Positions 1 to 64,000 of a stretch of DNA of 64,000 bases are shown piece by piece (position 1 is the first letter of the stretch; the number at the start of each line of letters is the position of its first letter). The position numbers were made by a program, and so were the translations under genes. The notes beneath the pieces are model-generated. The model had not been told where the DNA came from. It did no database searches and saw only the letters and a list, made by a program, of their open reading frames with translations. This DNA is from Baekduia soli (GTDB lineage Bacteria; Actinomycetota; Thermoleophilia; Solirubrobacterales; Solirubrobacteraceae): the NCBI RefSeq assembly GCF_007970665.1, contig NZ_CP042430.1, positions 4,464,001 through 4,528,000 on the forward strand, in the 5' to 3' direction.

Positions 1-1587
1 GCCTTCTTCCTGCTGGGCGGCATCGAGGCCCTGCTCATCCGCCTGCAGCTCTCGGTCCCCAACAACGACCTGCTGACGCCGCAGACGTACAACGAGCTGT
101 TCACGATGCACGGGACGACGATGGTCTTCCTGTTCGTCGTGCCCGTCATGGCGGGCTTCGGCAACTACTTCGTGCCGCTGATGATCGGCGCGCGCGACAT
201 GGCGTTCCCGAAGCTCAACGCCCTGTCGTTCTGGCTCCTGGTGGCCGGCGGCCTGGTCTTCTACGGCTCGCTGTTCTTCAGCCCGCCCGAGTGCGGCTGG
301 ACGTGCTACTCGCCGCTGAGCGACAACGACTACCTGCCCTCGGGCGGCGTCGACGCGTGGATCTTCCTCATCCACCTCACCGGCCTGTCGTCGCTGGTCG
401 GCGCGATCAACTTCTACGCCACGATCGCCAACATGCGCGCGCCCGGCATGGGCTGGGGCCGCCTGCCGCTGTTCGTCTGGGCGATCCTGACCTACGCCGT
501 CCTGCTGATCCTGGCGCTGCCGGTGATCGCCGGCGCCGTGACGCTGCTGCTGACCGACCGCCACTTCGGCACCCACTTCTACGACCCGGGCAACGGGGGC
601 TCGCCACTGCTGTGGCAACACCTGTTCTGGTTCTTCGGCCACCCCGAGGTCTACATCATGGTCCTGCCGGGCTTCGGGATCATCTCCGAGGTGCTGCCGG
701 TGTTCGCCCGCAAGCCGGTCTTCGGCTACAAGGCGATCGCCGCGTCGACCGTGGTCATCGCCTTCCTCGGCCTGCTCGTCTGGGCCCACCACATGTTCGC
801 GACGCCGAGCCCGTCGCTCGTGCTCATCTTCTTCATGATGAGCTCGTTCCTCATCGCGGTGCCGACGGGTGTCAAGATCTTCAACTGGATCGCGACGCTC
901 TGGCGCGGGACGATCGAGTACAAGACGCCGCTGCTGTTCGCCGTCGGGTTCATCGGCACGTTCCTCATCGGCGGCATCACGGGCATCTTCGTCGCGATCT
1001 TCCCCGTCGACTGGCAGCTGACCGACACCTACTTCGTCGTCGCCCACTTCCACTACGTGCTCATGGGCGGCGCGGTGTTCGCGGTCTTCGCGGGGCTCTA
1101 CTACTGGTTCCCGAAGATGTCGGGCCGGATGTTGGGCGAGGGCCTGGGCAAGACGAGCTTCTGGCTCATGCTCGTCGGGTTCCACGTGACGTTCCTCGTG
1201 CAGCACTCCGCCGGCCTCGAGGGGATGCCCCGCCGCGTCTACGAGTACCCCGACATCCGGGACCTGGCCGTGCTGAACATGATCTCCACGGTCGGCGCCT
1301 TCATCCTCGGCCTGGGCATCCTGGTCACGGTGATCAACGTGCTGATCTCGGTCAAGCGTGGCGCGATCGCCGGGCCCGACCCGTGGAAGGCCAACACGCT
1401 GGAGTGGTTCACCAGCTCGCCGCCCCCGGTCAACAACTTCGACACCGTGCCCCGCATCCGCTCCGTGGAGCCGATGAAGGACATCCGGCGCCAGGTGCTG
1501 GCCCAGACCGGCGGCGTGGTGTCCTCCGCCCAGCCCACGCCGGTCGAGGCCGGCCGCATGGCGGCCCACCCCGGCGCCGACGCCTAG
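1..1587 (+). CDS. ctaD: Cytochrome c oxidase subunit I, A1 type (5' end outside window)
   Basis: Catalytic subunit of an aa3-type terminal oxidase: reduces O2 to water at the heme a3-CuB centre and pumps protons across the membrane. The frame is open from base 1, so the first helix and true start lie upstream. Visible landmarks are a helix with TMHGTTM (heme a ligand), WFFGHPEVYIM (CuB His, with the D-channel Glu at 646-648 and cross-linked Tyr), VWAHHMF (two CuB His) and AHFHYVL (heme a3 and heme a His). The GHPEV form with Glu is the A1-family signature. It is followed 19 bp later by ctaB. It is a different gene from the second ctaD at 5083, which has the A2 signature. No matching subunit II for this copy is visible; it may lie upstream. 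Confidence 0.97.
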   Translation, partial: AFFLLGGIEALLIRLQLSVPNNDLLTPQTYNELFTMHGTTMVFLFVVPVMAGFGNYFVPLMIGARDMAFPKLNALSFWLLVAGGLVFYGSLFFSPPECGWTCYSPLSDNDYLPSGGVDAWIFLIHLTGLSSLVGAINFYATIANMRAPGMGWGRLPLFVWAILTYAVLLILALPVIAGAVTLLLTDRHFGTHFYDPGNGGSPLLWQHLFWFFGHPEVYIMVLPGFGIISEVLPVFARKPVFGYKAIAASTVVIAFLGLLVWAHHMFATPSPSLVLIFFMMSSFLIAVPTGVKIFNWIATLWRGTIEYKTPLLFAVGFIGTFLIGGITGIFVAIFPVDWQLTDTYFVVAHFHYVLMGGAVFAVFAGLYYWFPKMSGRMLGEGLGKTSFWLMLVGFHVTFLVQHSAGLEGMPRRVYEYPDIRDLAVLNMISTVGAFILGLGILVTVINVLISVKRGAIAGPDPWKANTLEWFTSSPPPVNNFDTVPRIRSVEPMKDIRRQVLAQTGGVVSSAQPTPVEAGRMAAHPGADA

Positions 1588-1591
1588 CCGG

Positions 1592-1597
1592 TAGGCT
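1592..1597 (+). promoter_or_regulatory. Candidate -10 hexamer before ctaB
   Basis: TAGGCT ends 9 nt before the ctaB ATG, giving a predicted leader of only a few nucleotides. It is one of a window-wide set of TAnnnT hexamers close to start codons. No convincing -35 is seen. Confidence 0.4.
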
Positions 1598-1606
1598 CGC
1601 TGCACC

Positions 1607-2506
1607 ATGGAGGCCTCCCGTGCCACCACGGCTGTCCTGCCGGCCGCCGGCGCGCGCCAGGTCGTCGTCGACCTGGTCGCGCTGACCAAGCCCAAGGTCC
1701 AGTCGCTCCTGCTGCTCACGACGGTCACGACGATGCTCGTCGCGGGCACGCCGTCGATCGGGCTCATCCTCGCCACCTGCCTGGGCGGCTACCTGTCGGC
1801 CGGGGGCGCGGGCGCGGTCAACCACTGGTTCGACCGCGACATCGACGCCCAGATGAAGCGCACGGCCACGCGGCCGATCCCGGCCGGGCGCATCGCCCCC
1901 ACCACGGCGCTGGTGTTCGGCATCGCGCTCGGCGTGCTGTCGTTCGTCTGGCTGACGCTCACGACCAACGTCCTGGCGGCCTGCCTGGCCGCCTCGGGCT
2001 TCGTGGGCTACACGCTGATCTACACGGTGTGGCTCAAGCGCCGCACCTGGCAGAACATCGTCTGGGGCGGTGCCGCGGGCGCCGTGCCGCCGCTCGTGGG
2101 CTGGGCCGCGGTGACGGGCGGCCTGACCGGCCTGCCGATCTACCTCTTCGCGATCGTCTTCTTCTGGACGCCGCCGCACTTCTGGGCGCTCTCGCTGCTC
2201 ATGAAGGACGAGTACGCCAAGGTCAACGTGCCCATGCTGCCGGTCGTGCGCGGCGAGCGCGACACCCGCCGCCAGATCCTGCTGTACAGCCTCCTGCTCT
2301 ACGCGGTGACGCAGCTGCCGTTCTGCGCGGGCGGCCTGGGCGCCATCTACCTCGTCGCCTCGCTCGCGCTCGGCGTGCTGTTCGTCGCCGGTGCGGTCAA
2401 CCTGCAGCGCCGGGCCGACCGCCGCGCCGCGCTGAGCCTCTACCTGTTCTCGCTCCTCTACCTCGCGCTGCTGTTCGCCGCGATGGTGGCGGACGTCAAG
2501 CTGTAG
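1607..2506 (+). CDS. ctaB: Protoheme IX farnesyltransferase (heme O synthase)
   Basis: Adds a farnesyl group to heme b to make heme O, the precursor of the heme A used by the neighbouring oxidases. The protein has 299 residues, the usual size, and is a polytopic UbiA-family prenyltransferase. The first prenyl-diphosphate/Mg motif is NHWFDRDIDAQMKRTATRPI at about residues 73-92, and the second conserved cytoplasmic loop includes YTVWLKRRTWQNI. About nine hydrophobic segments are evident. The start ATG at 1607 gives a short hydrophilic N-terminus before the first helix. It sits directly behind ctaD, as expected for oxidase biogenesis genes. No ctaA (heme A synthase) is in the window. Confidence 0.97.
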   Translation: MEASRATTAVLPAAGARQVVVDLVALTKPKVQSLLLLTTVTTMLVAGTPSIGLILATCLGGYLSAGGAGAVNHWFDRDIDAQMKRTATRPIPAGRIAPTTALVFGIALGVLSFVWLTLTTNVLAACLAASGFVGYTLIYTVWLKRRTWQNIVWGGAAGAVPPLVGWAAVTGGLTGLPIYLFAIVFFWTPPHFWALSLLMKDEYAKVNVPMLPVVRGERDTRRQILLYSLLLYAVTQLPFCAGGLGAIYLVASLALGVLFVAGAVNLQRRADRRAALSLYLFSLLYLALLFAAMVADVKL

Positions 2507-2532
2507 CCGCGTCTGGGAGAATCGACCGCCGT

Positions 2533-2643
2533 ATGGACCGCAACCTCGCCCGCAAGAACGTCCGCACCGGCCTCATCGCCGGCGCCGTCTGCTTCGTCAT
2601 GTTCGGCCTGACCTTCCTGGCCGCGGCCATCTACGTCTCGTGA
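2533..2643 (+). CDS. 36-residue oxidase-associated single-span membrane protein
   Basis: Short gene with an ATG at 2533. The product begins with a basic segment (MDRNLARKNVRTGL) followed by one hydrophobic helix of about 20 residues. The pattern RKNxRTGLI plus a single helix resembles the tiny cytochrome oxidase assembly proteins found beside cox genes in other bacteria; this is a similarity of pattern read by eye, not a search result. It lies between ctaB and the next small membrane gene, and its stop overlaps the next GTG start (GTGA). Length and composition support a real gene because both neighbours are packed tightly around it. Its exact role in oxidase assembly or stability is inference. 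Confidence 0.6.
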   Translation: MDRNLARKNVRTGLIAGAVCFVMFGLTFLAAAIYVS

Positions 2644-2879
2644 GCGGCCTGGACCCCGAGCTCCCGCCCGTCGGCGAGGAGATCCACCTCCCGGGCGGCT
2701 CGCTGCAGCCGCTCCTGCTCACGGTCGGCATCACCATCGCCCTCATCGGCGTCACGACGAGCCTCATCCTCGTCATCGCGGGCGGCGTCCTGGCCCTCTG
2801 GACGCTGATCCGCTGGATCGTCGACGCGCGTCATGAGATGGCCGAGCTCCCCGTCCACCACGACGGCGACCGCCACTGA
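2640..2879 (+). CDS. Small two-helix membrane protein, oxidase subunit IV-like
   Basis: A 79-residue product with GTG start at 2640 overlapping the previous stop. A polar N-terminus containing VGEEIHLPGGSLQP leads into about 39 hydrophobic residues that can form a two-helix hairpin (about 22-62), and then a charged, His-rich tail (VHHDGDRH). The EEIHLP(x)PS-type segment before paired helices is common in small subunits or C-terminal extensions of actinobacterial cytochrome oxidases, so it is probably a subunit IV-like accessory of the aa3 oxidase. Function is inferred from position and topology only. Confidence 0.65.
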   Translation: MSGLDPELPPVGEEIHLPGGSLQPLLLTVGITIALIGVTTSLILVIAGGVLALWTLIRWIVDARHEMAELPVHHDGDRH

Positions 2880-2885
2880 GCCCGC

Positions 2886-2906
2886 GGGCGGCCCCCCGGG
2901 CCGCCC
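2886..2906. terminator. Bidirectional hairpin between convergent genes
   Basis: A perfect 9-bp stem, GGGCGGCCC (2886-2894) with GGGCCGCCC (2898-2906), and a CCC loop lies in the 37-bp gap between the convergent oxidase-accessory and CBS genes. There is no U-tract, which is usual for high-GC actinobacterial terminators. Confidence 0.6.
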
Positions 2907-2916
2907 AGCCGCGCGA

Positions 2917-3339
2917 TCAGGCCGAGGCGTCGGCCGAGACCGACGCCGGCACCTCGCAGATCGCGCCGTCGTCCGTCCAGCAGCGCACGACGTCGCGCAC
3001 GGACAGGATCCCGGCGATCTCACCCGCGTCGTAGACGATGAGGTGGCGGAAGCCGCCCTGCACCATCGCCACGGCCGCCTCCTCCAGGGACCAGTCCAGC
3101 GCGGCGAACACGACGTCGCTGGTCAGGTGGTCGCCGACGCGCTCGGCGTCGACGTCCTGGCCGGCGCCCACGGCGTCGAGCACGTCGCGCTCGGTGAGGA
3201 TGCCCGGGCCGGCCGCATCACCGTCGAGGACGACGGCGGCGCCGACGCCGCGCTCGCTCATCAGCTTCGCGGCCTCCCGGAGGCTGTGTCCCGGGCCCAC
3301 CGTGAGGACCACGTTGCTCATGCCGTCCCGAACCTGCAT
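2917..3339 (-). CDS. CBS-pair domain protein
   Basis: A 140-residue protein made of two CBS motifs (about 12-65 and 77-130). CBS pairs usually bind adenine nucleotides and act as sensors. Each half shows the GVGAAVVLD...ILTERDVL and HLIVYD...ILSVRDVV patterns of the CBS fold. An open frame runs further upstream to 3573, but that would overlap the divergent AraC gene; the ATG at 3339 starts directly before the first CBS repeat and is preferred. No fused effector domain is present, so it probably regulates another protein. Target unknown. Confidence 0.85.
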   Translation of the reverse strand: MQVRDGMSNVVLTVGPGHSLREAAKLMSERGVGAAVVLDGDAAGPGILTERDVLDAVGAGQDVDAERVGDHLTSDVVFAALDWSLEEAAVAMVQGGFRHLIVYDAGEIAGILSVRDVVRCWTDDGAICEVPASVSADASA

Positions 3340-3371
3340 TGCGCCCCAACCCCTTCTTCTGGTCGCGATGT

Positions 3372-3397
3372 TTGCAACGATCGTCTCAAAGTCGCAA
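3372..3397. promoter_or_regulatory. Imperfect inverted repeat, candidate operator
   Basis: TTGCAAC (3372-3378) and GTCGCAA (3391-3397) form an inverted repeat matching at six of seven positions, with a 12-nt spacer. It lies in the 133-bp gap between the divergent CBS and AraC genes and could be the binding site of the AraC-type regulator. Confidence 0.35.
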
Positions 3398-3472
3398 TCT
3401 ACCAGGCGGCCAGAACGACCGGGGACCCCACCTGATCCGGCGGCCATCGCCCGACGTATCCCCTTTGACGCC

Positions 3473-3868
3473 ATGCACCGACCCGCCACCATCCGCCTCC
3501 GGACCAGCCTGTTCGACGACGCCGTCGCCATCGTCGAATCCGAGTTCGCCTCCGACCTCTCCCTCGACGACATCGCCCGCCGCGTGGCCTCCTCGCGGCG
3601 CCAGCTGCAGCGTGCCTACAGCGAGATCGGCAACACCACGTTCCGCGAGCACCTCACCGGGGTGCGGATGGACCGGGCCGCTGAGCTCCTGCGCATCCGC
3701 GGCCTGACCGTGCGCGACGTGGCGCACCGCGTCGGATACCGCCAGCCTGCCCAATTCGCCAAGGCGTTCCGGCGCCATCACGGCGTCGCGCCGTCGGACT
3801 TCCGCGCCGCCGGGCGCTTCGGGCGCCCGGAGGGCAGCCTCACGGCGCCCTCCGAAGCGGTCGCGTGA
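3473..3868 (+). CDS. AraC-family DNA-binding regulator (HTH domain only)
   Basis: A 131-residue protein that is essentially just an AraC DNA-binding domain. Two helix-turn-helix units are seen: LSLDDIARRVASSRRQLQRA (about 24-43) and TVRDVAHRVGYRQPAQFAKA (about 79-98), followed by the classic FRRHHGVAPSDFR. There is no N-terminal ligand-binding or dimerisation domain, so sensing would need a partner. The ATG at 3473 is chosen because it follows the intergenic region and begins just before the domain; the frame is open upstream but overlaps the opposite-strand CBS gene. It sits just upstream of the caa3 oxidase operon; regulation of that operon or of the CBS gene is a guess. Confidence 0.85.
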   Translation: MHRPATIRLRTSLFDDAVAIVESEFASDLSLDDIARRVASSRRQLQRAYSEIGNTTFREHLTGVRMDRAAELLRIRGLTVRDVAHRVGYRQPAQFAKAFRRHHGVAPSDFRAAGRFGRPEGSLTAPSEAVA

Positions 3869-3888
3869 ACCTCGCTTAAACGAGAGTC

Positions 3889-3908
3889 GTGGCGCCCCAG
3901 GGCGCCAC
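3889..3908 (+). terminator. Hairpin terminator after the AraC gene
   Basis: A perfect 8-bp stem GTGGCGCC (3889-3896) / GGCGCCAC (3901-3908) with loop CCAG lies 20 bp after the AraC-type stop codon, upstream of the ctaC promoter. Confidence 0.6.
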
Positions 3909-3958
3909 AATCGTCCGTACATCACGGAAGGTCATTGCCCTCCGTCACGCGCTACCCG

Positions 3959-3964
3959 TAGGAT
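3959..3964 (+). promoter_or_regulatory. Candidate -10 of the caa3 oxidase operon
   Basis: TAGGAT ends 9 nt before the ctaC ATG, so the transcript would have little or no leader. There is no clear Shine-Dalgarno sequence in those 9 nt, consistent with near-leaderless initiation. Confidence 0.45.
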
Positions 3965-3973
3965 CGCCGGGCT

Positions 3974-5086
3974 ATGGGTGAGGAGAGCACGCGGGCGGAG
4001 GCGGATCCGCTGGGAGGACGAGGCGGCCGGCGATCGATCGGACAGATGATCGTCGTCGGTCTGATCGCGTCCGCCGTGGGGATCGCCATCGGCCTGCTCA
4101 TCGACTGGTTCCCCACCGTGGGGAGCAAGCAGGCGCACAAGATCGACACGTTCTGGGACGTGCTGATCATCTGCTCGGTCCCCGTGTTCGTCCTCGTGAC
4201 GACCGTGGTGCTGTTCGCGGCGCGCGACTTCCGCATGCGCCCGGGCCAGGAGAACCTCGACGGGCCCCCGATCCACGGCAACACGAAGCTCGAGATCGTC
4301 TGGACGACGATCCCGGCCGTGATGCTCGTCGCGCTCTGCGCCTACGCGCTGATCACCCTGAGCGACATCGAGAAGGCCCCTGCGGCCGGCAACGAGCGCC
4401 AGATCACCGCCACGGGCCAGCAGTTCGCCTGGACCTTCCAGTACAACGAGGGCGGCAAGAAGTTCAGCTCCACCCAGCTGTACGTGCCGATCAACGAGTC
4501 GGTGAAGTTCAACGTCAAGACCGACGACGTCCTGCACGACTTCTGGGTCCCCGCCTGGCGGATGAAGATCGACGCCGTCCCGGGCATCACGACGCACTAC
4601 CGCGTCACGCCCGACAAGCTCACGGGCCCGGCCGGCTACCCCGTGGTGTGCGCCGAGCTGTGCGGCCTCGGCCACGCCTTCATGCGCTCCACGGCGCACG
4701 TCCTCTCCAAGGCGGCCTACGCGGCGTGGGTGACCAAGATGACCACGGCCGCCGCGCCCGCCGCACCCGCCGGCGGCGGCGGCCAGACCGCCGCCGTCGA
4801 CGGCAAGACCCTCTTCACCAAAGGTGAGACGTCCACGGGCGCCACGGCGTGCGGCGGCTGCCACAAGCTCGCCGACGCCGGGACGGTCGGCGGCGTCGGC
4901 CCCGACCTCACCACCGCGATCAAGGGCAAGGACGCGGCGTTCATCAAGACGTCGATCCTCGACCCCAACGCGGAGATCACACCCGGATTCGACAAGGGCA
5001 TCATGCCCGCCAACTACGGCCAGCTGCTGAGCCCGGCAGAGGTGGATGCGTTGGTCAAGTACCTCCAGGAGGTTGCGGCGAAATGA
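3974..5086 (+). CDS. ctaC: Cytochrome c oxidase subunit II with fused cytochrome c (caa3 type)
   Basis: Electron-entry subunit of a caa3 oxidase. The 370-residue protein has three hydrophobic segments (about 24-44, 62-84, 108-130), then an extracytoplasmic cupredoxin domain carrying the CuA site: H188, and C226, C230, H234 and M237 in CAELCGLGHAFM. After an Ala/Pro/Gly linker (about 257-272) comes a class I cytochrome c domain with CGGCH at 293-297 and a probable axial Met near residue 344. The fused heme means soluble cytochrome c may not be required. The first helix carries no lipobox Cys. Its stop overlaps the start of the A2-type ctaD (ATGA), so the two are probably translationally coupled. 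Confidence 0.97.
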   Translation: MGEESTRAEADPLGGRGGRRSIGQMIVVGLIASAVGIAIGLLIDWFPTVGSKQAHKIDTFWDVLIICSVPVFVLVTTVVLFAARDFRMRPGQENLDGPPIHGNTKLEIVWTTIPAVMLVALCAYALITLSDIEKAPAAGNERQITATGQQFAWTFQYNEGGKKFSSTQLYVPINESVKFNVKTDDVLHDFWVPAWRMKIDAVPGITTHYRVTPDKLTGPAGYPVVCAELCGLGHAFMRSTAHVLSKAAYAAWVTKMTTAAAPAAPAGGGGQTAAVDGKTLFTKGETSTGATACGGCHKLADAGTVGGVGPDLTTAIKGKDAAFIKTSILDPNAEITPGFDKGIMPANYGQLLSPAEVDALVKYLQEVAAK

Positions 5087-6996
5087 CCATGAAGCTGCGG
5101 CAGCCGGGCTGGTACCGAGCGGCGGCGTTCATCTTCGCCGCCGCGGTGTTCAGCTTCGGGTTGAGCTGGATCGTCCGCTCGGCCTACGGCCACGGGCACT
5201 ACACGCACTACGTCGAGGTCGAGTCCATCCTGCTCATCGGGATGATCGCGATGCCGCTGGCGTTCCTCGTCGGCCTGGGCTGCTTCGACTACTGGTTCTA
5301 CTGGGCCTCCGGGCGCCCGACGCGGCCCGAGGACCACAGCAGCCACGGGGCGACGTCCTGGAAGGACTACTTCCGGCCGAACACCGACCACAAGGTCATC
5401 GGCATCCAGTACACCGTCCACTCGTTCTTCTTCCTGTTCGTGGGCGGCCTCATGGCCATGCTCATGCGGGCCGAGCTCGCGCAGCCCGGGCGCCAGTTCG
5501 TGGACTCCAACACGTTCAACGGCCTGTTCAGCGTCCACGCCTCGATCTTGATCTTCCTGTTCATCATCCCGGTGTTCGCCGGGCTGGCGAACTTCGTCCT
5601 GCCGCTGATGATCGGCGCGCCGGACATGGCCTTCCCCCGCCTCAACGCCCTGTCGTTCTGGCTCCTGCCGTGCGCCGGCGTCCTCATGCTGGCCTCGTTC
5701 TTCGCCCCGGGCGGCTCGTTCGCCAGCGGCTGGACCGCCTACGCGCCGCTGTCGACGACCGCGCCGCTCGGGCAGATGTTCTTCACGATCGCGGTGCAGT
5801 TCGCCGGCGCCTCGTCGATCGCGACCGCGCTGAACTTCCTCGTGACGATCATCACGATGCGCGCGCCGGGCATGTCGTTCTTCCGCATGCCGCTGCTGGC
5901 GTGGGCGAACTTCTCGACCTCGTTGCTGGTCGTCATCGCGACGCCGTTCATCGCGGCATCGCAGTTCTTCGTCCTGCTGGACTACGCGCTGGGCTGGCAC
6001 TTCTTCGACGCGGACAAGGGCGGCGATCCGCTCATGTACCAGCACGTCTTCTGGTTCTACTCGCACCCGGCCGTCTACATCATGATGCTGCCGGGCTTCG
6101 GCATCGTCAGCGAGGTCCTCGCCGTCAAGTCACGCAAGCCCATCTTCGGCTACCGCATGATGGCCTTCTCGCTGCTGGCGATCGTGGTCCTCGGCTTCAC
6201 GGTCTGGGCGCACCACATGTTCGTCTCGGGCATGCAGTCGTGGATCCGGATCCCGATGATGATCACCACGGCGATCATCGCGGTGCCGACCGGTATCAAG
6301 ATCTTCTCCTGGCTGGCCACGCTGTGGCGAGGCGTCATCCGCCTGGACACGCCCATGCTGTGGGCGATGGGCTTCCTGACGATGTTCACCTGCGGCGGCA
6401 TCTCGGGCGTGATGCTCTCGATGGTGCCGCTGGACATCCACGTCAGCGACACCTACTTCATCGTCGCCCACATCCACTACGTGCTCTTCGGCGGCTCGCT
6501 GTTCACGATCTTCGCCGGCGTCTACTACTGGTTCCCGAAGATGACGGGCCGCATGTTCGACGAGCGCCTGGGCAAGCTCCACTTCTGGACGACGTTCGTC
6601 TTCTTCAACGCGACGTTCGCGCCCATGCACATCATCGGCGTCAACGGCATGCCCCGGCGCGTCGCCGACTATGCCGACCAGTTCGCGACCTGGAACCTCG
6701 TGATCTCGCTCGCGTCCTTCGGTCTCGGCCTGAGCTCGCTGATCTTCGCCTACAACATGGTCGCGTCCTGGCGCGGCGGTGCACGGGCGTCGTCCAACCC
6801 CTGGCGCGCGCTCACGCTCGAGTGGCAGGTGTCCTCGCCGCCCCCGGTCTTCAACTTCGACCAGGTGCCGACGGTCGTCGGCGGCCCGTACGAGTACGGC
6901 GTCCCCGGCGCGGTGCACGGGATCTTCGGGCCCGCGGCCCCCGCCGAGGCCAAGGCCACGCCGGCCGGCAGCCACACGCAGCCCACCACCGAGTGA
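5083..6996 (+). CDS. ctaD: Cytochrome c oxidase subunit I, A2 type, with N-terminal extension
   Basis: Catalytic subunit of the caa3 oxidase, 637 residues. Start at 5083 is set by AGGAGG at 5067-5072 and the ATGA overlap with ctaC. Heme and copper ligands are in place: H152 (heme a), H328 (CuB), H377/H378 (CuB), H463 (heme a3) and H465 (heme a). Helix VI reads FWFYSHPAVYIM: the Glu of A1 enzymes is Ala330, and Tyr326-Ser327 are present, which is the A2-family YSHPxVY signature. Compared with the upstream copy it has about 100 extra N-terminal residues with two hydrophobic segments (about 12-34 and 46-70) and a His-rich loop. The C-terminal SSPPPVFNFDQVP element is shared with the A1 copy. Confidence 0.97.
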   Translation: MTMKLRQPGWYRAAAFIFAAAVFSFGLSWIVRSAYGHGHYTHYVEVESILLIGMIAMPLAFLVGLGCFDYWFYWASGRPTRPEDHSSHGATSWKDYFRPNTDHKVIGIQYTVHSFFFLFVGGLMAMLMRAELAQPGRQFVDSNTFNGLFSVHASILIFLFIIPVFAGLANFVLPLMIGAPDMAFPRLNALSFWLLPCAGVLMLASFFAPGGSFASGWTAYAPLSTTAPLGQMFFTIAVQFAGASSIATALNFLVTIITMRAPGMSFFRMPLLAWANFSTSLLVVIATPFIAASQFFVLLDYALGWHFFDADKGGDPLMYQHVFWFYSHPAVYIMMLPGFGIVSEVLAVKSRKPIFGYRMMAFSLLAIVVLGFTVWAHHMFVSGMQSWIRIPMMITTAIIAVPTGIKIFSWLATLWRGVIRLDTPMLWAMGFLTMFTCGGISGVMLSMVPLDIHVSDTYFIVAHIHYVLFGGSLFTIFAGVYYWFPKMTGRMFDERLGKLHFWTTFVFFNATFAPMHIIGVNGMPRRVADYADQFATWNLVISLASFGLGLSSLIFAYNMVASWRGGARASSNPWRALTLEWQVSSPPPVFNFDQVPTVVGGPYEYGVPGAVHGIFGPAAPAEAKATPAGSHTQPTTE

Positions 6997-7012
6997 GAAG
7001 GAACGACACCCG

Positions 7013-7852
7013 ATGAAGACCATCCTGGTCGTCGCCAACGAGACGCTCGCCGGCGCCAAGCTGCTCGAGGTCGTCAAGGAGCGCGCGGGCGGACATCCGG
7101 ACGTGCGCGTCGTCGTGTGCGTGCCCCGCAACAAGCCGAAGCACGGCAACATCATCTACGACGACTTCGTCTTCGACGCCGCCAAGGTGCGGATCGACCT
7201 GGCCCGCCGCTTCCTGCGCGACCAGGACATCAACGCGGTCGGCGACATCGGCGACCCCGATCCCTACGCCGCCGCGATGGACGCCGTCGCCGAGCACCAG
7301 CCCGACGAGATCATCGTCTCGACCTACCCGGCCACGGTCTCGGGCTGGCTGCGCCGCGACCTCCTGGAGCGCATCGAGCAGGCCAGCGGCCTGCCGGTCA
7401 CCCATGTCGTCCAGGACATCGACGCCGAAGGCATCCCCTTCCACGTCACCCTCGTCGTGGCGGCCAAGACCGCCAGCGGCGACGAGCTGCTCGCCAAGCT
7501 CAAGGAGCGCGCCAAGGGCCACGAGCGCGAGACGCTCTTCATCGTCGTCGTCCCCCAGGAGGGCGGTGAGGGCCAGCACGCCGCGCGCGCCCGGGCCCGC
7601 ATGGCCCAGGTCGTGGACCGCATGCTCGCCGAGGGCCTCATCGCCGCCGGCATGGTCGCCGACCCCGATCCGTACACGGCCACGATGAACGCGCTGCAGT
7701 TCTTCCGCGTCGACGACGTCGTGATCTCCACCCTTCCCGCGACCCGCTCGGGCTGGCTGCGCGCCGACCTGATCGAGCGCGTGCGCAAGGCCACGAACAA
7801 GCCGGTCGAGCATCTCGAGACGGCCGACCGCGCGGCCGCGAACGCCGCCTAG
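7013..7852 (+). CDS. Tandem-repeat universal-stress-type protein in the oxidase operon
   Basis: A 279-residue protein made of two similar halves (about 1-135 and 137-270). Each half begins with a beta strand (ILVVANETLAG / VTLVVAAKTASG), continues with LLxxxKERAxGH, a DPDPYxAxM element, and ends with a near-identical STxPATxSGWLRxDLxERx block. The alternating strand-helix layout resembles a tandem universal stress (USP/HUP) fold, though the ATP-binding GxxG(S) motif is not obvious. It is cytoplasmic, with no signal or membrane segment. Start ATG at 7013 follows a GAGAAGGAA ribosome site. It lies between ctaD and ctaE, so it is very likely co-transcribed with the oxidase; a regulatory or assembly role is inference. 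Confidence 0.75.
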   Translation: MKTILVVANETLAGAKLLEVVKERAGGHPDVRVVVCVPRNKPKHGNIIYDDFVFDAAKVRIDLARRFLRDQDINAVGDIGDPDPYAAAMDAVAEHQPDEIIVSTYPATVSGWLRRDLLERIEQASGLPVTHVVQDIDAEGIPFHVTLVVAAKTASGDELLAKLKERAKGHERETLFIVVVPQEGGEGQHAARARARMAQVVDRMLAEGLIAAGMVADPDPYTATMNALQFFRVDDVVISTLPATRSGWLRADLIERVRKATNKPVEHLETADRAAANAA

Positions 7853-7873
7853 CCCGACGGAGCCCAAGCCACC

Positions 7874-8497
7874 ATGGAAGCAGCCTCGATCAGCGCCACC
7901 CACGCGCACGACGACCACCACCACGGTCCCCCGCCCGCCAACCGGAGCTCCCGCGTGGAGCCCGGGCTGCTGGGGATGCTGCTGTTCATCATCAGCGAGG
8001 TCATGGTCTTCGGGGCCTTCTTCACGGCCTACTTCTTCATCCGTGTCGTCACCCCCGACCACACGTGGTTCCCGATCGACGGCAAGGACCTCCCGGTCGC
8101 CGTGGCCGGCGTCAACACCGCGATCCTGCTGTCCTCGTCGCTGACGCTGCACTGGGCGCAGACCGCGATCAAGAACAACAATCGCTTCGGCTTCCAGGCC
8201 GGGATGCTGACCACGTTCCTGCTCGGCCTGACGTTCCTGTTCATCCAGATCAACGAGTACGCGCACATCGGCTTCCGGCCCCAGGACCACGCGCAGGCGA
8301 CGATCTTCTTCGGGCTCACCGGCCTGCACGGCGCGCACGTCACGATCGGCCTCGTCCTGCTCGGGATGGTCACGATCCGGGCCTTCAAGGGCCACTACTC
8401 GCCCGAGCACCATCACGGCGTCGAGATCCCCGGGATCTACTGGCACTTCGTCGACATCATGTGGGTCGTCGTCTACACGACGATCTACGTCCTGTGA
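7874..8497 (+). CDS. ctaE: Cytochrome c oxidase subunit III
   Basis: Structural subunit of the caa3 oxidase, 207 residues, the short five-helix form. The N-terminus is His-rich (HAHDDHHHG, about 10-18). Family landmarks are the LGMLLFIISEVMVFGAFF helix, FIQINEYAHIGF, FFGLTGLHGAHVTIG and the C-terminal IYWHFVDIMWVVVYTTIYVL segment, with the conserved GLHGxHV and WHFVD motifs. It follows the tandem-repeat protein by 21 bp and overlaps the next small gene by GTGA, completing the operon order ctaC-ctaD-(stress-type)-ctaE. Confidence 0.97.
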   Translation: MEAASISATHAHDDHHHGPPPANRSSRVEPGLLGMLLFIISEVMVFGAFFTAYFFIRVVTPDHTWFPIDGKDLPVAVAGVNTAILLSSSLTLHWAQTAIKNNNRFGFQAGMLTTFLLGLTFLFIQINEYAHIGFRPQDHAQATIFFGLTGLHGAHVTIGLVLLGMVTIRAFKGHYSPEHHHGVEIPGIYWHFVDIMWVVVYTTIYVL

Positions 8498-8661
8498 CCC
8501 CCGCCGGACGTGACGCGGGGCCGCCGCGCGACTGGAACGCGGTGCTCAACCGCGTCCTCGAGCCGTTCCGCACGGAGGCCGCGGCGTTCCGCGTGCTCCT
8601 GTGGGTGGCCGCGGTGTTCGCCGTGGTCATCGCCGTGGTCCTGGTCGTCCGCGCGCTGTAG
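8494..8661 (+). CDS. Small single-span membrane protein at the end of the oxidase operon
   Basis: A 55-residue product starting with GTG at 8494, overlapping the ctaE stop by GTGA. The N-terminal 32 residues are polar and include DWNAVLNRVLEPFRTEAAAF; one hydrophobic helix of about 20 residues (VLLWVAAVFAVVIAVVLVV) ends the protein. Coupling to ctaE suggests a small oxidase subunit or stabilising peptide. No family recognised. Confidence 0.6.
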   Translation: MTPAGRDAGPPRDWNAVLNRVLEPFRTEAAAFRVLLWVAAVFAVVIAVVLVVRAL

Positions 8662-8676
8662 GCCCGCCCCCGGGCC
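8661..8676 (+). terminator. Hairpin at the end of the oxidase operon
   Basis: GGCCCG (8661-8666) and CGGGCC (8671-8676) form a 6-bp stem with a CCCC loop, starting at the last base of the stop codon. No U-tract. Confidence 0.45.
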
Positions 8677-9092
8677 ATCTGGGGCCCTGGGCGACCTCCC
8701 GGGGCCCGTGGGGCCTCGTAGCTGCCGGCCGTGGGTGGCTGGGCGGACCGTCCGGGATGATCGCCGCCCATCGCTTCGCTCGCGCGCGCACGCCCCCGGA
8801 TACCGACGCGCCGCGGTGGGCGCTCACGGGCCGCTGGCTCCGAGGCACCGGGACCGGCCATGCTGAGGCCCACCGTGACACCTTGACCGGCATATCGCAC
8901 GTCAACCCGACACCGACCGGCACGAAACCGCAACGCCCACCGGCGACCCCGAGCGTCCCGCGCTCCGGCAGCGTCCATTCCCGCACCGATCTCCGCCGGC
9001 GCCCGGTCACGCCCGCCCGCCCGCGCGGAGCACCACGCGCACACCGCCAAACCCCTGCACAGCGCCCGGATCCCGGGCGCAACCATCAGGTT
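8677..9092. other. 416-bp intergenic region without a supported gene
   Basis: Gap between the convergent oxidase operon and the cytochrome c-cupredoxin gene. Open frames cross it on both strands, but none has a start with a ribosome site or a recognisable product. It is rich in short GGCC/GGGCCC inverted repeats near 8680-8720 that could add to termination. Nothing else seen. Confidence 0.5.
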
Positions 9093-9824
9093 CTACTTGA
9101 CGGTGAGGGTGCCCTGCATGCCGGCCTGGCGGTGGCCCGGGATGGAGCAGTAGTACGTGTACGTCTTGCCGGCCTCGAGCGTGGCCTTGAACGAGGACGT
9201 CCCGCCGTTGGCGACGACTGCGCCCTTGCCGAGCCCGTCGATGACGATGTCGTGCTGGGTGCCGGACTTGTTCGGCATCGCGATCGTGACGGGACCGGGC
9301 TGGCCGATGGCCTTGCTGGCGACGAACGCGAGCTGGCCGCCGGGGTCGGCGGGGATCGTCAGCGTCCCGTTCTTCTCCACCGCGGTCCCACCGCCGGCGG
9401 CCTTGACCGCGGTGGCCAGCAGCCCGGTGTCCTTGCCCGGCTTGGCCGTCGCGGAGGCGACGTAGGCGGCAACGTCGCGGGCGTCCTCACCGCTGACGAG
9501 CTTGGCGGGCATCTTGACGCCCGCCACGTTGGGCAGCCGGTTGGGGTAGAGGATCTGCTTGTAGACGACGCCCTCGACCGCGCCGCGGCCGAAGCCGTCC
9601 TTGAGCGACTGCTGGAAGGCGGCGTCCAGGTTCGGGCCCTGGTTGCCCTTCGTCCCGGCGCGGTCCAGCTGGTGGCAGGAGCCGCACTTGGCGACGAACA
9701 GCTGCTTGCCGGCGACGACGTTGGCCTGCTGCGGCTTGACGCCACCACAGGCGGCCACCAGCGGCACCGCGCAGAGCAGCGCTGCCATCGTCGTGGCCCG
9801 CCCCAACAATCTCGTCCTCGGCAT
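9093..9824 (-). CDS. Cytochrome c-cupredoxin fusion lipoprotein
   Basis: Exported electron-transfer protein of 243 residues. The N-terminus is a lipoprotein signal with lipobox LVAAC, so Cys26 is probably lipidated. A class I cytochrome c domain follows with CGSCH at 47-51 and a candidate axial Met105 in KMPAK. A C-terminal plastocyanin/azurin-like cupredoxin domain (about 150-243) has His191, and C226, H231 and M236 in YYCSIPGHRQAGM, the full type 1 copper ligand set. One chain therefore carries both heme and blue copper on the outer membrane face, probably feeding or drawing electrons near the caa3 oxidase. It is divergent from the zinc-ribbon gene at 9965. Confidence 0.9.
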   Translation of the reverse strand: MPRTRLLGRATTMAALLCAVPLVAACGGVKPQQANVVAGKQLFVAKCGSCHQLDRAGTKGNQGPNLDAAFQQSLKDGFGRGAVEGVVYKQILYPNRLPNVAGVKMPAKLVSGEDARDVAAYVASATAKPGKDTGLLATAVKAAGGGTAVEKNGTLTIPADPGGQLAFVASKAIGQPGPVTIAMPNKSGTQHDIVIDGLGKGAVVANGGTSSFKATLEAGKTYTYYCSIPGHRQAGMQGTLTVK

Positions 9825-9951
9825 GAGTGCGCGATCCTTTCCGACGGACCGGACGTTTGCAAGCCCTTTCGACGCTTCCGGACGGCTGTGGGCGCGGAAC
9901 CGTCGCTTCCGAGAGCCTCTCGGTGGCGCGTCGCGCCGTCCACGGTCACGG

Positions 9952-9957
9952 TAGGCT
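9952..9957 (+). promoter_or_regulatory. Candidate leaderless -10 for the zinc-ribbon gene
   Basis: TAGGCT ends 7 nt before the GTG at 9965, placing the expected transcription start at or next to the start codon. There is no Shine-Dalgarno sequence. Confidence 0.5.
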
Positions 9958-9964
9958 CCCGGGT

Positions 9965-10243
9965 GTGAGCAACCGCCAGCGCTACCGCATGCGCACCCCG
10001 TCGACGGGGCGCGAGATCCTCCTCGAGGCCGACGCGGGCAAGATCTACCGCGACCGCGACACGGGCGAGACGCTCGAGGTCGTCGGCAAGGTCATCCCGC
10101 TGGCGCCCTCGTCGTCGCGGCTGCCCTGGGCGGTCGAGAACCTCCGCTTCTGCGAGTGGTGCGACCAGCTCGCGCAGAAGGACCTCAACGACTGCCCCAC
10201 CTGCGGGCGGCGCATGGGCCCCGTCGCGGCCCACTCCGACTGA
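9965..10243 (+). CDS. Small zinc-ribbon protein
   Basis: A 92-residue protein with GTG start, chosen because the candidate -10 lies immediately upstream and the longer frame overlaps the divergent promoter region. The N-terminal half is basic and beta-rich (NRQRYRMRTPSTGREILLEA); the C-terminal part holds a CEWC ... CPTC zinc ribbon (about residues 64-83). Likely cytoplasmic. No specific function recognised. Confidence 0.7.
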   Translation: MSNRQRYRMRTPSTGREILLEADAGKIYRDRDTGETLEVVGKVIPLAPSSSRLPWAVENLRFCEWCDQLAQKDLNDCPTCGRRMGPVAAHSD

Positions 10244-10254
10244 GGTCCGGCAGC

Positions 10255-10760
10255 ATGCGCCGTCCCGTCACGGCAGTCCTCGCGGCCCTCGCCCTCACGG
10301 GCGGCCTGACCGCCTGCGGCGGCGGCGGGACGCTGCACGACGTCGTGCCCAGGACGACGCCCGACCTCGTCGCGCCCGAGAACGCCTCCCTGCCGTCCTC
10401 CACGGGGTCCGGCAGCAGCGGCACGTCGACCACCAGCTCCTCGTCGTCCTCCACGCCCGACTCGACGAGCACGCCGAGCACGTCCTCCTCGGCCGCCACG
10501 GGCACCTCCAGCGCCGGCACGGGCTCGACGTCGTCGGGCACCTCCGGGTCGGGCACCGGGAGCACCGGCGCGGCCACGGGCGGCACCTCCAGCGGCGGCA
10601 CGACCGGCTCCACCGGCACCGGCGGCACGACCGGGTCCACCGGCACCGGCGGGGCCGGCTCCACCGGGGCCGGCGGGGGACCACCACCGGCACGAGCACG
10701 TCGAGCTCGGGCGGCTTCAGCGACTTCTGCTCGCAGAACCCGGGCGCCTGCCCGGGCTGA
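10255..10760 (+). CDS. Ser/Thr/Gly-rich lipoprotein, apparently frameshifted near its C-terminus
   Basis: Starts at ATG 10255 with a lipoprotein signal: lipobox LTAC, probable lipidated Cys near residue 21, then GGGG. Most of the mature chain is a low-complexity Ser/Thr/Gly linker (about residues 50-140) with GTGGTTGSTGTGG-type repeats. In the written frame the composition switches after the G5 run at 10675-10679 to Arg/Ala/Pro and the frame runs to 10851 into the convergent gene. Adding one G restores a Ser/Thr pattern ending in GGFSDFCSQNPGACPG and a stop at 10758-10760. I therefore give the restored end. A short Cys-containing C-terminus on a flexible stalk suggests a surface-displayed peptide; function unknown. 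Confidence 0.6.
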
Positions 10761-10770
10761 TCCCGGAGGC

Positions 10771-10789
10771 GCGGGCCGCCCCGGCCCGC
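10771..10789. terminator. Hairpin between convergent genes
   Basis: GCGGGCC (10771-10777) pairs with GGCCCGC (10783-10789) over a GCCCC loop. It sits between the restored stop of the lipoprotein gene and the stop of the secreted protein gene. Confidence 0.5.
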
Positions 10790-10790
10790 C

Positions 10791-11441
10791 CTACGGCGTC
10801 GAGATGACCCGCGCGGAGTACACGATGCGCGCGGTGCGGTACAGGCAGTAGTAGCGGCCGATCTGGTTGACCGCCTGGGCGGTCTGGGCCTGGCTGTCGT
10901 CGCACTGGCCCTTGTTGCGGCTGGCGCGCCACGACGTGTCGCCGCCCAGGCCGGCGGCCAGGGCCGGCGCCCAGGTCGGGACGGTCAGCCCGATGATCCA
11001 GCCCTTCTTGACGGGGATCGTCGTCGTGAGCGGGAACTCGACGGTCTGGCCGAAGTAGGGCTGCAGCTTCTGGACGTCGCCGGAGGCGACGAGCCGGGCG
11101 TGCAGCTTGGTCCCCGGCCGCATCACGGAGATCTGCGCCTGGGACTCGCCGCCCAGGCTCTTGTCGAAGAAGTCGATCTGCTTCTGGGTCGGCGTCGAGA
11201 GCTTGATCGTCCACGAGACGAGCACGCCGTCCTTCTGGACGACGTACAGGCCGCGGTTCGTGCCGATCTTGGCCTGGTAGCCCGTGGTGCGCCCCAGCGC
11301 GTAGCAGGGCTTGTCGGGGCAGCTCGGTGTCGCGTCCCCCGGATCGACCGTCGGGATGGGGTCGAGGGTCGCCGGTGCGGCCGCCGGGATGGCGAGACCC
11401 GCGCCGACGACGGCCGCCAGGACAGTGCGGAAGCGGAGCAT
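10791..11441 (-). CDS. Secreted protein of unknown function
   Basis: A 216-residue product when started at the ATG at 11441, which begins a good signal peptide (MLRFRTVLAAVVGAGLAIPA, cleavage near the following Ala/Pro). The frame is open upstream to 11570 but that adds an Arg/Pro-rich stretch typical of noncoding frames. Mature features: CPDKPC pair near residues 44-49 and CDD/YYC Cys later, so disulphides are likely; mostly beta-rich with GYQAKIGTNRGLYVVQKDGV and an extended hydrophobic GWIIGLTVPTWAPAL stretch. No family recognised. Confidence 0.7.
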   Translation of the reverse strand: MLRFRTVLAAVVGAGLAIPAAAPATLDPIPTVDPGDATPSCPDKPCYALGRTTGYQAKIGTNRGLYVVQKDGVLVSWTIKLSTPTQKQIDFFDKSLGGESQAQISVMRPGTKLHARLVASGDVQKLQPYFGQTVEFPLTTTIPVKKGWIIGLTVPTWAPALAAGLGGDTSWRASRNKGQCDDSQAQTAQAVNQIGRYYCLYRTARIVYSARVISTP

Positions 11442-11533
11442 ACGGGGCCATTCAACACGAACCGGCGGCGAAGTTGCGGGTGCGTGCATGCAAATCCGGG
11501 CGCCGCCGGGACGCCGCCGCGGCCCCGGGGCCC

Positions 11534-11539
11534 TACGGT
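11534..11539 (+). promoter_or_regulatory. Candidate leaderless -10 for the MFS gene
   Basis: TACGGT ends 6 nt before the GTG at 11546, the exact spacing expected if transcription starts on the first base of the start codon. Confidence 0.5.
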
Positions 11540-11545
11540 GCAGGG

Positions 11546-12775
11546 GTGACTTCGACGGGCATCGAACCACCGGCCTCGCTCGACCGCCGGCTGGTGACGC
11601 TGCTGGCCATCGCGTGCGGGGCCTCGGTGGCCAACCTCTACTACGCCCAGCCGCTGCTGGACGTCATCGGCCGCGACCTGCACGTCTCCTCCGCGGTGGC
11701 CGGGCTGCTCGTCACGGCCTCCCAGATCGGCTACGCCACCGGTCTCATCCTCCTCGTGCCGCTCGGCGACCTGCTCGACCGCCGCACGATGGTCACACGC
11801 CTGCTGCTCGTGTGCGCCGCCGGCCTGGCGCTGGCCGCGGCCGCGCCGTCGTTCGCCGTGCTCGCCGTGGCGCTGGCCATCGCCGGCGTCACGTCGGTCG
11901 TCGCGCAGGTGCTCGTGCCGCTGGCGGGCACCCTGGCCGGCGACCACGAGCGCGGGACGGTCGTGGGGACCGTCATGAGCGGCCTGCTGCTCGGCATCCT
12001 GCTCGCCCGGACGGTCAGCGGCTTCGTCGCCGAGCTCGGCGGCTGGCGCCTGGTGTTCGTCCTGGCCGCGGTGCTCATGCTCGCCCTGGCCGCCGTCCTG
12101 CACCGTACGCTTCCCACCGTGGCGCGGGCGACCGACCTGCGTTACGGCGCGCTGCTGCGCTCCATCGGCCGGCTCATCGCCGAGGAGCCGCTGCTGCGCC
12201 GGCGGATGGTCTACGGCGCGCTGGGGATGGCGAGCTTCAGCGTCTTCTGGACGTCGATCGCGTTCCTGCTCTCCGGCGCGCCCTACCACTACGGCGAGGC
12301 GACCATCGGCCTCTTCGGGCTCGCCGGTCTGTTCGGCGCGGGCGCGGCGCAGGGCGCCGGGCGCCTGGCCGACCGCGGGCACACGCACGCGGCGACGGGC
12401 TGCCTGCTGCTGGCCATCGGCGTCGCCTGGGCGCTGCTCGTGGGCGCCCCGCACTCGCTCGCGGCGCTCATCGCAGGCATCGTGCTGCTCGACCTGGGCA
12501 TCCAGGGCCAGAACATCCTCAACCAGAGCACGATCTACACGCTGCGGGCCGACGCGCGCAGCCGGATCACCACGGCGTACATGTCCGGCAACTTCGTGTC
12601 GGGCGCGATCGGGTCGGCCGCGGCGTCGGTGGCCTGGAGCGCCGGCGGCTGGGGCGCGGTCAGCGCCCTGGGCGGCGGCCTGGCCGTCGCCGGGCTGACC
12701 TTCTGGGGGCTCGAGCACGTGCGCAGCCCCGTCGGCGCACGGGCCGCGGCGGCCCGGTCCGACGCCTCGGGCTAG
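11546..12775 (+). CDS. Major facilitator superfamily exporter
   Basis: A 409-residue, 12-helix MFS transporter. GTG at 11546 is chosen from the adjacent -10 and because the protein then begins shortly before helix 1 (VTLLAIACGASVANLYYAQP). The N-terminal ANLYYAQPLLD and the helix 2-3 loop LGDLLDRRTM match the arabinose-efflux/YnfM-like group of drug/sugar efflux permeases. A second loop GRLADRG (helices 8-9) is the duplicate motif A. Substrate cannot be told from sequence. Its TAG stop shares the CTAG tetramer with the convergent gene's stop. Confidence 0.85.
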   Translation: MTSTGIEPPASLDRRLVTLLAIACGASVANLYYAQPLLDVIGRDLHVSSAVAGLLVTASQIGYATGLILLVPLGDLLDRRTMVTRLLLVCAAGLALAAAAPSFAVLAVALAIAGVTSVVAQVLVPLAGTLAGDHERGTVVGTVMSGLLLGILLARTVSGFVAELGGWRLVFVLAAVLMLALAAVLHRTLPTVARATDLRYGALLRSIGRLIAEEPLLRRRMVYGALGMASFSVFWTSIAFLLSGAPYHYGEATIGLFGLAGLFGAGAAQGAGRLADRGHTHAATGCLLLAIGVAWALLVGAPHSLAALIAGIVLLDLGIQGQNILNQSTIYTLRADARSRITTAYMSGNFVSGAIGSAAASVAWSAGGWGAVSALGGGLAVAGLTFWGLEHVRSPVGARAAAARSDASG

Positions 12776-13383
12776 GGCGCGGTCGTCGTCGTCGTCGTCG
12801 TGGTCGTCGTCGTCGCGCGCAGCGTGAGCGTCAGCGTCGCGGGGGCGTCGGGGGCGGTGTCGATGCAGCTGGAGCGCGGGCAGCCCGGCCGCGTCGTCTC
12901 GGCGGCCGCCTGCACGGTCGCCGGGCGCCCGATGACGCTCTGGGAGAAGCGCAGCGAGACCGTGCGGGTGCTCGGGCGGCTGACGACGGCGGCGCCGACC
13001 CGCTCGGGCAGCTTGTTGGCGCGTTCGCGCAGCACCGAGCCGCGCAGGTGGCCCTTGTCGTCGGTCGTCGCGCACACGAGGTAGTCCGGCGGCGCGTCGG
13101 GCGGCACGGAGACCGTCCACAGCTTGGCGCACACCGAGCCGGGCGGCCCGCTGTCGGCCGACAGGGCGTCGTCCTTCCAGGCCACCGCGAGCGTGAGCGA
13201 GGCGCGCAGCCGCCCGTCGCTGCCGCGCGCCAGCGAGAACCGCGTGAGGTCCAGCGAGCCGCGGACGTCGCCCTTGGGGTCGGCGGTCACGACGGGCCTG
13301 GGCGTCGTGGCGGCCAGCGCGGCCACCGTCGCGCCGGCGCCCGCCGCCGCCGCGCAGCCCAGGATGACGAGCGGGCGCCGCAC
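12772..13383 (-). CDS. Membrane-anchored secreted protein with poly-Thr tail
   Basis: A 203-residue protein with GTG at 13383, 2 bp after the enoyl-CoA hydratase stop. An N-terminal hydrophobic segment (LVILGCAAAAGAGATVAALA) acts as signal or anchor. The exported part contains DPKGDVRGSLDLTRFSLARG, typical of a beta-sandwich domain, paired Cys (CAKLW, LVCATTD, GCPRSSC) and a C-terminal run of 11 Thr encoded by an ACG/ACC repeat. Last gene of the HIT-hydratase operon. Function unknown. Confidence 0.65.
   Translation of the reverse strand: MRRPLVILGCAAAAGAGATVAALAATTPRPVVTADPKGDVRGSLDLTRFSLARGSDGRLRASLTLAVAWKDDALSADSGPPGSVCAKLWTVSVPPDAPPDYLVCATTDDKGHLRGSVLRERANKLPERVGAAVVSRPSTRTVSLRFSQSVIGRPATVQAAAETTRPGCPRSSCIDTAPDAPATLTLTLRATTTTTTTTTTTAP
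12782..12814. repeat. Trinucleotide repeat encoding poly-Thr
   Basis: Eleven consecutive triplets (ten GTC and one GTG on the + strand) that read as 11 Thr codons at the C-terminus of the minus-strand secreted protein. Such a run may vary in length between strains. Confidence 0.85.
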
Positions 13384-13385
13384 CG

Positions 13386-14168
13386 CTACCGGCCCTCGTA
13401 GGTCGCCTGGCCGGGACCGTCGGTGAGAAACGACCGCACGGCGTTGCGCAGGTCCTCGGTGTCGAACAGGGCGCCGGAGACCTCCCCCACGATCGCGTCG
13501 GCGGCCCGGACCCCGCGCTCGGTCTGCTCGGCGACGATCGCCTTCGTCGCCGCGTGGGCGCGCGTCGGGCCGGCGGCGATCCGCGCCGCGAACGCGCGGG
13601 CCTGCGCGTCGAAGTCCTCGCCGTCGAGAACCCGGTTGACGACGTTCCAGCGCTCGAGCGTCGGCGCGTCGAACAGCTCGCCGGAGTAGATGAGCTCCTT
13701 GGCGCGCGCGGGCCCCGCCCGCTCGGCCAGCCGCTGCGGGCCGCCCATCGACGGCGTGAGGCCGACGACGATCTCCACGAGGCCGAACCGCGCCCGCGGC
13801 GCCGCCAGCAGCAGGTCGCAGGCCAGGGCGATCTCGAACGCCGCCGTCAGGCACAGTCCGTGCGCGGCGAAGACCGTCGGCAGCGGCAGGTCCTCGAGCA
13901 CGTGGATCGTCGCCAGCAGCTCGTCCCACAGCGCACGGCCGCGCGCGGCCGTCATCCCGTCGAAGACCTTGCCGACGTCGACCCCGCCGCTGACGACCTT
14001 GCCCTCGGCGCGGATGAGCAGGCCGCGCGGCGGGTCGGCGGCGACCGTGGCGATCGCGTCGCGGAAGCCCGAGAAGACGGCGTCGTCGAAGAGGTTGAGC
14101 GGGGGCGCGTCGAACGTGAGGACCGCGAGCGGTCCGTCGTGCTCGAGGCGCACGACCTCGCCGCTCAT
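13386..14168 (-). CDS. Enoyl-CoA hydratase/isomerase family protein
   Basis: A 260-residue crotonase-fold protein. The oxyanion-hole region AEGKVVSGGVDVGKVFDG (about 54-71) and AHGLCLTAAFEIALACDLLL (about 101-120) are recognisable. In the second element the usual GGG/GGA is replaced by LCLTAA, and the catalytic Glu region reads ARFGLVEIVVGLTPSMGG, with Glu in FGLVE. The reaction is uncertain: hydratase, isomerase or a related CoA-thioester enzyme. ATG at 14168 overlaps the HIT stop by ATGA, so it is co-translated with the HIT gene. Confidence 0.85.
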   Translation of the reverse strand: MSGEVVRLEHDGPLAVLTFDAPPLNLFDDAVFSGFRDAIATVAADPPRGLLIRAEGKVVSGGVDVGKVFDGMTAARGRALWDELLATIHVLEDLPLPTVFAAHGLCLTAAFEIALACDLLLAAPRARFGLVEIVVGLTPSMGGPQRLAERAGPARAKELIYSGELFDAPTLERWNVVNRVLDGEDFDAQARAFAARIAAGPTRAHAATKAIVAEQTERGVRAADAIVGEVSGALFDTEDLRNAVRSFLTDGPGQATYEGR

Positions 14169-14587
14169 GCCTCGCCCCGCAGCTGCCCGGCGGCCCCGGC
14201 GATCTCCTCGGGATCCCCCGGCGCGGGGTCCCAGGGCAGCCGCAGCGGGTCGTCGCGGTAGCGCGGGATGACGTGCAGGTGGAAGTGGAACACCGTCTGC
14301 CACGCATCGGCCCCGCACGAGTTGAGCAGGTTGACGCCGTCGGCCCCCAGGCGCTCCATGACGCGCCGGGCCTGCTGGCGCCCGGCACGCGCCACCGCGG
14401 CGAGGTCGTCGGGATCGATCGCCAGGACGTCGGCCGCGTGGGTGCGCGGCACGACGAGCGCGTGCCCGCGCGTCGCCGGGTTGATGTCCATGAACGTGAC
14501 CGTCTGCTCGTCGGAGGCGACGACGGTCGAGGGGATCTCCCCGGCGACGATCTTGCAGAACAGGCAGTCGGGATCGGTCGCGGCCAT
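14165..14587 (-). CDS. HIT-family nucleotide hydrolase
   Basis: A 140-residue histidine-triad protein of the Hint type. The N-terminal CLFCKIVAGEIPS (8-20) carries the zinc CxxC, the central part has FMDINPATRGHALVVPRTH, and the C-terminal triad is HFHLHVIPRY with the catalytic central His. Hint proteins hydrolyse aminoacyl- or phosphoramidate-linked AMP. First gene of a three-gene minus-strand operon with the hydratase and a secreted protein. Confidence 0.93.
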   Translation of the reverse strand: MAATDPDCLFCKIVAGEIPSTVVASDEQTVTFMDINPATRGHALVVPRTHAADVLAIDPDDLAAVARAGRQQARRVMERLGADGVNLLNSCGADAWQTVFHFHLHVIPRYRDDPLRLPWDPAPGDPEEIAGAAGQLRGEA

Positions 14588-14593
14588 GGCGCC

Positions 14594-14599
14594 ACCTTA
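14594..14599 (-). promoter_or_regulatory. Candidate leaderless -10 for the HIT gene
   Basis: On the minus strand TAAGGT ends exactly 6 nt before the ATG at 14587, predicting transcription from the start codon itself. Confidence 0.5.
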
Positions 14600-14675
14600 T
14601 CCATCGACCCCGGGGGTGAGCGCATGGCGCCGTACAGGTCCGACTCAGGTTCCGGCGAGTACTGTGGACCGGCAG

Positions 14676-15872
14676 ATGCCCGGGACCACGGCCTCGCCGA
14701 CCCAGCACGCCCTGCGGGCCGACGTGACGGCGCTGTCGGCCATCGACCGCCTGCCCTGCTCTGCCGGCGAGCGCGAGGCGGCCGAGTGGATCGCCGCGCG
14801 CCTGCGCGACGCCGGCGGCCGGGTCGTCGTCGACGAGGAGCTCGTGCACGGCACGTACTTCTGGCCGCTCGGGCTGCTCAACGCGCTCGGCGCCGCGGGC
14901 GGCGCCGGGCTGCTGGCGGGCCGCCGGGCCGCGGGCGCCGCGGGCGCGGCCGGCGCGGCCGGGATCTGGCAGGACCTCACGGGCGGGCGCCGGCGCGCCG
15001 TGCGCCGCCTGCTGCGCCGCCGCCACACCACGAACGTCGTGGCCGAGTTCGGCGACCCCGACGCCGCGCACACGCTCGTCGTCCACGCCCATCACGACGC
15101 CGCGCGCACGAGCTTCATCTTCGACCAGACCGCGGCCGAGTTCATGGTCCGCCGGGCGCCGTGGCTCATGGAGCGCACCGACCGCTGGCCGCCGCTCATG
15201 GTCCTGGTCATCGGCGGTCCCGTCGCCGTCGCGCTCGCCGGGCTGACCGGCGGGCGCCGCCTGGCCGGCGTCGGCACGCTGTGGTCGGCGATCACGGCGT
15301 CGGTCATGGCCCACATGGCCTGCCAGCCCGTCGTGCCGGGCGCCAACGACAACCTCAGCGGCGTCGCCGTCCTGCTGGAGGTCGGCCGCCGGCTGCAGGC
15401 CGCGCCGCCCGCCGGCGTGCGCGTCATCCTGCTCTCGGCCGGCGCCGAGGAGGCCAACCAGGAGGGCATGCTCGCGTTCGCGCGGCGCCACCTGGCGCGC
15501 CTGGCCCCCGACCGCACGTCGTTCCTGTGCCTGGACACCGTCGGCTCGCCCGAGCTGGTGCTCATCGAGGGCGAGGGCTTCCTGCGGATGTTCGAGTACC
15601 CCTCCCAGCAGAAGGAGCGCGTCGCGGCCGCCGCGCGCGACGCCGGCGTGCACGTGCGGCGCGGCATGCGCTTCACGTTCGCCACCGACGGCCTGGTGCC
15701 GCTGCGCCAGGGCTACCAGGTCGCGGCGATCGGCTCGGTCACCGAGTTCCTCGTGCCGGCCAACTACCACTGGCCCACCGACACGGCCGAGAACGTGGAC
15801 TACGGCTCGGTCGGCGACGCCGTCGAGCTCGTCATGGCGATGATCGCGCGCTCGGCGCCGTCAGCCGCCTGA
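14676..15872 (+). CDS. M28-family zinc peptidase with membrane segments
   Basis: A 398-residue M28 (aminopeptidase Y/Q-type) metallopeptidase. Zinc ligands and catalytic residues appear in order: VHAHHDAA (HxD), PGANDNLSG (bridging Asp), GAEEANQEG (catalytic Glu plus Glu ligand), FLCLDTVGS (Asp) and a C-terminal HWPTD His. Two hydrophobic segments, about residues 60-85 and 170-215, are inserted between the N-terminal helix and the HxD and between HxD and GANDN, so it is probably membrane-bound. ATG at 14676 follows a TACTGT hexamer by 10 nt. It converges on cca with a 12-nt overlap of coding ends. Confidence 0.85.
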   Translation: MPGTTASPTQHALRADVTALSAIDRLPCSAGEREAAEWIAARLRDAGGRVVVDEELVHGTYFWPLGLLNALGAAGGAGLLAGRRAAGAAGAAGAAGIWQDLTGGRRRAVRRLLRRRHTTNVVAEFGDPDAAHTLVVHAHHDAARTSFIFDQTAAEFMVRRAPWLMERTDRWPPLMVLVIGGPVAVALAGLTGGRRLAGVGTLWSAITASVMAHMACQPVVPGANDNLSGVAVLLEVGRRLQAAPPAGVRVILLSAGAEEANQEGMLAFARRHLARLAPDRTSFLCLDTVGSPELVLIEGEGFLRMFEYPSQQKERVAAAARDAGVHVRRGMRFTFATDGLVPLRQGYQVAAIGSVTEFLVPANYHWPTDTAENVDYGSVGDAVELVMAMIARSAPSAA

Positions 15873-17264
15873 GGCGGCCAGGCGCCGGGCGAGCGCCAGC
15901 GCCTCCTGCGGCGTGGCGATCTCACCCGCGAAGCGCGCCTCGGCCAGCTGCGCCAGCAGCTCCCCCGTCCACGGGCCGGGCGCCCGGCCCAGCTCGGCGG
16001 CCAGCGCGTCGCCGCGGACGAGCGGCGCGGGCCGGCCCGTGGCCCAGGCCAGCGCGTGGGGCAGCACGACGCGGGCGACCTCGAGGTGGCCGGCGATCGC
16101 CCCCTCGGCGTTGCGCCCCCGCGTGGCGAGGCGGTCGGCGACCGAGAGCAGCGAGACGTCGACCTCGACGGGGTCGGTCGCGACGAGGTAGCGGTGGATC
16201 GTGCGCAGGTCCAGCGGCGCCTCGTGGACGAGGTAGCCCAGGCGCAGGTGGTGGCGGGCCAGCGCGGCCACGTGCGCGCGCAGGCGCTCGCTCGTGCGCA
16301 GGCGCGCCAGGGCGGCGCGCGAGCGGTCGGCGCCGAGGTCGGCGTGGCCCGGGAAGCCGAGGACCGACCCGTCGGCGTGGCGGGTCTGGGTCTCGGGCTT
16401 GGCGCTGTCGTGCAGCAGCGCACCCAGGCGCAGCGCGTCGCCGCGCGTCAGCTCGTCGGCCAGCGGCTGCTCGAGGTGCGCGCGCACGGACGCGGCCAGC
16501 TCGGCGCCGAGGGCCGCGCCCGGGTCGCGCTGCAGCGCGACGGTCTCCTCCAGCACGGCCAGGGTGTGGTCGTGGACGTCGAGGTGGTGGTAGCGGTTCT
16601 GCTCCACCCCGCGCAGGTCGCTGAGCTCGGGCAGCACGTGCGGCGTGAGGCCCAGGCGGTCCATGAGCGCCAGGCCGGCGAGCACCTCGTCGGCGGCGAC
16701 GATCCGCCGGAGCTCGGCGAAGACGCGCTCGGCCGCGACACCCTCGATGGCCGCCGCGCGCGCCCCGGCCGCCGTCACCGTCGCGGCCTCGGGCTCCAGG
16801 CCCAGCTCGCACGCGAAGCGCGCGAGGCGCAGCACCCGCAGCGGGTCGTCGTCGAATGCGGTCGGCGCGACCATGCGCAGGCGCCGCGCGGCGAGGTCGG
16901 CCGCCCCGCCGTGGGGATCGACGACCGGGCCGCCGGCCAGGGGCTCGGCCATCGCGTTGATCGTGAAGTCGCGGCGCGCGAGGTCCTCGTGCAGCGAGGA
17001 GCCCTGCAGCGGCGTCAGGTCGGCCTGCCAGCGCCGGCCGGGCCCGATGACCCGCCAGGCGCCGAAGGCGTCGGAGAGCTCGAACGCAGGCCCGCGCGCG
17101 TGGCGCGCCAGGGCACGGGCGGCGGCGCGCACGTCGCCGTCCACGACGAGGTCGAGGTCGGCGACCGGCCGGCCCAGCAGGCCGTCGCGCACGGCGCCGC
17201 CGACGATCCACGCCGCGACGCCGGGCAGCGCGGCGCGGGCGGCGTCGACGGGCTCGGCGCTCAC
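15861..17264 (-). CDS. cca: CCA-adding tRNA nucleotidyltransferase / poly(A) polymerase family
   Basis: Adds or repairs the 3' CCA of tRNAs, or adds A tails. The 467-residue protein has the class II nucleotidyltransferase core: GGAVRDGLLGR (about 23-33), catalytic DLDLVV, RRDFTINAMA, and ERVFAELRRI for the RNA-binding domain. An HD-type domain follows (LGALLHDSAKPET, and HDHTLAVLEET before it). GTG at 17264 overlaps the alr stop by GTGA. Whether it is a full CCA enzyme or only one activity cannot be told without comparing the BxxB positions. Confidence 0.92.
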   Translation of the reverse strand: MSAEPVDAARAALPGVAAWIVGGAVRDGLLGRPVADLDLVVDGDVRAAARALARHARGPAFELSDAFGAWRVIGPGRRWQADLTPLQGSSLHEDLARRDFTINAMAEPLAGGPVVDPHGGAADLAARRLRMVAPTAFDDDPLRVLRLARFACELGLEPEAATVTAAGARAAAIEGVAAERVFAELRRIVAADEVLAGLALMDRLGLTPHVLPELSDLRGVEQNRYHHLDVHDHTLAVLEETVALQRDPGAALGAELAASVRAHLEQPLADELTRGDALRLGALLHDSAKPETQTRHADGSVLGFPGHADLGADRSRAALARLRTSERLRAHVAALARHHLRLGYLVHEAPLDLRTIHRYLVATDPVEVDVSLLSVADRLATRGRNAEGAIAGHLEVARVVLPHALAWATGRPAPLVRGDALAAELGRAPGPWTGELLAQLAEARFAGEIATPQEALALARRLAASGG

Positions 17265-18400
17265 GCGGGCGCAGGCTCCCCGTCGCGGTGGTGCACGCGC
17301 GGGACGCGGGACGAGAGGCCGCAGGTCACCTCGTAGTTGATGGTGTCGAGGTGGCGCGCGACGTCCTCGGCGGTGATGCGCTCGCCGCCCTGGATGCCGA
17401 TGAGCACGACGTCGTCGCCGGCGGCCGCGGGCACCGCCGGGCCCTCCCCCGCGCCGAGGTCGAACGTCACGTTGTCCATGCTCACGGTGCCGACCAGCGG
17501 GATCCGGCGCCCGCCCACCAGCGCCTCGGCGCGGTTGGTCAGGCCGCGGCGGTAGCCGTCGCCGTAGCCGATGGGGACCGTCGCCAGCGTGGTGTCGCGC
17601 GCGGCGACGAAGCGGCGGCCGTAGCCGGCGCTCTGCCCTGCCGCGCAGGCCTTGACGGCCGCGACGTAGGACACGAGGCCCAGCGCGGGCTCGAGGTCGC
17701 GGGCCGCGGGATCCTCGCCGAAGGGGTCCAGGCCGTAGATCGCCACGCCGGGGCGCACGAGGTCGAAGTGCGAGGCCGGGTCGCGCAGCAGGGCCGCGCT
17801 GTTGGCGGCGTGCAGCAGGACGCCGGGGTGGCGGTCGCGCAGCGGCTCGGCCCAGGCGCGGAAGCGCCGCAGCTGCTCGCCGAAGAACGCGTCGCCGGGC
17901 TCGTCGGCGGTCGCGAAGTGCGTCCAGGCCCCGGCGAGCTCCAGCGTGGGAGCGGCGGCCACCGCGTCGGCCAGCGCGGTCGCCTGCGCGGCGTCGCGCG
18001 TGCCCAGGCGCCCGAGGCCGCTGTCGAGCTTGACGTGGACGCGGATCCGGCGCCCGTCGGCGGCCAGCGCGTCGAGCAGCTCCGGGGTCCAGACGGTGAC
18101 GTCGGCCGCGGCGTCCAGCGCGACGGGCAGCTCCTCGTCCGACAGCGCGCCGAGCAGCAGGATCCGCACGTCGGGGCCGATCCCCGCCCGGCGCAGCGCC
18201 AGCGCCTCGCCGGCGGTGGCGACCGCCAGCCAGCCGGCGCCGCCGCGCAGCGCGGCGCCGGCGGCCGCGAGCATCCCGTGGCCGTAGCCGTCGGCCTTGA
18301 CGACGGCGCAGACGATCGCGCCGTCGGCCGCGCGGACCAGCCGCGCGACGTTGCGCTCGATGGCGCCGACGTTGACGAGGGCCAGCGCGCGGCGCGCCAC
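17261..18400 (-). CDS. alr: Alanine racemase
   Basis: PLP enzyme making D-alanine for peptidoglycan. The 379-residue protein has the PLP lysine in VVKADGYGHG (about 33-42), the HAANSAALL and RPGVAIYGL segments, and the opposite-face catalytic Tyr in SAGYGRRF, followed by GYGDGYRRGL and VGTVSMDNVTFD. It starts with GTG at 18400, immediately adjacent to the upstream CBS gene's stop codon. It lies near the end of the rplM-to-cca operon, next to nnr and acpS, the usual actinobacterial arrangement. Confidence 0.97.
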   Translation of the reverse strand: MARRALALVNVGAIERNVARLVRAADGAIVCAVVKADGYGHGMLAAAGAALRGGAGWLAVATAGEALALRRAGIGPDVRILLLGALSDEELPVALDAAADVTVWTPELLDALAADGRRIRVHVKLDSGLGRLGTRDAAQATALADAVAAAPTLELAGAWTHFATADEPGDAFFGEQLRRFRAWAEPLRDRHPGVLLHAANSAALLRDPASHFDLVRPGVAIYGLDPFGEDPAARDLEPALGLVSYVAAVKACAAGQSAGYGRRFVAARDTTLATVPIGYGDGYRRGLTNRAEALVGGRRIPLVGTVSMDNVTFDLGAGEGPAVPAAAGDDVVLIGIQGGERITAEDVARHLDTINYEVTCGLSSRVPRVHHRDGEPAPA

Positions 18401-18871
18401 TCAAGCGCCCTGGTGCAGCGCCGACAGCACGTCGGCGCGGGTGATCAGCCCGACGTAGCGGCCGTGCTCGGCGACGGGCAGGTGGCTGTGGCCGCGCTCG
18501 ACGATGACGTGGGCGGCCTCGTGGACGGTCGCGGTCGGCTCGATGGTCACCGCCGGCTCGCTCATGAGGTCGTGCACGCGCGCGGCCGAGGCCTTCTTCA
18601 GGCGCCGCTCGAAGGCCCGCAGCTCTGGCGGGAAGAACAGCAGGCCGCCGAAGAGCTCGATGTAGTGCGGGATGTGCAGGTCGCCGTCCTCGTCGGCGAT
18701 GACGAGGTCGTTCTCGGTGACGACGCCCACGCAGCGCCCGCCCTCGTTGACGACCGGCAGGGCCCCGACGTCGTGCTCCTTGAAGAGCCCGATGACGTCC
18801 TCCACGCCCGCGTCCTCGGTCACGGAGGGCGCGTCGCGGTCCATGATCTCGGCGACGGTCGTGGCGGCCAT
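18401..18871 (-). CDS. CBS-pair domain protein
   Basis: A 156-residue protein of two CBS repeats (about 5-60 and 98-152) separated by a linker with HIPHYIELFGGLLFFPPELR. The repeats read DVGALPVVNEGGRCVGVVTENDLVI and HSHLPVAEHGRYVGLITRADVL. The linker type is known from membrane- or IMPDH-independent CBS sensors in actinobacteria. It stands between nnr and alr in the operon but also has its own upstream TAGAGT hexamer. Confidence 0.88.
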   Translation of the reverse strand: MAATTVAEIMDRDAPSVTEDAGVEDVIGLFKEHDVGALPVVNEGGRCVGVVTENDLVIADEDGDLHIPHYIELFGGLLFFPPELRAFERRLKKASAARVHDLMSEPAVTIEPTATVHEAAHVIVERGHSHLPVAEHGRYVGLITRADVLSALHQGA

Positions 18872-18880
18872 GCCGCCCGC

Positions 18881-18886
18881 ACTCTA
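18881..18886 (-). promoter_or_regulatory. Candidate -10 for the CBS gene inside the operon
   Basis: Minus-strand TAGAGT ends 9 nt before the ATG at 18871, in the 42-bp gap after nnr. It could give the CBS-alr-cca part a separate, almost leaderless transcript. Confidence 0.35.
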
Positions 18887-18913
18887 GAGCGTCGTCCTGC
18901 GGCCCGGCCGCCG

Positions 18914-20449
<1,536 letters not shown>

Positions 20450-20456
20450 CGTCGCC

Positions 20457-20819
20457 TCAGCGTACGACGGCCACGGCCCCCGCGGTCTCGCGCGAGTGCG
20501 TCAGCGACACGTCGACCGACGCGCCGAGCGCCGAGAGCGGGCCGTGCAGGACGATGCGCGGCGGCCCGCCGTCGGTGACGACCTCGATGTCGCGCCACGA
20601 CCACGCCCGCAGGCCCAGGGCCTTGGCCACGGCCTCCTTCGCGCAGAAGCGCGCGGCCAGGTGCTGCCCCGGGCGCCGGCGCGCCGCGGCGTAGGCCTGC
20701 TCGGCGTCGGTGAACAGGCGGGCGGCCAGCGCCGGGCGCCGTGCCAGGGCGGCCTCGAGGCGGTCGATCTCCAGGAGGTCGAGCCCGACGCCGGGCGGAC
20801 GGGGCGGTCCGGGCGGGAT
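20457..20819 (-). CDS. acpS: Holo-[acyl-carrier-protein] synthase, no canonical start codon found
   Basis: Transfers 4'-phosphopantetheine to acyl carrier protein. The product shows both family motifs: GVGLDLLEIDRLEAAL (Mg-binding Asp) and FCAKEAVAKALGL (catalytic Glu and Lys), and the terminal VSLTHSRETAGAVAVV. About 120 residues fits AcpS. However, there is no ATG, GTG or TTG in frame between the end of glmS and the GxDL motif. The only frame-compatible choice between the glmS stop and that motif that keeps it is ATC at 20819-20817; the true start or a small sequence error is unresolved, so the 5' boundary is tentative. Confidence 0.85.
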   Translation of the reverse strand: MPPGPPRPPGVGLDLLEIDRLEAALARRPALAARLFTDAEQAYAAARRRPGQHLAARFCAKEAVAKALGLRAWSWRDIEVVTDGGPPRIVLHGPLSALGASVDVSLTHSRETAGAVAVVR

Positions 20820-20821
20820 GC

Positions 20822-22705
20822 CTACTCCACGGTGACGGTCTTGGCGAGGTTGCGCGGCTGGTCGACGTTGAGGCCGCGCAGGCGGGCGATGCGGTAGGCC
20901 AGCAGCTGCAGCGGGATGACGGCCAGCAGCGGCTGCAGCATCCAGTCCATCGCGGGGATCCGGATGACCTGCTCGGCGTGCTCGCCGATCTCGATGTTGC
21001 CCTCGCTGGCGATCGCGATGACGTGCGCGCCGCGGGCGCGCACCTCCTGCACGTTGGAGACGACCTTGTCCAGGAGGGGCGAGTCGGTGGCGATGCACAC
21101 GACCGGCGTGGACTCGTCGAGCAGCGCGATCGGGCCGTGCTTCATCTCGCCGGCCGCGTAGGCGTCGGTCGGGATGTAGGAGATCTCCTTGAGCTTCAGC
21201 GCGCCCTCCATGGCCACCGGCAGGCCGACGTGGCGGCCCAGATAGAGGAAGAACTCGCGCTGGTAGTGCTGCCGGGCGATCGCCTCGAGGTCCAGGCCGC
21301 TGAGCAGCGCGTCGATCTCGTGGGGCACGCGCTTGAGCTCGGTCATGAGCCGCGTGCGCGTCGCGACGTCCAGCGTGCCGCGCAGCTCGGCCAGCCGCAG
21401 GCCCAGCAGGTACATGACCGCGACCTGGCAGATGAAGGTCTTCGTCGCCGCGACGCCGATCTCCAGGCCCGCGCGGGTGTAGAGGACGCCGTCGGCGTCG
21501 CGCGTGGCCTGCGAGCCCATCACGTTCGTGATGGCCAGCACGGTGGCGCCGCGCTCGCGCGCCAGGCGCATCGCGGCGAGGGTGTCGGCGGTCTCGCCCG
21601 ACTGCGTGATCCCGATGACGAGGTCGCCCTCGCCGACGATCGGGTTGCGGTAGCGGTACTCGGAGGCGACCTCGAGCTCGACCGGCACGCGGGCCCACTC
21701 CTCGATCGCGTAGCGGCCGATGAGGCCGGCGTGGAAGGAGGTGCCGCAGGCGACGACGATGATCCGCCTGACGCCGTGCAGCAGCGCCTCGTCGAAGCTG
21801 GCCTCCTCGGCCAGGTCGACGCCGTCGGTCCGCACGGTGCGGTCGGCGATCGTCTCGGCGACGGCGTCGGCCTGCTCGTGGATCTCCTTGAGCATGAACG
21901 TCTCGAAGCCGCCCTTCTCGGCGGTCTCCTCGTCCCAGTCGATCTCGACGATCTCGCGGCGCAGCTCGGTGCCGTCGGGCAGCAGGAACGTCACGTCGCC
22001 GGGCGTGACGACGACGAGCTCGCCGTTCTCGATGTACTGCACGCGGCGCGTGTGGACCAGGAAGGCGGGGATGGCGGAGGCCAGGAACGTCTCGCCGTCG
22101 CCGCGTCCGATGATGAGCGGGCACTCCTTGCGGGCGCCGACGAGCGTCTCGGGCTCCTCGAGCGTCATCGCGACGAACGCGTAGTGGCCCTGCAGCTCGG
22201 CGTAGGCGGCGCGGACGGCCTCGGTGAGCGACGGCTCGGCCATCGTCTCGAGGTGGTGGGAGACGAGGTGGGCGATGACCTCGGCGTCGGTCTCGCTCGT
22301 GAACTGCGCGCCCTCGTCGATGAGGCGCTGCTTGAGCACCAGGTAGTTCTCGACGATGCCGTTGACGACGACGTGCACGCGGTTGGTCGTGTCGAAGTGC
22401 GGGTGGGCGTTGGTCTCGTTGACCCGCCCGTGGGTGGCCCAGCGCGTGTGGCCGATGCCCGTGGTGCCCGTGCGCGTGGCGACCGCGACCGGGCCGTCGG
22501 GGCCGGCGGGCGCGGCGGCCGAGCGGCGCTGCACGGCATCGACGAGGTTGGCGAGGTTGCCCACCGCGCGCACGGAGTCGATCGCGTCGCCGGAGAGGAT
22601 GGAGATCCCCGCCGAGTCGTAGCCGCGGTACTCGAGCTTCTGCAGGCCCGCCAGGAGGATCTCCTGCGCCGAGCGCTTGCCGACATAGCCGACGATGCCG
22701 CACAT
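20822..22705 (-). CDS. glmS: Glutamine-fructose-6-phosphate aminotransferase (isomerizing)
   Basis: First step of UDP-GlcNAc synthesis: glucosamine-6-phosphate from fructose-6-phosphate and glutamine. The 627-residue protein begins MCGIVGYVGKR with the N-terminal nucleophile Cys (after Met removal), then the class II glutaminase domain (HTRWATHGRVNETNAHPH). Two SIS domains follow (VVACGTSFHAGLIGRYAIEE; AAGEMKHGPIALLDES) and the C-terminal ARLRGLNVDQPRNLAKTVTV. A strong AAGGAGG ribosome site lies 6 nt upstream of the ATG. It sits two genes from glmM, linking successive steps of the pathway. Confidence 0.98.
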   Translation of the reverse strand: MCGIVGYVGKRSAQEILLAGLQKLEYRGYDSAGISILSGDAIDSVRAVGNLANLVDAVQRRSAAAPAGPDGPVAVATRTGTTGIGHTRWATHGRVNETNAHPHFDTTNRVHVVVNGIVENYLVLKQRLIDEGAQFTSETDAEVIAHLVSHHLETMAEPSLTEAVRAAYAELQGHYAFVAMTLEEPETLVGARKECPLIIGRGDGETFLASAIPAFLVHTRRVQYIENGELVVVTPGDVTFLLPDGTELRREIVEIDWDEETAEKGGFETFMLKEIHEQADAVAETIADRTVRTDGVDLAEEASFDEALLHGVRRIIVVACGTSFHAGLIGRYAIEEWARVPVELEVASEYRYRNPIVGEGDLVIGITQSGETADTLAAMRLARERGATVLAITNVMGSQATRDADGVLYTRAGLEIGVAATKTFICQVAVMYLLGLRLAELRGTLDVATRTRLMTELKRVPHEIDALLSGLDLEAIARQHYQREFFLYLGRHVGLPVAMEGALKLKEISYIPTDAYAAGEMKHGPIALLDESTPVVCIATDSPLLDKVVSNVQEVRARGAHVIAIASEGNIEIGEHAEQVIRIPAMDWMLQPLLAVIPLQLLAYRIARLRGLNVDQPRNLAKTVTVE

Positions 22706-22843
22706 GGGAGGCCTCCTTCGGATCGGTTCCAGGTCCGGTGCTGCGTCCCATCGGGCTCCGGTGCGCCCGTCCGTGGGCTTTCGAGAGTACCAACCGCACC
22801 CCTGCCCGACCTGACCGTCCGGACGGGCTTGGGAGGGGAGGCC

Positions 22844-22867
22844 GGGGCGCCCGGGAGCCCGGGCCCC
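22844..22867 (-). terminator. Bulged hairpin between glmM and glmS
   Basis: GGGG-CG-CCCGGG pairs with CCCGGG-CCCC around an AG loop (10 bp with a 2-nt bulge). Read on the minus strand it lies 44 bp after the glmM stop and about 140 bp before glmS, so it could attenuate glmM-to-glmS read-through. Confidence 0.45.
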
Positions 22868-22910
22868 GCCACCGACGGGCGCGTCGCGCCCCAGCGCCGC
22901 TCACCGTGCC

Positions 22911-24233
22911 TCAGTGCGGTGCCGCGGCGCCGCGCACGATCGTCACGAGGCGGTCGCAGATCGCGGCCACCTCGTCGTCGGACGGCGCCTCGACCATCAC
23001 GCGGACGAGCTGCTCGGTGCCCGACGGGCGCACGAGCACGCGTCCGCGGCCCTCGAGGACCTCGCTCTCGCGGGCGATCGCCTCCGCCAGCAGCGTGCTG
23101 TCCATGACCGCGTCGCGATCGGCGACGGGCACGTTGACCAGGCGCTGGGGCAGCTTCTGCATCCCCTTGCGCTGGGCCAGGTCGCCGCCCTGCAGCGCCT
23201 CGAGGGTCAGCAGCGCGCTGGCGATGCCGTCGCCCGAGGGCACGAAGTTCATGTCGATGATGTGCCCGGACTGCTCGCCGCCCAGCGACCAGCCGCGCGC
23301 GCGCAGCTCCTCGAGCACGTAGCGGTCGCCGACGGCCGTCACGGCCACCTCGACGCCCGCGCCCTTCATGCCCTGGTGGAAGCCGTAGTTCGTCATGACG
23401 GTCACGGCCACGCCGCCGGTCAGCCGGCCCTGGTCGCGCAGGCTCAGCGCCGCGAGCGCGATGAGCTCGTCGCCGTCGACGATGCCGCCCTCGCGGTCGA
23501 CGGCCAGGACGCGGTCGCCGTCGCCGTCGAAGGCGAAGCCGAGGTCATGGCCGCCCGACACGACGGCCTTGGCCAGCGCGCCGATGTGCGTCGAGCCACA
23601 GCCCTCGTTGATGTTGCGGCCGTCGGGCTCCTCGGCCAGCACCGACACCGTCGCGCCCAGGCGCCGGAAGATCTCCGGCGCGGCGCGGTAGGTCGCGCCG
23701 TTGGCGCAGTCCAGCAGGACGTTGACGTCGGTGAGGTCCAGGCCCGCGAAGCGCGACTGCAGCTCGCGCAGGTAGTCCTCCAGCGTGCCGTGCAGCTGGC
23801 GCACGCGGCCGATCGCCGCCCCCACGGGCGCCGGGGCCTCCAGGCGCTGCTCGATCGCGGCCTCCGCGGCGTCGGAGAGCTTGAAGCCGTCGGGGCCGAA
23901 GAACTTGATCCCGTTGTCGCGGTAGGGGTTGTGCGAGGCCGAGATGACCGCGGCCAGGTCGAACCCGTAGCGCCCGACGAGCAGCGGCGCCGCAGGCGTC
24001 GGCAGGATCCCGCCGAGCAGCACGTCGCCGCCGGCGGAGGTGATGCCGGCGGCCAGCGCCGCCTCGAGCATCTCCCCCGACTCCCGCGTGTCGCGGATGA
24101 CCAGCACCTGCGGGCGCTGCGCCGGCGACTCGATGGTCACGGCGCGGCCCAGACCCACCACCAGCTCCGGCGTGAGGACGGAGCCCGCGACCCCGCGGAC
24201 GCCGTCCGTGCCGAACAGCCGCCGGGCGGCCAT
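22911..24233 (-). CDS. glmM: Phosphoglucosamine mutase
   Basis: Converts glucosamine-6-phosphate to glucosamine-1-phosphate. The 440-residue protein begins with LFGTDGVRGVAG, has the phosphoserine loop ISASHNPYRDNGIKFFG (active Ser in SASHNP), the metal-binding FDGDGDRVLAVD, the sugar-binding GGEQSGHII and the phosphate-binding RPSGTEQLVRVMVEA. It directly follows rpsI (5 bp). Confidence 0.98.
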   Translation of the reverse strand: MAARRLFGTDGVRGVAGSVLTPELVVGLGRAVTIESPAQRPQVLVIRDTRESGEMLEAALAAGITSAGGDVLLGGILPTPAAPLLVGRYGFDLAAVISASHNPYRDNGIKFFGPDGFKLSDAAEAAIEQRLEAPAPVGAAIGRVRQLHGTLEDYLRELQSRFAGLDLTDVNVLLDCANGATYRAAPEIFRRLGATVSVLAEEPDGRNINEGCGSTHIGALAKAVVSGGHDLGFAFDGDGDRVLAVDREGGIVDGDELIALAALSLRDQGRLTGGVAVTVMTNYGFHQGMKGAGVEVAVTAVGDRYVLEELRARGWSLGGEQSGHIIDMNFVPSGDGIASALLTLEALQGGDLAQRKGMQKLPQRLVNVPVADRDAVMDSTLLAEAIARESEVLEGRGRVLVRPSGTEQLVRVMVEAPSDDEVAAICDRLVTIVRGAAAPH

Positions 24234-24238
24234 GGCGC

Positions 24239-25027
24239 CTAGCGCTTGCTGAACTGCGGCTTCTTGCGGGCCTTCTTGAGGCCGGCCTTCTTACGCTCCT
24301 TGGCGCGTGCGTCGCGCGTCAGGAAGCCGCGGCGCTTGAGCTCGGTGCGCAGGTTCGGATCGGCCTCGAGCAGCGCGCGGGAGATGCCGTGGCGCAGGGC
24401 GCCGGCCGCGGCCGACACGCCGCCGCCGTGCAGGCGGGCCACGACGTCCATGCGGTCCTCGTAGCCCACGGCCTCGAGGGGCTGGCGGATCGTGCGCTGC
24501 AGCGTCGCGCGCGGGAAGAAGTCGTCCATCGTCCGGCCGTTGATCGTGTACTGGCCGGTGCCGGGCTTGAGGATGACGCGGGCGATCGCGGTCTTGCGCT
24601 TGCCCGTCGCGCGGTAGCGCGCGTCCTCGGCGAGCTGGATCTGGGCCGCGATGGGCTCCTGATCGACCTCGTCCTCGTCGGAGAGGGCCTGGCCGCCCTC
24701 CTCGCTGTCGGGGTCCTCGTCCTCGGACCAGGCGCGACCGCGGTCCTCGCCCTCGACGACGATGTCGACCTCGAGGTCGGCGCCCGGGATGGCCGGCTTG
24801 ACGCGCGGCGTGGGCTCCTCCTCCTCGAGCTCCTCCTCGGCGGCGGGCGGCGCGGGGGCCTCGGCCTCCACGGGCGCGGGCGCGTCGGGCGGCGCGGGGG
24901 CCTCCGGCTGCTCGGCGGCGGGGGCCTCGGGAGCGGCGGGCTCCTCCGGGGTCTGGGCGTCGGCGGACGGCTCCGGCGTGGCCGGCTGCTGGTCGTCCTG
25001 CGGATCCTGCGGCGTCTGGTCGGCCAT
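24239..25027 (-). CDS. rpsI: Ribosomal protein uS9 with long acidic N-terminal extension
   Basis: Small-subunit protein S9. The conserved domain begins near residue 138 ([20 protein letters not shown]) and ends with the basic tail [12 protein letters not shown] that reaches the P site. Before it are about 135 extra residues: a Pro/Ala/Glu-rich low-complexity stretch (1-75) and an acidic region (about 84-125, e.g. [12 protein letters not shown]). Actinobacterial S9 proteins often carry a shorter acidic extension; 262 residues is about twice the bacterial norm of about 130. The frame is continuous from an ATG 2 bp after rplM, so the extension is really encoded. Confidence 0.96.
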
Positions 25028-25029
25028 GC

Positions 25030-25464
25030 CTAAGACTTGATCTCCAGGGGCTCGGGCTTCTGCGCGACGTGCGGATGATCCGGGCCGGCGTAGACCTTGA
25101 GCTTCGTGAGCTGCTTGCGGGCGAGGCGGTTGCGGGGCAGCATGCCCTTGACCGCCAGCCGGATGACCTCTTCGGGGCGCTTCTCCAACATCTCCTCCAG
25201 CGTGCGGGACTTGAGCCCGCCCGGATAGCCGGAGTGGCGGTAGTAGCGCTTCTCGGTGCGCTTGTTGCCGGTCACCGAGATCTTCTCCGCGTTGATGACG
25301 ATGACGAAGTCACCGGTATCGACGTGCGGGGTGTACTCGGGCTTCCGCTTGCCGCGCAGGGCATCGGCGAGCTGCGTGGCCAGACGACCGAGCGTCTGTC
25401 CGTTGGCATCGACGACGAGCCAGTTGCGCTCGCGGGTGGTGGAGTTGGCGACGTAGGTCTTCAC
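25030..25464 (-). CDS. rplM: Ribosomal protein uL13
   Basis: Large-subunit protein L13, 144 residues from GTG at 25464 ([20 protein letters not shown]). Family landmarks are [47 protein letters not shown] and [16 protein letters not shown]. The GTG start is chosen over longer in-frame starts because L13 normally begins with this KTYxA segment. It heads the rplM-rpsI-glmM-glmS operon; the divergent promoter region before it also holds the riboswitch of the M23 gene on the opposite strand. Confidence 0.96.
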
Positions 25465-25590
25465 GGCGTAAGGAAGCCGCGCGACAGGGCACGCGGCGGA
25501 GGACGATGATAGGGAATCGGGCCCGGACGAGGAATCCCGAGGGATGGTCCCGGACCGCGGTTGGTCGGCGTGCGACCCGTCCAGCCCCAT

Positions 25591-25600
25591 CACTATAGTG
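25591..25600. promoter_or_regulatory. Palindromic -10 shared by rplM and the M23 peptidase gene
   Basis: CACTATAGTG is a perfect 10-bp palindrome, so TATAGT reads as a -10 hexamer on both strands. To the right, transcription would begin just before the riboswitch; to the left it would give rplM a leader of about 120 nt. No good -35 is seen on either side. A second leftward candidate, TATCAT, is at 25506-25511. Confidence 0.5.
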
Positions 25601-25617
25601 CCGCTCGTCGACAGGAC

Positions 25618-25770
25618 GACGCCGAGTCCGCGATCTCGCCCGCCGGGCGATCGCGGAGCGGGGGAACCAGTGGGCCCGCGTTCGCGCGTGCCCGTGGGGC
25701 GAATCCGGCAGGGAGTGCCGGTAGCGCGGAACTCGACCGCGCGAGCCCGTCAGCTAACCCCGTAGGCCGC
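25618..25770 (+). promoter_or_regulatory. c-di-AMP (ydaO/yuaA-type) riboswitch
   Basis: The leader of the M23 peptidase gene carries the conserved blocks of the ydaO aptamer in the right order: GAGCGGGGGAACCAG near 25656-25670, GGGGCGAATCC near 25696-25706, and CCCGTCAGCTAACCCCGTAG at about 25746-25764, which is nearly identical to the family's 3' signature. Paired segments (e.g. CCGCGATC with GATCGCGG near 25628-25655) fit the first stems. This class senses cyclic di-AMP and in actinobacteria usually controls cell-wall hydrolases, normally switching them off at high ligand. The aptamer ends about 10 nt before the TTG start, so it may act on translation as well as termination. Confidence 0.93.
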
Positions 25771-25780
25771 CAACGAGACC

Positions 25781-27054
25781 TTGGGGAAGCACGCCACCAC
25801 ACTCCTGCTGACCGCCGCCGCGCTCGCGCTCGGTGCCCCGTCCGCGGGCGCGCAGGTGGCGATGCCCTCCACCACCGCACCGGCCGCGGCGCTGCCCGCC
25901 GACGGTGCCGTCCCCGTCGCCGGAGTCGCCGCCGGCACTCAGCCGATCATCTCCGGCGTGGCCTGCAGCTCCGCCTGCGGCGGGCTGCAGCAGGGTCGCG
26001 CCGGCAGCACCGTGCGCCTGACGGGCACGGGAATGGCCGGCGCCACGCTCGTGGTCTTCATGGGCGGCCGCGGCCCGCGCGACGACGTCCGCGTCGCCCC
26101 GGCGGCGAGCACCGCCACCACGGTCGACGTCGCCGTGCCGCCCGCCGCGCGCACGGGAACGCTGCGCGTCGTCGCCGCCAACGGCCGCTGGTCGAAGGCC
26201 AGCACCCAACGGATGATGGTGCGCGCGTCGACGGTGCCCGGCGCGCCGCTCGTGCAGGCCCACGTCGACGCCAAGCGCGTCTTCCTCGACGGCGCGTCAC
26301 GCCCGTCGGTCTCCTTCTACGTCGGCGGCAGCGCCCCGTCGCAGGTCCGCGTGGACCTGCTGCGCGACGGCGTCGACCCCCCATCGCCACGTGGACACCG
26401 GCGCCCGTCGACCCGGGCACCGTGCAGACGATCGCCTGGGACGCGGCGATGGCCTCGGCGGCACCGCCCGAGGGGCGCTACGTCTTCCGCATCGTCGCGC
26501 TGTCCGGCGGCGTCGTCGCCGCCGCGCAGGCCCGCGCCGCCCACCTCGGCGACGGCGCCCAGAGCGCGCAGGCCCCGGCCGGGACCACGGACCCCGTCCC
26601 GCCCGTCGCCACCGGCTTCATGCTCCTCGGCCACGAGTTCCCCGTGCAGGGCCCGCACACGATCGGCACCGACCCGGTGCAGCGCTTCGGCGCCGGCCGC
26701 GCCGGCCATACGCACGAGGGCCAGGACGTGCTCGCGCCGTGCGGCACGCCGCTGGTGGCGGTCAGCAGCGGCGTCATCCGCTACCAGGCCTTCCAGTCGG
26801 CGGCGGGCAACTACGTCGTTCTCCGCGAGGACGGCGGCGCCGCCGACTACGCCTACATGCATCTTCGTGATCCGGCGCTCGTCGCCCGCGGCGCGCACGT
26901 CTCCACGGGCCAGCTGCTGGGCTACGTCGGCGACACGGGCGACGCCCAGGGCTGCCACCTGCACTTCGAGCTCTGGCCGGCCCCCGGCTGGTACACCGGC
27001 GGTCAGCCGGTGGACCCGCTTCCGGCGCTGACCTCCTGGGACCGCACGTCCTGA
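25781..27054 (+). pseudogene. Secreted M23 (LytM-type) peptidase, split by a -1 frameshift
   Basis: Cell-wall endopeptidase under a c-di-AMP riboswitch. TTG at 25781 is the only start after an in-frame stop at 25763; it begins a signal peptide (TTLLLTAAALALGAPSAGA). An IPT-like beta-sandwich (about residues 48-130) follows. After the C6 run at 26377-26382 the frame breaks; adding one C continues into the other frame with the peptidase domain: GHTHEGQDV (zinc His and Asp), SSGVIRYQAF, NYVVLRED, DYAYMHLR and GCHLHFELW (catalytic and zinc His), ending at 27054. All catalytic residues survive, so it is either a sequencing error or a recent break. About 424 residues when restored. Confidence 0.8.
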
Positions 27055-27136
27055 GCGGTCGGGCTCCGGACGCAGCCGGATAGAACGTCCGTCCAGGCAC
27101 TGGACCTTCGTTCGGGATCAGCCGACGTACGGGGGT

Positions 27137-28924
27137 GTGTCGGTCCCTCCGCCCATCAGCTCCCTGTCGAACCCCTTGAGCGTCGACAGCATGCCCGTGC
27201 CCGAGCTGCCCGGGCTCATCGCGCCGCGTAGCCGCGGCCGCTCGACGCGGCTCATCGGCCAGGTCGTCGTCGAGCTCGGCTTCGCGACCGAGGAGGCCGT
27301 CGCGAAGGCGGTCAAGCACGCCCGCGAGACCGGCAAGATGACCGGACGCGTCCTCATCGAGGACGGCGTGCTCACCGCCCAGCAGCTCGCCCGGGTCCTC
27401 GCCGAGCGCTTCGGCATCGTCCGCGCCGACCTCTCCAAGTTCGAGGTCGACATGGAGGTCGCCCGGCTCGTCGACCCGGGCTTCGTGCGCCGCTACGACG
27501 CGATCCCGATCGGCAAGGACGACGAGGGCCAGCTCCTGCTGGCCATGGCCGACGCGTCGAACCTGCTGGCCATCGACGACGTCACGATGATCACCGGCAT
27601 GGCCGTGCGCCCGGTGATCGCAGCCTACGACGACATCCACCGCCTCGGCCAGAAGATCGGCCTCGACCTCGAGGACCTCGGCAGCGACGACGGTGGCGAC
27701 AGCGGCGTCGACCTCGCGGCCGTCCCCGTCGCCGACGTCACCGACCTCGGCGCGGCGACCGACGACGCCCCGATCATCAAGCTCGTCAACTCCGTCCTCA
27801 AGCGCGCGATCCGCCGCGGCGCCTCGGACATCCACTTCGACCCGTCGTCGGAGGACATGAAGGTCGTCCTCCGCGTCGACGGCATGCTCGATGCGGCCGT
27901 GACGGTCCCGCGGCGCATGATGACCGGCGTCGTGTCGCGTATGAAGGTCATGGCCAACCTCGACATCGCCGAGCGCCGCACGCCCCAGGACGGACGAGTG
28001 TCGCTGCTCATCGACGGGCACGAGATCGACCTGCGCGTCGTCACGCTGCCGACGGTCCACGGCGAGGCGATCGTCGCCCGCATCCTGGACACCTCCTCCG
28101 CGCCCGTGGGGCTGGAGCAGATCGGCATGCTCGAGCGCGACCGGCTCGCCGTGGAGACCGCGATGGCCCGGCCCCACGGCGGCGTCCTGGTCACCGGACC
28201 CACCGGCTCGGGCAAGTCGACCACGCTGTACTCCTGCCTGGCCCACGTCAACAACGGGACGCGCACGATCGTCACCGTCGAGGACCCGGTGGAGTACCGC
28301 ATGGACGGCGTCAAGCAGATGGCCATCAACGCCAAGGCCAAGATGACCTTCGCCAGCGGCCTGAAGGCGATCATGCGCGCCGACCCCGACATCATCATGG
28401 TCGGCGAGATCCGCGACGGCGAGACGGCGCACATCGCCGTCGAGGCCGCCCTGACCGGCCACCTCGTGCTCTCCACGCTGCACACGCGCGACGCGCCCAA
28501 CGCGGTCTCGCGCCTGCTGGACATGGGCGTCGAGCCGTTCCTGCTGGCCTCGGCCGTCGACTGCGTCGTCGCCCAGCGCCTGGCCCGCAAGCTCTGCGAG
28601 TGCAAGACGCCGGCGCTCGTCACCGCCGAGGTCATGCGCGGCAACGGCTTCCACGTGGCCGGCGAGACCGACATCGAGGTCGCCCGCCCCAACGGCTGCG
28701 AGCGCTGCAACCGGACCGGCTACCGCGGCCGGCTGGGCATCTTCGAGATCCTCACGATGGACGCCGAGATCCGCGCGCTCGTGCTGCGCCGTGCCTCGGC
28801 CGACGAGATCGCCGATCTCGCCGTCTCCAAGGGCATGAAGCGGCTGCGCGAGGACGGCCTGGACAAGATCCTGCTCGGACAGACGTCGCCCGAGGAGGTC
28901 CTGCGCGTCACCGCCGCGGGCTGA
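27137..28924 (+). CDS. PilB/GspE-family type II secretion or type IV pilus assembly ATPase
   Basis: A 595-residue secretion ATPase. The N-terminal MshEN-type domain (about 40-150) includes VVVELGFATEEAV and LVDPGFVRRYDAIPIG. The ATPase core has VLVTGPTGSGKSTTLYSCL (Walker A 354-361), VEDPVEYR (Asp box), IMRADPDIIMVGEIRDGETA (Walker B) and STLHTRDAPNAVSRLLDMG (His box). A tetracysteine zinc site is formed by CECK and CERC near residues 488-523, here spaced by about 30 residues. GTG start. No pilC, pilT, pilin or prepilin peptidase genes lie beside it, so it is an orphan in this window. Confidence 0.92.
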   Translation: MSVPPPISSLSNPLSVDSMPVPELPGLIAPRSRGRSTRLIGQVVVELGFATEEAVAKAVKHARETGKMTGRVLIEDGVLTAQQLARVLAERFGIVRADLSKFEVDMEVARLVDPGFVRRYDAIPIGKDDEGQLLLAMADASNLLAIDDVTMITGMAVRPVIAAYDDIHRLGQKIGLDLEDLGSDDGGDSGVDLAAVPVADVTDLGAATDDAPIIKLVNSVLKRAIRRGASDIHFDPSSEDMKVVLRVDGMLDAAVTVPRRMMTGVVSRMKVMANLDIAERRTPQDGRVSLLIDGHEIDLRVVTLPTVHGEAIVARILDTSSAPVGLEQIGMLERDRLAVETAMARPHGGVLVTGPTGSGKSTTLYSCLAHVNNGTRTIVTVEDPVEYRMDGVKQMAINAKAKMTFASGLKAIMRADPDIIMVGEIRDGETAHIAVEAALTGHLVLSTLHTRDAPNAVSRLLDMGVEPFLLASAVDCVVAQRLARKLCECKTPALVTAEVMRGNGFHVAGETDIEVARPNGCERCNRTGYRGRLGIFEILTMDAEIRALVLRRASADEIADLAVSKGMKRLREDGLDKILLGQTSPEEVLRVTAAG

Positions 28925-28937
28925 CCGCCCGCGGCGC

Positions 28938-29843
28938 TCACCTCAGCCGCTTGGCGATCCAGGACGTCGCGTCCTTGGCGGCGGCCGTGACGACCCCGCC
29001 GTGGTCGACGCCCGCGTAGGTGCGGTAGACCGGCTTGGCGCCGTTGGCCTTCAGCTCGGTGTCGAGCTGGGCCGTGAACTGCGGGAACACCGTCGTGTCG
29101 GCGGCGCCCTGCTCGATGAGCAGCGGCGTGCGGATCTTCAGGTGCGACGAGTCCTGCGCGTCCAACGCCGCCGCGACGGGCGCGAGGTCGGCCCCGGCGC
29201 GGAAGATCGACGCGGGCGCCTGGCCGCCGAACGACGCGGGCGTCGACAGCTCGGGCAGGCACTGCGTCAGCGTCTGCGGGTACAGCGCCAGCGCCTCGTC
29301 GCTGAGCAGCGCGTTCGTGTCCAGCGCCGGGGTGACGGCCGCGATGCCGCGGGCGATGATCGAGATGAGGCCGCTGAGGCCGCCGCCGGGCGATGTGAGC
29401 CCCGTCGTCAGCGGGATCTGGTCGTCGACATGCGAGACCGGCGCGAAGGCCACCGTACCGCGCACGCCGAGCTCGGGGGTCCAGTCGGGCGCGAGTGCAG
29501 CGGCGAAGAGCGCCGCGTGGCCGCCCTGCGAGTGGCCGGAGATGATGACCTTGCGGGCCGAGATGCGCGGGTCGAGCGCGTGGGCGGCGCGGACGATGTC
29601 CAGCGTGCTGCGGCCCTCGGAGAGCCCGACGAGGTACGGGTGGGTCCCGGGGGTGCCCAGGCCCTCGTACGCGCGGGTCCAGATCAGGGCGCCGTGCCTG
29701 CCGGCCGGCAGCTTGGACGGCGGGGTGTAGAAGGCGGCGCCCGCCGGGCCGTGGCGCGGCGTGGAGGCTGCGGAGGCGGTGCCGGCCCCCGGGGCCAGGA
29801 CGGCGAGCAGGGCCAGCAGGAGGGACCACGACGTTCGGGACAT
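28938..29843 (-). CDS. Secreted lipase-type alpha/beta hydrolase, apparently shortened
   Basis: A 301-residue exported hydrolase with signal peptide (SWSLLLALLAVLAPGAGTASA). It matches the secretory lipase group: AYEGLGTPGTHPYLVGLSEG, nucleophile elbow GHSQGGHAALF, Asp in QGAADTTVFPQ and His in VDHGGVV. From memory of the family, about 60-70 residues normally lie between the early GxxIWTR segment and the YEGLGTPG segment; here they are fused directly (GALIWTRAYEGLG), suggesting an in-frame deletion that removes the first strands of the fold. Activity is therefore uncertain although the triad is present. Confidence 0.8.
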   Translation of the reverse strand: MSRTSWSLLLALLAVLAPGAGTASAASTPRHGPAGAAFYTPPSKLPAGRHGALIWTRAYEGLGTPGTHPYLVGLSEGRSTLDIVRAAHALDPRISARKVIISGHSQGGHAALFAAALAPDWTPELGVRGTVAFAPVSHVDDQIPLTTGLTSPGGGLSGLISIIARGIAAVTPALDTNALLSDEALALYPQTLTQCLPELSTPASFGGQAPASIFRAGADLAPVAAALDAQDSSHLKIRTPLLIEQGAADTTVFPQFTAQLDTELKANGAKPVYRTYAGVDHGGVVTAAAKDATSWIAKRLR

Positions 29844-29849
29844 CGCGCG

Positions 29850-29855
29850 ACCCTA
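29850..29855 (-). promoter_or_regulatory. Candidate leaderless -10 for the lipase-type gene
   Basis: Minus-strand TAGGGT ends exactly 6 nt before the ATG at 29843. No Shine-Dalgarno sequence. Confidence 0.5.
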
Positions 29856-29903
29856 GTGCGCGCCACGGGCGCGCGGCGCCTCACGCCCATCGGGCGCGCA
29901 CGC

Positions 29904-31517
29904 CTACTCCCACTCGATGGTCCCCGGGGGCTTGGACGTGATGTCCAGCACCACCCGGTTGACCTCGCGCAGCTCGTTGATCATGCGCGACGCGATTTGC
30001 TCGAGCAGGTCGTAGGGGAGCCGCGCCCAGTCGGCGGTCATGGCGTCGTCGGAGGTGACGGCGCGGATGACGACGACGTAGCCGTAGGTGCGCTCGTCGC
30101 CCTGCACGCCGACCGTGCGGACGTCGGGCAGCACGCAGAAGGACTGCCACAGGTCGCGGTACAGGCCGGCGTTGCGGATCTCGTCCTGGAGGATGTAGTC
30201 GGCGTCGCGCAGGACGTCGAGGCGCTCCTTGGTGGCCTCGCCGCCCACGACGCGGATCGCCAGGCCGGGGCCCGGGAACGGCTGGCGCCAGACGAGGCGC
30301 TCGGGCAGGCCGAGCTCGGCGCCCACGGCACGAACCTCATCCTTGAACAGCGCCCGCAGCGGCTCGACGAGCTCGAACTCGAGGTCGTCCGGCAGGCCGC
30401 CGACGTTGTGATGGGACTTGATGGTGGCCGCGCCGGTGCCGCCGCCGGACTCGATGACGTCGGAGTACAGCGTGCCCTGCACGAGGAACTTGGCGTCGCC
30501 GATCTTGGCCGCCTCCTCCTCGAAGACCCGGATGAACTCGGCGCCGATGATCTTGCGCTTGGCCTCGGGCTCGCTCACGCCGGCCAGCTTGTCCAGGAAG
30601 CGGTCCTCGGCGTCGACGGCGACGAGCGGGATGCCGTACTGCTCGCGGAACGCCTTGACGACCTGGTCGCCCTCGTCCTTCCGCATGAGCCCGTGGTCGA
30701 CGAAGATGCAGGTGAGCTGGTCGCCGATGGCCTGGTGCACGAGCACCGCGGCGACCGACGAGTCCACGCCGCCCGACAGCCCGCAGATGACCCGGGCGTC
30801 GCCGACCTGGGCGCGGATGCGCGCGATCTGCTCCTCGACGATCGACGCCGCCGACCACGTGAGGTCGGCGCCGCACACGCCGCCCAGGAACGTCTTGAGC
30901 ACGTCCTGCCCGTAGGGCGTGTGCACGACCTCAGGGTGGAACTGGATCCCGTAGATCCCGCGCTCGGTCGACTCGAAGGCCGCGACGGGCGACTCCGTCG
31001 AGGACGCCAGGGCGGTGAAGCCGGGCGGCGCCTCGTAGACCGTGTCGCGGTGCGACATCCAGCAGGCCTGCTCGGAGGGCAGGCCCGCCAGCAGCGTCCC
31101 GGGCTCGTGGACCGTGAGCTGGGAGCGGCCGAACTCGCCGACCTCGGCGCCCTCGACGCGGCCGCCGAGCTTGAGCGCCAGGAGCTGCATGCCGTAGCAG
31201 ATGCCCAGCACCGGGATACCGAGCTCGAGCAGCTCCGGGTCCAGCCGCGGCGCCCCGTCGGCGTACACCGAGGCCGGGCCGCCGGAGAGGATGAGCCCCT
31301 TGGGCTTGCGCCGCCGGACCTCCTCGGCGCCGACGTGATGGGGCAGCAGCTCGCTGAACACCCCGCACTCGCGCACGCGGCGGGCGATGAGCTGGGAGTA
31401 CTGCCCGCCGTAGTCGAGGACGACGACCTCATCGACCGCGGTGGGGCGCTCGACGGGCGCCGACTCGTCGGCGAGCTCCGTCGCCGCCGTCGACGCGGTG
31501 ACGAGATGGTCGGTCAT
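29904..31517 (-). CDS. guaA: GMP synthase (glutamine-hydrolysing)
   Basis: Amidates XMP to GMP. The 537-residue protein has an N-terminal class I glutamine amidotransferase domain ([18 protein letters not shown]; nucleophile Cys in [18 protein letters not shown]), the PP-loop ATP pyrophosphatase ([18 protein letters not shown]) and the C-terminal dimerisation domain ending in [10 protein letters not shown]. It begins 34 bp after guaB3, so the two GMP-branch genes form an operon. Confidence 0.98.
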
Positions 31518-31551
31518 CTGCGGTGTCCTCGTCCTCGCCGGCGTGCCGGGG

Positions 31552-32790
31552 CTAGGCCAGCGCCGGCGTCTTGGACGCCGCCTCGGCGCCGGTCGTCGCG
31601 CTCGGGCCGTGGGCGCCGACGGCCGCGCCGCGCGAGCCCATCCCGACGCCCTGCGAGCTCTGGAGCTGCTTGCCCTCGGTCTGCAGGGCGGGTGCGATCA
31701 TGAGCTCGGCCCGGTTGAACTCGGCGATGTCCTGGTAGCCCGTGGTGGCCATGGAGGTCCGCAGGCCGCCCATGAGGTTGAACGTGCCGTCGTTCTCGCG
31801 GGCGGGGCCGATGAGGATCTCCTCGATGGTCCCGTTCTGCACCGTCGCGACGCGCGCGCCGCGCGGCAGCGTCGGGTGGAACGTCGCCATGCCCCAGTGG
31901 AAGCCGCGGCCCGGCGCCTCGTGGGCGCGCGCCAGCGGGGAGCCGATCATCACGGCGTCGGCGCCGCAGGCGATGGCCTTGGAGACGTCGCCGCCGGTGC
32001 GCATGCCGCCGTCGGCGATGACGCGGACGTACTCGCCCGTCTCGAGCATGTGCTGCGAGCGGGCGCCGGCCACGTCGGCGATCGCCGTGGCCTGCGGAAC
32101 CCCGACGCCCAGGACGCCGCGCGTCGTGCACGCCGCGCCGGGGCCGACGCCGACGAGCACGCCGGCCGCGCCGGTGCGCATGAGGTGCAGGCCGGTGTGG
32201 TAGCTGGCACAGCCGCCGACGACGACGGGCACGGGCAGCTCGGCGATGAACTCCTTGAGGTTCAGCGGCTCCGTGGTCTGCGAGACGTGCTCGGCGGAGA
32301 CGACCGTGCCCTGGATGACCAGGATGTCGAGCCCCGCGTCGAGGACCTTCTCGTAGTACTTCATGACGCGCTGGGGCGTCAGCGAGGCGGCGGTGACGAC
32401 GCCCTGCTCCTTGATCTCGCGGATCCGCTGGACCATGAGGTCCTCGTCGATCGGCGCGCTGTAGATCTCCTGCATCTCCCGCGTCGCGATCTCCTTGGGC
32501 AGCGCGGCGATGCGCTCGAGCTGCTCGTCGGCGTCCTCGTAGCGGGCGAAGATGCCCTCGAGGTTCAGGACGGCCAGGCCGCCCAGCTTGCCGATGATCC
32601 CCGCGGTGCGGGGCGAGACGACGCCGTCCATCGCCGAGGCGAGCAACGGCAGCTCGAAGCGGTAGTCCCCCAGCTTCCAGGAGATGTCGACGTCGTCAGG
32701 GTCACGTGTGCGCCGCGAGGGCACGATCGCGATGTCGTCGAAGCCATAGGCTCGGCGGGCCTTCTTCCCGCGACCGATCTCGATCTCCAT
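31552..32790 (-). CDS. guaB3: GuaB3-family IMP dehydrogenase-related protein
   Basis: A 412-residue IMPDH/GMP-reductase family protein without CBS domains. N-terminal [19 protein letters not shown] and [10 protein letters not shown], phosphate-binding [11 protein letters not shown] with the catalytic Cys, [26 protein letters not shown] and the flap region follow. The spacing matches the GuaB3 group of actinobacteria and cyanobacteria, which is usually a second copy beside classic GuaB; no classic guaB is in the window. It is coupled to guaA, supporting a purine role, but whether it oxidises IMP or does another reaction is not settled by sequence. Confidence 0.93.
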
Positions 32791-32797
32791 TGTGCGA

Positions 32798-32803
32798 ATC
32801 CTA
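32798..32803 (-). promoter_or_regulatory. Candidate leaderless -10 of the guaB3-guaA operon
   Basis: Minus-strand TAGGAT ends 7 nt before the guaB3 ATG and lies 17 nt after the U-tract of the upstream terminator, so terminator and promoter are packed into about 55 bp. Confidence 0.5.
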
Positions 32804-32820
32804 GGTCTGGGGCCGGACGA

Positions 32821-32844
32821 AAAGACCCCGCGCAGGCGGGGTCC
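32821..32844 (-). terminator. Intrinsic terminator between fruK-like gene and guaB3
   Basis: On the minus strand a perfect 8-bp stem GACCCCGC/GCGGGGTC with a 4-nt loop is followed directly by TTTT, the best classical terminator in the window. It closes the HU-pyrF-LysM-DacA-kinase operon. Confidence 0.85.
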
Positions 32845-32948
32845 AGGACGGGCGATGCTGCGTGATGAGGCGGCAACCGTTCACGCATCCAGAGAGTAGC
32901 AACGGGCCCGAACGGAAACGCCGCGCCCGGCCGCGGGAGGGCCCGCGG

Positions 32949-33908
32949 TCAGTCGCCGACGGCGGACGCCGACAGCGCCTGGACGTCGACCTCGGAGAGC
33001 AGGCGGTCGACCTCGCGCGGGTCGACGAGGCCCGCGCCGAGGTGCTGCGTGGACTCCGCGCCGCAGGCGACGCCGTAGGCCAGGCAGTCGGCCGTCGAGC
33101 GCCCCCCGTAGCGCGAGGCCACGTAGCCGGCCAGGAACGCGTCGCCCGCGCCGACGCCGGCGACGGCCTCGCGCGGGGCGATGAGCACGCGGAAGCGTTG
33201 GAGCTGGCCGTCGACGCGCACGCACGCCACGCAGCCGTCGGCCAGGGTCATGATCGCCTCGCGGGCGCCCTGCTCGATCATCTCGCCGACGGCGATGACG
33301 TGGTCCTCGTCGTCGTTGAACTCGTGGCCGACGAGCTCCTCGGCCTCGATGACGTTGGGCGAGATGACGTCGGGCTCGGCGCGCACGGCGTGGCGCAGCG
33401 GCTCGCCGTCGGTGTCGATGATCGTCAGCACCCCGGCCTTGCGCAGCTCCCGCACGAGCCCGGCGTAGACGTCGGCGTCGACGCCGCGGGGCAGCGACCC
33501 GGCCATGACCACCATGTCGGCGCCGCGGGCCAGGTAGAGCAGCTTGTCGCGGAAGAGCTCGAGCTCCTTCGGGCTCACCGCCGGACCGCGCTCGTTGATC
33601 TCGGTCTGCTGGCCGTTGGTGGGGTCGTAGACCGCCGTGTTCGTCCGCGACTCCTCGCGGATGCGCACGAAGTCGTTGAGGATCGACTCCTCCGTGAGCT
33701 GGTCGACGATCCGGGTGCCCGTCGGGCCGCCCGCGAAGCCCGTGGCGATCACCGGCTGGCCCAGGGTCTTCAGCGCCCGTGCGATGTTGACGCCCTTGCC
33801 GCCCGCCGCCGTGCGCTGCTCGACGGTTCGGTGCCGGCGCCCGAGCCGGAAGTTCGGCACGGACAGCGATTTGTCGATGGCTGCGTTCAGGGTGACGGTG
33901 ATGATCAC
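32949..33908 (-). CDS. PfkB-family 1-phosphofructokinase-like sugar kinase
   Basis: A 319-residue kinase of the FruK/LacC/PfkB group, phosphorylating a phosphorylated sugar such as fructose-1-phosphate or tagatose-6-phosphate. Motifs: VTLNAAIDKSLSVPNF at the start, AAGGKGVNIARAL (sugar binding, about 35-47), GSLPRGVDADVY, and the anion hole/catalytic Asp in AVAGVGAGDAFLAGYV. GTG at 33908 overlaps the DD-carboxypeptidase stop by GTGA. No fru PTS genes are adjacent, so the substrate is uncertain; a glycolytic PfkB is possible. Confidence 0.9.
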   Translation of the reverse strand: MIITVTLNAAIDKSLSVPNFRLGRRHRTVEQRTAAGGKGVNIARALKTLGQPVIATGFAGGPTGTRIVDQLTEESILNDFVRIREESRTNTAVYDPTNGQQTEINERGPAVSPKELELFRDKLLYLARGADMVVMAGSLPRGVDADVYAGLVRELRKAGVLTIIDTDGEPLRHAVRAEPDVISPNVIEAEELVGHEFNDDEDHVIAVGEMIEQGAREAIMTLADGCVACVRVDGQLQRFRVLIAPREAVAGVGAGDAFLAGYVASRYGGRSTADCLAYGVACGAESTQHLGAGLVDPREVDRLLSEVDVQALSASAVGD

Positions 33909-35158
33909 GCGACAGGTGCCCCTCGTCGGCGCGCTTGCCGGCGCCGTACCGCGCGCCGCCGCAGCAGCACCAGGTAGAGGCTACACAGCGCGAACGCGCC
34001 GAGCAGGAGGAGGGTCACCGGGCGGTCCAGCCAGTCGCGCAGCCGGTCCAGGAAGGTCGCGGCGTCCACGGGCCGGGCCGTGACGAGCGGGATGCGGGCC
34101 ACGGTGCGGCCGCGCTGCACCACCAGGACGGTCCCGACGCGGGCGCCCTTGGCCAGCGGGCCGTCGAGCTCGGTCGGGGCCCCGGAGAGGCGCACGACGA
34201 GCTTGTCGCCCCGCCGGGCCGTGCGACGCACCGTCGTCCCGGCCACGAGGTCGACCTGCTCGCTGCGGTGTGCCAGGCCGGCGTGGCCCAGCACCTGCCC
34301 CGACCGCACGGCCGTGACGAGGTGGTAGCGGTCCAGGCCATAGCGAAGGAGGTTGAGCGAGTCGCTGTCGCGCGCCGCCTCGCTGGGCTCGTCGAGGACC
34401 GCGCTCACCACGGTGATCCCGTCGCGCGAGGCCGAGCCGACGAGGATGTAGCCGGCCCGGTTGGTGTGGCCCGTCTTGACGCCGTTGACCGCGGGGACGG
34501 TGCGGACCAGCATGTTGCGGTTCGGGAACGTCCGCGGGTGCGCGCCGGAGCGCAGCGTCACCCGCGCCAGGTCGGTCGTCTCGCGGAAGAACGCGTTGCG
34601 GCGCAGGATCAGCGTGAGCTTGACCAGGTCGGTGACCGACGAGTAGTTCGACGGGCCATCGAGACCGATCGGGTTGTCGTAGTGCGTGTCGGTCAGCCCG
34701 AGCTGGCGGGCTCGAGCGTTCATCATCCGCACGAACGCGGGCCGCGAGCCCGCCACGCGCTGGGCGAGGGTGGCGGCGGCGTCGTTGGCCGAGGTGACGA
34801 GCAGCGCGCGCAGCAGGTCACGGACCGTCACCTTCTCCCCGGCGCGGAAGCCCGCGACCGACTCCGCGGGGGCCGCGCGGTAGGCGACCGTGGTCATCAC
34901 GTCGTCCAGCGAGGCGTGCTCGAGCGTGACGAGCGCGGTCATGAGCTTGGTCGTCGAGGCGATGGGGCGCCGCTGGTGGGCGCCGCGCTGGAAGACGACG
35001 TCGCCCGTCGCGGGTTCGACGAGGATCGCCGCCGGAGCGCGGACCGCCGGCGGGGCCGGGGCCCTGGCGGCCGAGGCGGCCGACGGCACGACGGTCAGGA
35101 CGGCCAGCAGCAGCGCCGTCACCGCCGCCCGGAGGAGCACGGGCGCGCGGCGGCTCAT
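33905..35158 (-). CDS. D-alanyl-D-alanine carboxypeptidase (S11 family)
   Basis: Penicillin-binding protein 5-type enzyme trimming the peptidoglycan pentapeptide. The 417-residue protein has a signal peptide (to about residue 30), active-site ASTTK (Ser68, Lys71), SAN at 123-125 and KTG at 228-230, a C-terminal beta domain, and a final hydrophobic anchor (PVTLLLLGAFALCSLYLVLL) with a basic tail. The ATG at 35158 overlaps the LysM stop by ATGA, so two cell-wall genes are co-translated. Confidence 0.95.
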   Translation of the reverse strand: MSRRAPVLLRAAVTALLLAVLTVVPSAASAARAPAPPAVRAPAAILVEPATGDVVFQRGAHQRRPIASTTKLMTALVTLEHASLDDVMTTVAYRAAPAESVAGFRAGEKVTVRDLLRALLVTSANDAAATLAQRVAGSRPAFVRMMNARARQLGLTDTHYDNPIGLDGPSNYSSVTDLVKLTLILRRNAFFRETTDLARVTLRSGAHPRTFPNRNMLVRTVPAVNGVKTGHTNRAGYILVGSASRDGITVVSAVLDEPSEAARDSDSLNLLRYGLDRYHLVTAVRSGQVLGHAGLAHRSEQVDLVAGTTVRRTARRGDKLVVRLSGAPTELDGPLAKGARVGTVLVVQRGRTVARIPLVTARPVDAATFLDRLRDWLDRPVTLLLLGAFALCSLYLVLLRRRAVRRRQARRRGAPVA

Positions 35159-35487
35159 CTGGAGAGCTTGAGCTTCTGGCCGGGGTGCAGGGCGGCGGCG
35201 TCGACCGTCGGGTTGTACCGCTCGAGGTCGGCCACCGAGACGCCGGTGCGCTGGGCGATCGCCGACAGCACGTCGCCGGACTTCACGACGTAGGTCTTCT
35301 TGGAGCTCGAGGTGGTGGAGGTCCGCCTGGTCGTCGAGGTCGACGACGAGCTCGCCTTGCCGCTGCTCGTCGAGGTCCCTCCGCCCTTGGAGGGCGCGAG
35401 CTCGGAGTGCACCACGAGATAGACGGCCAGGGCGCAGGCCACGATCGCCAGCGGTGCCAGCCAACGGGCGAAGGAGCGGCGTCGCAT
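35155..35487 (-). CDS. Membrane-anchored LysM protein
   Basis: A 110-residue protein with an N-terminal basic segment and one membrane helix (WLAPLAIVACALAVYLVVH, about 9-27), a Ser/Thr-rich linker (about 36-63) and a C-terminal LysM domain (TYVVKSGDVLSAIAQRTGVS ... NPTVDAAALHPGQKLKL). LysM binds peptidoglycan glycan chains, so it probably tethers or guides the partner DD-carboxypeptidase. ATG at 35487 with a TATGCT hexamer 9 nt upstream. Confidence 0.9.
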   Translation of the reverse strand: MRRRSFARWLAPLAIVACALAVYLVVHSELAPSKGGGTSTSSGKASSSSTSTTRRTSTTSSSKKTYVVKSGDVLSAIAQRTGVSVADLERYNPTVDAAALHPGQKLKLSR

Positions 35488-35496
35488 GCGGAGCGG

Positions 35497-35502
35497 AGCA
35501 TA
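35497..35502 (-). promoter_or_regulatory. Candidate -10 for the LysM gene
   Basis: Minus-strand TATGCT ends 9 nt before the ATG at 35487, in the 50-bp gap after pyrF. Confidence 0.4.
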
Positions 35503-35537
35503 GGCCCCGGACCGGCCCTCCACACCCGGCGGTCGGC

Positions 35538-36476
35538 CTAGGCGAGCGCCCATGCGGCTTCCCGCAGGCGCTGGGCCTCGGCGAGCGCGGCCTGCGCGGG
35601 GCTGCCGCCGACCTGCTCGTGCGCCCGCACGATGGAGCGCGAGGCGGTGACCAGGCCGGCGGCGCGGCCCGGGGCGAACGCGGGCGCGAGGTCCTCGACG
35701 CGGCCGCCCTGCGCCCCGACCCCGGGCAGCAGGAAGATCGCCTGCGGGGCCAGCTCGCGGGCCCGGGCGAGGTGGCGGGGCTGCGTGGCGCCCACCACGG
35801 CCGCGATGTCGCTCAGCCCGCTCTCGGGGCCGACGTGCTCGGCGCCGAGCCTGGCGACGAGCCCGGCGACGTGCTCCCACACCGTGCCGCCGCGGGCCAG
35901 CGGCTCGTCCTGCAGGTCGGCGGCGCCCGGGTTCGATGTGCGGACGAGCACGAAGAGGGCGGCATCGGGCCGGGCGACGGCGGCGAACGAGCGCAGCGTG
36001 TCCAGGCCCATGTAGGGCGCCACCGTCATCGCGTCCGCGCCCAGGCCCGGCAGGCTGCCGCCCTGCACCGGCGTGGCGCCGACGAAGCCCTGGGCGTAGG
36101 CGGCGGCCGAGACGTCGATGTCGCCGCGCTTGGCGTCGGCCAGCACGAACAGGCCGGCGTCGCGCGCGTGGGCGACCGTCGCGGCCAGCGCCGCCCAGCC
36201 CGGGGCGCCGAGGCGCTCGAAGCAGGCGACCTGCGGCTTGACCGCGACGACGGCGTCGGCGACCGCGTCGACGACGGCGCGGCAGTGCGCCTCCACCGCG
36301 CCGGCCACGGCGGCGGCGTCGCCCCCGGCCGGGCCGTGCCAGAGCCGCAGCGGGTCGGGGTCGAGGCCGAGCACGATCTGCGACCCGCGCGCGGCGACCG
36401 CCGCCGCGAGGCGATCGGCGACGTGCGCGGGCGCCGGGCCCTGCGGCCCGCCGGCGGCTGACGGCGCGTCGGGCAG
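35538..36476 (-). CDS. pyrF: Orotidine-5'-phosphate decarboxylase (type 2), start uncertain
   Basis: Last step of UMP synthesis. The family segments are SQIVLGLDPDPLRLW near the start, the catalytic loop FVLADAKRGDIDVSAAAYAQ, APYMGLDTLRSF, FVLVRTSNPGAADLQ and LLPGVGAQGG. The domain begins at about HVADRLAAAV. No ATG, GTG or TTG exists in any frame between the HU stop and that point; the only frame-compatible start is CTG at 36476, which gives 312 residues with an 18-residue Pro/Ala-rich lead. The 5' boundary is therefore tentative. It follows the HU gene by 4 bp. Confidence 0.88.
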   Translation of the reverse strand: MPDAPSAAGGPQGPAPAHVADRLAAAVAARGSQIVLGLDPDPLRLWHGPAGGDAAAVAGAVEAHCRAVVDAVADAVVAVKPQVACFERLGAPGWAALAATVAHARDAGLFVLADAKRGDIDVSAAAYAQGFVGATPVQGGSLPGLGADAMTVAPYMGLDTLRSFAAVARPDAALFVLVRTSNPGAADLQDEPLARGGTVWEHVAGLVARLGAEHVGPESGLSDIAAVVGATQPRHLARARELAPQAIFLLPGVGAQGGRVEDLAPAFAPGRAAGLVTASRSIVRAHEQVGGSPAQAALAEAQRLREAAWALA

Positions 36477-36480
36477 GCGC

Positions 36481-36756
36481 CTAGCCCTTGACGGCCTTCT
36501 TGAGGCCCGAGCCGGCGGTGAAGCGCGGCACCCGCGACGCAGCGATCTGGATCGGCTCGCCCGTGCGGGGGTGCACGCCATCGCGCGCCCCGCGGTCGGC
36601 GACGTGGAACTTGCCGAACCCGGAGAAGGAGATCTCGCCGCCACGGGCCAGCGTCTCCTCGATGACGGCCAGGACGGCGTCGACCGCCTGCGCGGCGTCC
36701 TTCTTGTCCAGGTCGCCCTTGCGGGCCACATGGTCAACGAACTCGGACTTCGTCAC
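36481..36756 (-). CDS. hup: HU-family nucleoid protein
   Basis: A 91-residue histone-like DNA-bending protein. Family landmarks: MTKSEFVDHVARKGDLDKKDAAQ, the GGEISFSGFGKFHV turn, R-G-P-type arm RTGEPIQIAASRVPRFTAGSGLKKAVKG. GTG start with a strong AGGAGG ribosome site 6 nt upstream, so unlike many neighbours it is translated with a conventional leader. It has no Lys-rich C-terminal tail as seen in mycobacterial HupB. Confidence 0.96.
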   Translation of the reverse strand: MTKSEFVDHVARKGDLDKKDAAQAVDAVLAVIEETLARGGEISFSGFGKFHVADRGARDGVHPRTGEPIQIAASRVPRFTAGSGLKKAVKG

Positions 36757-36921
36757 TGCCGTCCTCCTGTCGGGCTTCGTGGTCGGGCGACGCTACCAGC
36801 GCCACCCGCGCGGATCCTCGTCCTCGGCGCGGGGTGCGGCCGCAGGACGGCGGGCAATATGGTCGCTGCGCCGGACGGATCGCCGCGCAGGGGTCGCGCG
36901 GCGCAGGCAGAATGCGGTGTC

Positions 36922-37062
36922 ATGCCCCTGCAGCGCATCGCGTGGATCGTGACCGTCGGCGCCCTGCTCGTCGGCGCGCTGATCATGCTGCTCTCGCACT
37001 ACCAGGGCTACGCAGCGCTGTTCGCCGCCGTCGCGCTCTCGGCGTCGATCAACCTGCGCTGA
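36922..37062 (+). CDS. Small two-helix membrane protein
   Basis: A 46-residue product: IAWIVTVGALLVGALIMLLS, a short turn HYQGY, then AALFAAVALSASINLR. Two hydrophobic helices, otherwise no motif. It is an isolated plus-strand gene between convergently arranged minus-strand operons. ATG at 36922 is the start that leaves just the hydrophobic protein; no strong ribosome site. Confidence 0.5.
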   Translation: MPLQRIAWIVTVGALLVGALIMLLSHYQGYAALFAAVALSASINLR

Positions 37063-37099
37063 GCGCGCCGGCGCGGCCGCCCGCGCGGCCGCCCGCAGG

Positions 37100-38539
37100 T
37101 CAGCGGGCCCGGCGGGCCGACGCGGGTCCGAGCGGCTCGGTGTGGACGATGACCGACGCGATCGACGGCGCCCGCAGGCGGATGCGGTGCTCGATCTCCG
37201 TGGCCGCGCGGTGGGCGGCGTCCAGCGTTTGCTCACCCGACAGCGCGACGGTCAGCAGGGCCACGAGGCCGTCGCCGCCCGCGCGGAAGCGCAGCGCATC
37301 GGGGGCCACGCCGGTGACCTCGAGCACGACGGAGCGCACCGTGCGCTCCTCGGCCTGCACGTCGGAGCGCCGCGCCTCGCGCTCGGCGGCCTCCTCCGAG
37401 AGCGGCTCGATGTGCGTGTGGACGTCGGCGGCCTCGGGGACCGCGGCGAAGATCTCGCGCTCGACGGCATTGGCGATCTCGTGGGCGACGCCGAGGTCCA
37501 GGTCGGCGGGCAGCTTGAGGTGCAGCGACAGCTCGGGCCGGCCGCCGACGTCGGCGACGCGCACGTCGTGGACCTCGCGCACGCCGCGGACGGTCAGGGC
37601 CGCCGCGCTGGCGCGCCCGCGCAGGTCGCCCTCCGAGGCGCCGGGCTCGACGTGCACGACGACGTCGCTGTCGGGCAGCGCGCGCTGTACGGCGTCCTCG
37701 ACGGCGTCGGCCACCGCGTGGCCCTGCCCGAGCGTCGCGTCGGGCCGGTAGCCGACGGTGACCTCGACGAAGTGGCGCCCCGCCGCCTGGCGCACGCGCA
37801 GGCCGCGCAGCTCGATCGTCGGCTCGGCCATGGCGATGGCGGCCCGCGCCGCCGCCTCGGCCTCCTCGGGTGTGCGGTCCATGAGGACATCGACGTTGCG
37901 GCGCATGAGGCGCACGGCCGCGGTCACGACGAGCACGGCGACGGCCAGCGCCGCGATGGAGTCCGCCGACGGGGTGCCCGACCGCGTGAGCACCAGGCCG
38001 ATCAGCACGGCGATCGTGCCGATCATGTCGGAGGCGAAGTGCAGCGCGTTGGCCGCCAGCGCGGGGCTGCCGTGGCGCACCGCGGCGCGGTGCGAGAGGA
38101 CCATCCGGGTCAGGTCCACGGCCAGCACGACGCCGAGCACCGCGAACGTCCACCATTGCGCCTGGACATGCGAGTCGCCGCCGGAGGCCAGGCGCAGCAG
38201 CGCCTGGCCGGCGATGAAGATGCTGGCCAGCACGAGGAACCCGCCCTCACCGAGCGCGGCGAGGTGCTCGGCCTTGCCGTGGCCGTAGGGGTGCTCGCGG
38301 TCGGCGGGCCGCACGGCCACGCGCAGCGCCAGGAACGTCAGCAGCGCCGCGACGAGGTCGGTCCCGGAGTGCACGGCCTCGGCGACCAGGCCGAGGCTGC
38401 CCGAGACCAGGCCGGCCACGAGCTTGATGGCGACGAGGAACGCGGCGGCCGCGACGGAGACGCGGGCCGAGCGCAGCGGACCGTCGCCGGAGGCCGGCGG
38501 CGCGGGCGGTGCGGGGGCTGCGACGGCCGCCGCCCTCAC
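37100..38539 (-). CDS. Cation diffusion facilitator with extended C-terminus
   Basis: Divalent metal (Zn/Co/Fe/Mn) efflux antiporter. The N-terminal region (about 25-215) holds six helices with metal site residues in AEAVHSGTDLVAAL and LHFASDMIGTIA plus HPYGHGKAEHLAAL between helices. The soluble part is unusually long for a CDF protein (479 against about 300): three similar beta-alpha-beta ferredoxin-like units are seen (about 235-300, 305-385 and 390-475), each ending in a HVEP/HIEP/HTEP element. GTG at 38539 overlaps the rdgB stop by GTGA. Confidence 0.92.
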   Translation of the reverse strand: MRAAAVAAPAPPAPPASGDGPLRSARVSVAAAAFLVAIKLVAGLVSGSLGLVAEAVHSGTDLVAALLTFLALRVAVRPADREHPYGHGKAEHLAALGEGGFLVLASIFIAGQALLRLASGGDSHVQAQWWTFAVLGVVLAVDLTRMVLSHRAAVRHGSPALAANALHFASDMIGTIAVLIGLVLTRSGTPSADSIAALAVAVLVVTAAVRLMRRNVDVLMDRTPEEAEAAARAAIAMAEPTIELRGLRVRQAAGRHFVEVTVGYRPDATLGQGHAVADAVEDAVQRALPDSDVVVHVEPGASEGDLRGRASAAALTVRGVREVHDVRVADVGGRPELSLHLKLPADLDLGVAHEIANAVEREIFAAVPEAADVHTHIEPLSEEAAEREARRSDVQAEERTVRSVVLEVTGVAPDALRFRAGGDGLVALLTVALSGEQTLDAAHRAATEIEHRIRLRAPSIASVIVHTEPLGPASARRAR

Positions 38540-39111
38540 CCCGCCAGGTGGGCCAGCAGCGCGCGGGCCGCGCGCCCGCGGTGGCTGATCGCGGCCTTCT
38601 CCTCCGGCGCGAGCTGGGCCATCGTGCGCCCGGCAGGGTCCGGCGGGTCGTCGGGCAGGAAGACGGGGTCGTAGCCGAAGCCGCCGTCGCCGCGCGGCGC
38701 CTCCGCCATCCGGCCGCGGCAGCGCCCCTCGACCACCGTCTCGGCGCCCGTGGCGGGGTCGACGAGCGCGATCGCGCACACGTAGGCCAGCCCCGTCCCG
38801 GGTGGCACCTCGGCCACGAGCTTGGCCAGGTTGTCCGCGTCGGTCGCGTCCTCGCCCGCGTAGCGCGCCGAGCGCACACCCGGCGCGCCGCCCAGCGCGT
38901 CGGCGGCGATCCCGGAGTCGTCGGCGAAGCTCACCGCGCCGGTCGCCGCGGCGGCGGCACGGGCCTTGCCCAGCGCGTTCTCGGCGAACGTGGTGCCGGT
39001 CTCGGGCGGCAGCTCGAGGTGGTCGGGCAGCGCGACGACCTCGTGGGGCGCCAGCAGCGCCGCGAACTCGCGCGCCTTGTGGTCGTTGCGGGTGGCCAGG
39101 ACGAGCCTCAC
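38536..39111 (-). CDS. rdgB: XTP/dITP diphosphatase (Ham1 family)
   Basis: Removes non-canonical purine triphosphates. The 191-residue protein starts [20 protein letters not shown], has the [14 protein letters not shown] and [25 protein letters not shown] motifs, and [11 protein letters not shown]. Its ATG overlaps the rph stop by ATGA. rph-rdgB adjacency is typical. Confidence 0.97.
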
Positions 39112-39830
39112 GGGCGGCCCGCCGCGATCGCCTCGTCCTGCACCGCGCGCAGCCGCCCGATCCCCAGCTCGGCGAGCGCGAGCAGGTCGTCGAGGTGCGC
39201 GCGGCTCAGCGGCGTGCGCTCGGCCGTGGCCTGCACCTCGACCAGGCCGCCGTCGCCGGTCATCACGACGTTGGCGTCGACCTCGGCCGCGGAGTCCTCG
39301 GGATAGTCGAGGTCCAGCAGCGGCCGGCCGCCGACGATGCCGCAGGAGATCGCGGCCACCGAGCCCGTCAGCGGCGAGCGCGGGATCGTGCCCGCGGCGA
39401 CGAGTCGCTCGCAGGCCAGCGCCAGCGCGACGTAGGCCCCGGTGATCGCCGCCGTCCGCGTGCCGCCGTCGGCCTGCAGCACGTCGCAGTCGAGGTAGAT
39501 CGAGTTCTCCCCCAGCGCCGCGAAGTCCACGACCCCGCGTAGCGAGCGCCCGATGAGCCGCTGGATCTCCACGGTGCGGCCGTCGGGGCGCGCGCCGTCG
39601 CGCGGCTTGCGCTGCCCGGTGGAGGCGGGGAGCATCGCGTACTCGGCGGTGACCCAGCCCAGCCCGCGGCCGGCCCGCCAGCGCGGGACCGAGTCCTGGG
39701 CCGACGCGGTGCAGATGACCCGCGTCTCGCCCATGCTGATGAGCGCCGAGCCCGTGGCGGTGCGCACGAAGCCCGGCTCGATGGCCACGGGCCGCAGCCC
39801 GTCGGCGGCGCGGTCGTAGGAGCGGCTCAC
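39108..39830 (-). CDS. rph: Ribonuclease PH
   Basis: Phosphate-dependent 3' exoribonuclease trimming tRNA precursors. 240 residues from GTG at 39830 ([21 protein letters not shown]), overlapping the murI stop. Contains [40 protein letters not shown] and the phosphate/metal site [19 protein letters not shown]. Full length for the family. Confidence 0.97.
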
Positions 39831-40711
39831 GCCCGCGGCCACGCCGGCACCTCGGGGTGGTGGGCCTGGGCGGCGAGGCGCACGGGCTCGACGTCGGTCA
39901 GCGGCATCTGCAGGAAGCGCGTGCCCAGGGCGCGGAACGCGTCGACGTCGCCCGTGCACAGGAAGGAGTAGGTGCCCTCCCCCGTGCGCGTCGTGGCCAG
40001 GCCGCGCGAGCCCAGGGCGTGCTCGGCCTGGCGGGCCAGCGCGGCGCCGGAGGTCACGATCGCCACGTCGCGCCCGAGCATCCGCTGGATGATCGAGCGC
40101 ACGAGCGGATAGTGCGTGCAGCCCAGGATCACCGTGTCGACCCGCGCCTGCACCAGCGGCGCGCAGTAGGCGCGCACGACGTCCTCGAGCTCGCGGGTGA
40201 ACACCTCGCCGCTCGGCGGGTCCTGGATGAGCGGGGCGAGGTCGGGACAGGCCACGGCGATGAGGTCGACGTGCGGGTCGACGGCCGCGACGGCGCGCTC
40301 GTAGGAGCCGCTGGCCACGGTCGCGCGGGTCGCCAGCAGGCCGATGCGCCCGGCGCGCGTGACGGCGACCGCCCGCGCGGCCTCGGGGCGCACGACGCCG
40401 ATGACGTCGACGCCCAGCGTCGTCTGCAGCATCCGCTGTTGCAGCGCGGGCAGCGCGGCCGCCGTCATCGAGTTGCACGCCACGACGAGCAGCTTGGGGC
40501 GGCGCGTGACGAGCTCCTCGGCGATGTCCATGCCGAAGCGCTCGAGCTCCTCGGCCGTCCGCTCGCCATAGGGGAAGCGCGCGCTGTCGCCGAGGTAGAC
40601 GAAGTCCTCGGCGGGCAGCGAGACGAGCAGCTCGTGCAGCACGGTCAGCCCGCCCACGCCCGAGTCGAAGACGGCGATGGGCCGGTCGCGCGGATCGGTG
40701 GCGGCGGGCAC
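39827..40711 (-). CDS. murI: Glutamate racemase
   Basis: Makes D-glutamate for peptidoglycan. The 294-residue protein has [18 protein letters not shown] (catalytic Asp region), the first catalytic Cys in [13 protein letters not shown] and the second in [12 protein letters not shown], with [11 protein letters not shown] start at 40711. Head of the murI-rph-rdgB-CDF operon. Confidence 0.97.
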
Positions 40712-40717
40712 GGCGTC

Positions 40718-40723
40718 ATCGTA
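40718..40723 (-). promoter_or_regulatory. Candidate leaderless -10 of the murI operon
   Basis: Minus-strand TACGAT ends exactly 6 nt before the murI GTG; no ribosome site precedes the GTG. Confidence 0.5.
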
Positions 40724-40748
40724 GGGGCCGGGCCCGCCGTCCCCGCGG

Positions 40749-40988
40749 TCAGGACGACCCGGGGGGATCGCCGACGCCGTCGATCGACGCCTTGATCTTC
40801 TTGACGATCATGGCCGCGACCGAGCCGTCGTGGCCGGCCTTGACGACGGCGACCATGACGCCCGCCAGCAGCAGGATCAGGCCGACGTACTCGACGGTGC
40901 CCTGGCCCTCCTCGTCGGCGAGCCGGCGGTGGGCCGAGGCCAGGTGGTGGTGCGCGGTCGCGTGAGCGCAACCCATGGCGCGGTACAT
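40749..40988 (-). CDS. Flp/Tad-type pilin-like small protein
   Basis: A 79-residue protein from ATG 40988, which has a GGAGG ribosome site 7 nt upstream; an ATG at 41021 in frame is less well placed. After a 31-residue basic/His-rich leader comes EEGQGTVEYVGLILLLAGVMVAV, matching the class III prepilin pattern G/xxxxEY followed by a hydrophobic helix; cleavage would fall after the Gly of EEG or QG. The remainder is short (about 30 residues). No tad assembly genes are adjacent, and the leader is longer than in most Flp pilins. Confidence 0.7.
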   Translation of the reverse strand: MYRAMGCAHATAHHHLASAHRRLADEEGQGTVEYVGLILLLAGVMVAVVKAGHDGSVAAMIVKKIKASIDGVGDPPGSS

Positions 40989-41144
40989 GCGTTCCTCCAG
41001 GGATGACGTGTTCGGGAGCACCCGCGATGCTGGGCGGTGGCGCGTGACGGATCCACGCGCAGACGTGCCGAAACGGCGCAGGACCGGCGTCAGAGGCCGC
41101 TGGTATCGTCATCCGCGGCGCCGCGACATGGGCGCCGTCTTCCC

Positions 41145-41831
41145 ATGAAGGGTCCCCTCCGCCGCAACCCGTTCCGCCGGCGTGCCTCCGACCCGGTCCC
41201 GCAGGAGTCGCCGCCGACGGTCGCCGTCCCCGAGACCGCACCGCCCGCGCCGCTCCCGGCGGGCCTGGCCCCCGAGGACGTCGCCCCCACGCTCCCGAGC
41301 TTCCGCGACCGCGGCCGGCTCCGGCGCCGGATGCGGTACCTGCGCCGTGTCCGCGAGCTCGGCTTCCGCGACCTCGGCGGCCTGGTCTTCGACCTGCACC
41401 GCTTCGGCCGCCGCAACGACGAGCTCGTCCTCGGCAAGCTCGCGGCGCTGGACACCGTCGACCGCGAGCTGCGCGCCATCGAGCGCGTGCTCGACGAGCG
41501 CCGCGACATCATCGAGCTGCGCGAGCCGGGCGTCGCCGCCTGCCCGCGCTGCGGCGCGCTGCACGGCAGCGACGCGCGCTACTGCCCCCAGTGCGGCACC
41601 CAGTTCAGCGGCCCGCTGGCGATGATCGAGGTCGGCGGCGTGCGCCCGACCCCCGAGGAGGCCGCCCGCGCCTCCGCCGCGCCCGCGCAGCCCCCTCAGC
41701 CGCCGTCCGACACGGCCGGGGCCACGCCGGTCTCCGGCGCGCTGGCGGGCATCCCGCAGCCCTCGCCGTCCCCCGCCACCCAGGTCATGCCGGCCGTCGC
41801 CGCCGAGCCCGGCGAGCGCACCGACCCGTGA
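41145..41831 (+). CDS. Zinc-ribbon protein with basic N-terminus
   Basis: A 228-residue protein. Basic start MKGPLRRNPFRRRAS, Pro-rich segment, a helical region (about 60-125, RGRLRRRMRYLRRVRELGF ... ELVLGKLAALDTVDRELRAIE) probably forming a coiled coil, a zinc ribbon CPRCGALHGSDARYCPQCG (about 134-152), then a Pro/Ala-rich tail. No membrane segment. Its TGA overlaps the next gene's GTG. Function unknown; the helical part and ribbon suggest protein-protein contacts. Confidence 0.7.
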   Translation: MKGPLRRNPFRRRASDPVPQESPPTVAVPETAPPAPLPAGLAPEDVAPTLPSFRDRGRLRRRMRYLRRVRELGFRDLGGLVFDLHRFGRRNDELVLGKLAALDTVDRELRAIERVLDERRDIIELREPGVAACPRCGALHGSDARYCPQCGTQFSGPLAMIEVGGVRPTPEEAARASAAPAQPPQPPSDTAGATPVSGALAGIPQPSPSPATQVMPAVAAEPGERTDP

Positions 41832-42199
41832 GCACCGGCCCCCAGCCGGCCGCCGGCCGGGCGCCCGCCACCCTGCGCTGCCCGCGCTGCGGCGCCGAGG
41901 TCGGCCCGGAGCAGGACTGGTGCCTGGACTGCGGCGCACCGGCCCGCACGCGCCTGGCGCCGACGCCGAACTGGCGCCTGCCCATCGCTGCGCTGGCCGT
42001 CGTCGTCCTGCTGGCCGGGCTCGCGCTGGCCGCCGCGTTCACGTCGCTGACCAGCGACGACGGCAGGGTGGACGCCACCACGCCGCTCTCCGCGCCCGTG
42101 CAGCCCGACGAGACCGCGGCCCAGAGCGTGCCGACGGCGCCGCCGATCACCGCGACGTCGCCGTCGGGCTCGGCGCCGGCGTCGTCGTCGACGCCCTAG
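41828..42199 (+). CDS. Zinc-ribbon membrane protein
   Basis: A 123-residue protein with GTG at 41828 overlapping the previous stop. N-terminal ribbon CPRCGAEVGPEQDWCLDCG (about 18-36), one membrane helix (LPIAALAVVVLLAGLALAAAF, about 50-70) and an exported Ser/Thr/Pro-rich tail. Cytoplasmic ribbon, single helix and tail resemble a small anchor partnered with the upstream ribbon protein. Its TAG stop shares CTAG with the convergent deacetylase gene. Confidence 0.7.
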   Translation: MSTGPQPAAGRAPATLRCPRCGAEVGPEQDWCLDCGAPARTRLAPTPNWRLPIAALAVVVLLAGLALAAAFTSLTSDDGRVDATTPLSAPVQPDETAAQSVPTAPPITATSPSGSAPASSSTP

Positions 42200-43227
42200 G
42201 AGGGCGGGAGGCCCCGGGCCGCCGCGGCGGCCTCGCCGGCGCGGCGGTAGGCCGCGGCCAGCTCGTGCTCGGCGACCTCGGGCGGCTGCGCGTCGCCGTC
42301 GGCGGCCAGCGCCGACAGCGTCGCCACCATGCCGCGACCCAGCGCGCCGAGGTCGTAGCCGCCCTCGAGGACGACCCCCACGGGCACGCCGAGCTCGGCG
42401 GCCAGCGCCCGGACGGAGCTCGCCATCGTGGCGTAGCCGGCGTCGGAGACCCGGCAGTCGGCCAGTGGGTCGTCGGCATGCGCGTCGAAGCCCGCCGACA
42501 CGAGGATCAGCCCGGGTGCGTAACGGCGGGCGGCCGGGACCACGACGTGCTCCACCAGCGAGGTGAAGACCGCGTCGCCCGAGCCCCCGGGCACCGGCAT
42601 GTTGAGCGTGTGCCCCGCACCCGCCCCGGTGCCGTGCTCGGTCGGCGCGCCCGTGCCCGGGTACAGCGGCGACTGGTGGATCGAGGCGAAGAGCACCTCA
42701 TCGGTGGCGTAGAAGACGTCCTGGGTCCCGTTGCCGTGGTGGACGTCGAAGTCGAGGATCAGCACGCGCCCGACCCCGTGGGCGTCGCGGGCGTGGCGCG
42801 CCGCGACCGCCACGTTGTTGAACAGGCAGAAGCCCATCGCCCGGGTGATCTCGGCGTGGTGGCCGGGCGGGCGGTGGACCGAGGCCGCCAGCGGCGCCTC
42901 GCCGCCCAGCAGAACGTCGACCATCGCGACCGCGCCGCCCGCGCTGTGCAGGGCCGCGCCCCACGAGCCCTTCGAGACGATCGTGTCGGCGTCGATCGCG
43001 CCGCCGCCGCTGGCGCACAGCGCCCGCAGGCCGTCGATCAGCCGCGCGGGGTGCACCGCCTCGAGCTGGCCGCGGGTGACCTCGGGCGACTCGCGCCGCT
43101 GGAACCCGAGCCAGTCGCGCTCCTGCAGCGCCCGCTGGATCGCGGTGATCCGCGCGGGCTGCTCGGGGTGCGGCCCCGGGTCGTGCTCCAGCGAGGAGGG
43201 GTGATGGAAGAGGACGGGCGCGGCCAT
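42196..43227 (-). CDS. Histone deacetylase-family amidohydrolase (AcuC/Hda1-like)
   Basis: A 343-residue zinc deacetylase. Family order is seen: HPEQPARI near the start, RPPGHHAE (catalytic His pair), CLFNNVAVAA, LDFDVHHGNGTQDVFY (zinc Asp and His), SIHQSPLYPGTG, LILVSAGFDAHADDPLA (zinc Asp) and EGGYDL. Bacterial members remove acetyl groups from acetyl-CoA synthetase, polyamines or other amines; the substrate here is unknown. It starts 20 bp from nadB in the opposite direction. Confidence 0.94.
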   Translation of the reverse strand: MAAPVLFHHPSSLEHDPGPHPEQPARITAIQRALQERDWLGFQRRESPEVTRGQLEAVHPARLIDGLRALCASGGGAIDADTIVSKGSWGAALHSAGGAVAMVDVLLGGEAPLAASVHRPPGHHAEITRAMGFCLFNNVAVAARHARDAHGVGRVLILDFDVHHGNGTQDVFYATDEVLFASIHQSPLYPGTGAPTEHGTGAGAGHTLNMPVPGGSGDAVFTSLVEHVVVPAARRYAPGLILVSAGFDAHADDPLADCRVSDAGYATMASSVRALAAELGVPVGVVLEGGYDLGALGRGMVATLSALAADGDAQPPEVAEHELAAAYRRAGEAAAAARGLPPS

Positions 43228-43235
43228 CTCGCCGG

Positions 43236-43242
43236 TACGGTA
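43236..43242. promoter_or_regulatory. Overlapping divergent -10 elements for nadB and the deacetylase gene
   Basis: TACGGTA reads as TACGGT rightward (43236-43241, 6 nt before the nadB GTG) and as TACCGT leftward (43242-43237, 9 nt before the deacetylase ATG). The whole intergenic space is 20 bp, so both promoters must share it. Confidence 0.55.
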
Positions 43243-43247
43243 CCTGC

Positions 43248-44708
43248 GTGGCCCCCGACGCCTCCAAAGTCGAGGCCGAGGTCGCCGTGGTGGGTGCCGG
43301 CGCCGCCGGCCTGTATGCCGCGCTGACCGCGGCACGCGCCGGCGCGCGGGTCGCGCTGGTCTCCGCGACCGCGCTGGCCCAGACGGCCAGCTACTGGGCC
43401 CAGGGCGGCCTGGCCGCGGCCCTGGCGCCCGACGACTCGCCCGACCTGCACCGCCGTGACACGGAGATCGCCGGGCGCGGCGCGGTGCGCCGCAGCGCCG
43501 CGGCGCTGCTCTGCCGCGAGGCCCCGCGCGCCGTGCGCGAGCTGGAGGCGCTCGGCGTCCGCTTCGACGTCGACGCGGCCGGCGACCTGGCTCTCGGCCT
43601 GGAGGGCGGCCACAGCCGGCGCCGCGTCGTGCACGCCGGCGGCAGCGCGACGGGCCGCCGCGTCGTGCGCCAGCTCAGCGCCGTGGTCGTCGAGGAGCCC
43701 GGGGTCACCGTCCTCGAGCAGGCCCGCGCCGCCGCGCCGTGGACCGTCGACGGCCGCTGCATCGGCGTCGTGCTGGAGGACGGCCGCGTCGTCCGCGCCC
43801 GCGCCACGATCCTCGCCACGGGCGGCGCCGCCGCGCTGTGGGCCCGGACGACGAACCCGCCGGGCTCGCTGGGCACCGGGGTCATGCTCGCCCGCAGCGC
43901 GGGCGCCGCGCTGGCCGACCTCGAGTTCGTGCAGTTCCACCCGACGGCCGTGACGGGGATCCCGGGCCGCGAGGGCTTCCTCATCACGGAGGCCATCCGC
44001 GGCGAGGGCGCGACGCTGCTCGACGCCCGCGGCGAGCGCTTCGTCGAGGAGCTCAAGCCGCGTGACGAGGTCTCCCGCGCGATCGCCGAGAAGCTCATCG
44101 AGGAGGGCAGCGCCAACGTGTGGCTGGACATGCGCCACGTCGACCCGCTGCTCTTCCCCAACGTCGTCGGCGCGCTGCGCGAGTCCGGCCTGGACCCCGC
44201 GACCGAGCTCATCCCCGTCTCCCCCGCCTCGCACTACTGCATGGGCGGTGTGGTGGCCGACCTGGACGGCGCCTCGAGCGTCCCGGGCCTCTACGTCGTG
44301 GGCGAGACCGCCTGCACGGGGCTGCACGGCGCCAACCGTCTGGCGTCCAACTCCCTGACGGAGTGCTTCGTGGAGGGCAAGCGCGCCGCCCTGGCCGGGA
44401 TCGACGAGCCGGCGCTGCCCGCCGTGGCCGGCGACCCGCCCGCGGCCACGCCGATCGCCGCCCCGTCGCAGGCCACGCGCGAGGCGCTCTGGCGCGACGC
44501 CGGCCTGACGCGCGACCGCGCGGGGCTCGAGCGACTGCGTGACGATCCGCACCCACTGGCGCGCCTGGTCGCCGCATGCGCCATCCTGCGCCAGGAGAGC
44601 CGTGGCGCGCACTTCCGGGCCGACTTCCCCGAGACGGACCCGGCGCTGGACCGCCACCACGCCGTCGTCGCGGGCGACGAGACCCCCGCGTTCCAGAGCT
44701 GGATCTGA
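43248..44708 (+). CDS. nadB: L-aspartate oxidase
   Basis: FAD enzyme oxidising L-aspartate to iminoaspartate in NAD synthesis. The 486-residue protein has VAVVGAGAAGLYAALTAARAG (FAD), ASYWAQGGLAAAL, HAGGSATGRRVV, FVQFHPTAV, the substrate-loop EAIRGEGATLLDARGERFV, SHYCMGGVVADLDG and GLHGANRLASNSLTE. The C-terminal helical domain is shortened. GTG at 43248 is set by the adjacent -10. nadA and nadC, usual partners, are not beside it. Confidence 0.95.
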   Translation: MAPDASKVEAEVAVVGAGAAGLYAALTAARAGARVALVSATALAQTASYWAQGGLAAALAPDDSPDLHRRDTEIAGRGAVRRSAAALLCREAPRAVRELEALGVRFDVDAAGDLALGLEGGHSRRRVVHAGGSATGRRVVRQLSAVVVEEPGVTVLEQARAAAPWTVDGRCIGVVLEDGRVVRARATILATGGAAALWARTTNPPGSLGTGVMLARSAGAALADLEFVQFHPTAVTGIPGREGFLITEAIRGEGATLLDARGERFVEELKPRDEVSRAIAEKLIEEGSANVWLDMRHVDPLLFPNVVGALRESGLDPATELIPVSPASHYCMGGVVADLDGASSVPGLYVVGETACTGLHGANRLASNSLTECFVEGKRAALAGIDEPALPAVAGDPPAATPIAAPSQATREALWRDAGLTRDRAGLERLRDDPHPLARLVAACAILRQESRGAHFRADFPETDPALDRHHAVVAGDETPAFQSWI

Positions 44709-44849
44709 GCGCCCGACCGGCGCCCAGTGAACGTCTGCACCCTCTTAACGCGAATTCAACAAACCGTGCGTTGGTGCTTCATGCGGCCGAGGCAGGATGC
44801 AGGCCGGTCCTTCAGCCGACGTCAATCCCGAGGGTCACGGGGGATTCGC

Positions 44850-45278
44850 ATGTACCAGTTCAGCAGGGCCATGTACCGGGAGCTCGCCAGGGACGTGGAC
44901 ACGTCGGGCCATCCCGAGGCCCAGCAGCACGTCCTCCACGCCTGCGAGCAGAACATCGAGCGCCTGGTCGGCGACCGCCACTACTTCGCGCGGCCCGCAC
45001 GGACGCTGTTCAACGACATCCGCGTGTTCTTCCCCATGGCGGCTCAGACCCGCGTCTGGCTCGTGGTCCAGCGCTACGTGTCCTGCGCGGAGGCCTGGCT
45101 GGACCGCCTCCCCCAGAACGGCGTCGACGTCCACGGCCGGCCGCTGCAGTGCCGGGCCACGACGCGCCGTGGGACCCCCTGTCAGCGGATGCCGCTGACC
45201 CACAACGGCTACTGCCCGTCGCACCAGCACCTCGCCGAGACCGAGGAGCTGCGCGTGGGCGAGCCCCTGGCCGCCTGA
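44850..45278 (+). CDS. Conserved-type protein with Cys/His C-terminal motif
   Basis: A 142-residue protein. Start ATG 44850 (MYQFSRAMYRELARDV) follows CGGGGGATT; the longer frame begins in the AT-richer upstream gap. The N-terminal about 90 residues are helical and soluble with HACEQNIERLV and RVFFPMAAQTRVW. The C-terminus carries CRATTRRGTPCQRMPLTHNG followed by YCPSHQ, a Cys-x9-Cys-x10-Cys-x2-His pattern likely to bind one zinc. No family recognised. Upstream 44709-44849 has lower GC (e.g. CTCTTAACGCGAATTCAACA) and probably contains its promoter. Confidence 0.7.
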   Translation: MYQFSRAMYRELARDVDTSGHPEAQQHVLHACEQNIERLVGDRHYFARPARTLFNDIRVFFPMAAQTRVWLVVQRYVSCAEAWLDRLPQNGVDVHGRPLQCRATTRRGTPCQRMPLTHNGYCPSHQHLAETEELRVGEPLAA

Positions 45279-45376
45279 GGAGCGGCCACCTGCCGCCGGC
45301 CGTCTGAGGAGCGGCCGGGCCAGGCGCACCGAGCAACGCCTGTGGCGGTGCACGTGCAGCGACCGGGGCGGGGCCG

Positions 45377-45382
45377 TAAGGT
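45377..45382 (+). promoter_or_regulatory. Candidate -10 for hyuA-hyuB
   Basis: TAAGGT ends 9 nt before the hyuA ATG at 45392. Confidence 0.4.
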
Positions 45383-45391
45383 CCCGCCCCG

Positions 45392-47271
45392 ATGCTCCTG
45401 GGGGTCGACGTCGGCGGCACCTTCACCGATGCGGTGCTCGTCGACGGCGGCCGGCTCGTCACGGCCAAGGCACCGACGACGCCCGCCGACCAGTCCGCCG
45501 GCGTGCTCGACGCCGTCGGCGCGGCGCTGGCGGCCGCCGGGCGCCCGGCCGCCGACGTGGAGGCCTTCTCGCACGGCATGACGGTCGCCACCAACGCGCT
45601 GCTGGAGGGCGTCGGCGCGCGCACCGTCCTCTGCGCGACGGAGGGCTTCACCGACCTCGTCGCCCTCGGCCGCCAGACCCGGCCCGAGCTCTACCGCCTG
45701 TGCGCCGACCGGCCGGCGCCGCTCGTGCCGCCCGAGCGCCGCGTCGCGGTCCCCGAGCGCATGACGCCCGACGGACCGCTGACCGAGCTGACCGCCGACG
45801 CCGCGCGCGTCGTGGCCGACGCCGTGGCGGCGCTCGAGCCCGAGGCCGTGGCGGTGTGCCTGCTGCACGCCTACCGCCATCCGGCCCACGAGCAGCGCCT
45901 GGGGGCGGCGCTGCGCGAGCGCCTGGGCCCCGGCGTCCACGTCTCGCTCTCGCACGAGGTCACGGCCACGTTCCGCGAGTACGAGCGCGCCGCGACCACC
46001 GAGGTCGACGCCGCGCTGTCCCCCCTGCTGCGCCGCTACCTGCGCCGCCTGGCCGACCGGGCGCGGGAGGCCGGCCTGCCCGAGCCGGCGATCATGCAGT
46101 CCAGCGGCGGCCTGGCCGACGTGGGCGACGCGGCGGCGCACGCCGCGCTGACCGTCCTCAGCGGCCCCGCGGGCGGGGCGGCCGCGGCGGCGCTGCTGGC
46201 CGCCCGGCTGGGCGAGCCCGACCTGCTCTGCTTCGACATGGGCGGCACGTCGTGCGACGTCTGCGTCGTGGAGGACGGCCGCGTCCGGGCCTCGGCGGGG
46301 CGCGACGTCGGCGGCCGGCCCCTGGCCCTGCCCATGGTCGACATCCACACCGTCGGCGCCGGGGGCGGCTCGATCGCGTGGCGCGACGCCGGCGGCGCCC
46401 TGCGCGTGGGGCCGCGCTCGGCCGGCGCCGACCCGGGACCCGCGGCCTACGGCCTGGGCGGCACGGAGCCGACGGTCACCGACGCGCACGTCGTCCTGGG
46501 CCACCTGGACCCCGCGCGCCCGCTGGCCGGCGACGTGCGCCTGGACCCGGAGGCCGCGCGCGCCGCCGTCGCGCGGCTGGCCGAGGCGCTCGGCCTCCCG
46601 ACGCGCGGGCCTGCGCGGAGGGCATCGTGCGCGTCGCCACGACGGAGATGGTCCGCGCGCTTCGCGTCGTGACCGTGCAGCGCGGCATCGACCCGCGCGG
46701 CTTCGCGCTGCTGGCCTTCGGCGGCGCGGGACCGTTGCACGCCGCGGCGATCGCCCAGGAGCTCGGGATCGCGCGGATCGTCGTCCCCCGCGCCGCCGGC
46801 GTGCTCAGCGCGCTGGGGCTGGCGGCCGCCGACCGCCGGCGCGACCGTGCCCGCAGCGTGCTGCTGCGCGGCGCCGAGCTGACCGACGCGACCCTGGCCC
46901 GCCTGGCCGGCGACGCCGACGAGGTCACCTGGGACCTGCGCTACGCCGGGCAGTCCCACGAGCTGGCGCTGCGCGGCACCGCGCCTCAGGCCGCGGGGCT
47001 GCGCGAGGCGTTCGCCGCGCTGCACGAGGAGCGCTACGGCTACCGCGACGAGGAGGCCGAGGTCGAGCTCGTCACCGTGCGCACCGCCCACGTCCAGGCC
47101 GGCCCCGATGTGGCCTGGACCGGCGACGCCGGGCGCCCGGCGATCACCGGTCCGGCGCTCGAGCACCTGCCCGAGGCCACGCTCGTGATCCCCGAGGGCT
47201 GGCACGGGCGCACGGACGCCACGGGCACGGTGCTGCTCGAGCGGACCGGCGAGGCGCGGGAGGCCGCGTGA
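45392..47271 (+). pseudogene. hyuA: Hydantoinase/oxoprolinase subunit A, split by a -1 frameshift
   Basis: ATP-dependent N-methylhydantoinase/5-oxoprolinase/acetone carboxylase family. The first frame (45392 to about 46600) has MLLGVDVGGTFTDAVLVDG (phosphate loop), FSHGMTVATNALLEGVGART, SSGGLADV, LSGPAGGAAAAA, FDMGGTSCDV and VGAGGGSIAWRDAGG. At CTCCCG (C3, 46597-46599) the reading must gain one C to continue with DARACAEGIVRVATTEMVRA, FALLAFGGAGPLHA and the C-terminal domain ending at 47271. Restored length is about 626, a little short for the family. All active-site motifs are intact, so an error in the sequence is as likely as true decay. Confidence 0.85.
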
Positions 47272-48754
47272 GCCTGGACCCGATCGCGCTGCAGGTCGCC
47301 ACGGGCGCGCTGCGCGCCGCGTGCGAGGAGATGGGCGCGGTCCTGGTGCGCAGCGCCCACTCGGCCAACATCAAGGAGCGTCGCGACTGCTCGACCGCGC
47401 TCTTCGACGCCCACGGCGAGATGGTCATGCAGGCCGAGCACATCCCCGTCCACCTCGGCGCGATGCCGGCCGCGGTCGCCGCCGTCCTGGACGAGGACCA
47501 CGCCGGCGGCCGTCCGTGGGTCCTCAACGACCCTTCCGCGGCGGCACCCACCTGCCCGACATCACGGTGATCACGCCCGTCCTGGCCGACGGCGGCGAGC
47601 TCCTGGGCTTCGCGGCCAGCCGGGCCCACCACGCCGACGTCGGCGGGCGCGTCCCGGGCTCCATGCCGTTCGACTCGCGCACGCTGGACGAGGAGGGCGT
47701 GGTCATCGCGCCGCGCGTGCTCGACGCCGCGGCCGTCGACGACCTCGCCGGGCGGATGCGCCAGCCCGCCGAGCGCCGCGCCGACCTGCGCGCCCAGCTC
47801 GCGGCCAACCGCCTCGGCGCCACCCGGGTGCGCGAGCTGCACGACCGCCTCGGCGCCGCCGGGCTGCGCGACGCGTTCACCGCCGTCCTGGACTACGCCG
47901 AGCGGCGCACCCGGGCCTGCCTGGCCGACCTGCCCGACGGCACCCGCCACGCCGTCGACGTGCTCGAGGGCGTCGACGGCGACCTCGAGCTGCGGGTGGC
48001 CGCGACGGTGCGCGGCGACCGGCTGGTGCTGGACTTCACGGGCAGCGCCGGCCAGGACCCCGGCAACCTCAACTGCCCGCTGGCCGTGACGCGCTCGGCC
48101 TGCCTGTTCGCGCTGCGCGTGCTCACCGACCCCGACATCCCGCCCAGCGCCGGCGCCCACCGCCCGCTGGAGGTCGTCACCGAGCACGGCACGCTCCTGG
48201 ACGCCGCACCGCCCGCGGCGGTGGCGGCCGGCAACGTCGAGACGTCCTCGCGCGTGGCCGACCTCGTCCTGGCCGCGTTCGGCCGCGCGTGCGGGCAGGG
48301 GACGATGAACAACCTCACGCTGGGCAACGGCGACTTCTCCTACTACGAGACGCTCGGCGGCGGCCAGGGCGCCTGCCCCGACGCCGACGGCCCCAGCGCC
48401 GTGCACGTCGCGATGAGCAACACCCTCAACACGCCCGTCGAGGCGCTCGAGCTCGAGTTCCCGCTGCGCGTCGTGCAGTACGCGATCCGGCGCGGCAGCG
48501 GCGGCGCCGGGCGCTTCCGGGGCGGCGACGGCGTCGTGCGCGAGGTGCAGGCCCTGGCCGAGATGGAGTACTCGCTCATCACGGAGCGCCGCCGCCACCC
48601 GCCACCCGGCGCCGACGGCGGCGAGGACGGCGCCTGCGGGCGCAACCTGCTCGACGACGAGCCCCTGGCCGCCAAGGCGGGCGGGACGCTGCGCCCGGGC
48701 CAGCGGCTGCGGATCGAGACGCCCGGCGGCGGCGGCCACGGCGCCGCGGGCTGA
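47268..48754 (+). pseudogene. hyuB: Hydantoinase/oxoprolinase subunit B, split by a -1 frameshift
   Basis: Partner of HyuA; GTG at 47268 overlaps the hyuA stop (GTGA). The first frame reads DPIALQVATGALRAACEEMG, RSAHSANIKERRDCSTALFD and PVHLGAMPAAVAAV, then breaks at 47531-47533. Adding one C gives the expected NDPFRGGTHLPDITVITPV, after which the second frame runs to 48754 with GSMPFDSRTLDEEGVVI, DFTGSAGQDPGNLNCPLAVT, GGGQGACPDADG and the C-terminal GGDGVVREV. Restored length about 495. Two adjacent partner genes broken the same way suggests sequence error. Confidence 0.85.
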
Positions 48755-48757
48755 CGG

Positions 48758-49822
48758 TCAGCCCACGGCCACGACGCCGCCGCCGGCGGCGCTCTCGCGC
48801 GCGGCGTCCAGCAGCCCCAGCACGCCGACCGCCTCCTGCGCGGTGACGGGCGGCGCCGCGCCGTCGCGGATCGCGGCGACGACCCCCCGGTAGTAGGCGC
48901 CCCAGTCGCCGCGCACCATCGCGATCGCCACGGCGTCCTCGCCGTCGGCCAGGACGGCGGCCCGGCCGGTCTTGCGCTCCCCGTAGCCCGGGTCGACGGG
49001 CGAGATCCCGGCGCGCAGCGCCGGCTCCTGCGGGTCCAGGCCCTCCGAGACGAACGCGGCCCGGTCGCCCAGCACGCGGAAGCGCGGCGCGGCGTGGGCG
49101 GCGTGGACCCCGGCCCACAGGTGCGAGCGCGCGCCCGACGCGTGGGCCAGCGCGAGGAAGACGTCATCCTCGACCTGCGCCCCCGGGCGCCGGCGCTCGA
49201 GCTCGGCGTAGACCGCGGTGACCGGGCCCAGGAGCTGAACGGCCTGGTCGACGAGGTGGGAGCCCAGGTCGAGCAGCAGGCCGCCGCCGCCGGCCGGGTC
49301 GGCGCCCTCGCGCCAGGCGCCGGCGCGGAGCTCCGGTCGCCAGCGGTCGAAGCGCGACTCCAGCCGCAGCACGCGGCCGAGGCGCCCGTGCGCGACGGCC
49401 GCCGTCAGCGTGAGGAAGTCGTCGTCCCAGCGGCGGTTGTGAAACGCGCTGAGCATCAGGCCCGCCGCCTGCGCACGGCCCGCCAGGTCGCGCGCCTGGT
49501 CCGCGGTGACCGCCAGCGGCTTGTCGACGACGACGTGGCGGCCGGCGTCCAGCGCGGCCTGCGCGAGCGGCACGTGGAAGCGGTTGGGCGCGGCGACGAC
49601 GACCAGGTCGACGTCGCCCAGGACGTCGTCCAGCGCGTCGGCGGTGCGCGCGCCCGGGTGCTCGCGCGCGACCTGCGCCCGGCGCGCGGGGTCGCGCGTC
49701 ACGACCGCGGCGAGCTCCAGGCCCTCCGTCGTTGCGATGAGCGGCGCGTGCAGGACGCCGCCGGCGAGCCCGAAGCCCGCGAGCGCGACGCGCAGCGGCC
49801 GATCTGGGGGCAGGGCGGCCAT
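48758..49822 (-). CDS. Gfo/Idh/MocA-family oxidoreductase
   Basis: A 354-residue NAD(P)-dependent dehydrogenase of sugars or related compounds. The Rossmann start is LRVALAGFGLAGGVLHAPLI, then VVVAAPNRFHVPLAQAALDAG, the cofactor/catalytic segment GRHVVVDKPLAV (Lys in the xKPLA motif) and a C-terminal beta domain with GGGLLLDLGSHLVDQAVQLLG (catalytic His). Substrate unknown; it is convergent to hyuB with 3 bp between stops. Confidence 0.93.
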   Translation of the reverse strand: MAALPPDRPLRVALAGFGLAGGVLHAPLIATTEGLELAAVVTRDPARRAQVAREHPGARTADALDDVLGDVDLVVVAAPNRFHVPLAQAALDAGRHVVVDKPLAVTADQARDLAGRAQAAGLMLSAFHNRRWDDDFLTLTAAVAHGRLGRVLRLESRFDRWRPELRAGAWREGADPAGGGGLLLDLGSHLVDQAVQLLGPVTAVYAELERRRPGAQVEDDVFLALAHASGARSHLWAGVHAAHAAPRFRVLGDRAAFVSEGLDPQEPALRAGISPVDPGYGERKTGRAAVLADGEDAVAIAMVRGDWGAYYRGVVAAIRDGAAPPVTAQEAVGVLGLLDAARESAAGGGVVAVG

Positions 49823-49828
49823 GCGGCC

Positions 49829-49834
49829 AAGCTA
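49829..49834 (-). promoter_or_regulatory. Candidate leaderless -10 for the oxidoreductase gene
   Basis: Minus-strand TAGCTT ends exactly 6 nt before the ATG at 49822. Confidence 0.45.
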
Positions 49835-49924
49835 GCGGGTAAGGGGTCGGCCTCAGCGAGTAAGGGGTGGCGGGCCTCAGGTCGCTCCGTCCTGCCGATG
49901 TGGGGACGTCGTCGCAGGCGCAAG

Positions 49925-50104
49925 ATGCTGTCCATGCTCAATCTCCTCTCCCAGCCTCTCGCCGCGACCCGCGACGAGGACGCCATGCGCGCCGGCCGGA
50001 GGACCCGACCCGCGTCGCGCGCGATCCCTCAGCGCGCGGCGACCTTCGGCCTCCTCCTGGGCCGGCGCGCCGAGCGTCACGTCCGGCGCCCTGCGCACGC
50101 CTAG
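49925..50104 (+). CDS. Possible small basic protein
   Basis: A 59-residue frame starting MLSMLNLLSQPLAATRDEDA, with an amphipathic N-terminus and an Arg-rich remainder (GLLLGRRAERHVRRPAHA). No motif and no clear ribosome site, but codon choice is less Arg/Pro-skewed in its first 25 residues than in shadow frames and it ends just before the regulator gene. Weak candidate. Confidence 0.3.
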   Translation: MLSMLNLLSQPLAATRDEDAMRAGRRTRPASRAIPQRAATFGLLLGRRAERHVRRPAHA

Positions 50105-50208
50105 ATCGCCCGCACGCGCAGGCGTGAGGTCGCTCGTTGACCCCGTTGCACCACCCCTCTGACCCCATCCCCCTCGGCGCGCGACGCGTGCGGGAACATG
50201 TCTCCCCC

Positions 50209-53200
50209 ATGCCCGCCCGCGTCACCGCCGATGCCTTCATCGGTCGCCGCCGCGAGCTCGCCGAGCTCGCGGCGGCGCTGGAGCGCGCCCGCGCCGGCCG
50301 GGCCGAGCTCGTCTTCGTGGCGGGCGAGTCGGGCGTCGGCAAGAGCCGGCTCGTCGACCACTTCGCCGACCACGCCCAGGCCGCGGGCGCCCGCGTGCTG
50401 TGGGGCGACTGCATCGACCTCGGCGACAACGAGCTGCCCTACGCGCCGATCGTCTCGGCGCTGCGCAGCCTCGCGCGCGGCGGCGACCCGGTCTTCGACG
50501 CGCTCGGCCCCGCGCGGGCCGAGCTGGCCCGGCTGCTGCCCGAGCTCGGCGCCCCGGCCGAGCTGCTCGTCGAGCCCTACGCCGGCAGTGCGCAGGGCCG
50601 CCTCTTCGAGCTGCTGCTGGCGCTCATGCGCGGGCTGTCCAGCGACGGGCCCGTCCTGCTGGTCATCGACGACCTGCACTGGGCCGACCGCTCGACGCGC
50701 GACTTCATGGCCTTCCTGGCCCGCAACCTCTGCGACCAGGCCGTCCTCGTCGTCGCCGCCTACCGCGTCGACGAGCTGCACCGCCGCCATCCGCTGCGCC
50801 CGCTGCTGGCCGAGCTCGAGCGCTCCGACGTGGCGCGCCGCCTGCCCGTCGAGCGCTTCACCCGCGCCGAGCTCGGCGCGCAGCTGGCCAACATCCTGGG
50901 CGCCGAGCCCGACGGCGGCCTGCTCGAGCGCGTCTGGGGCCGCAGCGAGGGCAACGCGCTGTACGCCGAGGAGATCCTCGCGGCCGAGCGCGAGGGCGAC
51001 GGGACCCTGCCCGAGTCGCTGCGCGAGGCGCTCATGCTGCGCGTCGAGGCGCTCGGACCCGACACGCAGGAGGTCCTGCGCTGGGTCGCCGCGGCCCGCC
51101 GCGTCGAGCACGACGTGCTGCAGGAGGCCGCCCCGATCGGCGCGCGCGAGCTGCGAGATGCGCTGCGCGAGGCCGTCGCCCACCACGTGCTGCTGACCCA
51201 GGCCGACGGGACGATCGCGTTCCGCCACGCGCTGCTGCGCGAGGCCGTCCACGACGACCTGCTGCCGGGCGAGCGCGCCGAGCTGCACCGGCGCCTGGCG
51301 CTCGTGCTCGATGCACGCGTCGGCGAGCACCCGTGCCTCGGGCTCGGCCGCGCCGCCGAGATCGCCCATCACTTCGACGCCGCCGGCGACCAGCCCGCCG
51401 CGCTGCGGGCGGCCGTCCGCGCGGCCGAGGCCGCCGAGCGCGTCCACGCCGAGGGCGAGACCGCCGCGCTCTACGAGCGCGCGCTGGAGCTGTGGGACCG
51501 CGTCGAGAACGCCGAGGCGCTGGCGGGCTGCGACCACGTCGAGCTGCTGCACCGCGCGGCCCACGCCCACACCCACGACCACGGCCGCTCGATCGTCCTG
51601 TCCAAGCAGGCGCTCGGCGAGCTCGACCAGCAGCGCGACCCCGGCCGCGCCGCGCTGCTGCTCGAGCGTCTGGGCAAGGCGCGCTGGTCGCAGGGCAAGG
51701 GCGAGATCGCGCTGCAGGCCTGGGACGCCGCGCTCGACCTCCTGCCCGCCGACCCGCCCTCGGAGGAGCGCGCGCGGCTGCTGGCCTCCAAGGCCGCCGG
51801 GCTCATGCTGTGGGGCCGCTACGCCGACGGCCTGCTCATGGCCGACGAGGCGCTGGAGGCCGCCGGCGCGGTCGGCTCGCGCTTCGCGACGATGCACGCG
51901 CTGAACACGAAGGGCATCTGCTCGCTGGCGACCGACCTCGAGGCCGGCCTGGCCCTGCTGCGCGAGGCGATGGACATGGCGCGGACCGACGGCGAGGTCG
52001 ACCAGCTCGTGCGCGGCTACATCAACCTGTCCGATGCGCTGCACCTCGCGGGGCGCACCCGCGAGGCCCATGCGCTGCTGGTCGCGGGGCGCGAGGAGCT
52101 GCGGGCGCTGGGCCGCCACGCCACCTGGCTGGACCTCCAGCAGGCCGAGATGGCCTACCACCTCGGCCTGTGGGACGAGGCCGACGAGCTCATGCCGCCC
52201 GAGCTGGGCCGCGGCCGCCAGGGCATGACGCGCGTGTTCTTCGAGATGCGCCGCGCCGAGCTCGAGCTGGCCCGCGGCGACAACGACAGCGCGCGCGACC
52301 GCCTCGACCTGGCCCGCGAGCTCGTCCGCCGCTCCTACGAACCGCAGTGGCACGCGCCGATCGCGTCCCTGACGGCCGGCCTGGAGCGCCGCGAGCGCCG
52401 GCTGGACGCCGCGCGCGCGGCGATCCGCGAGGGCCTGGACCGCGTCACCGACACCGGCGAGGTCGAGGACGGCGCCCGCCTGGCGCGGATCCTCGGCGCC
52501 GCCGCCGGCGTCGAGGCCGACGCCGCCCAGCAGGCGCGCGACCTCGGGCGCCACGGCGAGGAGGCCGCCGCCGCCGCGGCCGCGGCGGACTACGCGCGGC
52601 GCACCCGGGAGGCCGCCGCGCTGCCGTTCGCCTCGCACATCCCCGAGGCGCGGGGCTTCGCCCTGGCGGCCGAGGGCGAGGCGGCCGCGGCGGCCGGCCG
52701 GCCCGACCCCGAGCCGTGGGCGCGCGCCGCGGAGCTGTGGGAGGGCATCGAGCGCCCGTTCCGCGCCGGCCGTGCCCGCTGGATGGAGGCCGAGGCGCAC
52801 CTGGCCCGCGGCGACCGCGCCGCCGCCGAGGCGGCCGCGACCGCGGCGATGGCCGTCGCGCGCGAGCTGCGCATCGGGTGGATGGCCGACGAGGTCGCCG
52901 GCCTGGCCCGGCGCGGCCGGCTGCGCCTCCCCGACGGCGTCGAGCCCGGCGCCGCCGCGCCCGCGCCCGGCGCGGCCGAGGCGGCGCGCGACCCCGCGGC
53001 CGAGCTCGGGCTCACGCCGCGCGAGCGCGACGTCCTGGCGCTGGTCGCCGAGGGCGCCACGAACCGCGAGATCGGCGAGCGGCTGTTCATGGCCGAGAAG
53101 ACCGCCTCGGTCCACGTGTCGCGGATCCTGGCCAAGCTCGACGTCCGCAGCCGCACCGAGGCGGCGGCGGTCGCGCACCGGCTCGGCCTCGAGCAGGGGC

Positions 53201-53232
53201 CCGCCGCAGGACGCCTGGCCGCCGCCGGCTGA
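50209..53232 (+). CDS. Large ATP-dependent LuxR-family regulator (LAL/MalT type)
   Basis: A 1007-residue signal-transduction ATPase. ATG at 50209 places the AAA/NACHT-like domain immediately (FIGRRRELAELAAAL); TTG 50137 and GTG 50188 are upstream alternatives. Walker A GESGVGKS at 39-46, Walker B LLVIDDLHWAD near 150-160, then a long helical TPR-like region (about 400-900) rich in Ala/Glu/Arg, and a C-terminal LuxR helix-turn-helix (LTPRERDVLALVAEGATNRE and EKTASVHVSRILAKLDV, about 926-980). No receiver domain. Such proteins bind an inducer through the repeat region; target genes unknown, and it is followed by the 3-hydroxyisobutyrate dehydrogenase-like gene. Confidence 0.93.
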   Translation: MPARVTADAFIGRRRELAELAAALERARAGRAELVFVAGESGVGKSRLVDHFADHAQAAGARVLWGDCIDLGDNELPYAPIVSALRSLARGGDPVFDALGPARAELARLLPELGAPAELLVEPYAGSAQGRLFELLLALMRGLSSDGPVLLVIDDLHWADRSTRDFMAFLARNLCDQAVLVVAAYRVDELHRRHPLRPLLAELERSDVARRLPVERFTRAELGAQLANILGAEPDGGLLERVWGRSEGNALYAEEILAAEREGDGTLPESLREALMLRVEALGPDTQEVLRWVAAARRVEHDVLQEAAPIGARELRDALREAVAHHVLLTQADGTIAFRHALLREAVHDDLLPGERAELHRRLALVLDARVGEHPCLGLGRAAEIAHHFDAAGDQPAALRAAVRAAEAAERVHAEGETAALYERALELWDRVENAEALAGCDHVELLHRAAHAHTHDHGRSIVLSKQALGELDQQRDPGRAALLLERLGKARWSQGKGEIALQAWDAALDLLPADPPSEERARLLASKAAGLMLWGRYADGLLMADEALEAAGAVGSRFATMHALNTKGICSLATDLEAGLALLREAMDMARTDGEVDQLVRGYINLSDALHLAGRTREAHALLVAGREELRALGRHATWLDLQQAEMAYHLGLWDEADELMPPELGRGRQGMTRVFFEMRRAELELARGDNDSARDRLDLARELVRRSYEPQWHAPIASLTAGLERRERRLDAARAAIREGLDRVTDTGEVEDGARLARILGAAAGVEADAAQQARDLGRHGEEAAAAAAAADYARRTREAAALPFASHIPEARGFALAAEGEAAAAAGRPDPEPWARAAELWEGIERPFRAGRARWMEAEAHLARGDRAAAEAAATAAMAVARELRIGWMADEVAGLARRGRLRLPDGVEPGAAAPAPGAAEAARDPAAELGLTPRERDVLALVAEGATNREIGERLFMAEKTASVHVSRILAKLDVRSRTEAAAVAHRLGLEQGPAAGRLAAAG

Positions 53233-53253
53233 CCGGTTCGCGCGGCCATGATC

Positions 53254-53259
53254 TAGGGT
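53254..53259 (+). promoter_or_regulatory. Candidate leaderless -10 for the dehydrogenase gene
   Basis: TAGGGT ends exactly 6 nt before the ATG at 53266. Confidence 0.5.
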
Positions 53260-53265
53260 CGGGCC

Positions 53266-54159
53266 ATGACGTCCGTGGGCTTCCTGGGGCTGGGGATCAT
53301 GGGGTCGCGCATGGCGGCCAACCTGCAGCGCGCCGGCTTCGAGGTGACGGCCTGGACGCGCACGGCCGGCAAGGCCGACGCCTGGGCGCAGGAGCACGGC
53401 GCCCGCGCGGCCGCCACGCCCGCGGAGGCCGCGGCGGGCGCCGACGCGGTCATCTCGATGGTCGTCGACGGCCCGCAGGTCGAGGCGGTCCTGCTCGGCG
53501 ACGACGGCGCCGCCTCCGGCGCGACCGCGGGCACGCTGTTCGTCGACATGTCGACGATCGCGCCCACCGACGCGCGACGCATCGGCACCGCGCTGACCCA
53601 GGACGGCCACGCCTTCGTCGACGCGCCGGTCACCGGGTCCTCGCCCAAGGCGGAGGACGGCACGCTGACCATCATGGCCGGCGGCGCCGAGGAGGACGTC
53701 GCCCGCGCCCGGCCGTTCTTCGAGGCCATGGGCTCGCTGATCATCCACGTCGGCGGGCCGGGCGACGGGCAGCGGATCAAGCTCATCAGCAACTCGGTGG
53801 CGGCCGCCAACTGCGTGACGCTGGCCCAGGCGCTCGTGGCGGCCTCGGCCGGCGGGCTGGACCTGGCCCGGCTGACCGAGGTCCTCGGCGCCGGCGCGGC
53901 GGCGTCCGCGATGGTCACGCTGAAGGCCGGGCCGATGCGCGAGCACGACTACACCACGCTCTTCAAGACCGAGCACATGCTCAAGGACGTGCGCCTGTGC
54001 CTCGAGGAGGCGCAGGCCGCCGGTGTGCCGTTCCCGGCGGCCGCCCTGGCGCGCGACGCGCTGGTCGCGGCGGTCGGCCGCGGCTTCGGAGACGCGGACT
54101 TCGCGGCCGTCCTGGAGGTCTTCGAGGGCATGGCGGGCCTGCGCATCGGCGAGCCCTGA
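53266..54159 (+). CDS. 3-hydroxyisobutyrate dehydrogenase-family oxidoreductase
   Basis: A 297-residue beta-hydroxyacid dehydrogenase. N-terminal GFLGLGIMGSRMAANLQRAG (NAD(P) binding), the substrate motif FVDAPVTGSSPKAEDGTLTI, and the catalytic Lys helix GDGQRIKLISNSVAAANCV. Members reduce or oxidise 3-hydroxyisobutyrate, tartronate semialdehyde or glyoxylate; the exact substrate is not evident. Located 33 bp after the LuxR-type regulator but with its own promoter candidate. Confidence 0.94.
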   Translation: MTSVGFLGLGIMGSRMAANLQRAGFEVTAWTRTAGKADAWAQEHGARAAATPAEAAAGADAVISMVVDGPQVEAVLLGDDGAASGATAGTLFVDMSTIAPTDARRIGTALTQDGHAFVDAPVTGSSPKAEDGTLTIMAGGAEEDVARARPFFEAMGSLIIHVGGPGDGQRIKLISNSVAAANCVTLAQALVAASAGGLDLARLTEVLGAGAAASAMVTLKAGPMREHDYTTLFKTEHMLKDVRLCLEEAQAAGVPFPAAALARDALVAAVGRGFGDADFAAVLEVFEGMAGLRIGEP

Positions 54160-54203
54160 CCGCACGCCGACGTTCAGAATGAGCGTCTACGCGCCAACTT
54201 TTG

Positions 54204-54221
54204 CGGCCGGAAAGTCGGCCG
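54204..54221 (+). terminator. Hairpin after the dehydrogenase gene
   Basis: CGGCCG (54204-54209) pairs with CGGCCG (54216-54221) around loop GAAAGT, 44 bp downstream of the stop; the sequence after it (GTTAGCAGGGAGATTTTGGG) includes a short T-run. Confidence 0.45.
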
Positions 54222-54283
54222 TTAGCAGGGAGATTTTGGGATCTTCACATGGTGTGTGACAATCTGGGTCCTTCCCGCAGCAG

Positions 54284-54304
54284 CCTCCGGGGTACCGGTG
54301 GAGG
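54284..54304 (+). other. Leader hairpin before the DUF1802 gene
   Basis: CCTCC (54284-54288) pairs with GGAGG (54300-54304), with an alternative inner CCGG/CCGG pairing. The 185-bp gap 54160-54344 has clearly lower GC than its surroundings and probably contains the promoter and a structured leader of the next gene. Confidence 0.3.
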
Positions 54305-54344
54305 CGCGGGATTTCTGTCGTCACTTACCTCTGAACCCCCTCCT

Positions 54345-54974
54345 ATGCCTATTGCGATCAAGGAATGGGCGGTCACCGTCCGCGCCCTCGCCGAGGGTGA
54401 GCAGCTCGTCACCCTCCGCAAGGGCGGTGTCGGCGAGCCGAGCCGGAACTTCACGCTCGAGCACGACCGCTTCTTCCTCTACCCGACGTTCGATCACCAG
54501 CGCTACGACCTTGTGCGTGATTCGCACCAGCCGGAGCTGCGCCGCGCCCTCGAAGAGGGCGTATGGCCCGATGGTGATCCGCCGCTGCACGCGCTGACCC
54601 GCGACGGCGGCATCGGCCAGCCCGACCGCGTGCGCATCCGCGCATGGGCCGAGGTGGCCGCCTCATGGACGATCACCGACCCGCGTTCGGTCGGCGAGCT
54701 GTCCCCGTACTACGTGTGGACGACCGACTACGCCGAGAAGCGCCTGGCGTGGAAGCGTCGCCACCCCCTGCATGTCGTCCTCCTGCGCACCTACCGCATC
54801 CCGCGGCCGGTCACTGTGCGGGTCAAGGACGAGTTCGGCGGCTGCCGGTCGTGGCTGGAGATCACGCGCGACCTGCCGTTCGAGGGCACCCCGGTGCTCT
54901 CCGACGACGAGTTCGACCGGGCGTACGAGCAGATCGCCGAGATCTGCGACGCGCGGGTCCCGGCGCTCGCCTGA
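54345..54974 (+). CDS. DUF1802 family protein
   Basis: A 209-residue protein beginning MPIAIKEWAVTVRALAEGEQ and continuing LVTLRKGGVGE, the hallmark opening of DUF1802. Further: FFLYPTFDHQRYDLVRDSHQ, IRAWAEVAASWTITDP, YYVWTTDYAEKRLAWKRRHP. The family has no established function; conserved basic and aromatic residues suggest a nucleic-acid- or nucleotide-related role, but that is speculation. ATG at 54345 is chosen since the domain starts there; an in-frame ATG at 54201 would add a nonconserved lead. Confidence 0.88.
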   Translation: MPIAIKEWAVTVRALAEGEQLVTLRKGGVGEPSRNFTLEHDRFFLYPTFDHQRYDLVRDSHQPELRRALEEGVWPDGDPPLHALTRDGGIGQPDRVRIRAWAEVAASWTITDPRSVGELSPYYVWTTDYAEKRLAWKRRHPLHVVLLRTYRIPRPVTVRVKDEFGGCRSWLEITRDLPFEGTPVLSDDEFDRAYEQIAEICDARVPALA

Positions 54975-55030
54975 GCGCGCCGGCCGACACTGAGGCGTCC
55001 GCGGAGCATCGCTGCTCCGCGGCGCGCCGC

Positions 55031-55927
55031 GTGCTCGTCATCGGCATCGGCGGTGGCGGTGACGTCGCCGGCGCCCTCGCGGCGGCCGAGGCCATCCGCG
55101 CGCTGGGCACCGAGGCCGTCGTCGGCGGCATCACCTGGGAGCGCCGCCCGGTCGATCCGCTGCCCGGTCCCCGCCGGCTGGACGAGATCATCGGGGCCGA
55201 GGTCCTGCACGAGGCCGTCGCCCTGGCCGCCCCGGCGACCACCGGACCCGGCGGCTTCCGCTTCTGCGAGGCCGACATGGCGGCCTTCCTCGGCGAGCCG
55301 ACGGTCCTGGTCGATCCCAACCCCGGGCCCGCGGCGATCGCGGCCGGGCTCGACGTCGCCGCCCGGCATCTCGGCTGCGACCTCGTCGTGCTGCTCGACG
55401 TCGGCGGCGACGTCCTGGCCCACGGCCACGAGCCGGGGCTGGCCAGCCCGCTGGCCGACGCCACGATGCTCGCCGCCGCGCCGCGCATGGCGACGCCGGT
55501 GCTCGGGGTCGTGTTCGGCGCGGGCTGCGACGGCGAGCTGACCCCGGCCGAGGTGCGCGAGCGCCTCGCCGAGGTGGCGGCCGCCGGCGGGGACCTCGGC
55601 GAGCTCGCGCTGCCCGGCGCCGCGCTGGACCGGGTCGAGGCCGCGCTGGCCGTCGTGACGACGGAGGCCAGCGCGATGGCGATGCGCTGCGCCCGCGGCG
55701 AGACCGGGGTGGTGCCGATCCGCGGGGGGCGCCGCAGCGTGCCGCTCACGGCCGACGGCGGGCGCCTGTCGTGCTTCGACCCGGTCGTCGCGATGGGCTC
55801 GGCGGCACGCCTGGCCGCCGCCGTCGCGCAGGCCTGCAGCCTGCAGGATGCCCAGGCGATCCTCGCCGCCCGCGGCGTGCGCACCGAGCTCGACTACGAG
55901 CGCGACGCCGCGGCCGCCACCGGCTGA
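55031..55927 (+). CDS. DUF1152 family protein
   Basis: A protein opening VLVIGIGGGGDVAGALAAAE, a nucleotide-binding-like glycine loop, followed by GGITWERRPVDPLPGPR, VLVDPNPGPAAIAAGLDVAA, VVLLDVGGDVLAHGHEPGLA and VLGVVFGAGCDGELTP. These match DUF1152, often annotated in archaea and actinobacteria, function unknown. Start is uncertain: GTG at 55031 begins right at the first strand (298 residues); a CTG at 54971 overlapping the DUF1802 stop (CTGA) would add 20 residues. The coupling with DUF1802 suggests one operon. Confidence 0.8.
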   Translation: MLVIGIGGGGDVAGALAAAEAIRALGTEAVVGGITWERRPVDPLPGPRRLDEIIGAEVLHEAVALAAPATTGPGGFRFCEADMAAFLGEPTVLVDPNPGPAAIAAGLDVAARHLGCDLVVLLDVGGDVLAHGHEPGLASPLADATMLAAAPRMATPVLGVVFGAGCDGELTPAEVRERLAEVAAAGGDLGELALPGAALDRVEAALAVVTTEASAMAMRCARGETGVVPIRGGRRSVPLTADGGRLSCFDPVVAMGSAARLAAAVAQACSLQDAQAILAARGVRTELDYERDAAAATG

Positions 55928-55939
55928 CGCCGACGCCGC

Positions 55940-56461
55940 TCAGACCAGCAGCTCGGTGCCGATCCAGGCGATGAGCGCCACGACGACGAGCGCGGCGACC
56001 AGCCCGAGCAGGATCCGTGACGGGGCGTCGATGCCCGCGCGCGCCCGGGCCGAGCGCCCGTCGGGGGCGGGCAGCAGATCGGCCTGCAGCAGCACCTCGC
56101 GGGCGGTCTGCACCCCCGACCGCGGCACGAGGACGTCGCGCGGGCCGGCGGCCAGCATGTCGGGCACGTCGAAGCCGCGGGAGCGCCGCAGCATGGACGG
56201 GACGCCCTCCTCGAGCAGCATGCCCTGGATGAGCTCGGCCTCGGCCTGGTGGCGGCCGCCGGCGACCCGGACGAGCTCGCCCTCGCTGAGCTGGGGCTTG
56301 ATCTTGCGCGCCCGGGCGTGCGCCTCGGTGACCACGGCGTCCGCGCCGCGCGGGCCGGGGTGGACGAGCGGCATGCCACAGGCCGCGCAGAAGCGCTCGT
56401 GCAACGGGTGCGCGGTCCCGCACGAGGGGCAGACGAGCGCCGCGGGCTCAGGCCGAGCCAT
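55940..56461 (-). CDS. Zinc ribbon-DUF2007-membrane anchor protein
   Basis: A 173-residue protein: N-terminal zinc ribbon CPSCGTAHPLHERFCAACG (about 11-29), a DUF2007-like putative signal-transducing domain (ELVRVAGGRHQAEAELIQGM then LLEEGVPSMLRRSRGFDVPD, about 62-125) and a C-terminal membrane helix (ILLGLVAALVVVALIAWIG). Last gene of the sulfur-carrier cluster by position; whether it takes part in it is unknown. Confidence 0.8.
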   Translation of the reverse strand: MARPEPAALVCPSCGTAHPLHERFCAACGMPLVHPGPRGADAVVTEAHARARKIKPQLSEGELVRVAGGRHQAEAELIQGMLLEEGVPSMLRRSRGFDVPDMLAAGPRDVLVPRSGVQTAREVLLQADLLPAPDGRSARARAGIDAPSRILLGLVAALVVVALIAWIGTELLV

Positions 56462-56479
56462 GCGCGCTCCCGCCGCCCA

Positions 56480-56860
56480 TCAGCCCTCGACCTGGACCTC
56501 GGCCTCGCTGACCTGGCCGTCGGCGATCCGCCAGTTGCGGACCTCGGGCTCGTCGCCGGCGACGCCGATGATGAGCCACTCCATGCCGGGCCAGTTGGCC
56601 GCGAAGTTGATGTCGGTCTGCGACGGGCGCGGGGCCGATCGCGTGTGGGAGTGGTAGATGACCGCCTCCTCGACCTGCCCGAGCGCCAGCACGTCGGCGG
56701 GGGCGAACTCGAAGCGCAGCGGGCTGTGCGCAGTGTTCTGCACCGGCACGACGTCGACCGCGCGCCCGTCCCGGAGCACCACGAACCCGCAGCACTCCAC
56801 CGGCGCCTCGCGCCGGGCGTGGTCGACGATCTGCTGCAGCAGGGCGGGCGCGATCTTCAT
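56480..56860 (-). CDS. mec: JAMM/MPN+ metalloprotease (Mec-like)
   Basis: A 126-residue JAB1/MPN zinc protease. Catalytic Glu in PVECCGFVVL (about 21) and the JAMM motif HSHTRSAPRPSQTD (about residues 70-83: His-x-His and Asp). In Mycobacterium the homologue Mec cleaves CysO-cysteine to release cysteine. Here the gene lies in the same minus-strand block as cysM, a CysO-like carrier and a MoeB-rhodanese, so the same job is very likely; it may also trim the carrier's tail. Minus-strand TAGGGT lies 8 nt upstream of the ATG. Confidence 0.9.
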   Translation of the reverse strand: MKIAPALLQQIVDHARREAPVECCGFVVLRDGRAVDVVPVQNTAHSPLRFEFAPADVLALGQVEEAVIYHSHTRSAPRPSQTDINFAANWPGMEWLIIGVAGDEPEVRNWRIADGQVSEAEVQVEG

Positions 56861-56962
56861 CGCGTCAGACCCTAGCGAGCGCGCCCGGCCACCCAGCGCA
56901 GCACGAAGCCGCCCGGCGTGCCGCCGGGGCGCCGCGGCGCTCGCCGCACGGGCGAGGCCGCG

Positions 56963-57139
56963 TCACTCGCTCTTGATCGCGGGCTTCTCGTCGTCGCGGT
57001 GCTCGCCGTTGATCGAGTCCTTGAACTCGCGCATGCCCTTGCCCATGGCGCGGCCCGCCTCGGGCAGCTTCTTGGGGCCCAGCACGATGAGCGCGATGAC
57101 GAGGATGACGATCAACTCGGGAAAGCCGATTCCGGGCAT
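56963..57139 (-). CDS. tatA: Sec-independent protein translocase TatA
   Basis: A 58-residue TatA/E: N-terminal membrane helix [15 protein letters not shown], hinge [20 protein letters not shown] and a charged tail ending in KPAIKSE. Pore-forming part of the twin-arginine export machine. It lies between mec and cysM; no tatC is in the window, and the location looks incidental to cysteine synthesis. Confidence 0.94.
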
Positions 57140-57220
57140 AGATGCAGTCTCTCAGGGTCGGGTTGTCGTGAGACTAAGCCAAAGCGACAGCGTGTGTATC
57201 GGCTCTCGGCTGCCGGATCC

Positions 57221-58195
57221 TCACCACCACACCGTCGACTCGAGGTTCTCGACCTCGTCGACGGGCAGCGTGTAGATGCCGGAGGACAGGTACTTCCAGC
57301 CGTCGTCGCAGACGATGAACACGACGTTGCCCTCGTCCATCTCGCCCGCGATGCGCACGGCGATCGACGCGATGGCCCCCGAGGAGACGCCCGCGAAGAT
57401 GCCCTCGTCGTCCAGGAGCCGGCGCGTCCAGATGATCGCGTCGCGGTTGGTCACGAAGATCTTGCGGTCCAGGACGGAGAGGTCGATGATCGGCGGGATG
57501 AAGCCGTCGTCGAGGGAGCGCAGCCCTTGGACGGGCTCGCCCTGCATGGGCTCGGCGGCGACGATCTTGACCGCGTCGCCCAGCTCCTCCTTGAAGCGCC
57601 GGCCGTTGCCCATCAGCGTGCCGCCCGTGCCCAGGCCCGCCACGAACGCAGCGATCTGGCCGTCGAGCTCCTCGAGGATCTCGGGCGCCGTGCCCTCGTA
57701 GTGGGCGCGCGGGTTGGCCGGGTTGCCGTACTGGTAGGGCATGTAGTACGACGGGTCGGACCCGGCCATCTCCAGCGCCATGGCGACGGCGCCGTTGGAG
57801 CCCTGGCTGCCGGGCGAGTACACGATCTCGGCGCCGTACATCTTCAGCAGCTGGGTGCGCTCGGGCGTGACGTTGTCGGGCATGACCACCTTGAGGCGGT
57901 AGCCCTTGCGCTTGGCGATCATCGCCAGCGAGATGCCGGTGTTGCCCGAGGTCGGCTCGAGGATCGTGGTGTCGGGCCCGATCGCGCCCTTCTCCTCGGC
58001 GTCCTCGATGAGCGCCCGCGCGACGCGGTCCTTGACCGAGCCCGTCGGGTTGAACGACTCCATCTTGGCCCAGATGCGGACGCCCGGCTTCGGCGACAGC
58101 CGCCGCATCTCGATGAGCGGCGTGTTGCCGATGGCCTGGACGATGTCGCTGTAGCGACCGCCGCAGGGCCGGTTCTTCAGAGGCGGGAGACCCAT
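57221..58195 (-). CDS. cysM: Cysteine synthase (CysM type, sulfur-carrier dependent)
   Basis: PLP enzyme making cysteine. The 324-residue protein has IGNTPLIEMRRLS, the PLP lysine in ESFNPTGSVKDRVARA, EPTSGNTGISLAMIAKRKGY, and AGLGTGGTLMGNGRRFKEE. NPANPRAHYEGTAPEIL and the C-terminal STVWW segment fit the O-phosphoserine/CysO-thiocarboxylate class. Neighbouring CysO-like, MoeB-rhodanese and JAMM genes strongly support that route rather than free sulfide. Minus-strand TATATT lies 9 nt upstream of the ATG. Confidence 0.92.
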   Translation of the reverse strand: MGLPPLKNRPCGGRYSDIVQAIGNTPLIEMRRLSPKPGVRIWAKMESFNPTGSVKDRVARALIEDAEEKGAIGPDTTILEPTSGNTGISLAMIAKRKGYRLKVVMPDNVTPERTQLLKMYGAEIVYSPGSQGSNGAVAMALEMAGSDPSYYMPYQYGNPANPRAHYEGTAPEILEELDGQIAAFVAGLGTGGTLMGNGRRFKEELGDAVKIVAAEPMQGEPVQGLRSLDDGFIPPIIDLSVLDRKIFVTNRDAIIWTRRLLDDEGIFAGVSSGAIASIAVRIAGEMDEGNVVFIVCDDGWKYLSSGIYTLPVDEVENLESTVWW

Positions 58196-58204
58196 ACTTC
58201 ACGA

Positions 58205-58210
58205 AATATA
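58205..58210 (-). promoter_or_regulatory. Candidate -10 for cysM
   Basis: Minus-strand TATATT, unusually A/T-rich for this window, ends 9 nt before the cysM ATG. Confidence 0.5.
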
Positions 58211-58309
58211 GCGCTGCGCCGCAGCACGCCTGAAGGCCTCACACACCGGCACGACCACGCCGCCGGCACCCGCGGGACCCGCCCCCTGGGCGGACGCTCG
58301 CCAAGGAGC

Positions 58310-58600
58310 TCATCGCCCTCCGGGCGACGCCCCTCCCGCCATGGCCGGCAGGATCACCAGCACGTCGCCCTCGCCGACCCCGGTGGTCAGCCCGTCGAGG
58401 ACGCGGACGTCCTCGTCGTTGAGGTAGACGTTGACGTAGCGGTTGAGCTCGCCGTCGGCGCCGAAGAGCTGGCCGCGGGTGTCGGGGTGCGCGGTGGCCA
58501 GGCCCTCGAGCACCTCGCCGACGGTGCCGCCGTCGGCCTGGACCTCGCGCTCGCCGCCCACGGACGGGCGCAGCACGGGCGGGATGCGGATCGTCGCCAT
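58310..58600 (-). CDS. cysO: MoaD/ThiS-type sulfur carrier (CysO-like) with C-terminal tail
   Basis: A 96-residue ubiquitin-fold carrier. TIRIPPVLRPSVGGEREVQA at the start, YVNVYLNDEDVRVLDGL and GDVLVILPAMAGG near the end match mycobacterial CysO. The Gly-Gly that must be the C-terminus for adenylation is followed by six more residues, ASPGGR, so the precursor needs trimming, or the terminal GGR differs functionally. It lies between cysM and the MoeB-rhodanese gene. Confidence 0.88.
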   Translation of the reverse strand: MATIRIPPVLRPSVGGEREVQADGGTVGEVLEGLATAHPDTRGQLFGADGELNRYVNVYLNDEDVRVLDGLTTGVGEGDVLVILPAMAGGASPGGR

Positions 58601-58612
58601 AGGTCGTGGACC

Positions 58613-59797
58613 CTAGCCCGCCGCGGCGCAGAACGCCTCGTAGTCGGGGAACACGCCGAGCTCGTCGTCGGTGATCGACTCCGGCTCGCGCGAGCAGATC
58701 GGGCACTCCGGGTCGCGGCGCACCTTCAGCTCGGTCGTCGTCGCACCCAGCGCGTCGTAGATCAGCAGGCGCCCGATGAGCGGGTCGCCCTCCCCGATGA
58801 TGAGCTTGATGACCTCGGTGGCCTGCAGCAGGCCCATCGTGCCGGGCAGCACGCCCAGAACGCCGTTGGCGCCGCAGGACGGCGCCAGCTCGGCCGGAGG
58901 CGGCTGGCGGAACAGGCAGCGGTAGCACGGCCCGTCGTAGGGGGCGAAGACGCTGAGCTGGCCCTCGAAGCCGAGGATCGCGGCGCTGACGACCGGGATC
59001 TTCAGCCGCACGGAGGCGTCGTTGAGCAGGTAGCGCGTCGGGAAGTTGTCGACACCGTCGACGACGATGTCGTAGTCCTTGATGATCTCGACGATGTTCG
59101 ATGCGTCCAGGCGCGCCTGGTACTTGCGGACCTCGACGTCGGGGTTCAGCGCGTTGATGGCCTCCTCGGCGCTGTCCACCTTCGGCACCCCGACGCGGCC
59201 GGTCGTGTGGATGATCTGGCGCTGGAGGTTGGAGAGGTCGACGACGTCGTCGTCGACGATGCCCAGCGTGCCGACGCCGGCGGCCGCGAGGTACAGCGCG
59301 GTCGGCGAGCCCAGGCCCCCGGCGCCGAGCAGCAGCACCTTGGCGTCCAGGAGCTTCTGCTGGCCGTCGACGCCGACCTCGGGCAGCAGGAAGTGGCGGG
59401 AGTAGCGCTGGCGCTGCTCGGGTGTGAAGGCGCGGGGCACCTCGACGGCGTAGCCGCGGTCCTTCCACAGCGTGTAGCCGCCGGTCATCGACTCGACGTG
59501 CTCGTAGCCCAGGTCGTCGCGCAGCGTCTTGGCCGCCAGCGCGGAGCGGTTGCCCGAGGCGCAATAGAGGATGACCCGCTGGGAGCGGTCGGGCGCCGCG
59601 CCCTCGATGCGCGACTCCAGGAAGCCGCGTGGGACGTGGTGGGCGCCCGGCAGGTGGCCGGCGTCCCACTCGTCGCTCTCGCGGACGTCCACGATCACGG
59701 CCTGGTCACCGCCGGTGACCTCGCTGACGGCCGACGGGTCGACCTCGTCGATCTGGGCCTTGACCTGCTTGATGAACTCGGCGCCGGAAGGGCTCAC
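58613..59797 (-). CDS. Rhodanese-MoeB fusion (sulfur-carrier adenylyltransferase)
   Basis: A 394-residue protein. N-terminal rhodanese domain (about 17-118) with persulfide Cys79 in LYCASGNRS; then an E1-like MoeB/ThiF domain (about 125-394) with FTPEQRQRYSRHFLLPEVG, ATP-binding LLGAGGLGSPTALYLAAAG, DNFPTRYLLND and zinc CYRC/CPIC pairs. It activates the carrier's Gly-Gly end and transfers sulfur to form a thiocarboxylate. In mycobacterial MoeZ the rhodanese is C-terminal; here it is N-terminal. GTG start at 59797. Confidence 0.93.
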   Translation of the reverse strand: MSPSGAEFIKQVKAQIDEVDPSAVSEVTGGDQAVIVDVRESDEWDAGHLPGAHHVPRGFLESRIEGAAPDRSQRVILYCASGNRSALAAKTLRDDLGYEHVESMTGGYTLWKDRGYAVEVPRAFTPEQRQRYSRHFLLPEVGVDGQQKLLDAKVLLLGAGGLGSPTALYLAAAGVGTLGIVDDDVVDLSNLQRQIIHTTGRVGVPKVDSAEEAINALNPDVEVRKYQARLDASNIVEIIKDYDIVVDGVDNFPTRYLLNDASVRLKIPVVSAAILGFEGQLSVFAPYDGPCYRCLFRQPPPAELAPSCGANGVLGVLPGTMGLLQATEVIKLIIGEGDPLIGRLLIYDALGATTTELKVRRDPECPICSREPESITDDELGVFPDYEAFCAAAG

Positions 59798-59839
59798 TTG
59801 CTAATCACCTGAACGTCGGTCGGGATTCCAACTTCAGAA

Positions 59840-59845
59840 AGTGTA
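59840..59845 (-). promoter_or_regulatory. Candidate -10 upstream of the rhodanese-MoeB gene
   Basis: Minus-strand TACACT lies 42 nt before the GTG at 59797, giving a conventional leader; AGGTGATT just before the GTG is the likely ribosome site. Confidence 0.35.
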
Positions 59846-59950
59846 GCGACCGGCGCGCGGGAGGCGCGGGGGGTTCGCCGACCGCCCCTCCGGGGTGCCC
59901 CCCGGCACCGGAGAGACGGTCGCACGATCCCACCGCGAAAGGGCCACCGC

Positions 59951-59974
59951 GGCGCCACGAGACCATGTGGCGCC
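59951..59974. other. Inverted repeat in the divergent region
   Basis: GGCGCCAC (59951-59958) and GTGGCGCC (59967-59974) form an 8-bp stem with an 8-nt loop, between the divergent rhodanese-MoeB and histidine kinase genes. Could be an operator or terminator of a short transcript. Confidence 0.35.
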
Positions 59975-60056
59975 CCTCGGATCAGGAGGGAAGGTCGGTG
60001 GATGTTCCGGGACTTGCTGCACGAGGAGTATCGGGTTGGGCGGCAGCGACCGATAT

Positions 60057-60070
60057 GGGGTGAAGACCCC
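60057..60070 (+). other. Hairpin directly before the kinase start codon
   Basis: GGGGT (60057-60061) and ACCCC (60066-60070) with loop GAAG end 2 nt before the ATG at 60073, where a ribosome site would be expected. It may limit translation. Confidence 0.35.
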
Positions 60071-60072
60071 AA

Positions 60073-61068
60073 ATGCGCCGACCCACGCTCGCGACCCAGA
60101 TCCTGGCGGTCAACGCCCTCCTCATCACCGCCACCGGCCTGGCCGCGGTGGCGGTCGCCCGCCTGTCGCTGGAGGACGTCGTCGGCCGCCGGCAGGCCCT
60201 CGTGCTCGTCGCCGGCATCCTCGGGGCCGTGCTCGTCAACGGCGTGGTGCTGCGGCGCCGCTTCGCCCCGCTGGACCACCTCATCGACGTGATGGAGCGG
60301 ATCGACCTCACGCGGCCCGGCGTGCGGGCCGAGATCCCCGGCGCCGACTCCGAGGACGTCATCCGCCTCGTGCAGGCCTTCAACCGCATGCTCGGCCGCC
60401 TGGAGGACGAGCGCACCCGGACGGCCGCCGCGGTGCTCCAGGGCCAGGAGAGCGAGCGCGCGCGTCTCGCGCGCGACCTGCACGACGAGTGCAACCAGGC
60501 GCTGACCGGCGTCCTGCTGCGCCTGCAGGCCACGATGCAGCACGCCCCCCAGGAGCTGCGCGCCGAGCTGCAGGACACCAAGGAGGTCGCCGCCGCCGCC
60601 ATGGAGGAGCTCCTGCGCCTGGCCCGCGAGCTGCGCCCCGCCGCCCTGGACGACCACGGCCTGCACGCCGCGCTGCGCACGCAGGCCGAGCGCTTCGCCG
60701 AGCAGACCGGCGTCCCGGTCGAGCTGCGGGTCTACGACGAGCTGCTCGACATCCCCGAGCACGAGCAGACCGTCGTCTACCGCGTCGTGCAGGAGTCCCT
60801 GTCCAACGCCGGGCGCCACGCGCAGGCCTCGCGCGTCGTCGTCGAGCTCGGCCGCGACCACGGCCGGCCCGTCGTGCGCATCGCCGACGACGGGGTCGGC
60901 TTCGCCAGCCTCACGGGCGACGGCATCGGCCTCGTGGGCATGCGTGAGCGCGCGCGCCTGGCGCACGGGCGCCTCGAGGTCCAGTCCGTCGTGGGCCGCG
61001 GCACGACGGTGGAGCTGCGCCTGGACCGCGACCTGTGGGCCGCCGAGACCGAGCGTGAGGCCGCCTGA
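60073..61068 (+). CDS. NarL-type sensor histidine kinase
   Basis: A 331-residue kinase. Two N-terminal membrane helices (about 8-28 and 40-58) with almost no periplasmic domain, a HAMP-like linker (PLDHLIDVMERIDLTRPGVR), the HisKA_3 motif ERARLARDLHDECNQAL (phosphorylated His near 137), and a HATPase domain (VVYRVVQESLSNAGRHA; IADDGVGF; GIGLVGMRERARLAHG). The stimulus is probably sensed in the membrane. The stop overlaps the partner regulator's ATG by one base. Confidence 0.94.
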   Translation: MRRPTLATQILAVNALLITATGLAAVAVARLSLEDVVGRRQALVLVAGILGAVLVNGVVLRRRFAPLDHLIDVMERIDLTRPGVRAEIPGADSEDVIRLVQAFNRMLGRLEDERTRTAAAVLQGQESERARLARDLHDECNQALTGVLLRLQATMQHAPQELRAELQDTKEVAAAAMEELLRLARELRPAALDDHGLHAALRTQAERFAEQTGVPVELRVYDELLDIPEHEQTVVYRVVQESLSNAGRHAQASRVVVELGRDHGRPVVRIADDGVGFASLTGDGIGLVGMRERARLAHGRLEVQSVVGRGTTVELRLDRDLWAAETEREAA

Positions 61069-61700
61069 TGCGCCTGCTCATCGCCGACGACCACGGCGTG
61101 GTGCGCAGCGGGCTGCGGCTGCTGCTCGAGCGCCAGGCCGACATGGAGGTCGTCGCGGAGGCCGGCGACGGCGCCGAGGCCGTCCAGCGGGCCATCCAGG
61201 AGCGCCCCGACGTCTGCATCCTCGACGTCTCGATGCCCAAGCTGACCGGGCTGCAGGCCGCGCGCGAGATCCGCGCCCAGGTGCCCGACAGCGCGGTGCT
61301 CATCCTCTCCATGCACGACGACGACCGCTACCTCTTCGAGGCCCTGAAGGCCGGCGCGGGCGGCTACGTGCTCAAGAAGGAGGCCGACGAGTTCCTCGTC
61401 GACGCCGTCCGCTCGGTCCTGCGCGGCGAGCCGTTTCTGACCAACGCCGCCCAGCGCGCACTGGTGCGCGAGTGGATGGCCGACGACAGCGCCGGCCCGG
61501 TCGAGCCGCTCACCCCGCGCGAGCAGGAGGTCCTCAAGCTCATCGCCGAGGCCCACACCAACCGCGAGATCGGCGAGATCCTGCACCTGGCCGAGAAGAC
61601 GGTCGAGTCCCATCGCGGCAACCTGCTGCGCAAGCTGGGCATGCGCGACCGCGTGGAGCTCGTCCGCTACGCGATCCGCCGCGGCCTGATCGAGCCCTGA
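61068..61700 (+). CDS. NarL/FixJ-type response regulator
   Basis: A 210-residue regulator. Receiver domain with LLIADDHGVVRSGL (acidic pair), phospho-acceptor Asp in CILDVSMPKLTG, and LILSMHDDDRYLFEALKAGA with the conserved Lys in VLKKEAD. C-terminal LuxR helix-turn-helix LTPREQEVLKLIAEAHTNRE then LAEKTVESHRGNLLRKLGM. Cognate partner of the upstream kinase. Targets unknown. Confidence 0.96.
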   Translation: MRLLIADDHGVVRSGLRLLLERQADMEVVAEAGDGAEAVQRAIQERPDVCILDVSMPKLTGLQAAREIRAQVPDSAVLILSMHDDDRYLFEALKAGAGGYVLKKEADEFLVDAVRSVLRGEPFLTNAAQRALVREWMADDSAGPVEPLTPREQEVLKLIAEAHTNREIGEILHLAEKTVESHRGNLLRKLGMRDRVELVRYAIRRGLIEP

Positions 61701-61769
61701 CCGCGGCCCTCGGCCGGCCGTACGCGGGCCTCTCGCGACGCCCGCGGGGCCGATGGGTCATCCTTGGGG

Positions 61770-62828
61770 GTGGTGAGCGAGCAGCAGCAGGATCACGAGA
61801 GCGCCGTCGCGGCGCAGCCGGCCGGCGAGCCGGCCGCCCCCACGGCACCGCCCGTCCCCGCCCCGGAGGAGCCCACGGTGCCGCCGGCGGCCGTCCCTGC
61901 GCCGGATCCGGTCGCCGACGCCCCGGCCGCGTCCGAGCCTGCGCCCGGGCCCGAGCCCGCTGCGGCGTCCGAGCCCGAGCCCGTCGTGGGCCCGAAGATC
62001 GTCGTGGGCCCGAAGATCGTCGGCGTCATCGAGGAGAAGCCGCTCCCGGTCGTCAAGAAGCGCCTGCAGGAGAAGCCCAAGCGCGAGCCGCTGCCCTGGC
62101 CCGAGCTGCGGGCCGCCGTCGCCGCGACCCGCGACGACCTCGATGTCGCCGAGCTCAAGGAGCTCTTCCGCCTGTTCCCGCAGAAGCTGCGCGACGAGGT
62201 CACCGAGAGCGTGCGCGGCTTCCAGAAGGGTGCGCGGCGCCCCGTCTCCCAGCACGCCGCCAAGCAGCTGGCCCGTGCGTCGCACACCGCCCGGCGGATG
62301 AAGAAGAACTCGCATCCGAGCTCCGAGGTCGGCGAGGCGCTCGGCCAGGCCATGGCCGCCGAGCTCATCGCGTCGCTGGAGCCCGAGAAGGCCGCCCAGG
62401 TCATCCTCCCCAAGCGCGACCTGCTCGAGCGCGAGGCGCGCCAGGCCCACCGCCGCGCCCGCGACGAGGAGGACAGGCGCCGCGACGAGCAGCGCCGCAA
62501 GCGGCGCGAGGACGCCCGCTCCTCACGTCAGCAGACCTCCTTCGGCGAGTTCTCCGGGGCCAAGATCAAGGGCCTGGACGAGATCGCCGCGCTGTTCCAG
62601 CAGCCCGGCGGCGACCCGGAGCCCGAGCCGGAGGCGCCCGCTCCCGAGGCCCCCGAGCCCGCTGCCGCCCCCGAGCCCGCTGCCGCCCTCGAGGCCACCG
62701 AGGCCACCGAGGCCACCGAGGCCCCCGAGGGCCAGGCGGTCCCGGCGCCCGAGCCGGACCCCGCCCCCGAGGCCGACGCCGCGCCCGGCGCCGCCGAGGC
62801 CGCGGCGCCGGACCCCGACGCGTCCTGA
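61770..62828 (+). CDS. Pro/Ala/Glu-rich protein with basic helical core, function unknown
   Basis: About 352 residues from GTG 61770 (a second GTG at 61773 and a TTG at 61764 are possible). N-terminal Pro/Ala/Glu-rich segment (1-75), a tandem repeat VVGPKIVVGPKI (about 73-84), a helical core (about 105-240) with VAELKELFRLFPQKLRDEV and many Arg/Lys (EEDRRRDEQRRKRREDARSS), then an acidic Pro/Ala/Glu tail with EATEATEATEA. No membrane segment. The charged coiled region suggests RNA or protein binding; no family recognised. Confidence 0.7.
   Translation: MVSEQQQDHESAVAAQPAGEPAAPTAPPVPAPEEPTVPPAAVPAPDPVADAPAASEPAPGPEPAAASEPEPVVGPKIVVGPKIVGVIEEKPLPVVKKRLQEKPKREPLPWPELRAAVAATRDDLDVAELKELFRLFPQKLRDEVTESVRGFQKGARRPVSQHAAKQLARASHTARRMKKNSHPSSEVGEALGQAMAAELIASLEPEKAAQVILPKRDLLEREARQAHRRARDEEDRRRDEQRRKRREDARSSRQQTSFGEFSGAKIKGLDEIAALFQQPGGDPEPEPEAPAPEAPEPAAAPEPAAALEATEATEATEAPEGQAVPAPEPDPAPEADAAPGAAEAAAPDPDAS
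61983..62018 (+). repeat. 18-bp tandem repeat
   Basis: Two perfect copies of an 18-bp unit beginning GTCGTGGGCCCG (61983-62000 and 62001-62018) encode VVGPKI twice within the Pro/Glu-rich protein. Confidence 0.9.
62691..62717 (+). repeat. 9-bp tandem repeat, three copies
   Basis: GAGGCCACC occurs three times in a row, encoding Glu-Ala-Thr repeats in the C-terminal tail; a prime site for length variation. Confidence 0.85.
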
Positions 62829-62838
62829 GCCGGACGCC

Positions 62839-62844
62839 TACCCT
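62839..62844 (+). promoter_or_regulatory. Candidate -10 for the Sco gene
   Basis: TACCCT ends 9 nt before the ATG at 62854. Confidence 0.4.
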
Positions 62845-62853
62845 CTGAGGCGC

Positions 62854-63456
62854 ATGCCGGCCCGCGCCCGTCTGACGCTCCTGCTGACCGCGAGCCTCGT
62901 GCTCGTCGCCGCGCTGGCGATCGTGGTCTTCGCGGGCTCGGGCGGCCACGAGCGCTCGGGCAAGGGCTTCGAGGGCTCCCTGCGCCCCGAGGGCATCCCG
63001 CCGGCCGACTTCTCCCTGCGCGACCAGGACGGCAGGACCGTCAGCCTGGCGGCCTACCGCGGCCGGCCGGTGATCCTCACGTTCATGTACTCGACCTGCA
63101 AGGACACGTGCCCGCTCACGGCCCAGCAGATCCGGATCGCGATGGACGACCTCGGCCACGACGTCCCGGCGCTGGCCGTCTCCGTCGACCCGGCCAACGA
63201 CACCGAGCTCAACGCGAAGCGCTTCCTGCTCCAGCAGCACCTCAGCGGACGCATGCGGTTCCTGATGGGCAGCCGCGCGCAGCTGCAGCCCATCTGGAAG
63301 GCCTACGGCATCGAGCCGCAGGGCAAGAAGTTCGACCACTCGGCCTACGTGCTGCTCATCGACGCGCGCGGCGTCCAACGCATCGGCTGGCCCGTGTCCC
63401 AGCTGACGCCCGAGGGCCTGGCGCATGACCTGCGCCTGCTCGGCGCCGCGGCCTGA
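62854..63456 (+). CDS. sco: Sco1/SenC copper chaperone for cytochrome oxidase
   Basis: A 200-residue thioredoxin-fold protein that delivers copper to or reduces the CuA site of subunit II. An N-terminal signal anchor (LTLLLTASLVLVAALAIVVF), then DFSLRDQDGRTVSLAAYRG, copper Cys pair in YSTCKDTCPLT, and the third ligand His in KKFDHSAYVLLID. Likely serves the oxidases encoded at the other end of the window. It is convergent with two small membrane protein genes. Confidence 0.95.
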   Translation: MPARARLTLLLTASLVLVAALAIVVFAGSGGHERSGKGFEGSLRPEGIPPADFSLRDQDGRTVSLAAYRGRPVILTFMYSTCKDTCPLTAQQIRIAMDDLGHDVPALAVSVDPANDTELNAKRFLLQQHLSGRMRFLMGSRAQLQPIWKAYGIEPQGKKFDHSAYVLLIDARGVQRIGWPVSQLTPEGLAHDLRLLGAAA

Positions 63457-63477
63457 GCGCCGCGCGCCCGGCCGCGC

Positions 63478-63642
63478 TCAGACCGGACGGCCCTCGTCGG
63501 GCTCCTCGTCCTCGCCGCCGCCCGAGCGCCGGTCCTTCCAGCTCTGGTAGCCCAGCGCGCCCACGACGACGGCCACGGGCGCCAGGTACAGCAGCCCGGC
63601 GATCCAGTGGCCCGCGTGGGCCACGATGAGCAGCGCGGTCAT
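63478..63642 (-). CDS. Small membrane protein next to Sco
   Basis: A 54-residue protein: one or two hydrophobic segments (LLIVAHAGHWIAGLLYLAPVAVVVGALGY) with two His, then a charged tail (KDRRSGGGEDEEPDEG). ATG at 63642 overlaps the upstream stop by ATGA. Probable partner of the partial membrane protein upstream. Confidence 0.7.
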   Translation of the reverse strand: MTALLIVAHAGHWIAGLLYLAPVAVVVGALGYQSWKDRRSGGGEDEEPDEGRPV

Positions 63643-64000
63643 TGCTGGGCGGCGGCCGACAGCAGCCACAGGCCGAGGGAGGTGAACGCCACCATGACCG
63701 CCAGCATCCAGTACTGCGAGCGGGTCGCGTCGCGCACGCGGTCGAAGACGGCCAGCGCCCGGTCGTGGGCCAGCGTCAGGCCGGCCACGTGGCCGAGGAC
63801 GAGCGCAGCGACCTGCACGTACCAGATGCCCGTGGCGCTGATCCACGTGTAGTTGATCGTCCACGAGCGCGTGCCCAGCAGGTCGGAGCCGTGACCGAGC
63901 GGGTCGGAGAGCAGGGCGCCCAGCGCCTGGCCCTGGTAGGCCAGCAGCGAGAAGTAGTGCGCCACGACGTAGGCCAGTGCGATGGGGACCAGCGTGTGGG
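63639..64000 (-). CDS. Polytopic membrane protein, 5' part outside window
   Basis: The frame is open to the right edge, so the N-terminus lies beyond 64000. The visible 120 residues contain several hydrophobic helices: TLVPIALAYVVAHYFSLLAY, an extracytoplasmic-looking segment DPLGHGSDLLGTRSWTINYT, ISATGIWYVQVAALVLGHVA and SQYWMLAVMVAFTSLGLWLL. Conserved His and the adjacent Sco gene hint at metal or oxidase biogenesis; similar actinobacterial membrane proteins are often annotated fenitrothion hydrolase on weak grounds. Function not assigned. Confidence 0.75.
   Translation of the reverse strand, partial: HTLVPIALAYVVAHYFSLLAYQGQALGALLSDPLGHGSDLLGTRSWTINYTWISATGIWYVQVAALVLGHVAGLTLAHDRALAVFDRVRDATRSQYWMLAVMVAFTSLGLWLLSAAAQQ

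What the first reader, a model, noticed from the sequence alone, without database searches (positions are those of the whole stretch)
56480..59797. Sulfur-carrier cysteine pathway with a carrier that ends beyond Gly-Gly
Seen: a CysO-like protein whose PAMAGG motif is followed by ASPGGR, in one strand block with MoeB-rhodanese, CysM and a JAMM protease. Known: mycobacterial CysO ends exactly at Gly-Gly; in thioquinolobactin (QbsE/QbsD) and Wolinella homocysteine (HcyS/HcyD) systems a JAMM protease first removes extra residues from the carrier. Inference: the Mec-like protease here may have two jobs, exposing Gly-Gly and later releasing cysteine.
Basis: partly seen in the sequence, partly recalled or inferred. 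Interest (0 to 1): 0.65.

Follow-up and report, generated by a model that had tools for sequence, protein, structure and literature searches.

The report
Capped sulfur-carrier protein beside its protease
A bacterial sulfur-carrier protein for making cysteine is produced with a few extra residues hiding its working end, most likely cut off by the neighbouring metalloprotease; the principle is already known in Streptomyces, but in this bacterial class the caps are common, short and variable, and in some relatives the carrier is even joined to the next enzyme of the pathway.

Summary
In detail: the CysO-like carrier (58310-58600, minus) reads ...LVILPAMAGG|ASPGGR and lies in one strand block with MoeB-rhodanese, CysM and a JAMM protease (a TatA gene sits between CysM and JAMM). 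This tail is not conserved: the same-genus relative has a single Cys. But having something after Gly-Gly is the rule in the class: of 118 distinct orthologues read, 89 have tails (74 of 1-2 residues), 11 are fused in frame to CysM, 18 end at Gly-Gly. ThiS from one family of the class ends exactly at Gly-Gly in 25 of 25. Tails are far shorter than read-through would give, favour Ala and never begin with Pro. In the same family the best MoaD matches have Gly-Gly internal, 30 of 30 loci. The own genome has one Prok-JAB match. Best reading: the JAMM exposes Gly-Gly and later frees cysteine, chemically the same cut. Need for a JAMM clustered with a capped carrier already has genetic support in Streptomyces (PMC6006322), so this is a new member of a known kind; for the CysO-CysM polyproteins I found no report. 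No biochemistry was possible.

The parts
58613..59797 (-). MoeB-type E1 with N-terminal rhodanese domain; predicted to adenylate and thiocarboxylate the carrier
   Evidence: Pfam Rhodanese 30-113, ThiF 132-366; NCBIfam PRK08762 over cut-off
58331..58600 (-). CysO-like sulfur carrier domain, residues 1-90, ending PAMAGG
   Evidence: Pfam ThiS; PDB 3dwg_C E 3.4e-20, residues 2-90 (that this entry is the M. tuberculosis CysM-CysO complex is recalled)
58313..58330 (-). cap ASPGGR after Gly-Gly (stop codon 58310-58312)
   Evidence: sequence; caps in orthologues
57221..58195 (-). CysM, cysteine synthase of the CysO-dependent type by sequence
   Evidence: Pfam PALP; best PDB sequences 3dki, 3dwg, 3dwi (cysteine synthase B / O-phosphoserine sulfhydrylase), E about 1e-95, alignment reaching the C-terminal Trp
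56963..57139 (-). TatA-like protein lying between CysM and the JAMM gene; probably not part of the pathway
   Evidence: Pfam TatA_B_E
56480..56860 (-). JAMM metalloprotease (Mec-like); predicted to remove the cap and to free cysteine from CysO-Cys
   Evidence: Pfam Prok-JAB; motif; E22, H70, H72, S80, D83 invariant in the 20 homologues aligned; model mean pLDDT 92, best PDB fold P. furiosus JAMM1 with SAMP2, 5lda
55940..56461 (-). zinc-ribbon protein downstream of the JAMM gene; relation to the pathway unknown
   Evidence: Pfam Zn_Ribbon_1

Best explanation
The carrier is made as an inactive, capped precursor. The JAMM metalloprotease cuts after Gly-Gly, removing ASPGGR; MoeB-rhodanese then adenylates and thiocarboxylates the exposed glycine, CysM transfers the sulfur to an activated serine giving CysO-Cys, and the same JAMM cuts again after Gly-Gly to release cysteine and free carrier. 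Both cuts are hydrolysis of a Gly-X bond after the same ubiquitin-like fold, so a cap needs no new chemistry; a carrier encoded with a single Cys after Gly-Gly (as in the same-genus relative) has the same sequence as the pathway's own intermediate. Shown here: the genes, the cap, the spread and length pattern of caps, the controls, the fusions. Inferred: every catalytic step.
For: Caps or fusions in 100 of 118 distinct orthologues of the class. ThiS ends at Gly-Gly in 25 of 25 (25 of the 30 genomes searched had one). The 11 CysO-CysM fusions were found by domain architecture without a motif filter and all keep Gly-Gly, with linkers of 6-12 residues; in a model of one the stretch from Gly-Gly through the linker (residues 87-99) has pLDDT under 50 between two folded domains. 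Caps are short (74 of 89 are 1-2 residues) and residue 1 is Ala in 47 of 89 and Pro in 0 where 13.1 are expected. MoaD has internal Gly-Gly in 32 of 39 model matches of the family, so these genomes need such a cut elsewhere too. Prok-JAB over cut-off in 30 of 30 family genomes, one match in the own genome; JAMM in 10 of 11 fusion genomes; JAMM gene within the fetched stretch in 68 of 80 named loci. Literature: HvJAMM1 cuts SAMP1-MoaE after Gly (PMC4443979, passages); DR0402 cuts MoaD-MoaE (reported in PMC8832034, passages); Streptomyces JAMM deletion (PMC6006322, section 7).
Against: No assay. 18 of 118 orthologues, and all those read in 7 of 58 genera, end at Gly-Gly, so a cap is not required. 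The window's own cap occurs in no other carrier read. Five capped or fused carriers lie in genomes where no JAMM was found (G065, G105, G177 and the genomes of L145 and L212); their contigs are short or, in G065, G105 and G177, end within 1.4 kb downstream of the carrier or fused gene. Mycobacterial MoaX is cut after Gly-Gly by a protease that PMC4326299 (passages) leaves unidentified, so a non-JAMM enzyme is conceivable. Deleting the capped carrier PtmS2 in Streptomyces had no effect on product (PMC6006322). The cap-length and first-residue tests treat related sequences as independent and use downstream codons as null.
Confidence: 0.8

Rival explanations
1. The cap is removed by another peptidase (for example a general carboxypeptidase or an endoprotease), and the JAMM serves only CysO-Cys.
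For: MoaX of M. tuberculosis is cleaved by an unidentified protease (PMC4326299, passages); five capped or fused carriers in draft genomes without a JAMM match.
Against: A carboxypeptidase could not free the carrier from 11 CysO-CysM fusions; JAMM gene within the stretch in 68 of 80 named loci; ThiS not capped; JAMM deletion phenotype in Streptomyces (PMC6006322).
Confidence: 0.12
2. The caps are neutral: because the JAMM cuts there anyway, loss of the stop codon after Gly-Gly costs nothing, and caps drift without function. (This rival shares the cutting step with the best explanation and differs on whether the cap matters.)
For: No conserved sequence; caps differ within genera; at least 5 changes between capped/fused and uncapped on a quick MoeB tree of 68 rows; uncapped copies persist.
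Against: Free drift predicts long extensions; 87 of 89 caps have at most 10 residues while only 12 of 107 downstream frames close within 10 codons; Ala excess and Pro absence. This constrains but does not exclude the rival, since long tails may simply be harmful.
Confidence: 0.45
3. The capped carrier works uncut, in a role that needs no free C-terminal glycine.
For: None found beyond the cap itself.
Against: Gly-Gly closes the domain in all 179 full-length carriers of the class read, fusions included (matches had to reach position 88 of the 90-position model); the C-terminal glycine must be accessible for adenylation (PMC3227635, passages); MoeB-rhodanese is adjacent.
Confidence: 0.03
4. Sequencing or assembly error lengthened the ORF.
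For: Two tails longer than ten residues in the class set (53 residues in L022, 23 in L259) could be errors.
Against: The own genome is a single contig; 100 distinct orthologues show caps or fusions.
Confidence: 0.01

Closest known systems
Streptomyces platensis PtmS2 (cap MV), PtmS3 (cap C) with JAMM PtmS1 (PMC6006322, passages and section 7 read)
   Same: Sulfur carriers capped after Gly-Gly; PtmS2 clustered with a JAMM gene; JAMM needed in vivo for carrier-dependent thioacid formation.
   Different: Studied for natural-product thioacids; that PtmS2 is a CysO is my inference. The window block also carries CysM and MoeB-rhodanese, and a six-residue cap.
Thioquinolobactin QbsE/QbsD (known here only as described in PMC6006322; original not held)
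   Same: A protease exposes Gly-Gly of a capped carrier.
   Different: Siderophore pathway; gene set recalled, not checked.
Mycobacterial CysO-CysM-Mec pathway (PMC3227635 passages; PDB 3dwg)
   Same: Homologous carrier and CysM, a JAMM; same proposed chemistry.
   Different: Its carrier ends at Gly-Gly (3dwg_C; M. shimoidei L214); there the E1 has a C-terminal rhodanese domain.
MoaD-MoaE and SAMP1-MoaE fusions cut by JAMM proteases (PMC4443979, PMC8832034, passages)
   Same: Ubiquitin-like carrier with internal Gly-Gly freed by a JAMM.
   Different: Molybdopterin synthase; the CysO-CysM fusions in relatives of the window join the carrier to cysteine synthase.
ThiS/MoaD + E1-rhodanese + JAB + cysteine synthase operon, row 4c of Iyer 2006 (PMC1779556, passages)
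   Same: Same gene set; that paper also suggested a JAB could free carriers fused to other proteins.
   Different: Caps and CysO-CysM fusions are not in the passages read.

Membership tests
JAMM-uncapped sulfur carriers (QbsE/QbsD, PtmS2/PtmS1 type) | residues after the Gly-Gly of a ThiS-fold carrier | tested here: met
   ASPGGR after PAMAGG
JAMM-uncapped sulfur carriers (QbsE/QbsD, PtmS2/PtmS1 type) | JAMM with intact catalytic residues encoded near the carrier | tested here: met
   56480-56860; motif, residues invariant in 20 homologues
JAMM-uncapped sulfur carriers (QbsE/QbsD, PtmS2/PtmS1 type) | JAMM cuts after Gly-Gly of the capped carrier | not testable with these tools
   needs biochemistry
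CysO-CysM-Mec cysteine pathway | carrier, CysM of the 3dwg type, E1-rhodanese and JAMM encoded together | tested here: met
CysO-CysM-Mec cysteine pathway | CysM uses carrier thiocarboxylate and JAMM frees cysteine | not testable with these tools
   inferred from homology
Ubiquitin-like carrier polyproteins (MoaD-MoaE type) | carrier fused in frame to its partner enzyme with internal Gly-Gly | tested here: not met
   window carrier is separate; 11 class relatives are CysO-CysM fusions

The most novel reading that the evidence does not exclude
The cap is a selected licence: in most of this class the cysteine carrier, and usually the main MoaD, are translated with Gly-Gly blocked by a short, Pro-free, mostly small-residue cap or by the partner enzyme itself (CysO-CysM, MoaD-MoaE), and one or few JAMM proteases per genome unlock them, so that carrier activation depends on that protease, while ThiS stays outside this control. 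Some caps encode the CysO-Cys intermediate directly.
Probability: 0.3. Interest if true: 0.62.

Novelty: new member of a known kind. Interest (0 to 1): 0.45.

Why it matters
It shows that the mycobacterial CysO that ends at Gly-Gly is not the general case: in this class about 85% of the orthologues read would need a protein cut before they can carry sulfur, which would give the Mec-type JAMM a second, earlier job and make the pathway depend on it from the first turn. The CysO-CysM fusions are natural test substrates with an internal Gly-Gly, and the Ala-rich, Pro-free first cap residue is a testable prediction of the protease's preference.

Tried and rejected
Conserved tail: rejected; short caps are shared, not sequence, and the same-genus relative (G017, L044) has C.

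Pure read-through drift: weakened by cap length and first-residue pattern, not excluded.

Caps tied to JAMM presence across genomes: the JAMM-less genomes examined (families f6, f8; 31 genomes, none over the Prok-JAB cut-off, 4 with weak matches below it) carry other carrier types, so their Gly-Gly ends (25 of 25; 23 of 23 scored of 30 loci, nine of these reading Gly-Gly-Gly, seven loci unscored, one place shared between the sets) compare different families. ThiS inside JAMM-containing genomes is the better control.

Second carrier as a clean control: carriers with motif PAVAGG, in the own genome downstream of threonine synthase, end at Gly-Gly in 15 of 24 but are capped in 9, so this is only a weak control; linkage to threonine synthase was not checked in all, and L257 among them has no recognised neighbour.

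Besides 30 loci with internal Gly-Gly, nine weaker matches were read: two more are fused, six end at Gly-Gly (one of them, L383, in the own genome) and one has S after Gly-Gly.

Literature: the held library has no paper with both Thermoleophilia and CysO; searches for CysO with CysM, fusion, JAMM or JAB listed no CysO-CysM fusion, judged from titles, abstract starts and the passages named. Sasaki 2014 and Godert 2007 are not held, so what they say on caps is unknown here. A search for the Wolinella system gave nothing that I followed.
Full report
Observation. The carrier ORF 58310-58600 (minus) encodes 96 residues ending PAMAGG-ASPGGR. Its block holds MoeB with N-terminal rhodanese (58613-59797), CysM (57221-58195), a TatA-like gene (56963-57139), the JAMM gene (56480-56860) and a zinc-ribbon gene (55940-56461), all minus. 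The carrier aligns over residues 2-90 with 3dwg_C (E 3.4e-20), which ends at its Gly-Gly, and CysM best matches 3dki, 3dwg and 3dwi. The JAMM has the E, HxH, S, D set, invariant in the 20 homologues aligned, and its model (mean pLDDT 92) best matches Pyrococcus JAMM1 bound to the ubiquitin-like SAMP2 (5lda).

Own genome. It is one contig of 5.21 Mb. It has one Prok-JAB match, a ThiS ending at Gly-Gly (L267), a second CysO-like carrier downstream of threonine synthase ending at Gly-Gly (L002), a MoaD fused to MoaE with internal PPVSGG followed by Ala (L310) and a further MoaD-like carrier ending at Gly-Gly (L383).

Spread of caps. A search of 199 genomes of the class with the carrier matched in 182. 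Among the class loci read, 130 have motif PAMAGG or PALAGG, which I took as the CysO group; they come from 118 genomes and give 118 distinct carriers after removing duplicates: 18 end at Gly-Gly, 34 have one extra residue, 40 two, 1 three, 12 four to ten, 2 more than ten, and 11 continue into CysM. Three class loci gave no full-length carrier and were dropped (L003, L135, L142). By genus, 45 of 58 have only capped or fused carriers, 6 are mixed, 7 have only Gly-Gly ends. The same-genus relative G017 has the cap C (L044). Not every match was fetched; choice was by rank in the listing, with later additions aimed at possible fusions, so the fusion share may be inflated.

Controls. ThiS: 25 of the 30 family genomes searched have one and 25 of 25 end at Gly-Gly; Fisher test against 100 of 118, p about 1e-16, ignoring relatedness and with ThiS from one family only. 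MoaD in the same 30 genomes: 29 have a match; 30 loci from 29 genomes have Gly-Gly internal (L309 runs off its contig), MoaE was confirmed by Pfam in the 4 tested; of nine weaker matches, two are fused, six end at Gly-Gly and one has S after it. The PAVAGG paralogue ends at Gly-Gly in 15 of 24 and is capped in 9. In JAMM-less families f6 and f8 (31 genomes, none over the Prok-JAB cut-off), MoaD-like carriers end at Gly-Gly in 25 of 25 and 23 of 23 scored of 30, but these are other carrier types.

Constraint on caps. 74 of 89 caps have one or two residues and 87 of 89 at most ten, whereas only 12 of 107 in-frame stretches after the stop close within ten codons (68 stay open to the end of what was read, at most about 30 codons). 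The first cap residue is Ala in 47 of 89 (13.3 expected from downstream codons) and Pro in 0 (13.1 expected); counted once per genus, fusions included, Ala 28, Ser 11, Arg 7, Pro 0. Among 51 named loci mostly outside the class, 37 have residues after Gly-Gly and none of these begins with Pro. These sequences are related, so the p-values are only indicative.

Fusions. Eleven class genomes encode carrier and CysM in one frame with Gly-Gly intact and a variable linker, with MoeB-rhodanese beside them; the JAMM gene follows in the nine loci with enough sequence (L241 and L250 end first). They fall in families f7 and f10, and within genera g34 and g79 both fused and separate forms occur; at least 6 changes on a quick MoeB tree of 68 rows. 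Without a stop codon after the carrier, free carrier can only arise by a cut. A model of one fusion has the stretch from Gly-Gly through the linker at pLDDT under 50 between folded domains. Five further loci outside the class (four from Chloroflexota records, one Vicinamibacterales) fuse a CysO-like domain with Gly-Gly to MoeB; in the four a separate CysO is also present.

JAMM presence. Comparing the lists by eye, the 118 genomes all have a JAMM match except G065, G105 and G177. Of 12 named genomes whose stretch showed no JAMM, 10 have one elsewhere and 2 (those of L145 and L212) do not. The contigs of these five carriers are short or end soon after the carrier, so a missed gene is possible.

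Outside the class. In a phylum search with a mycobacterial carrier (296 genomes, 171 matched) I read the 30 loci given, the best-scoring: 16 are capped and 14 end at Gly-Gly; a JAMM lies in the short stretch in 26, of which 14 are capped. Of the 80 named loci, 59 are capped, 20 end at Gly-Gly and 1 is fused (some are the same organisms as in the class set). Mycobacterium shimoidei (L214) ends at Gly-Gly; Streptomyces and Actinopolyspora loci carry caps such as MR, MG, SV.

Known work. Dong et al. 2018 (PMC6006322, section 7 and passages read) describe capped carriers in Streptomyces platensis (MV; C), a JAMM gene clustered with one, loss of thioPTM/thioPTN on deleting that JAMM, no loss on deleting the clustered carrier alone, and call the need for a protease typical of capped carriers. 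PMC4443979 (passages) shows HvJAMM1 cutting SAMP1-MoaE after glycine and activating it. PMC8832034 (passages) reports DR0402 cutting MoaD-MoaE. Iyer et al. 2006 (PMC1779556, passages) list this operon type and suggested that a JAB could free fused carriers. So the principle is known; I found no report of CysO-CysM fusions in the held library.

Verdict. The tail is real, its sequence is not conserved, its presence is the rule in the class. Most likely the JAMM makes the same cut twice, first on the cap, later on CysO-Cys. Whether the cap is selected or merely tolerated is open; the short length and first-residue bias lean towards constraint.

Noticed in passing
L223-L227, L232-L234, L241, L242, L250: In-frame CysO-CysM fusions with intact internal Gly-Gly beside MoeB-rhodanese, with the JAMM gene following where the sequence reaches.
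   Followed up: yes
L184, L186, L194, L211, L195: CysO-like domain with Gly-Gly fused in front of MoeB; in the first four a separate CysO gene is also present.
   Followed up: partly
L310:547-1755 (own genome): MoaD-MoaE fusion followed in the same frame by a stretch matching the SelB beta-barrel domain (Pfam PF25461, E 3.8e-9).
   Followed up: no
L002:1495-1770 (own genome): Second CysO-like carrier directly downstream of threonine synthase, ending at Gly-Gly; function unknown.
   Followed up: partly
56963-57139: TatA-like gene inside the cysteine block, between CysM and JAMM.
   Followed up: no
L018, L044, L152, L209: Carriers encoded with a single Cys after Gly-Gly, the same sequence as the CysO-Cys intermediate (L018 and L152 may be one organism).
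   Followed up: partly
L022: Carrier with a 53-residue tail, possibly an assembly error or a rearranged end.
   Followed up: no
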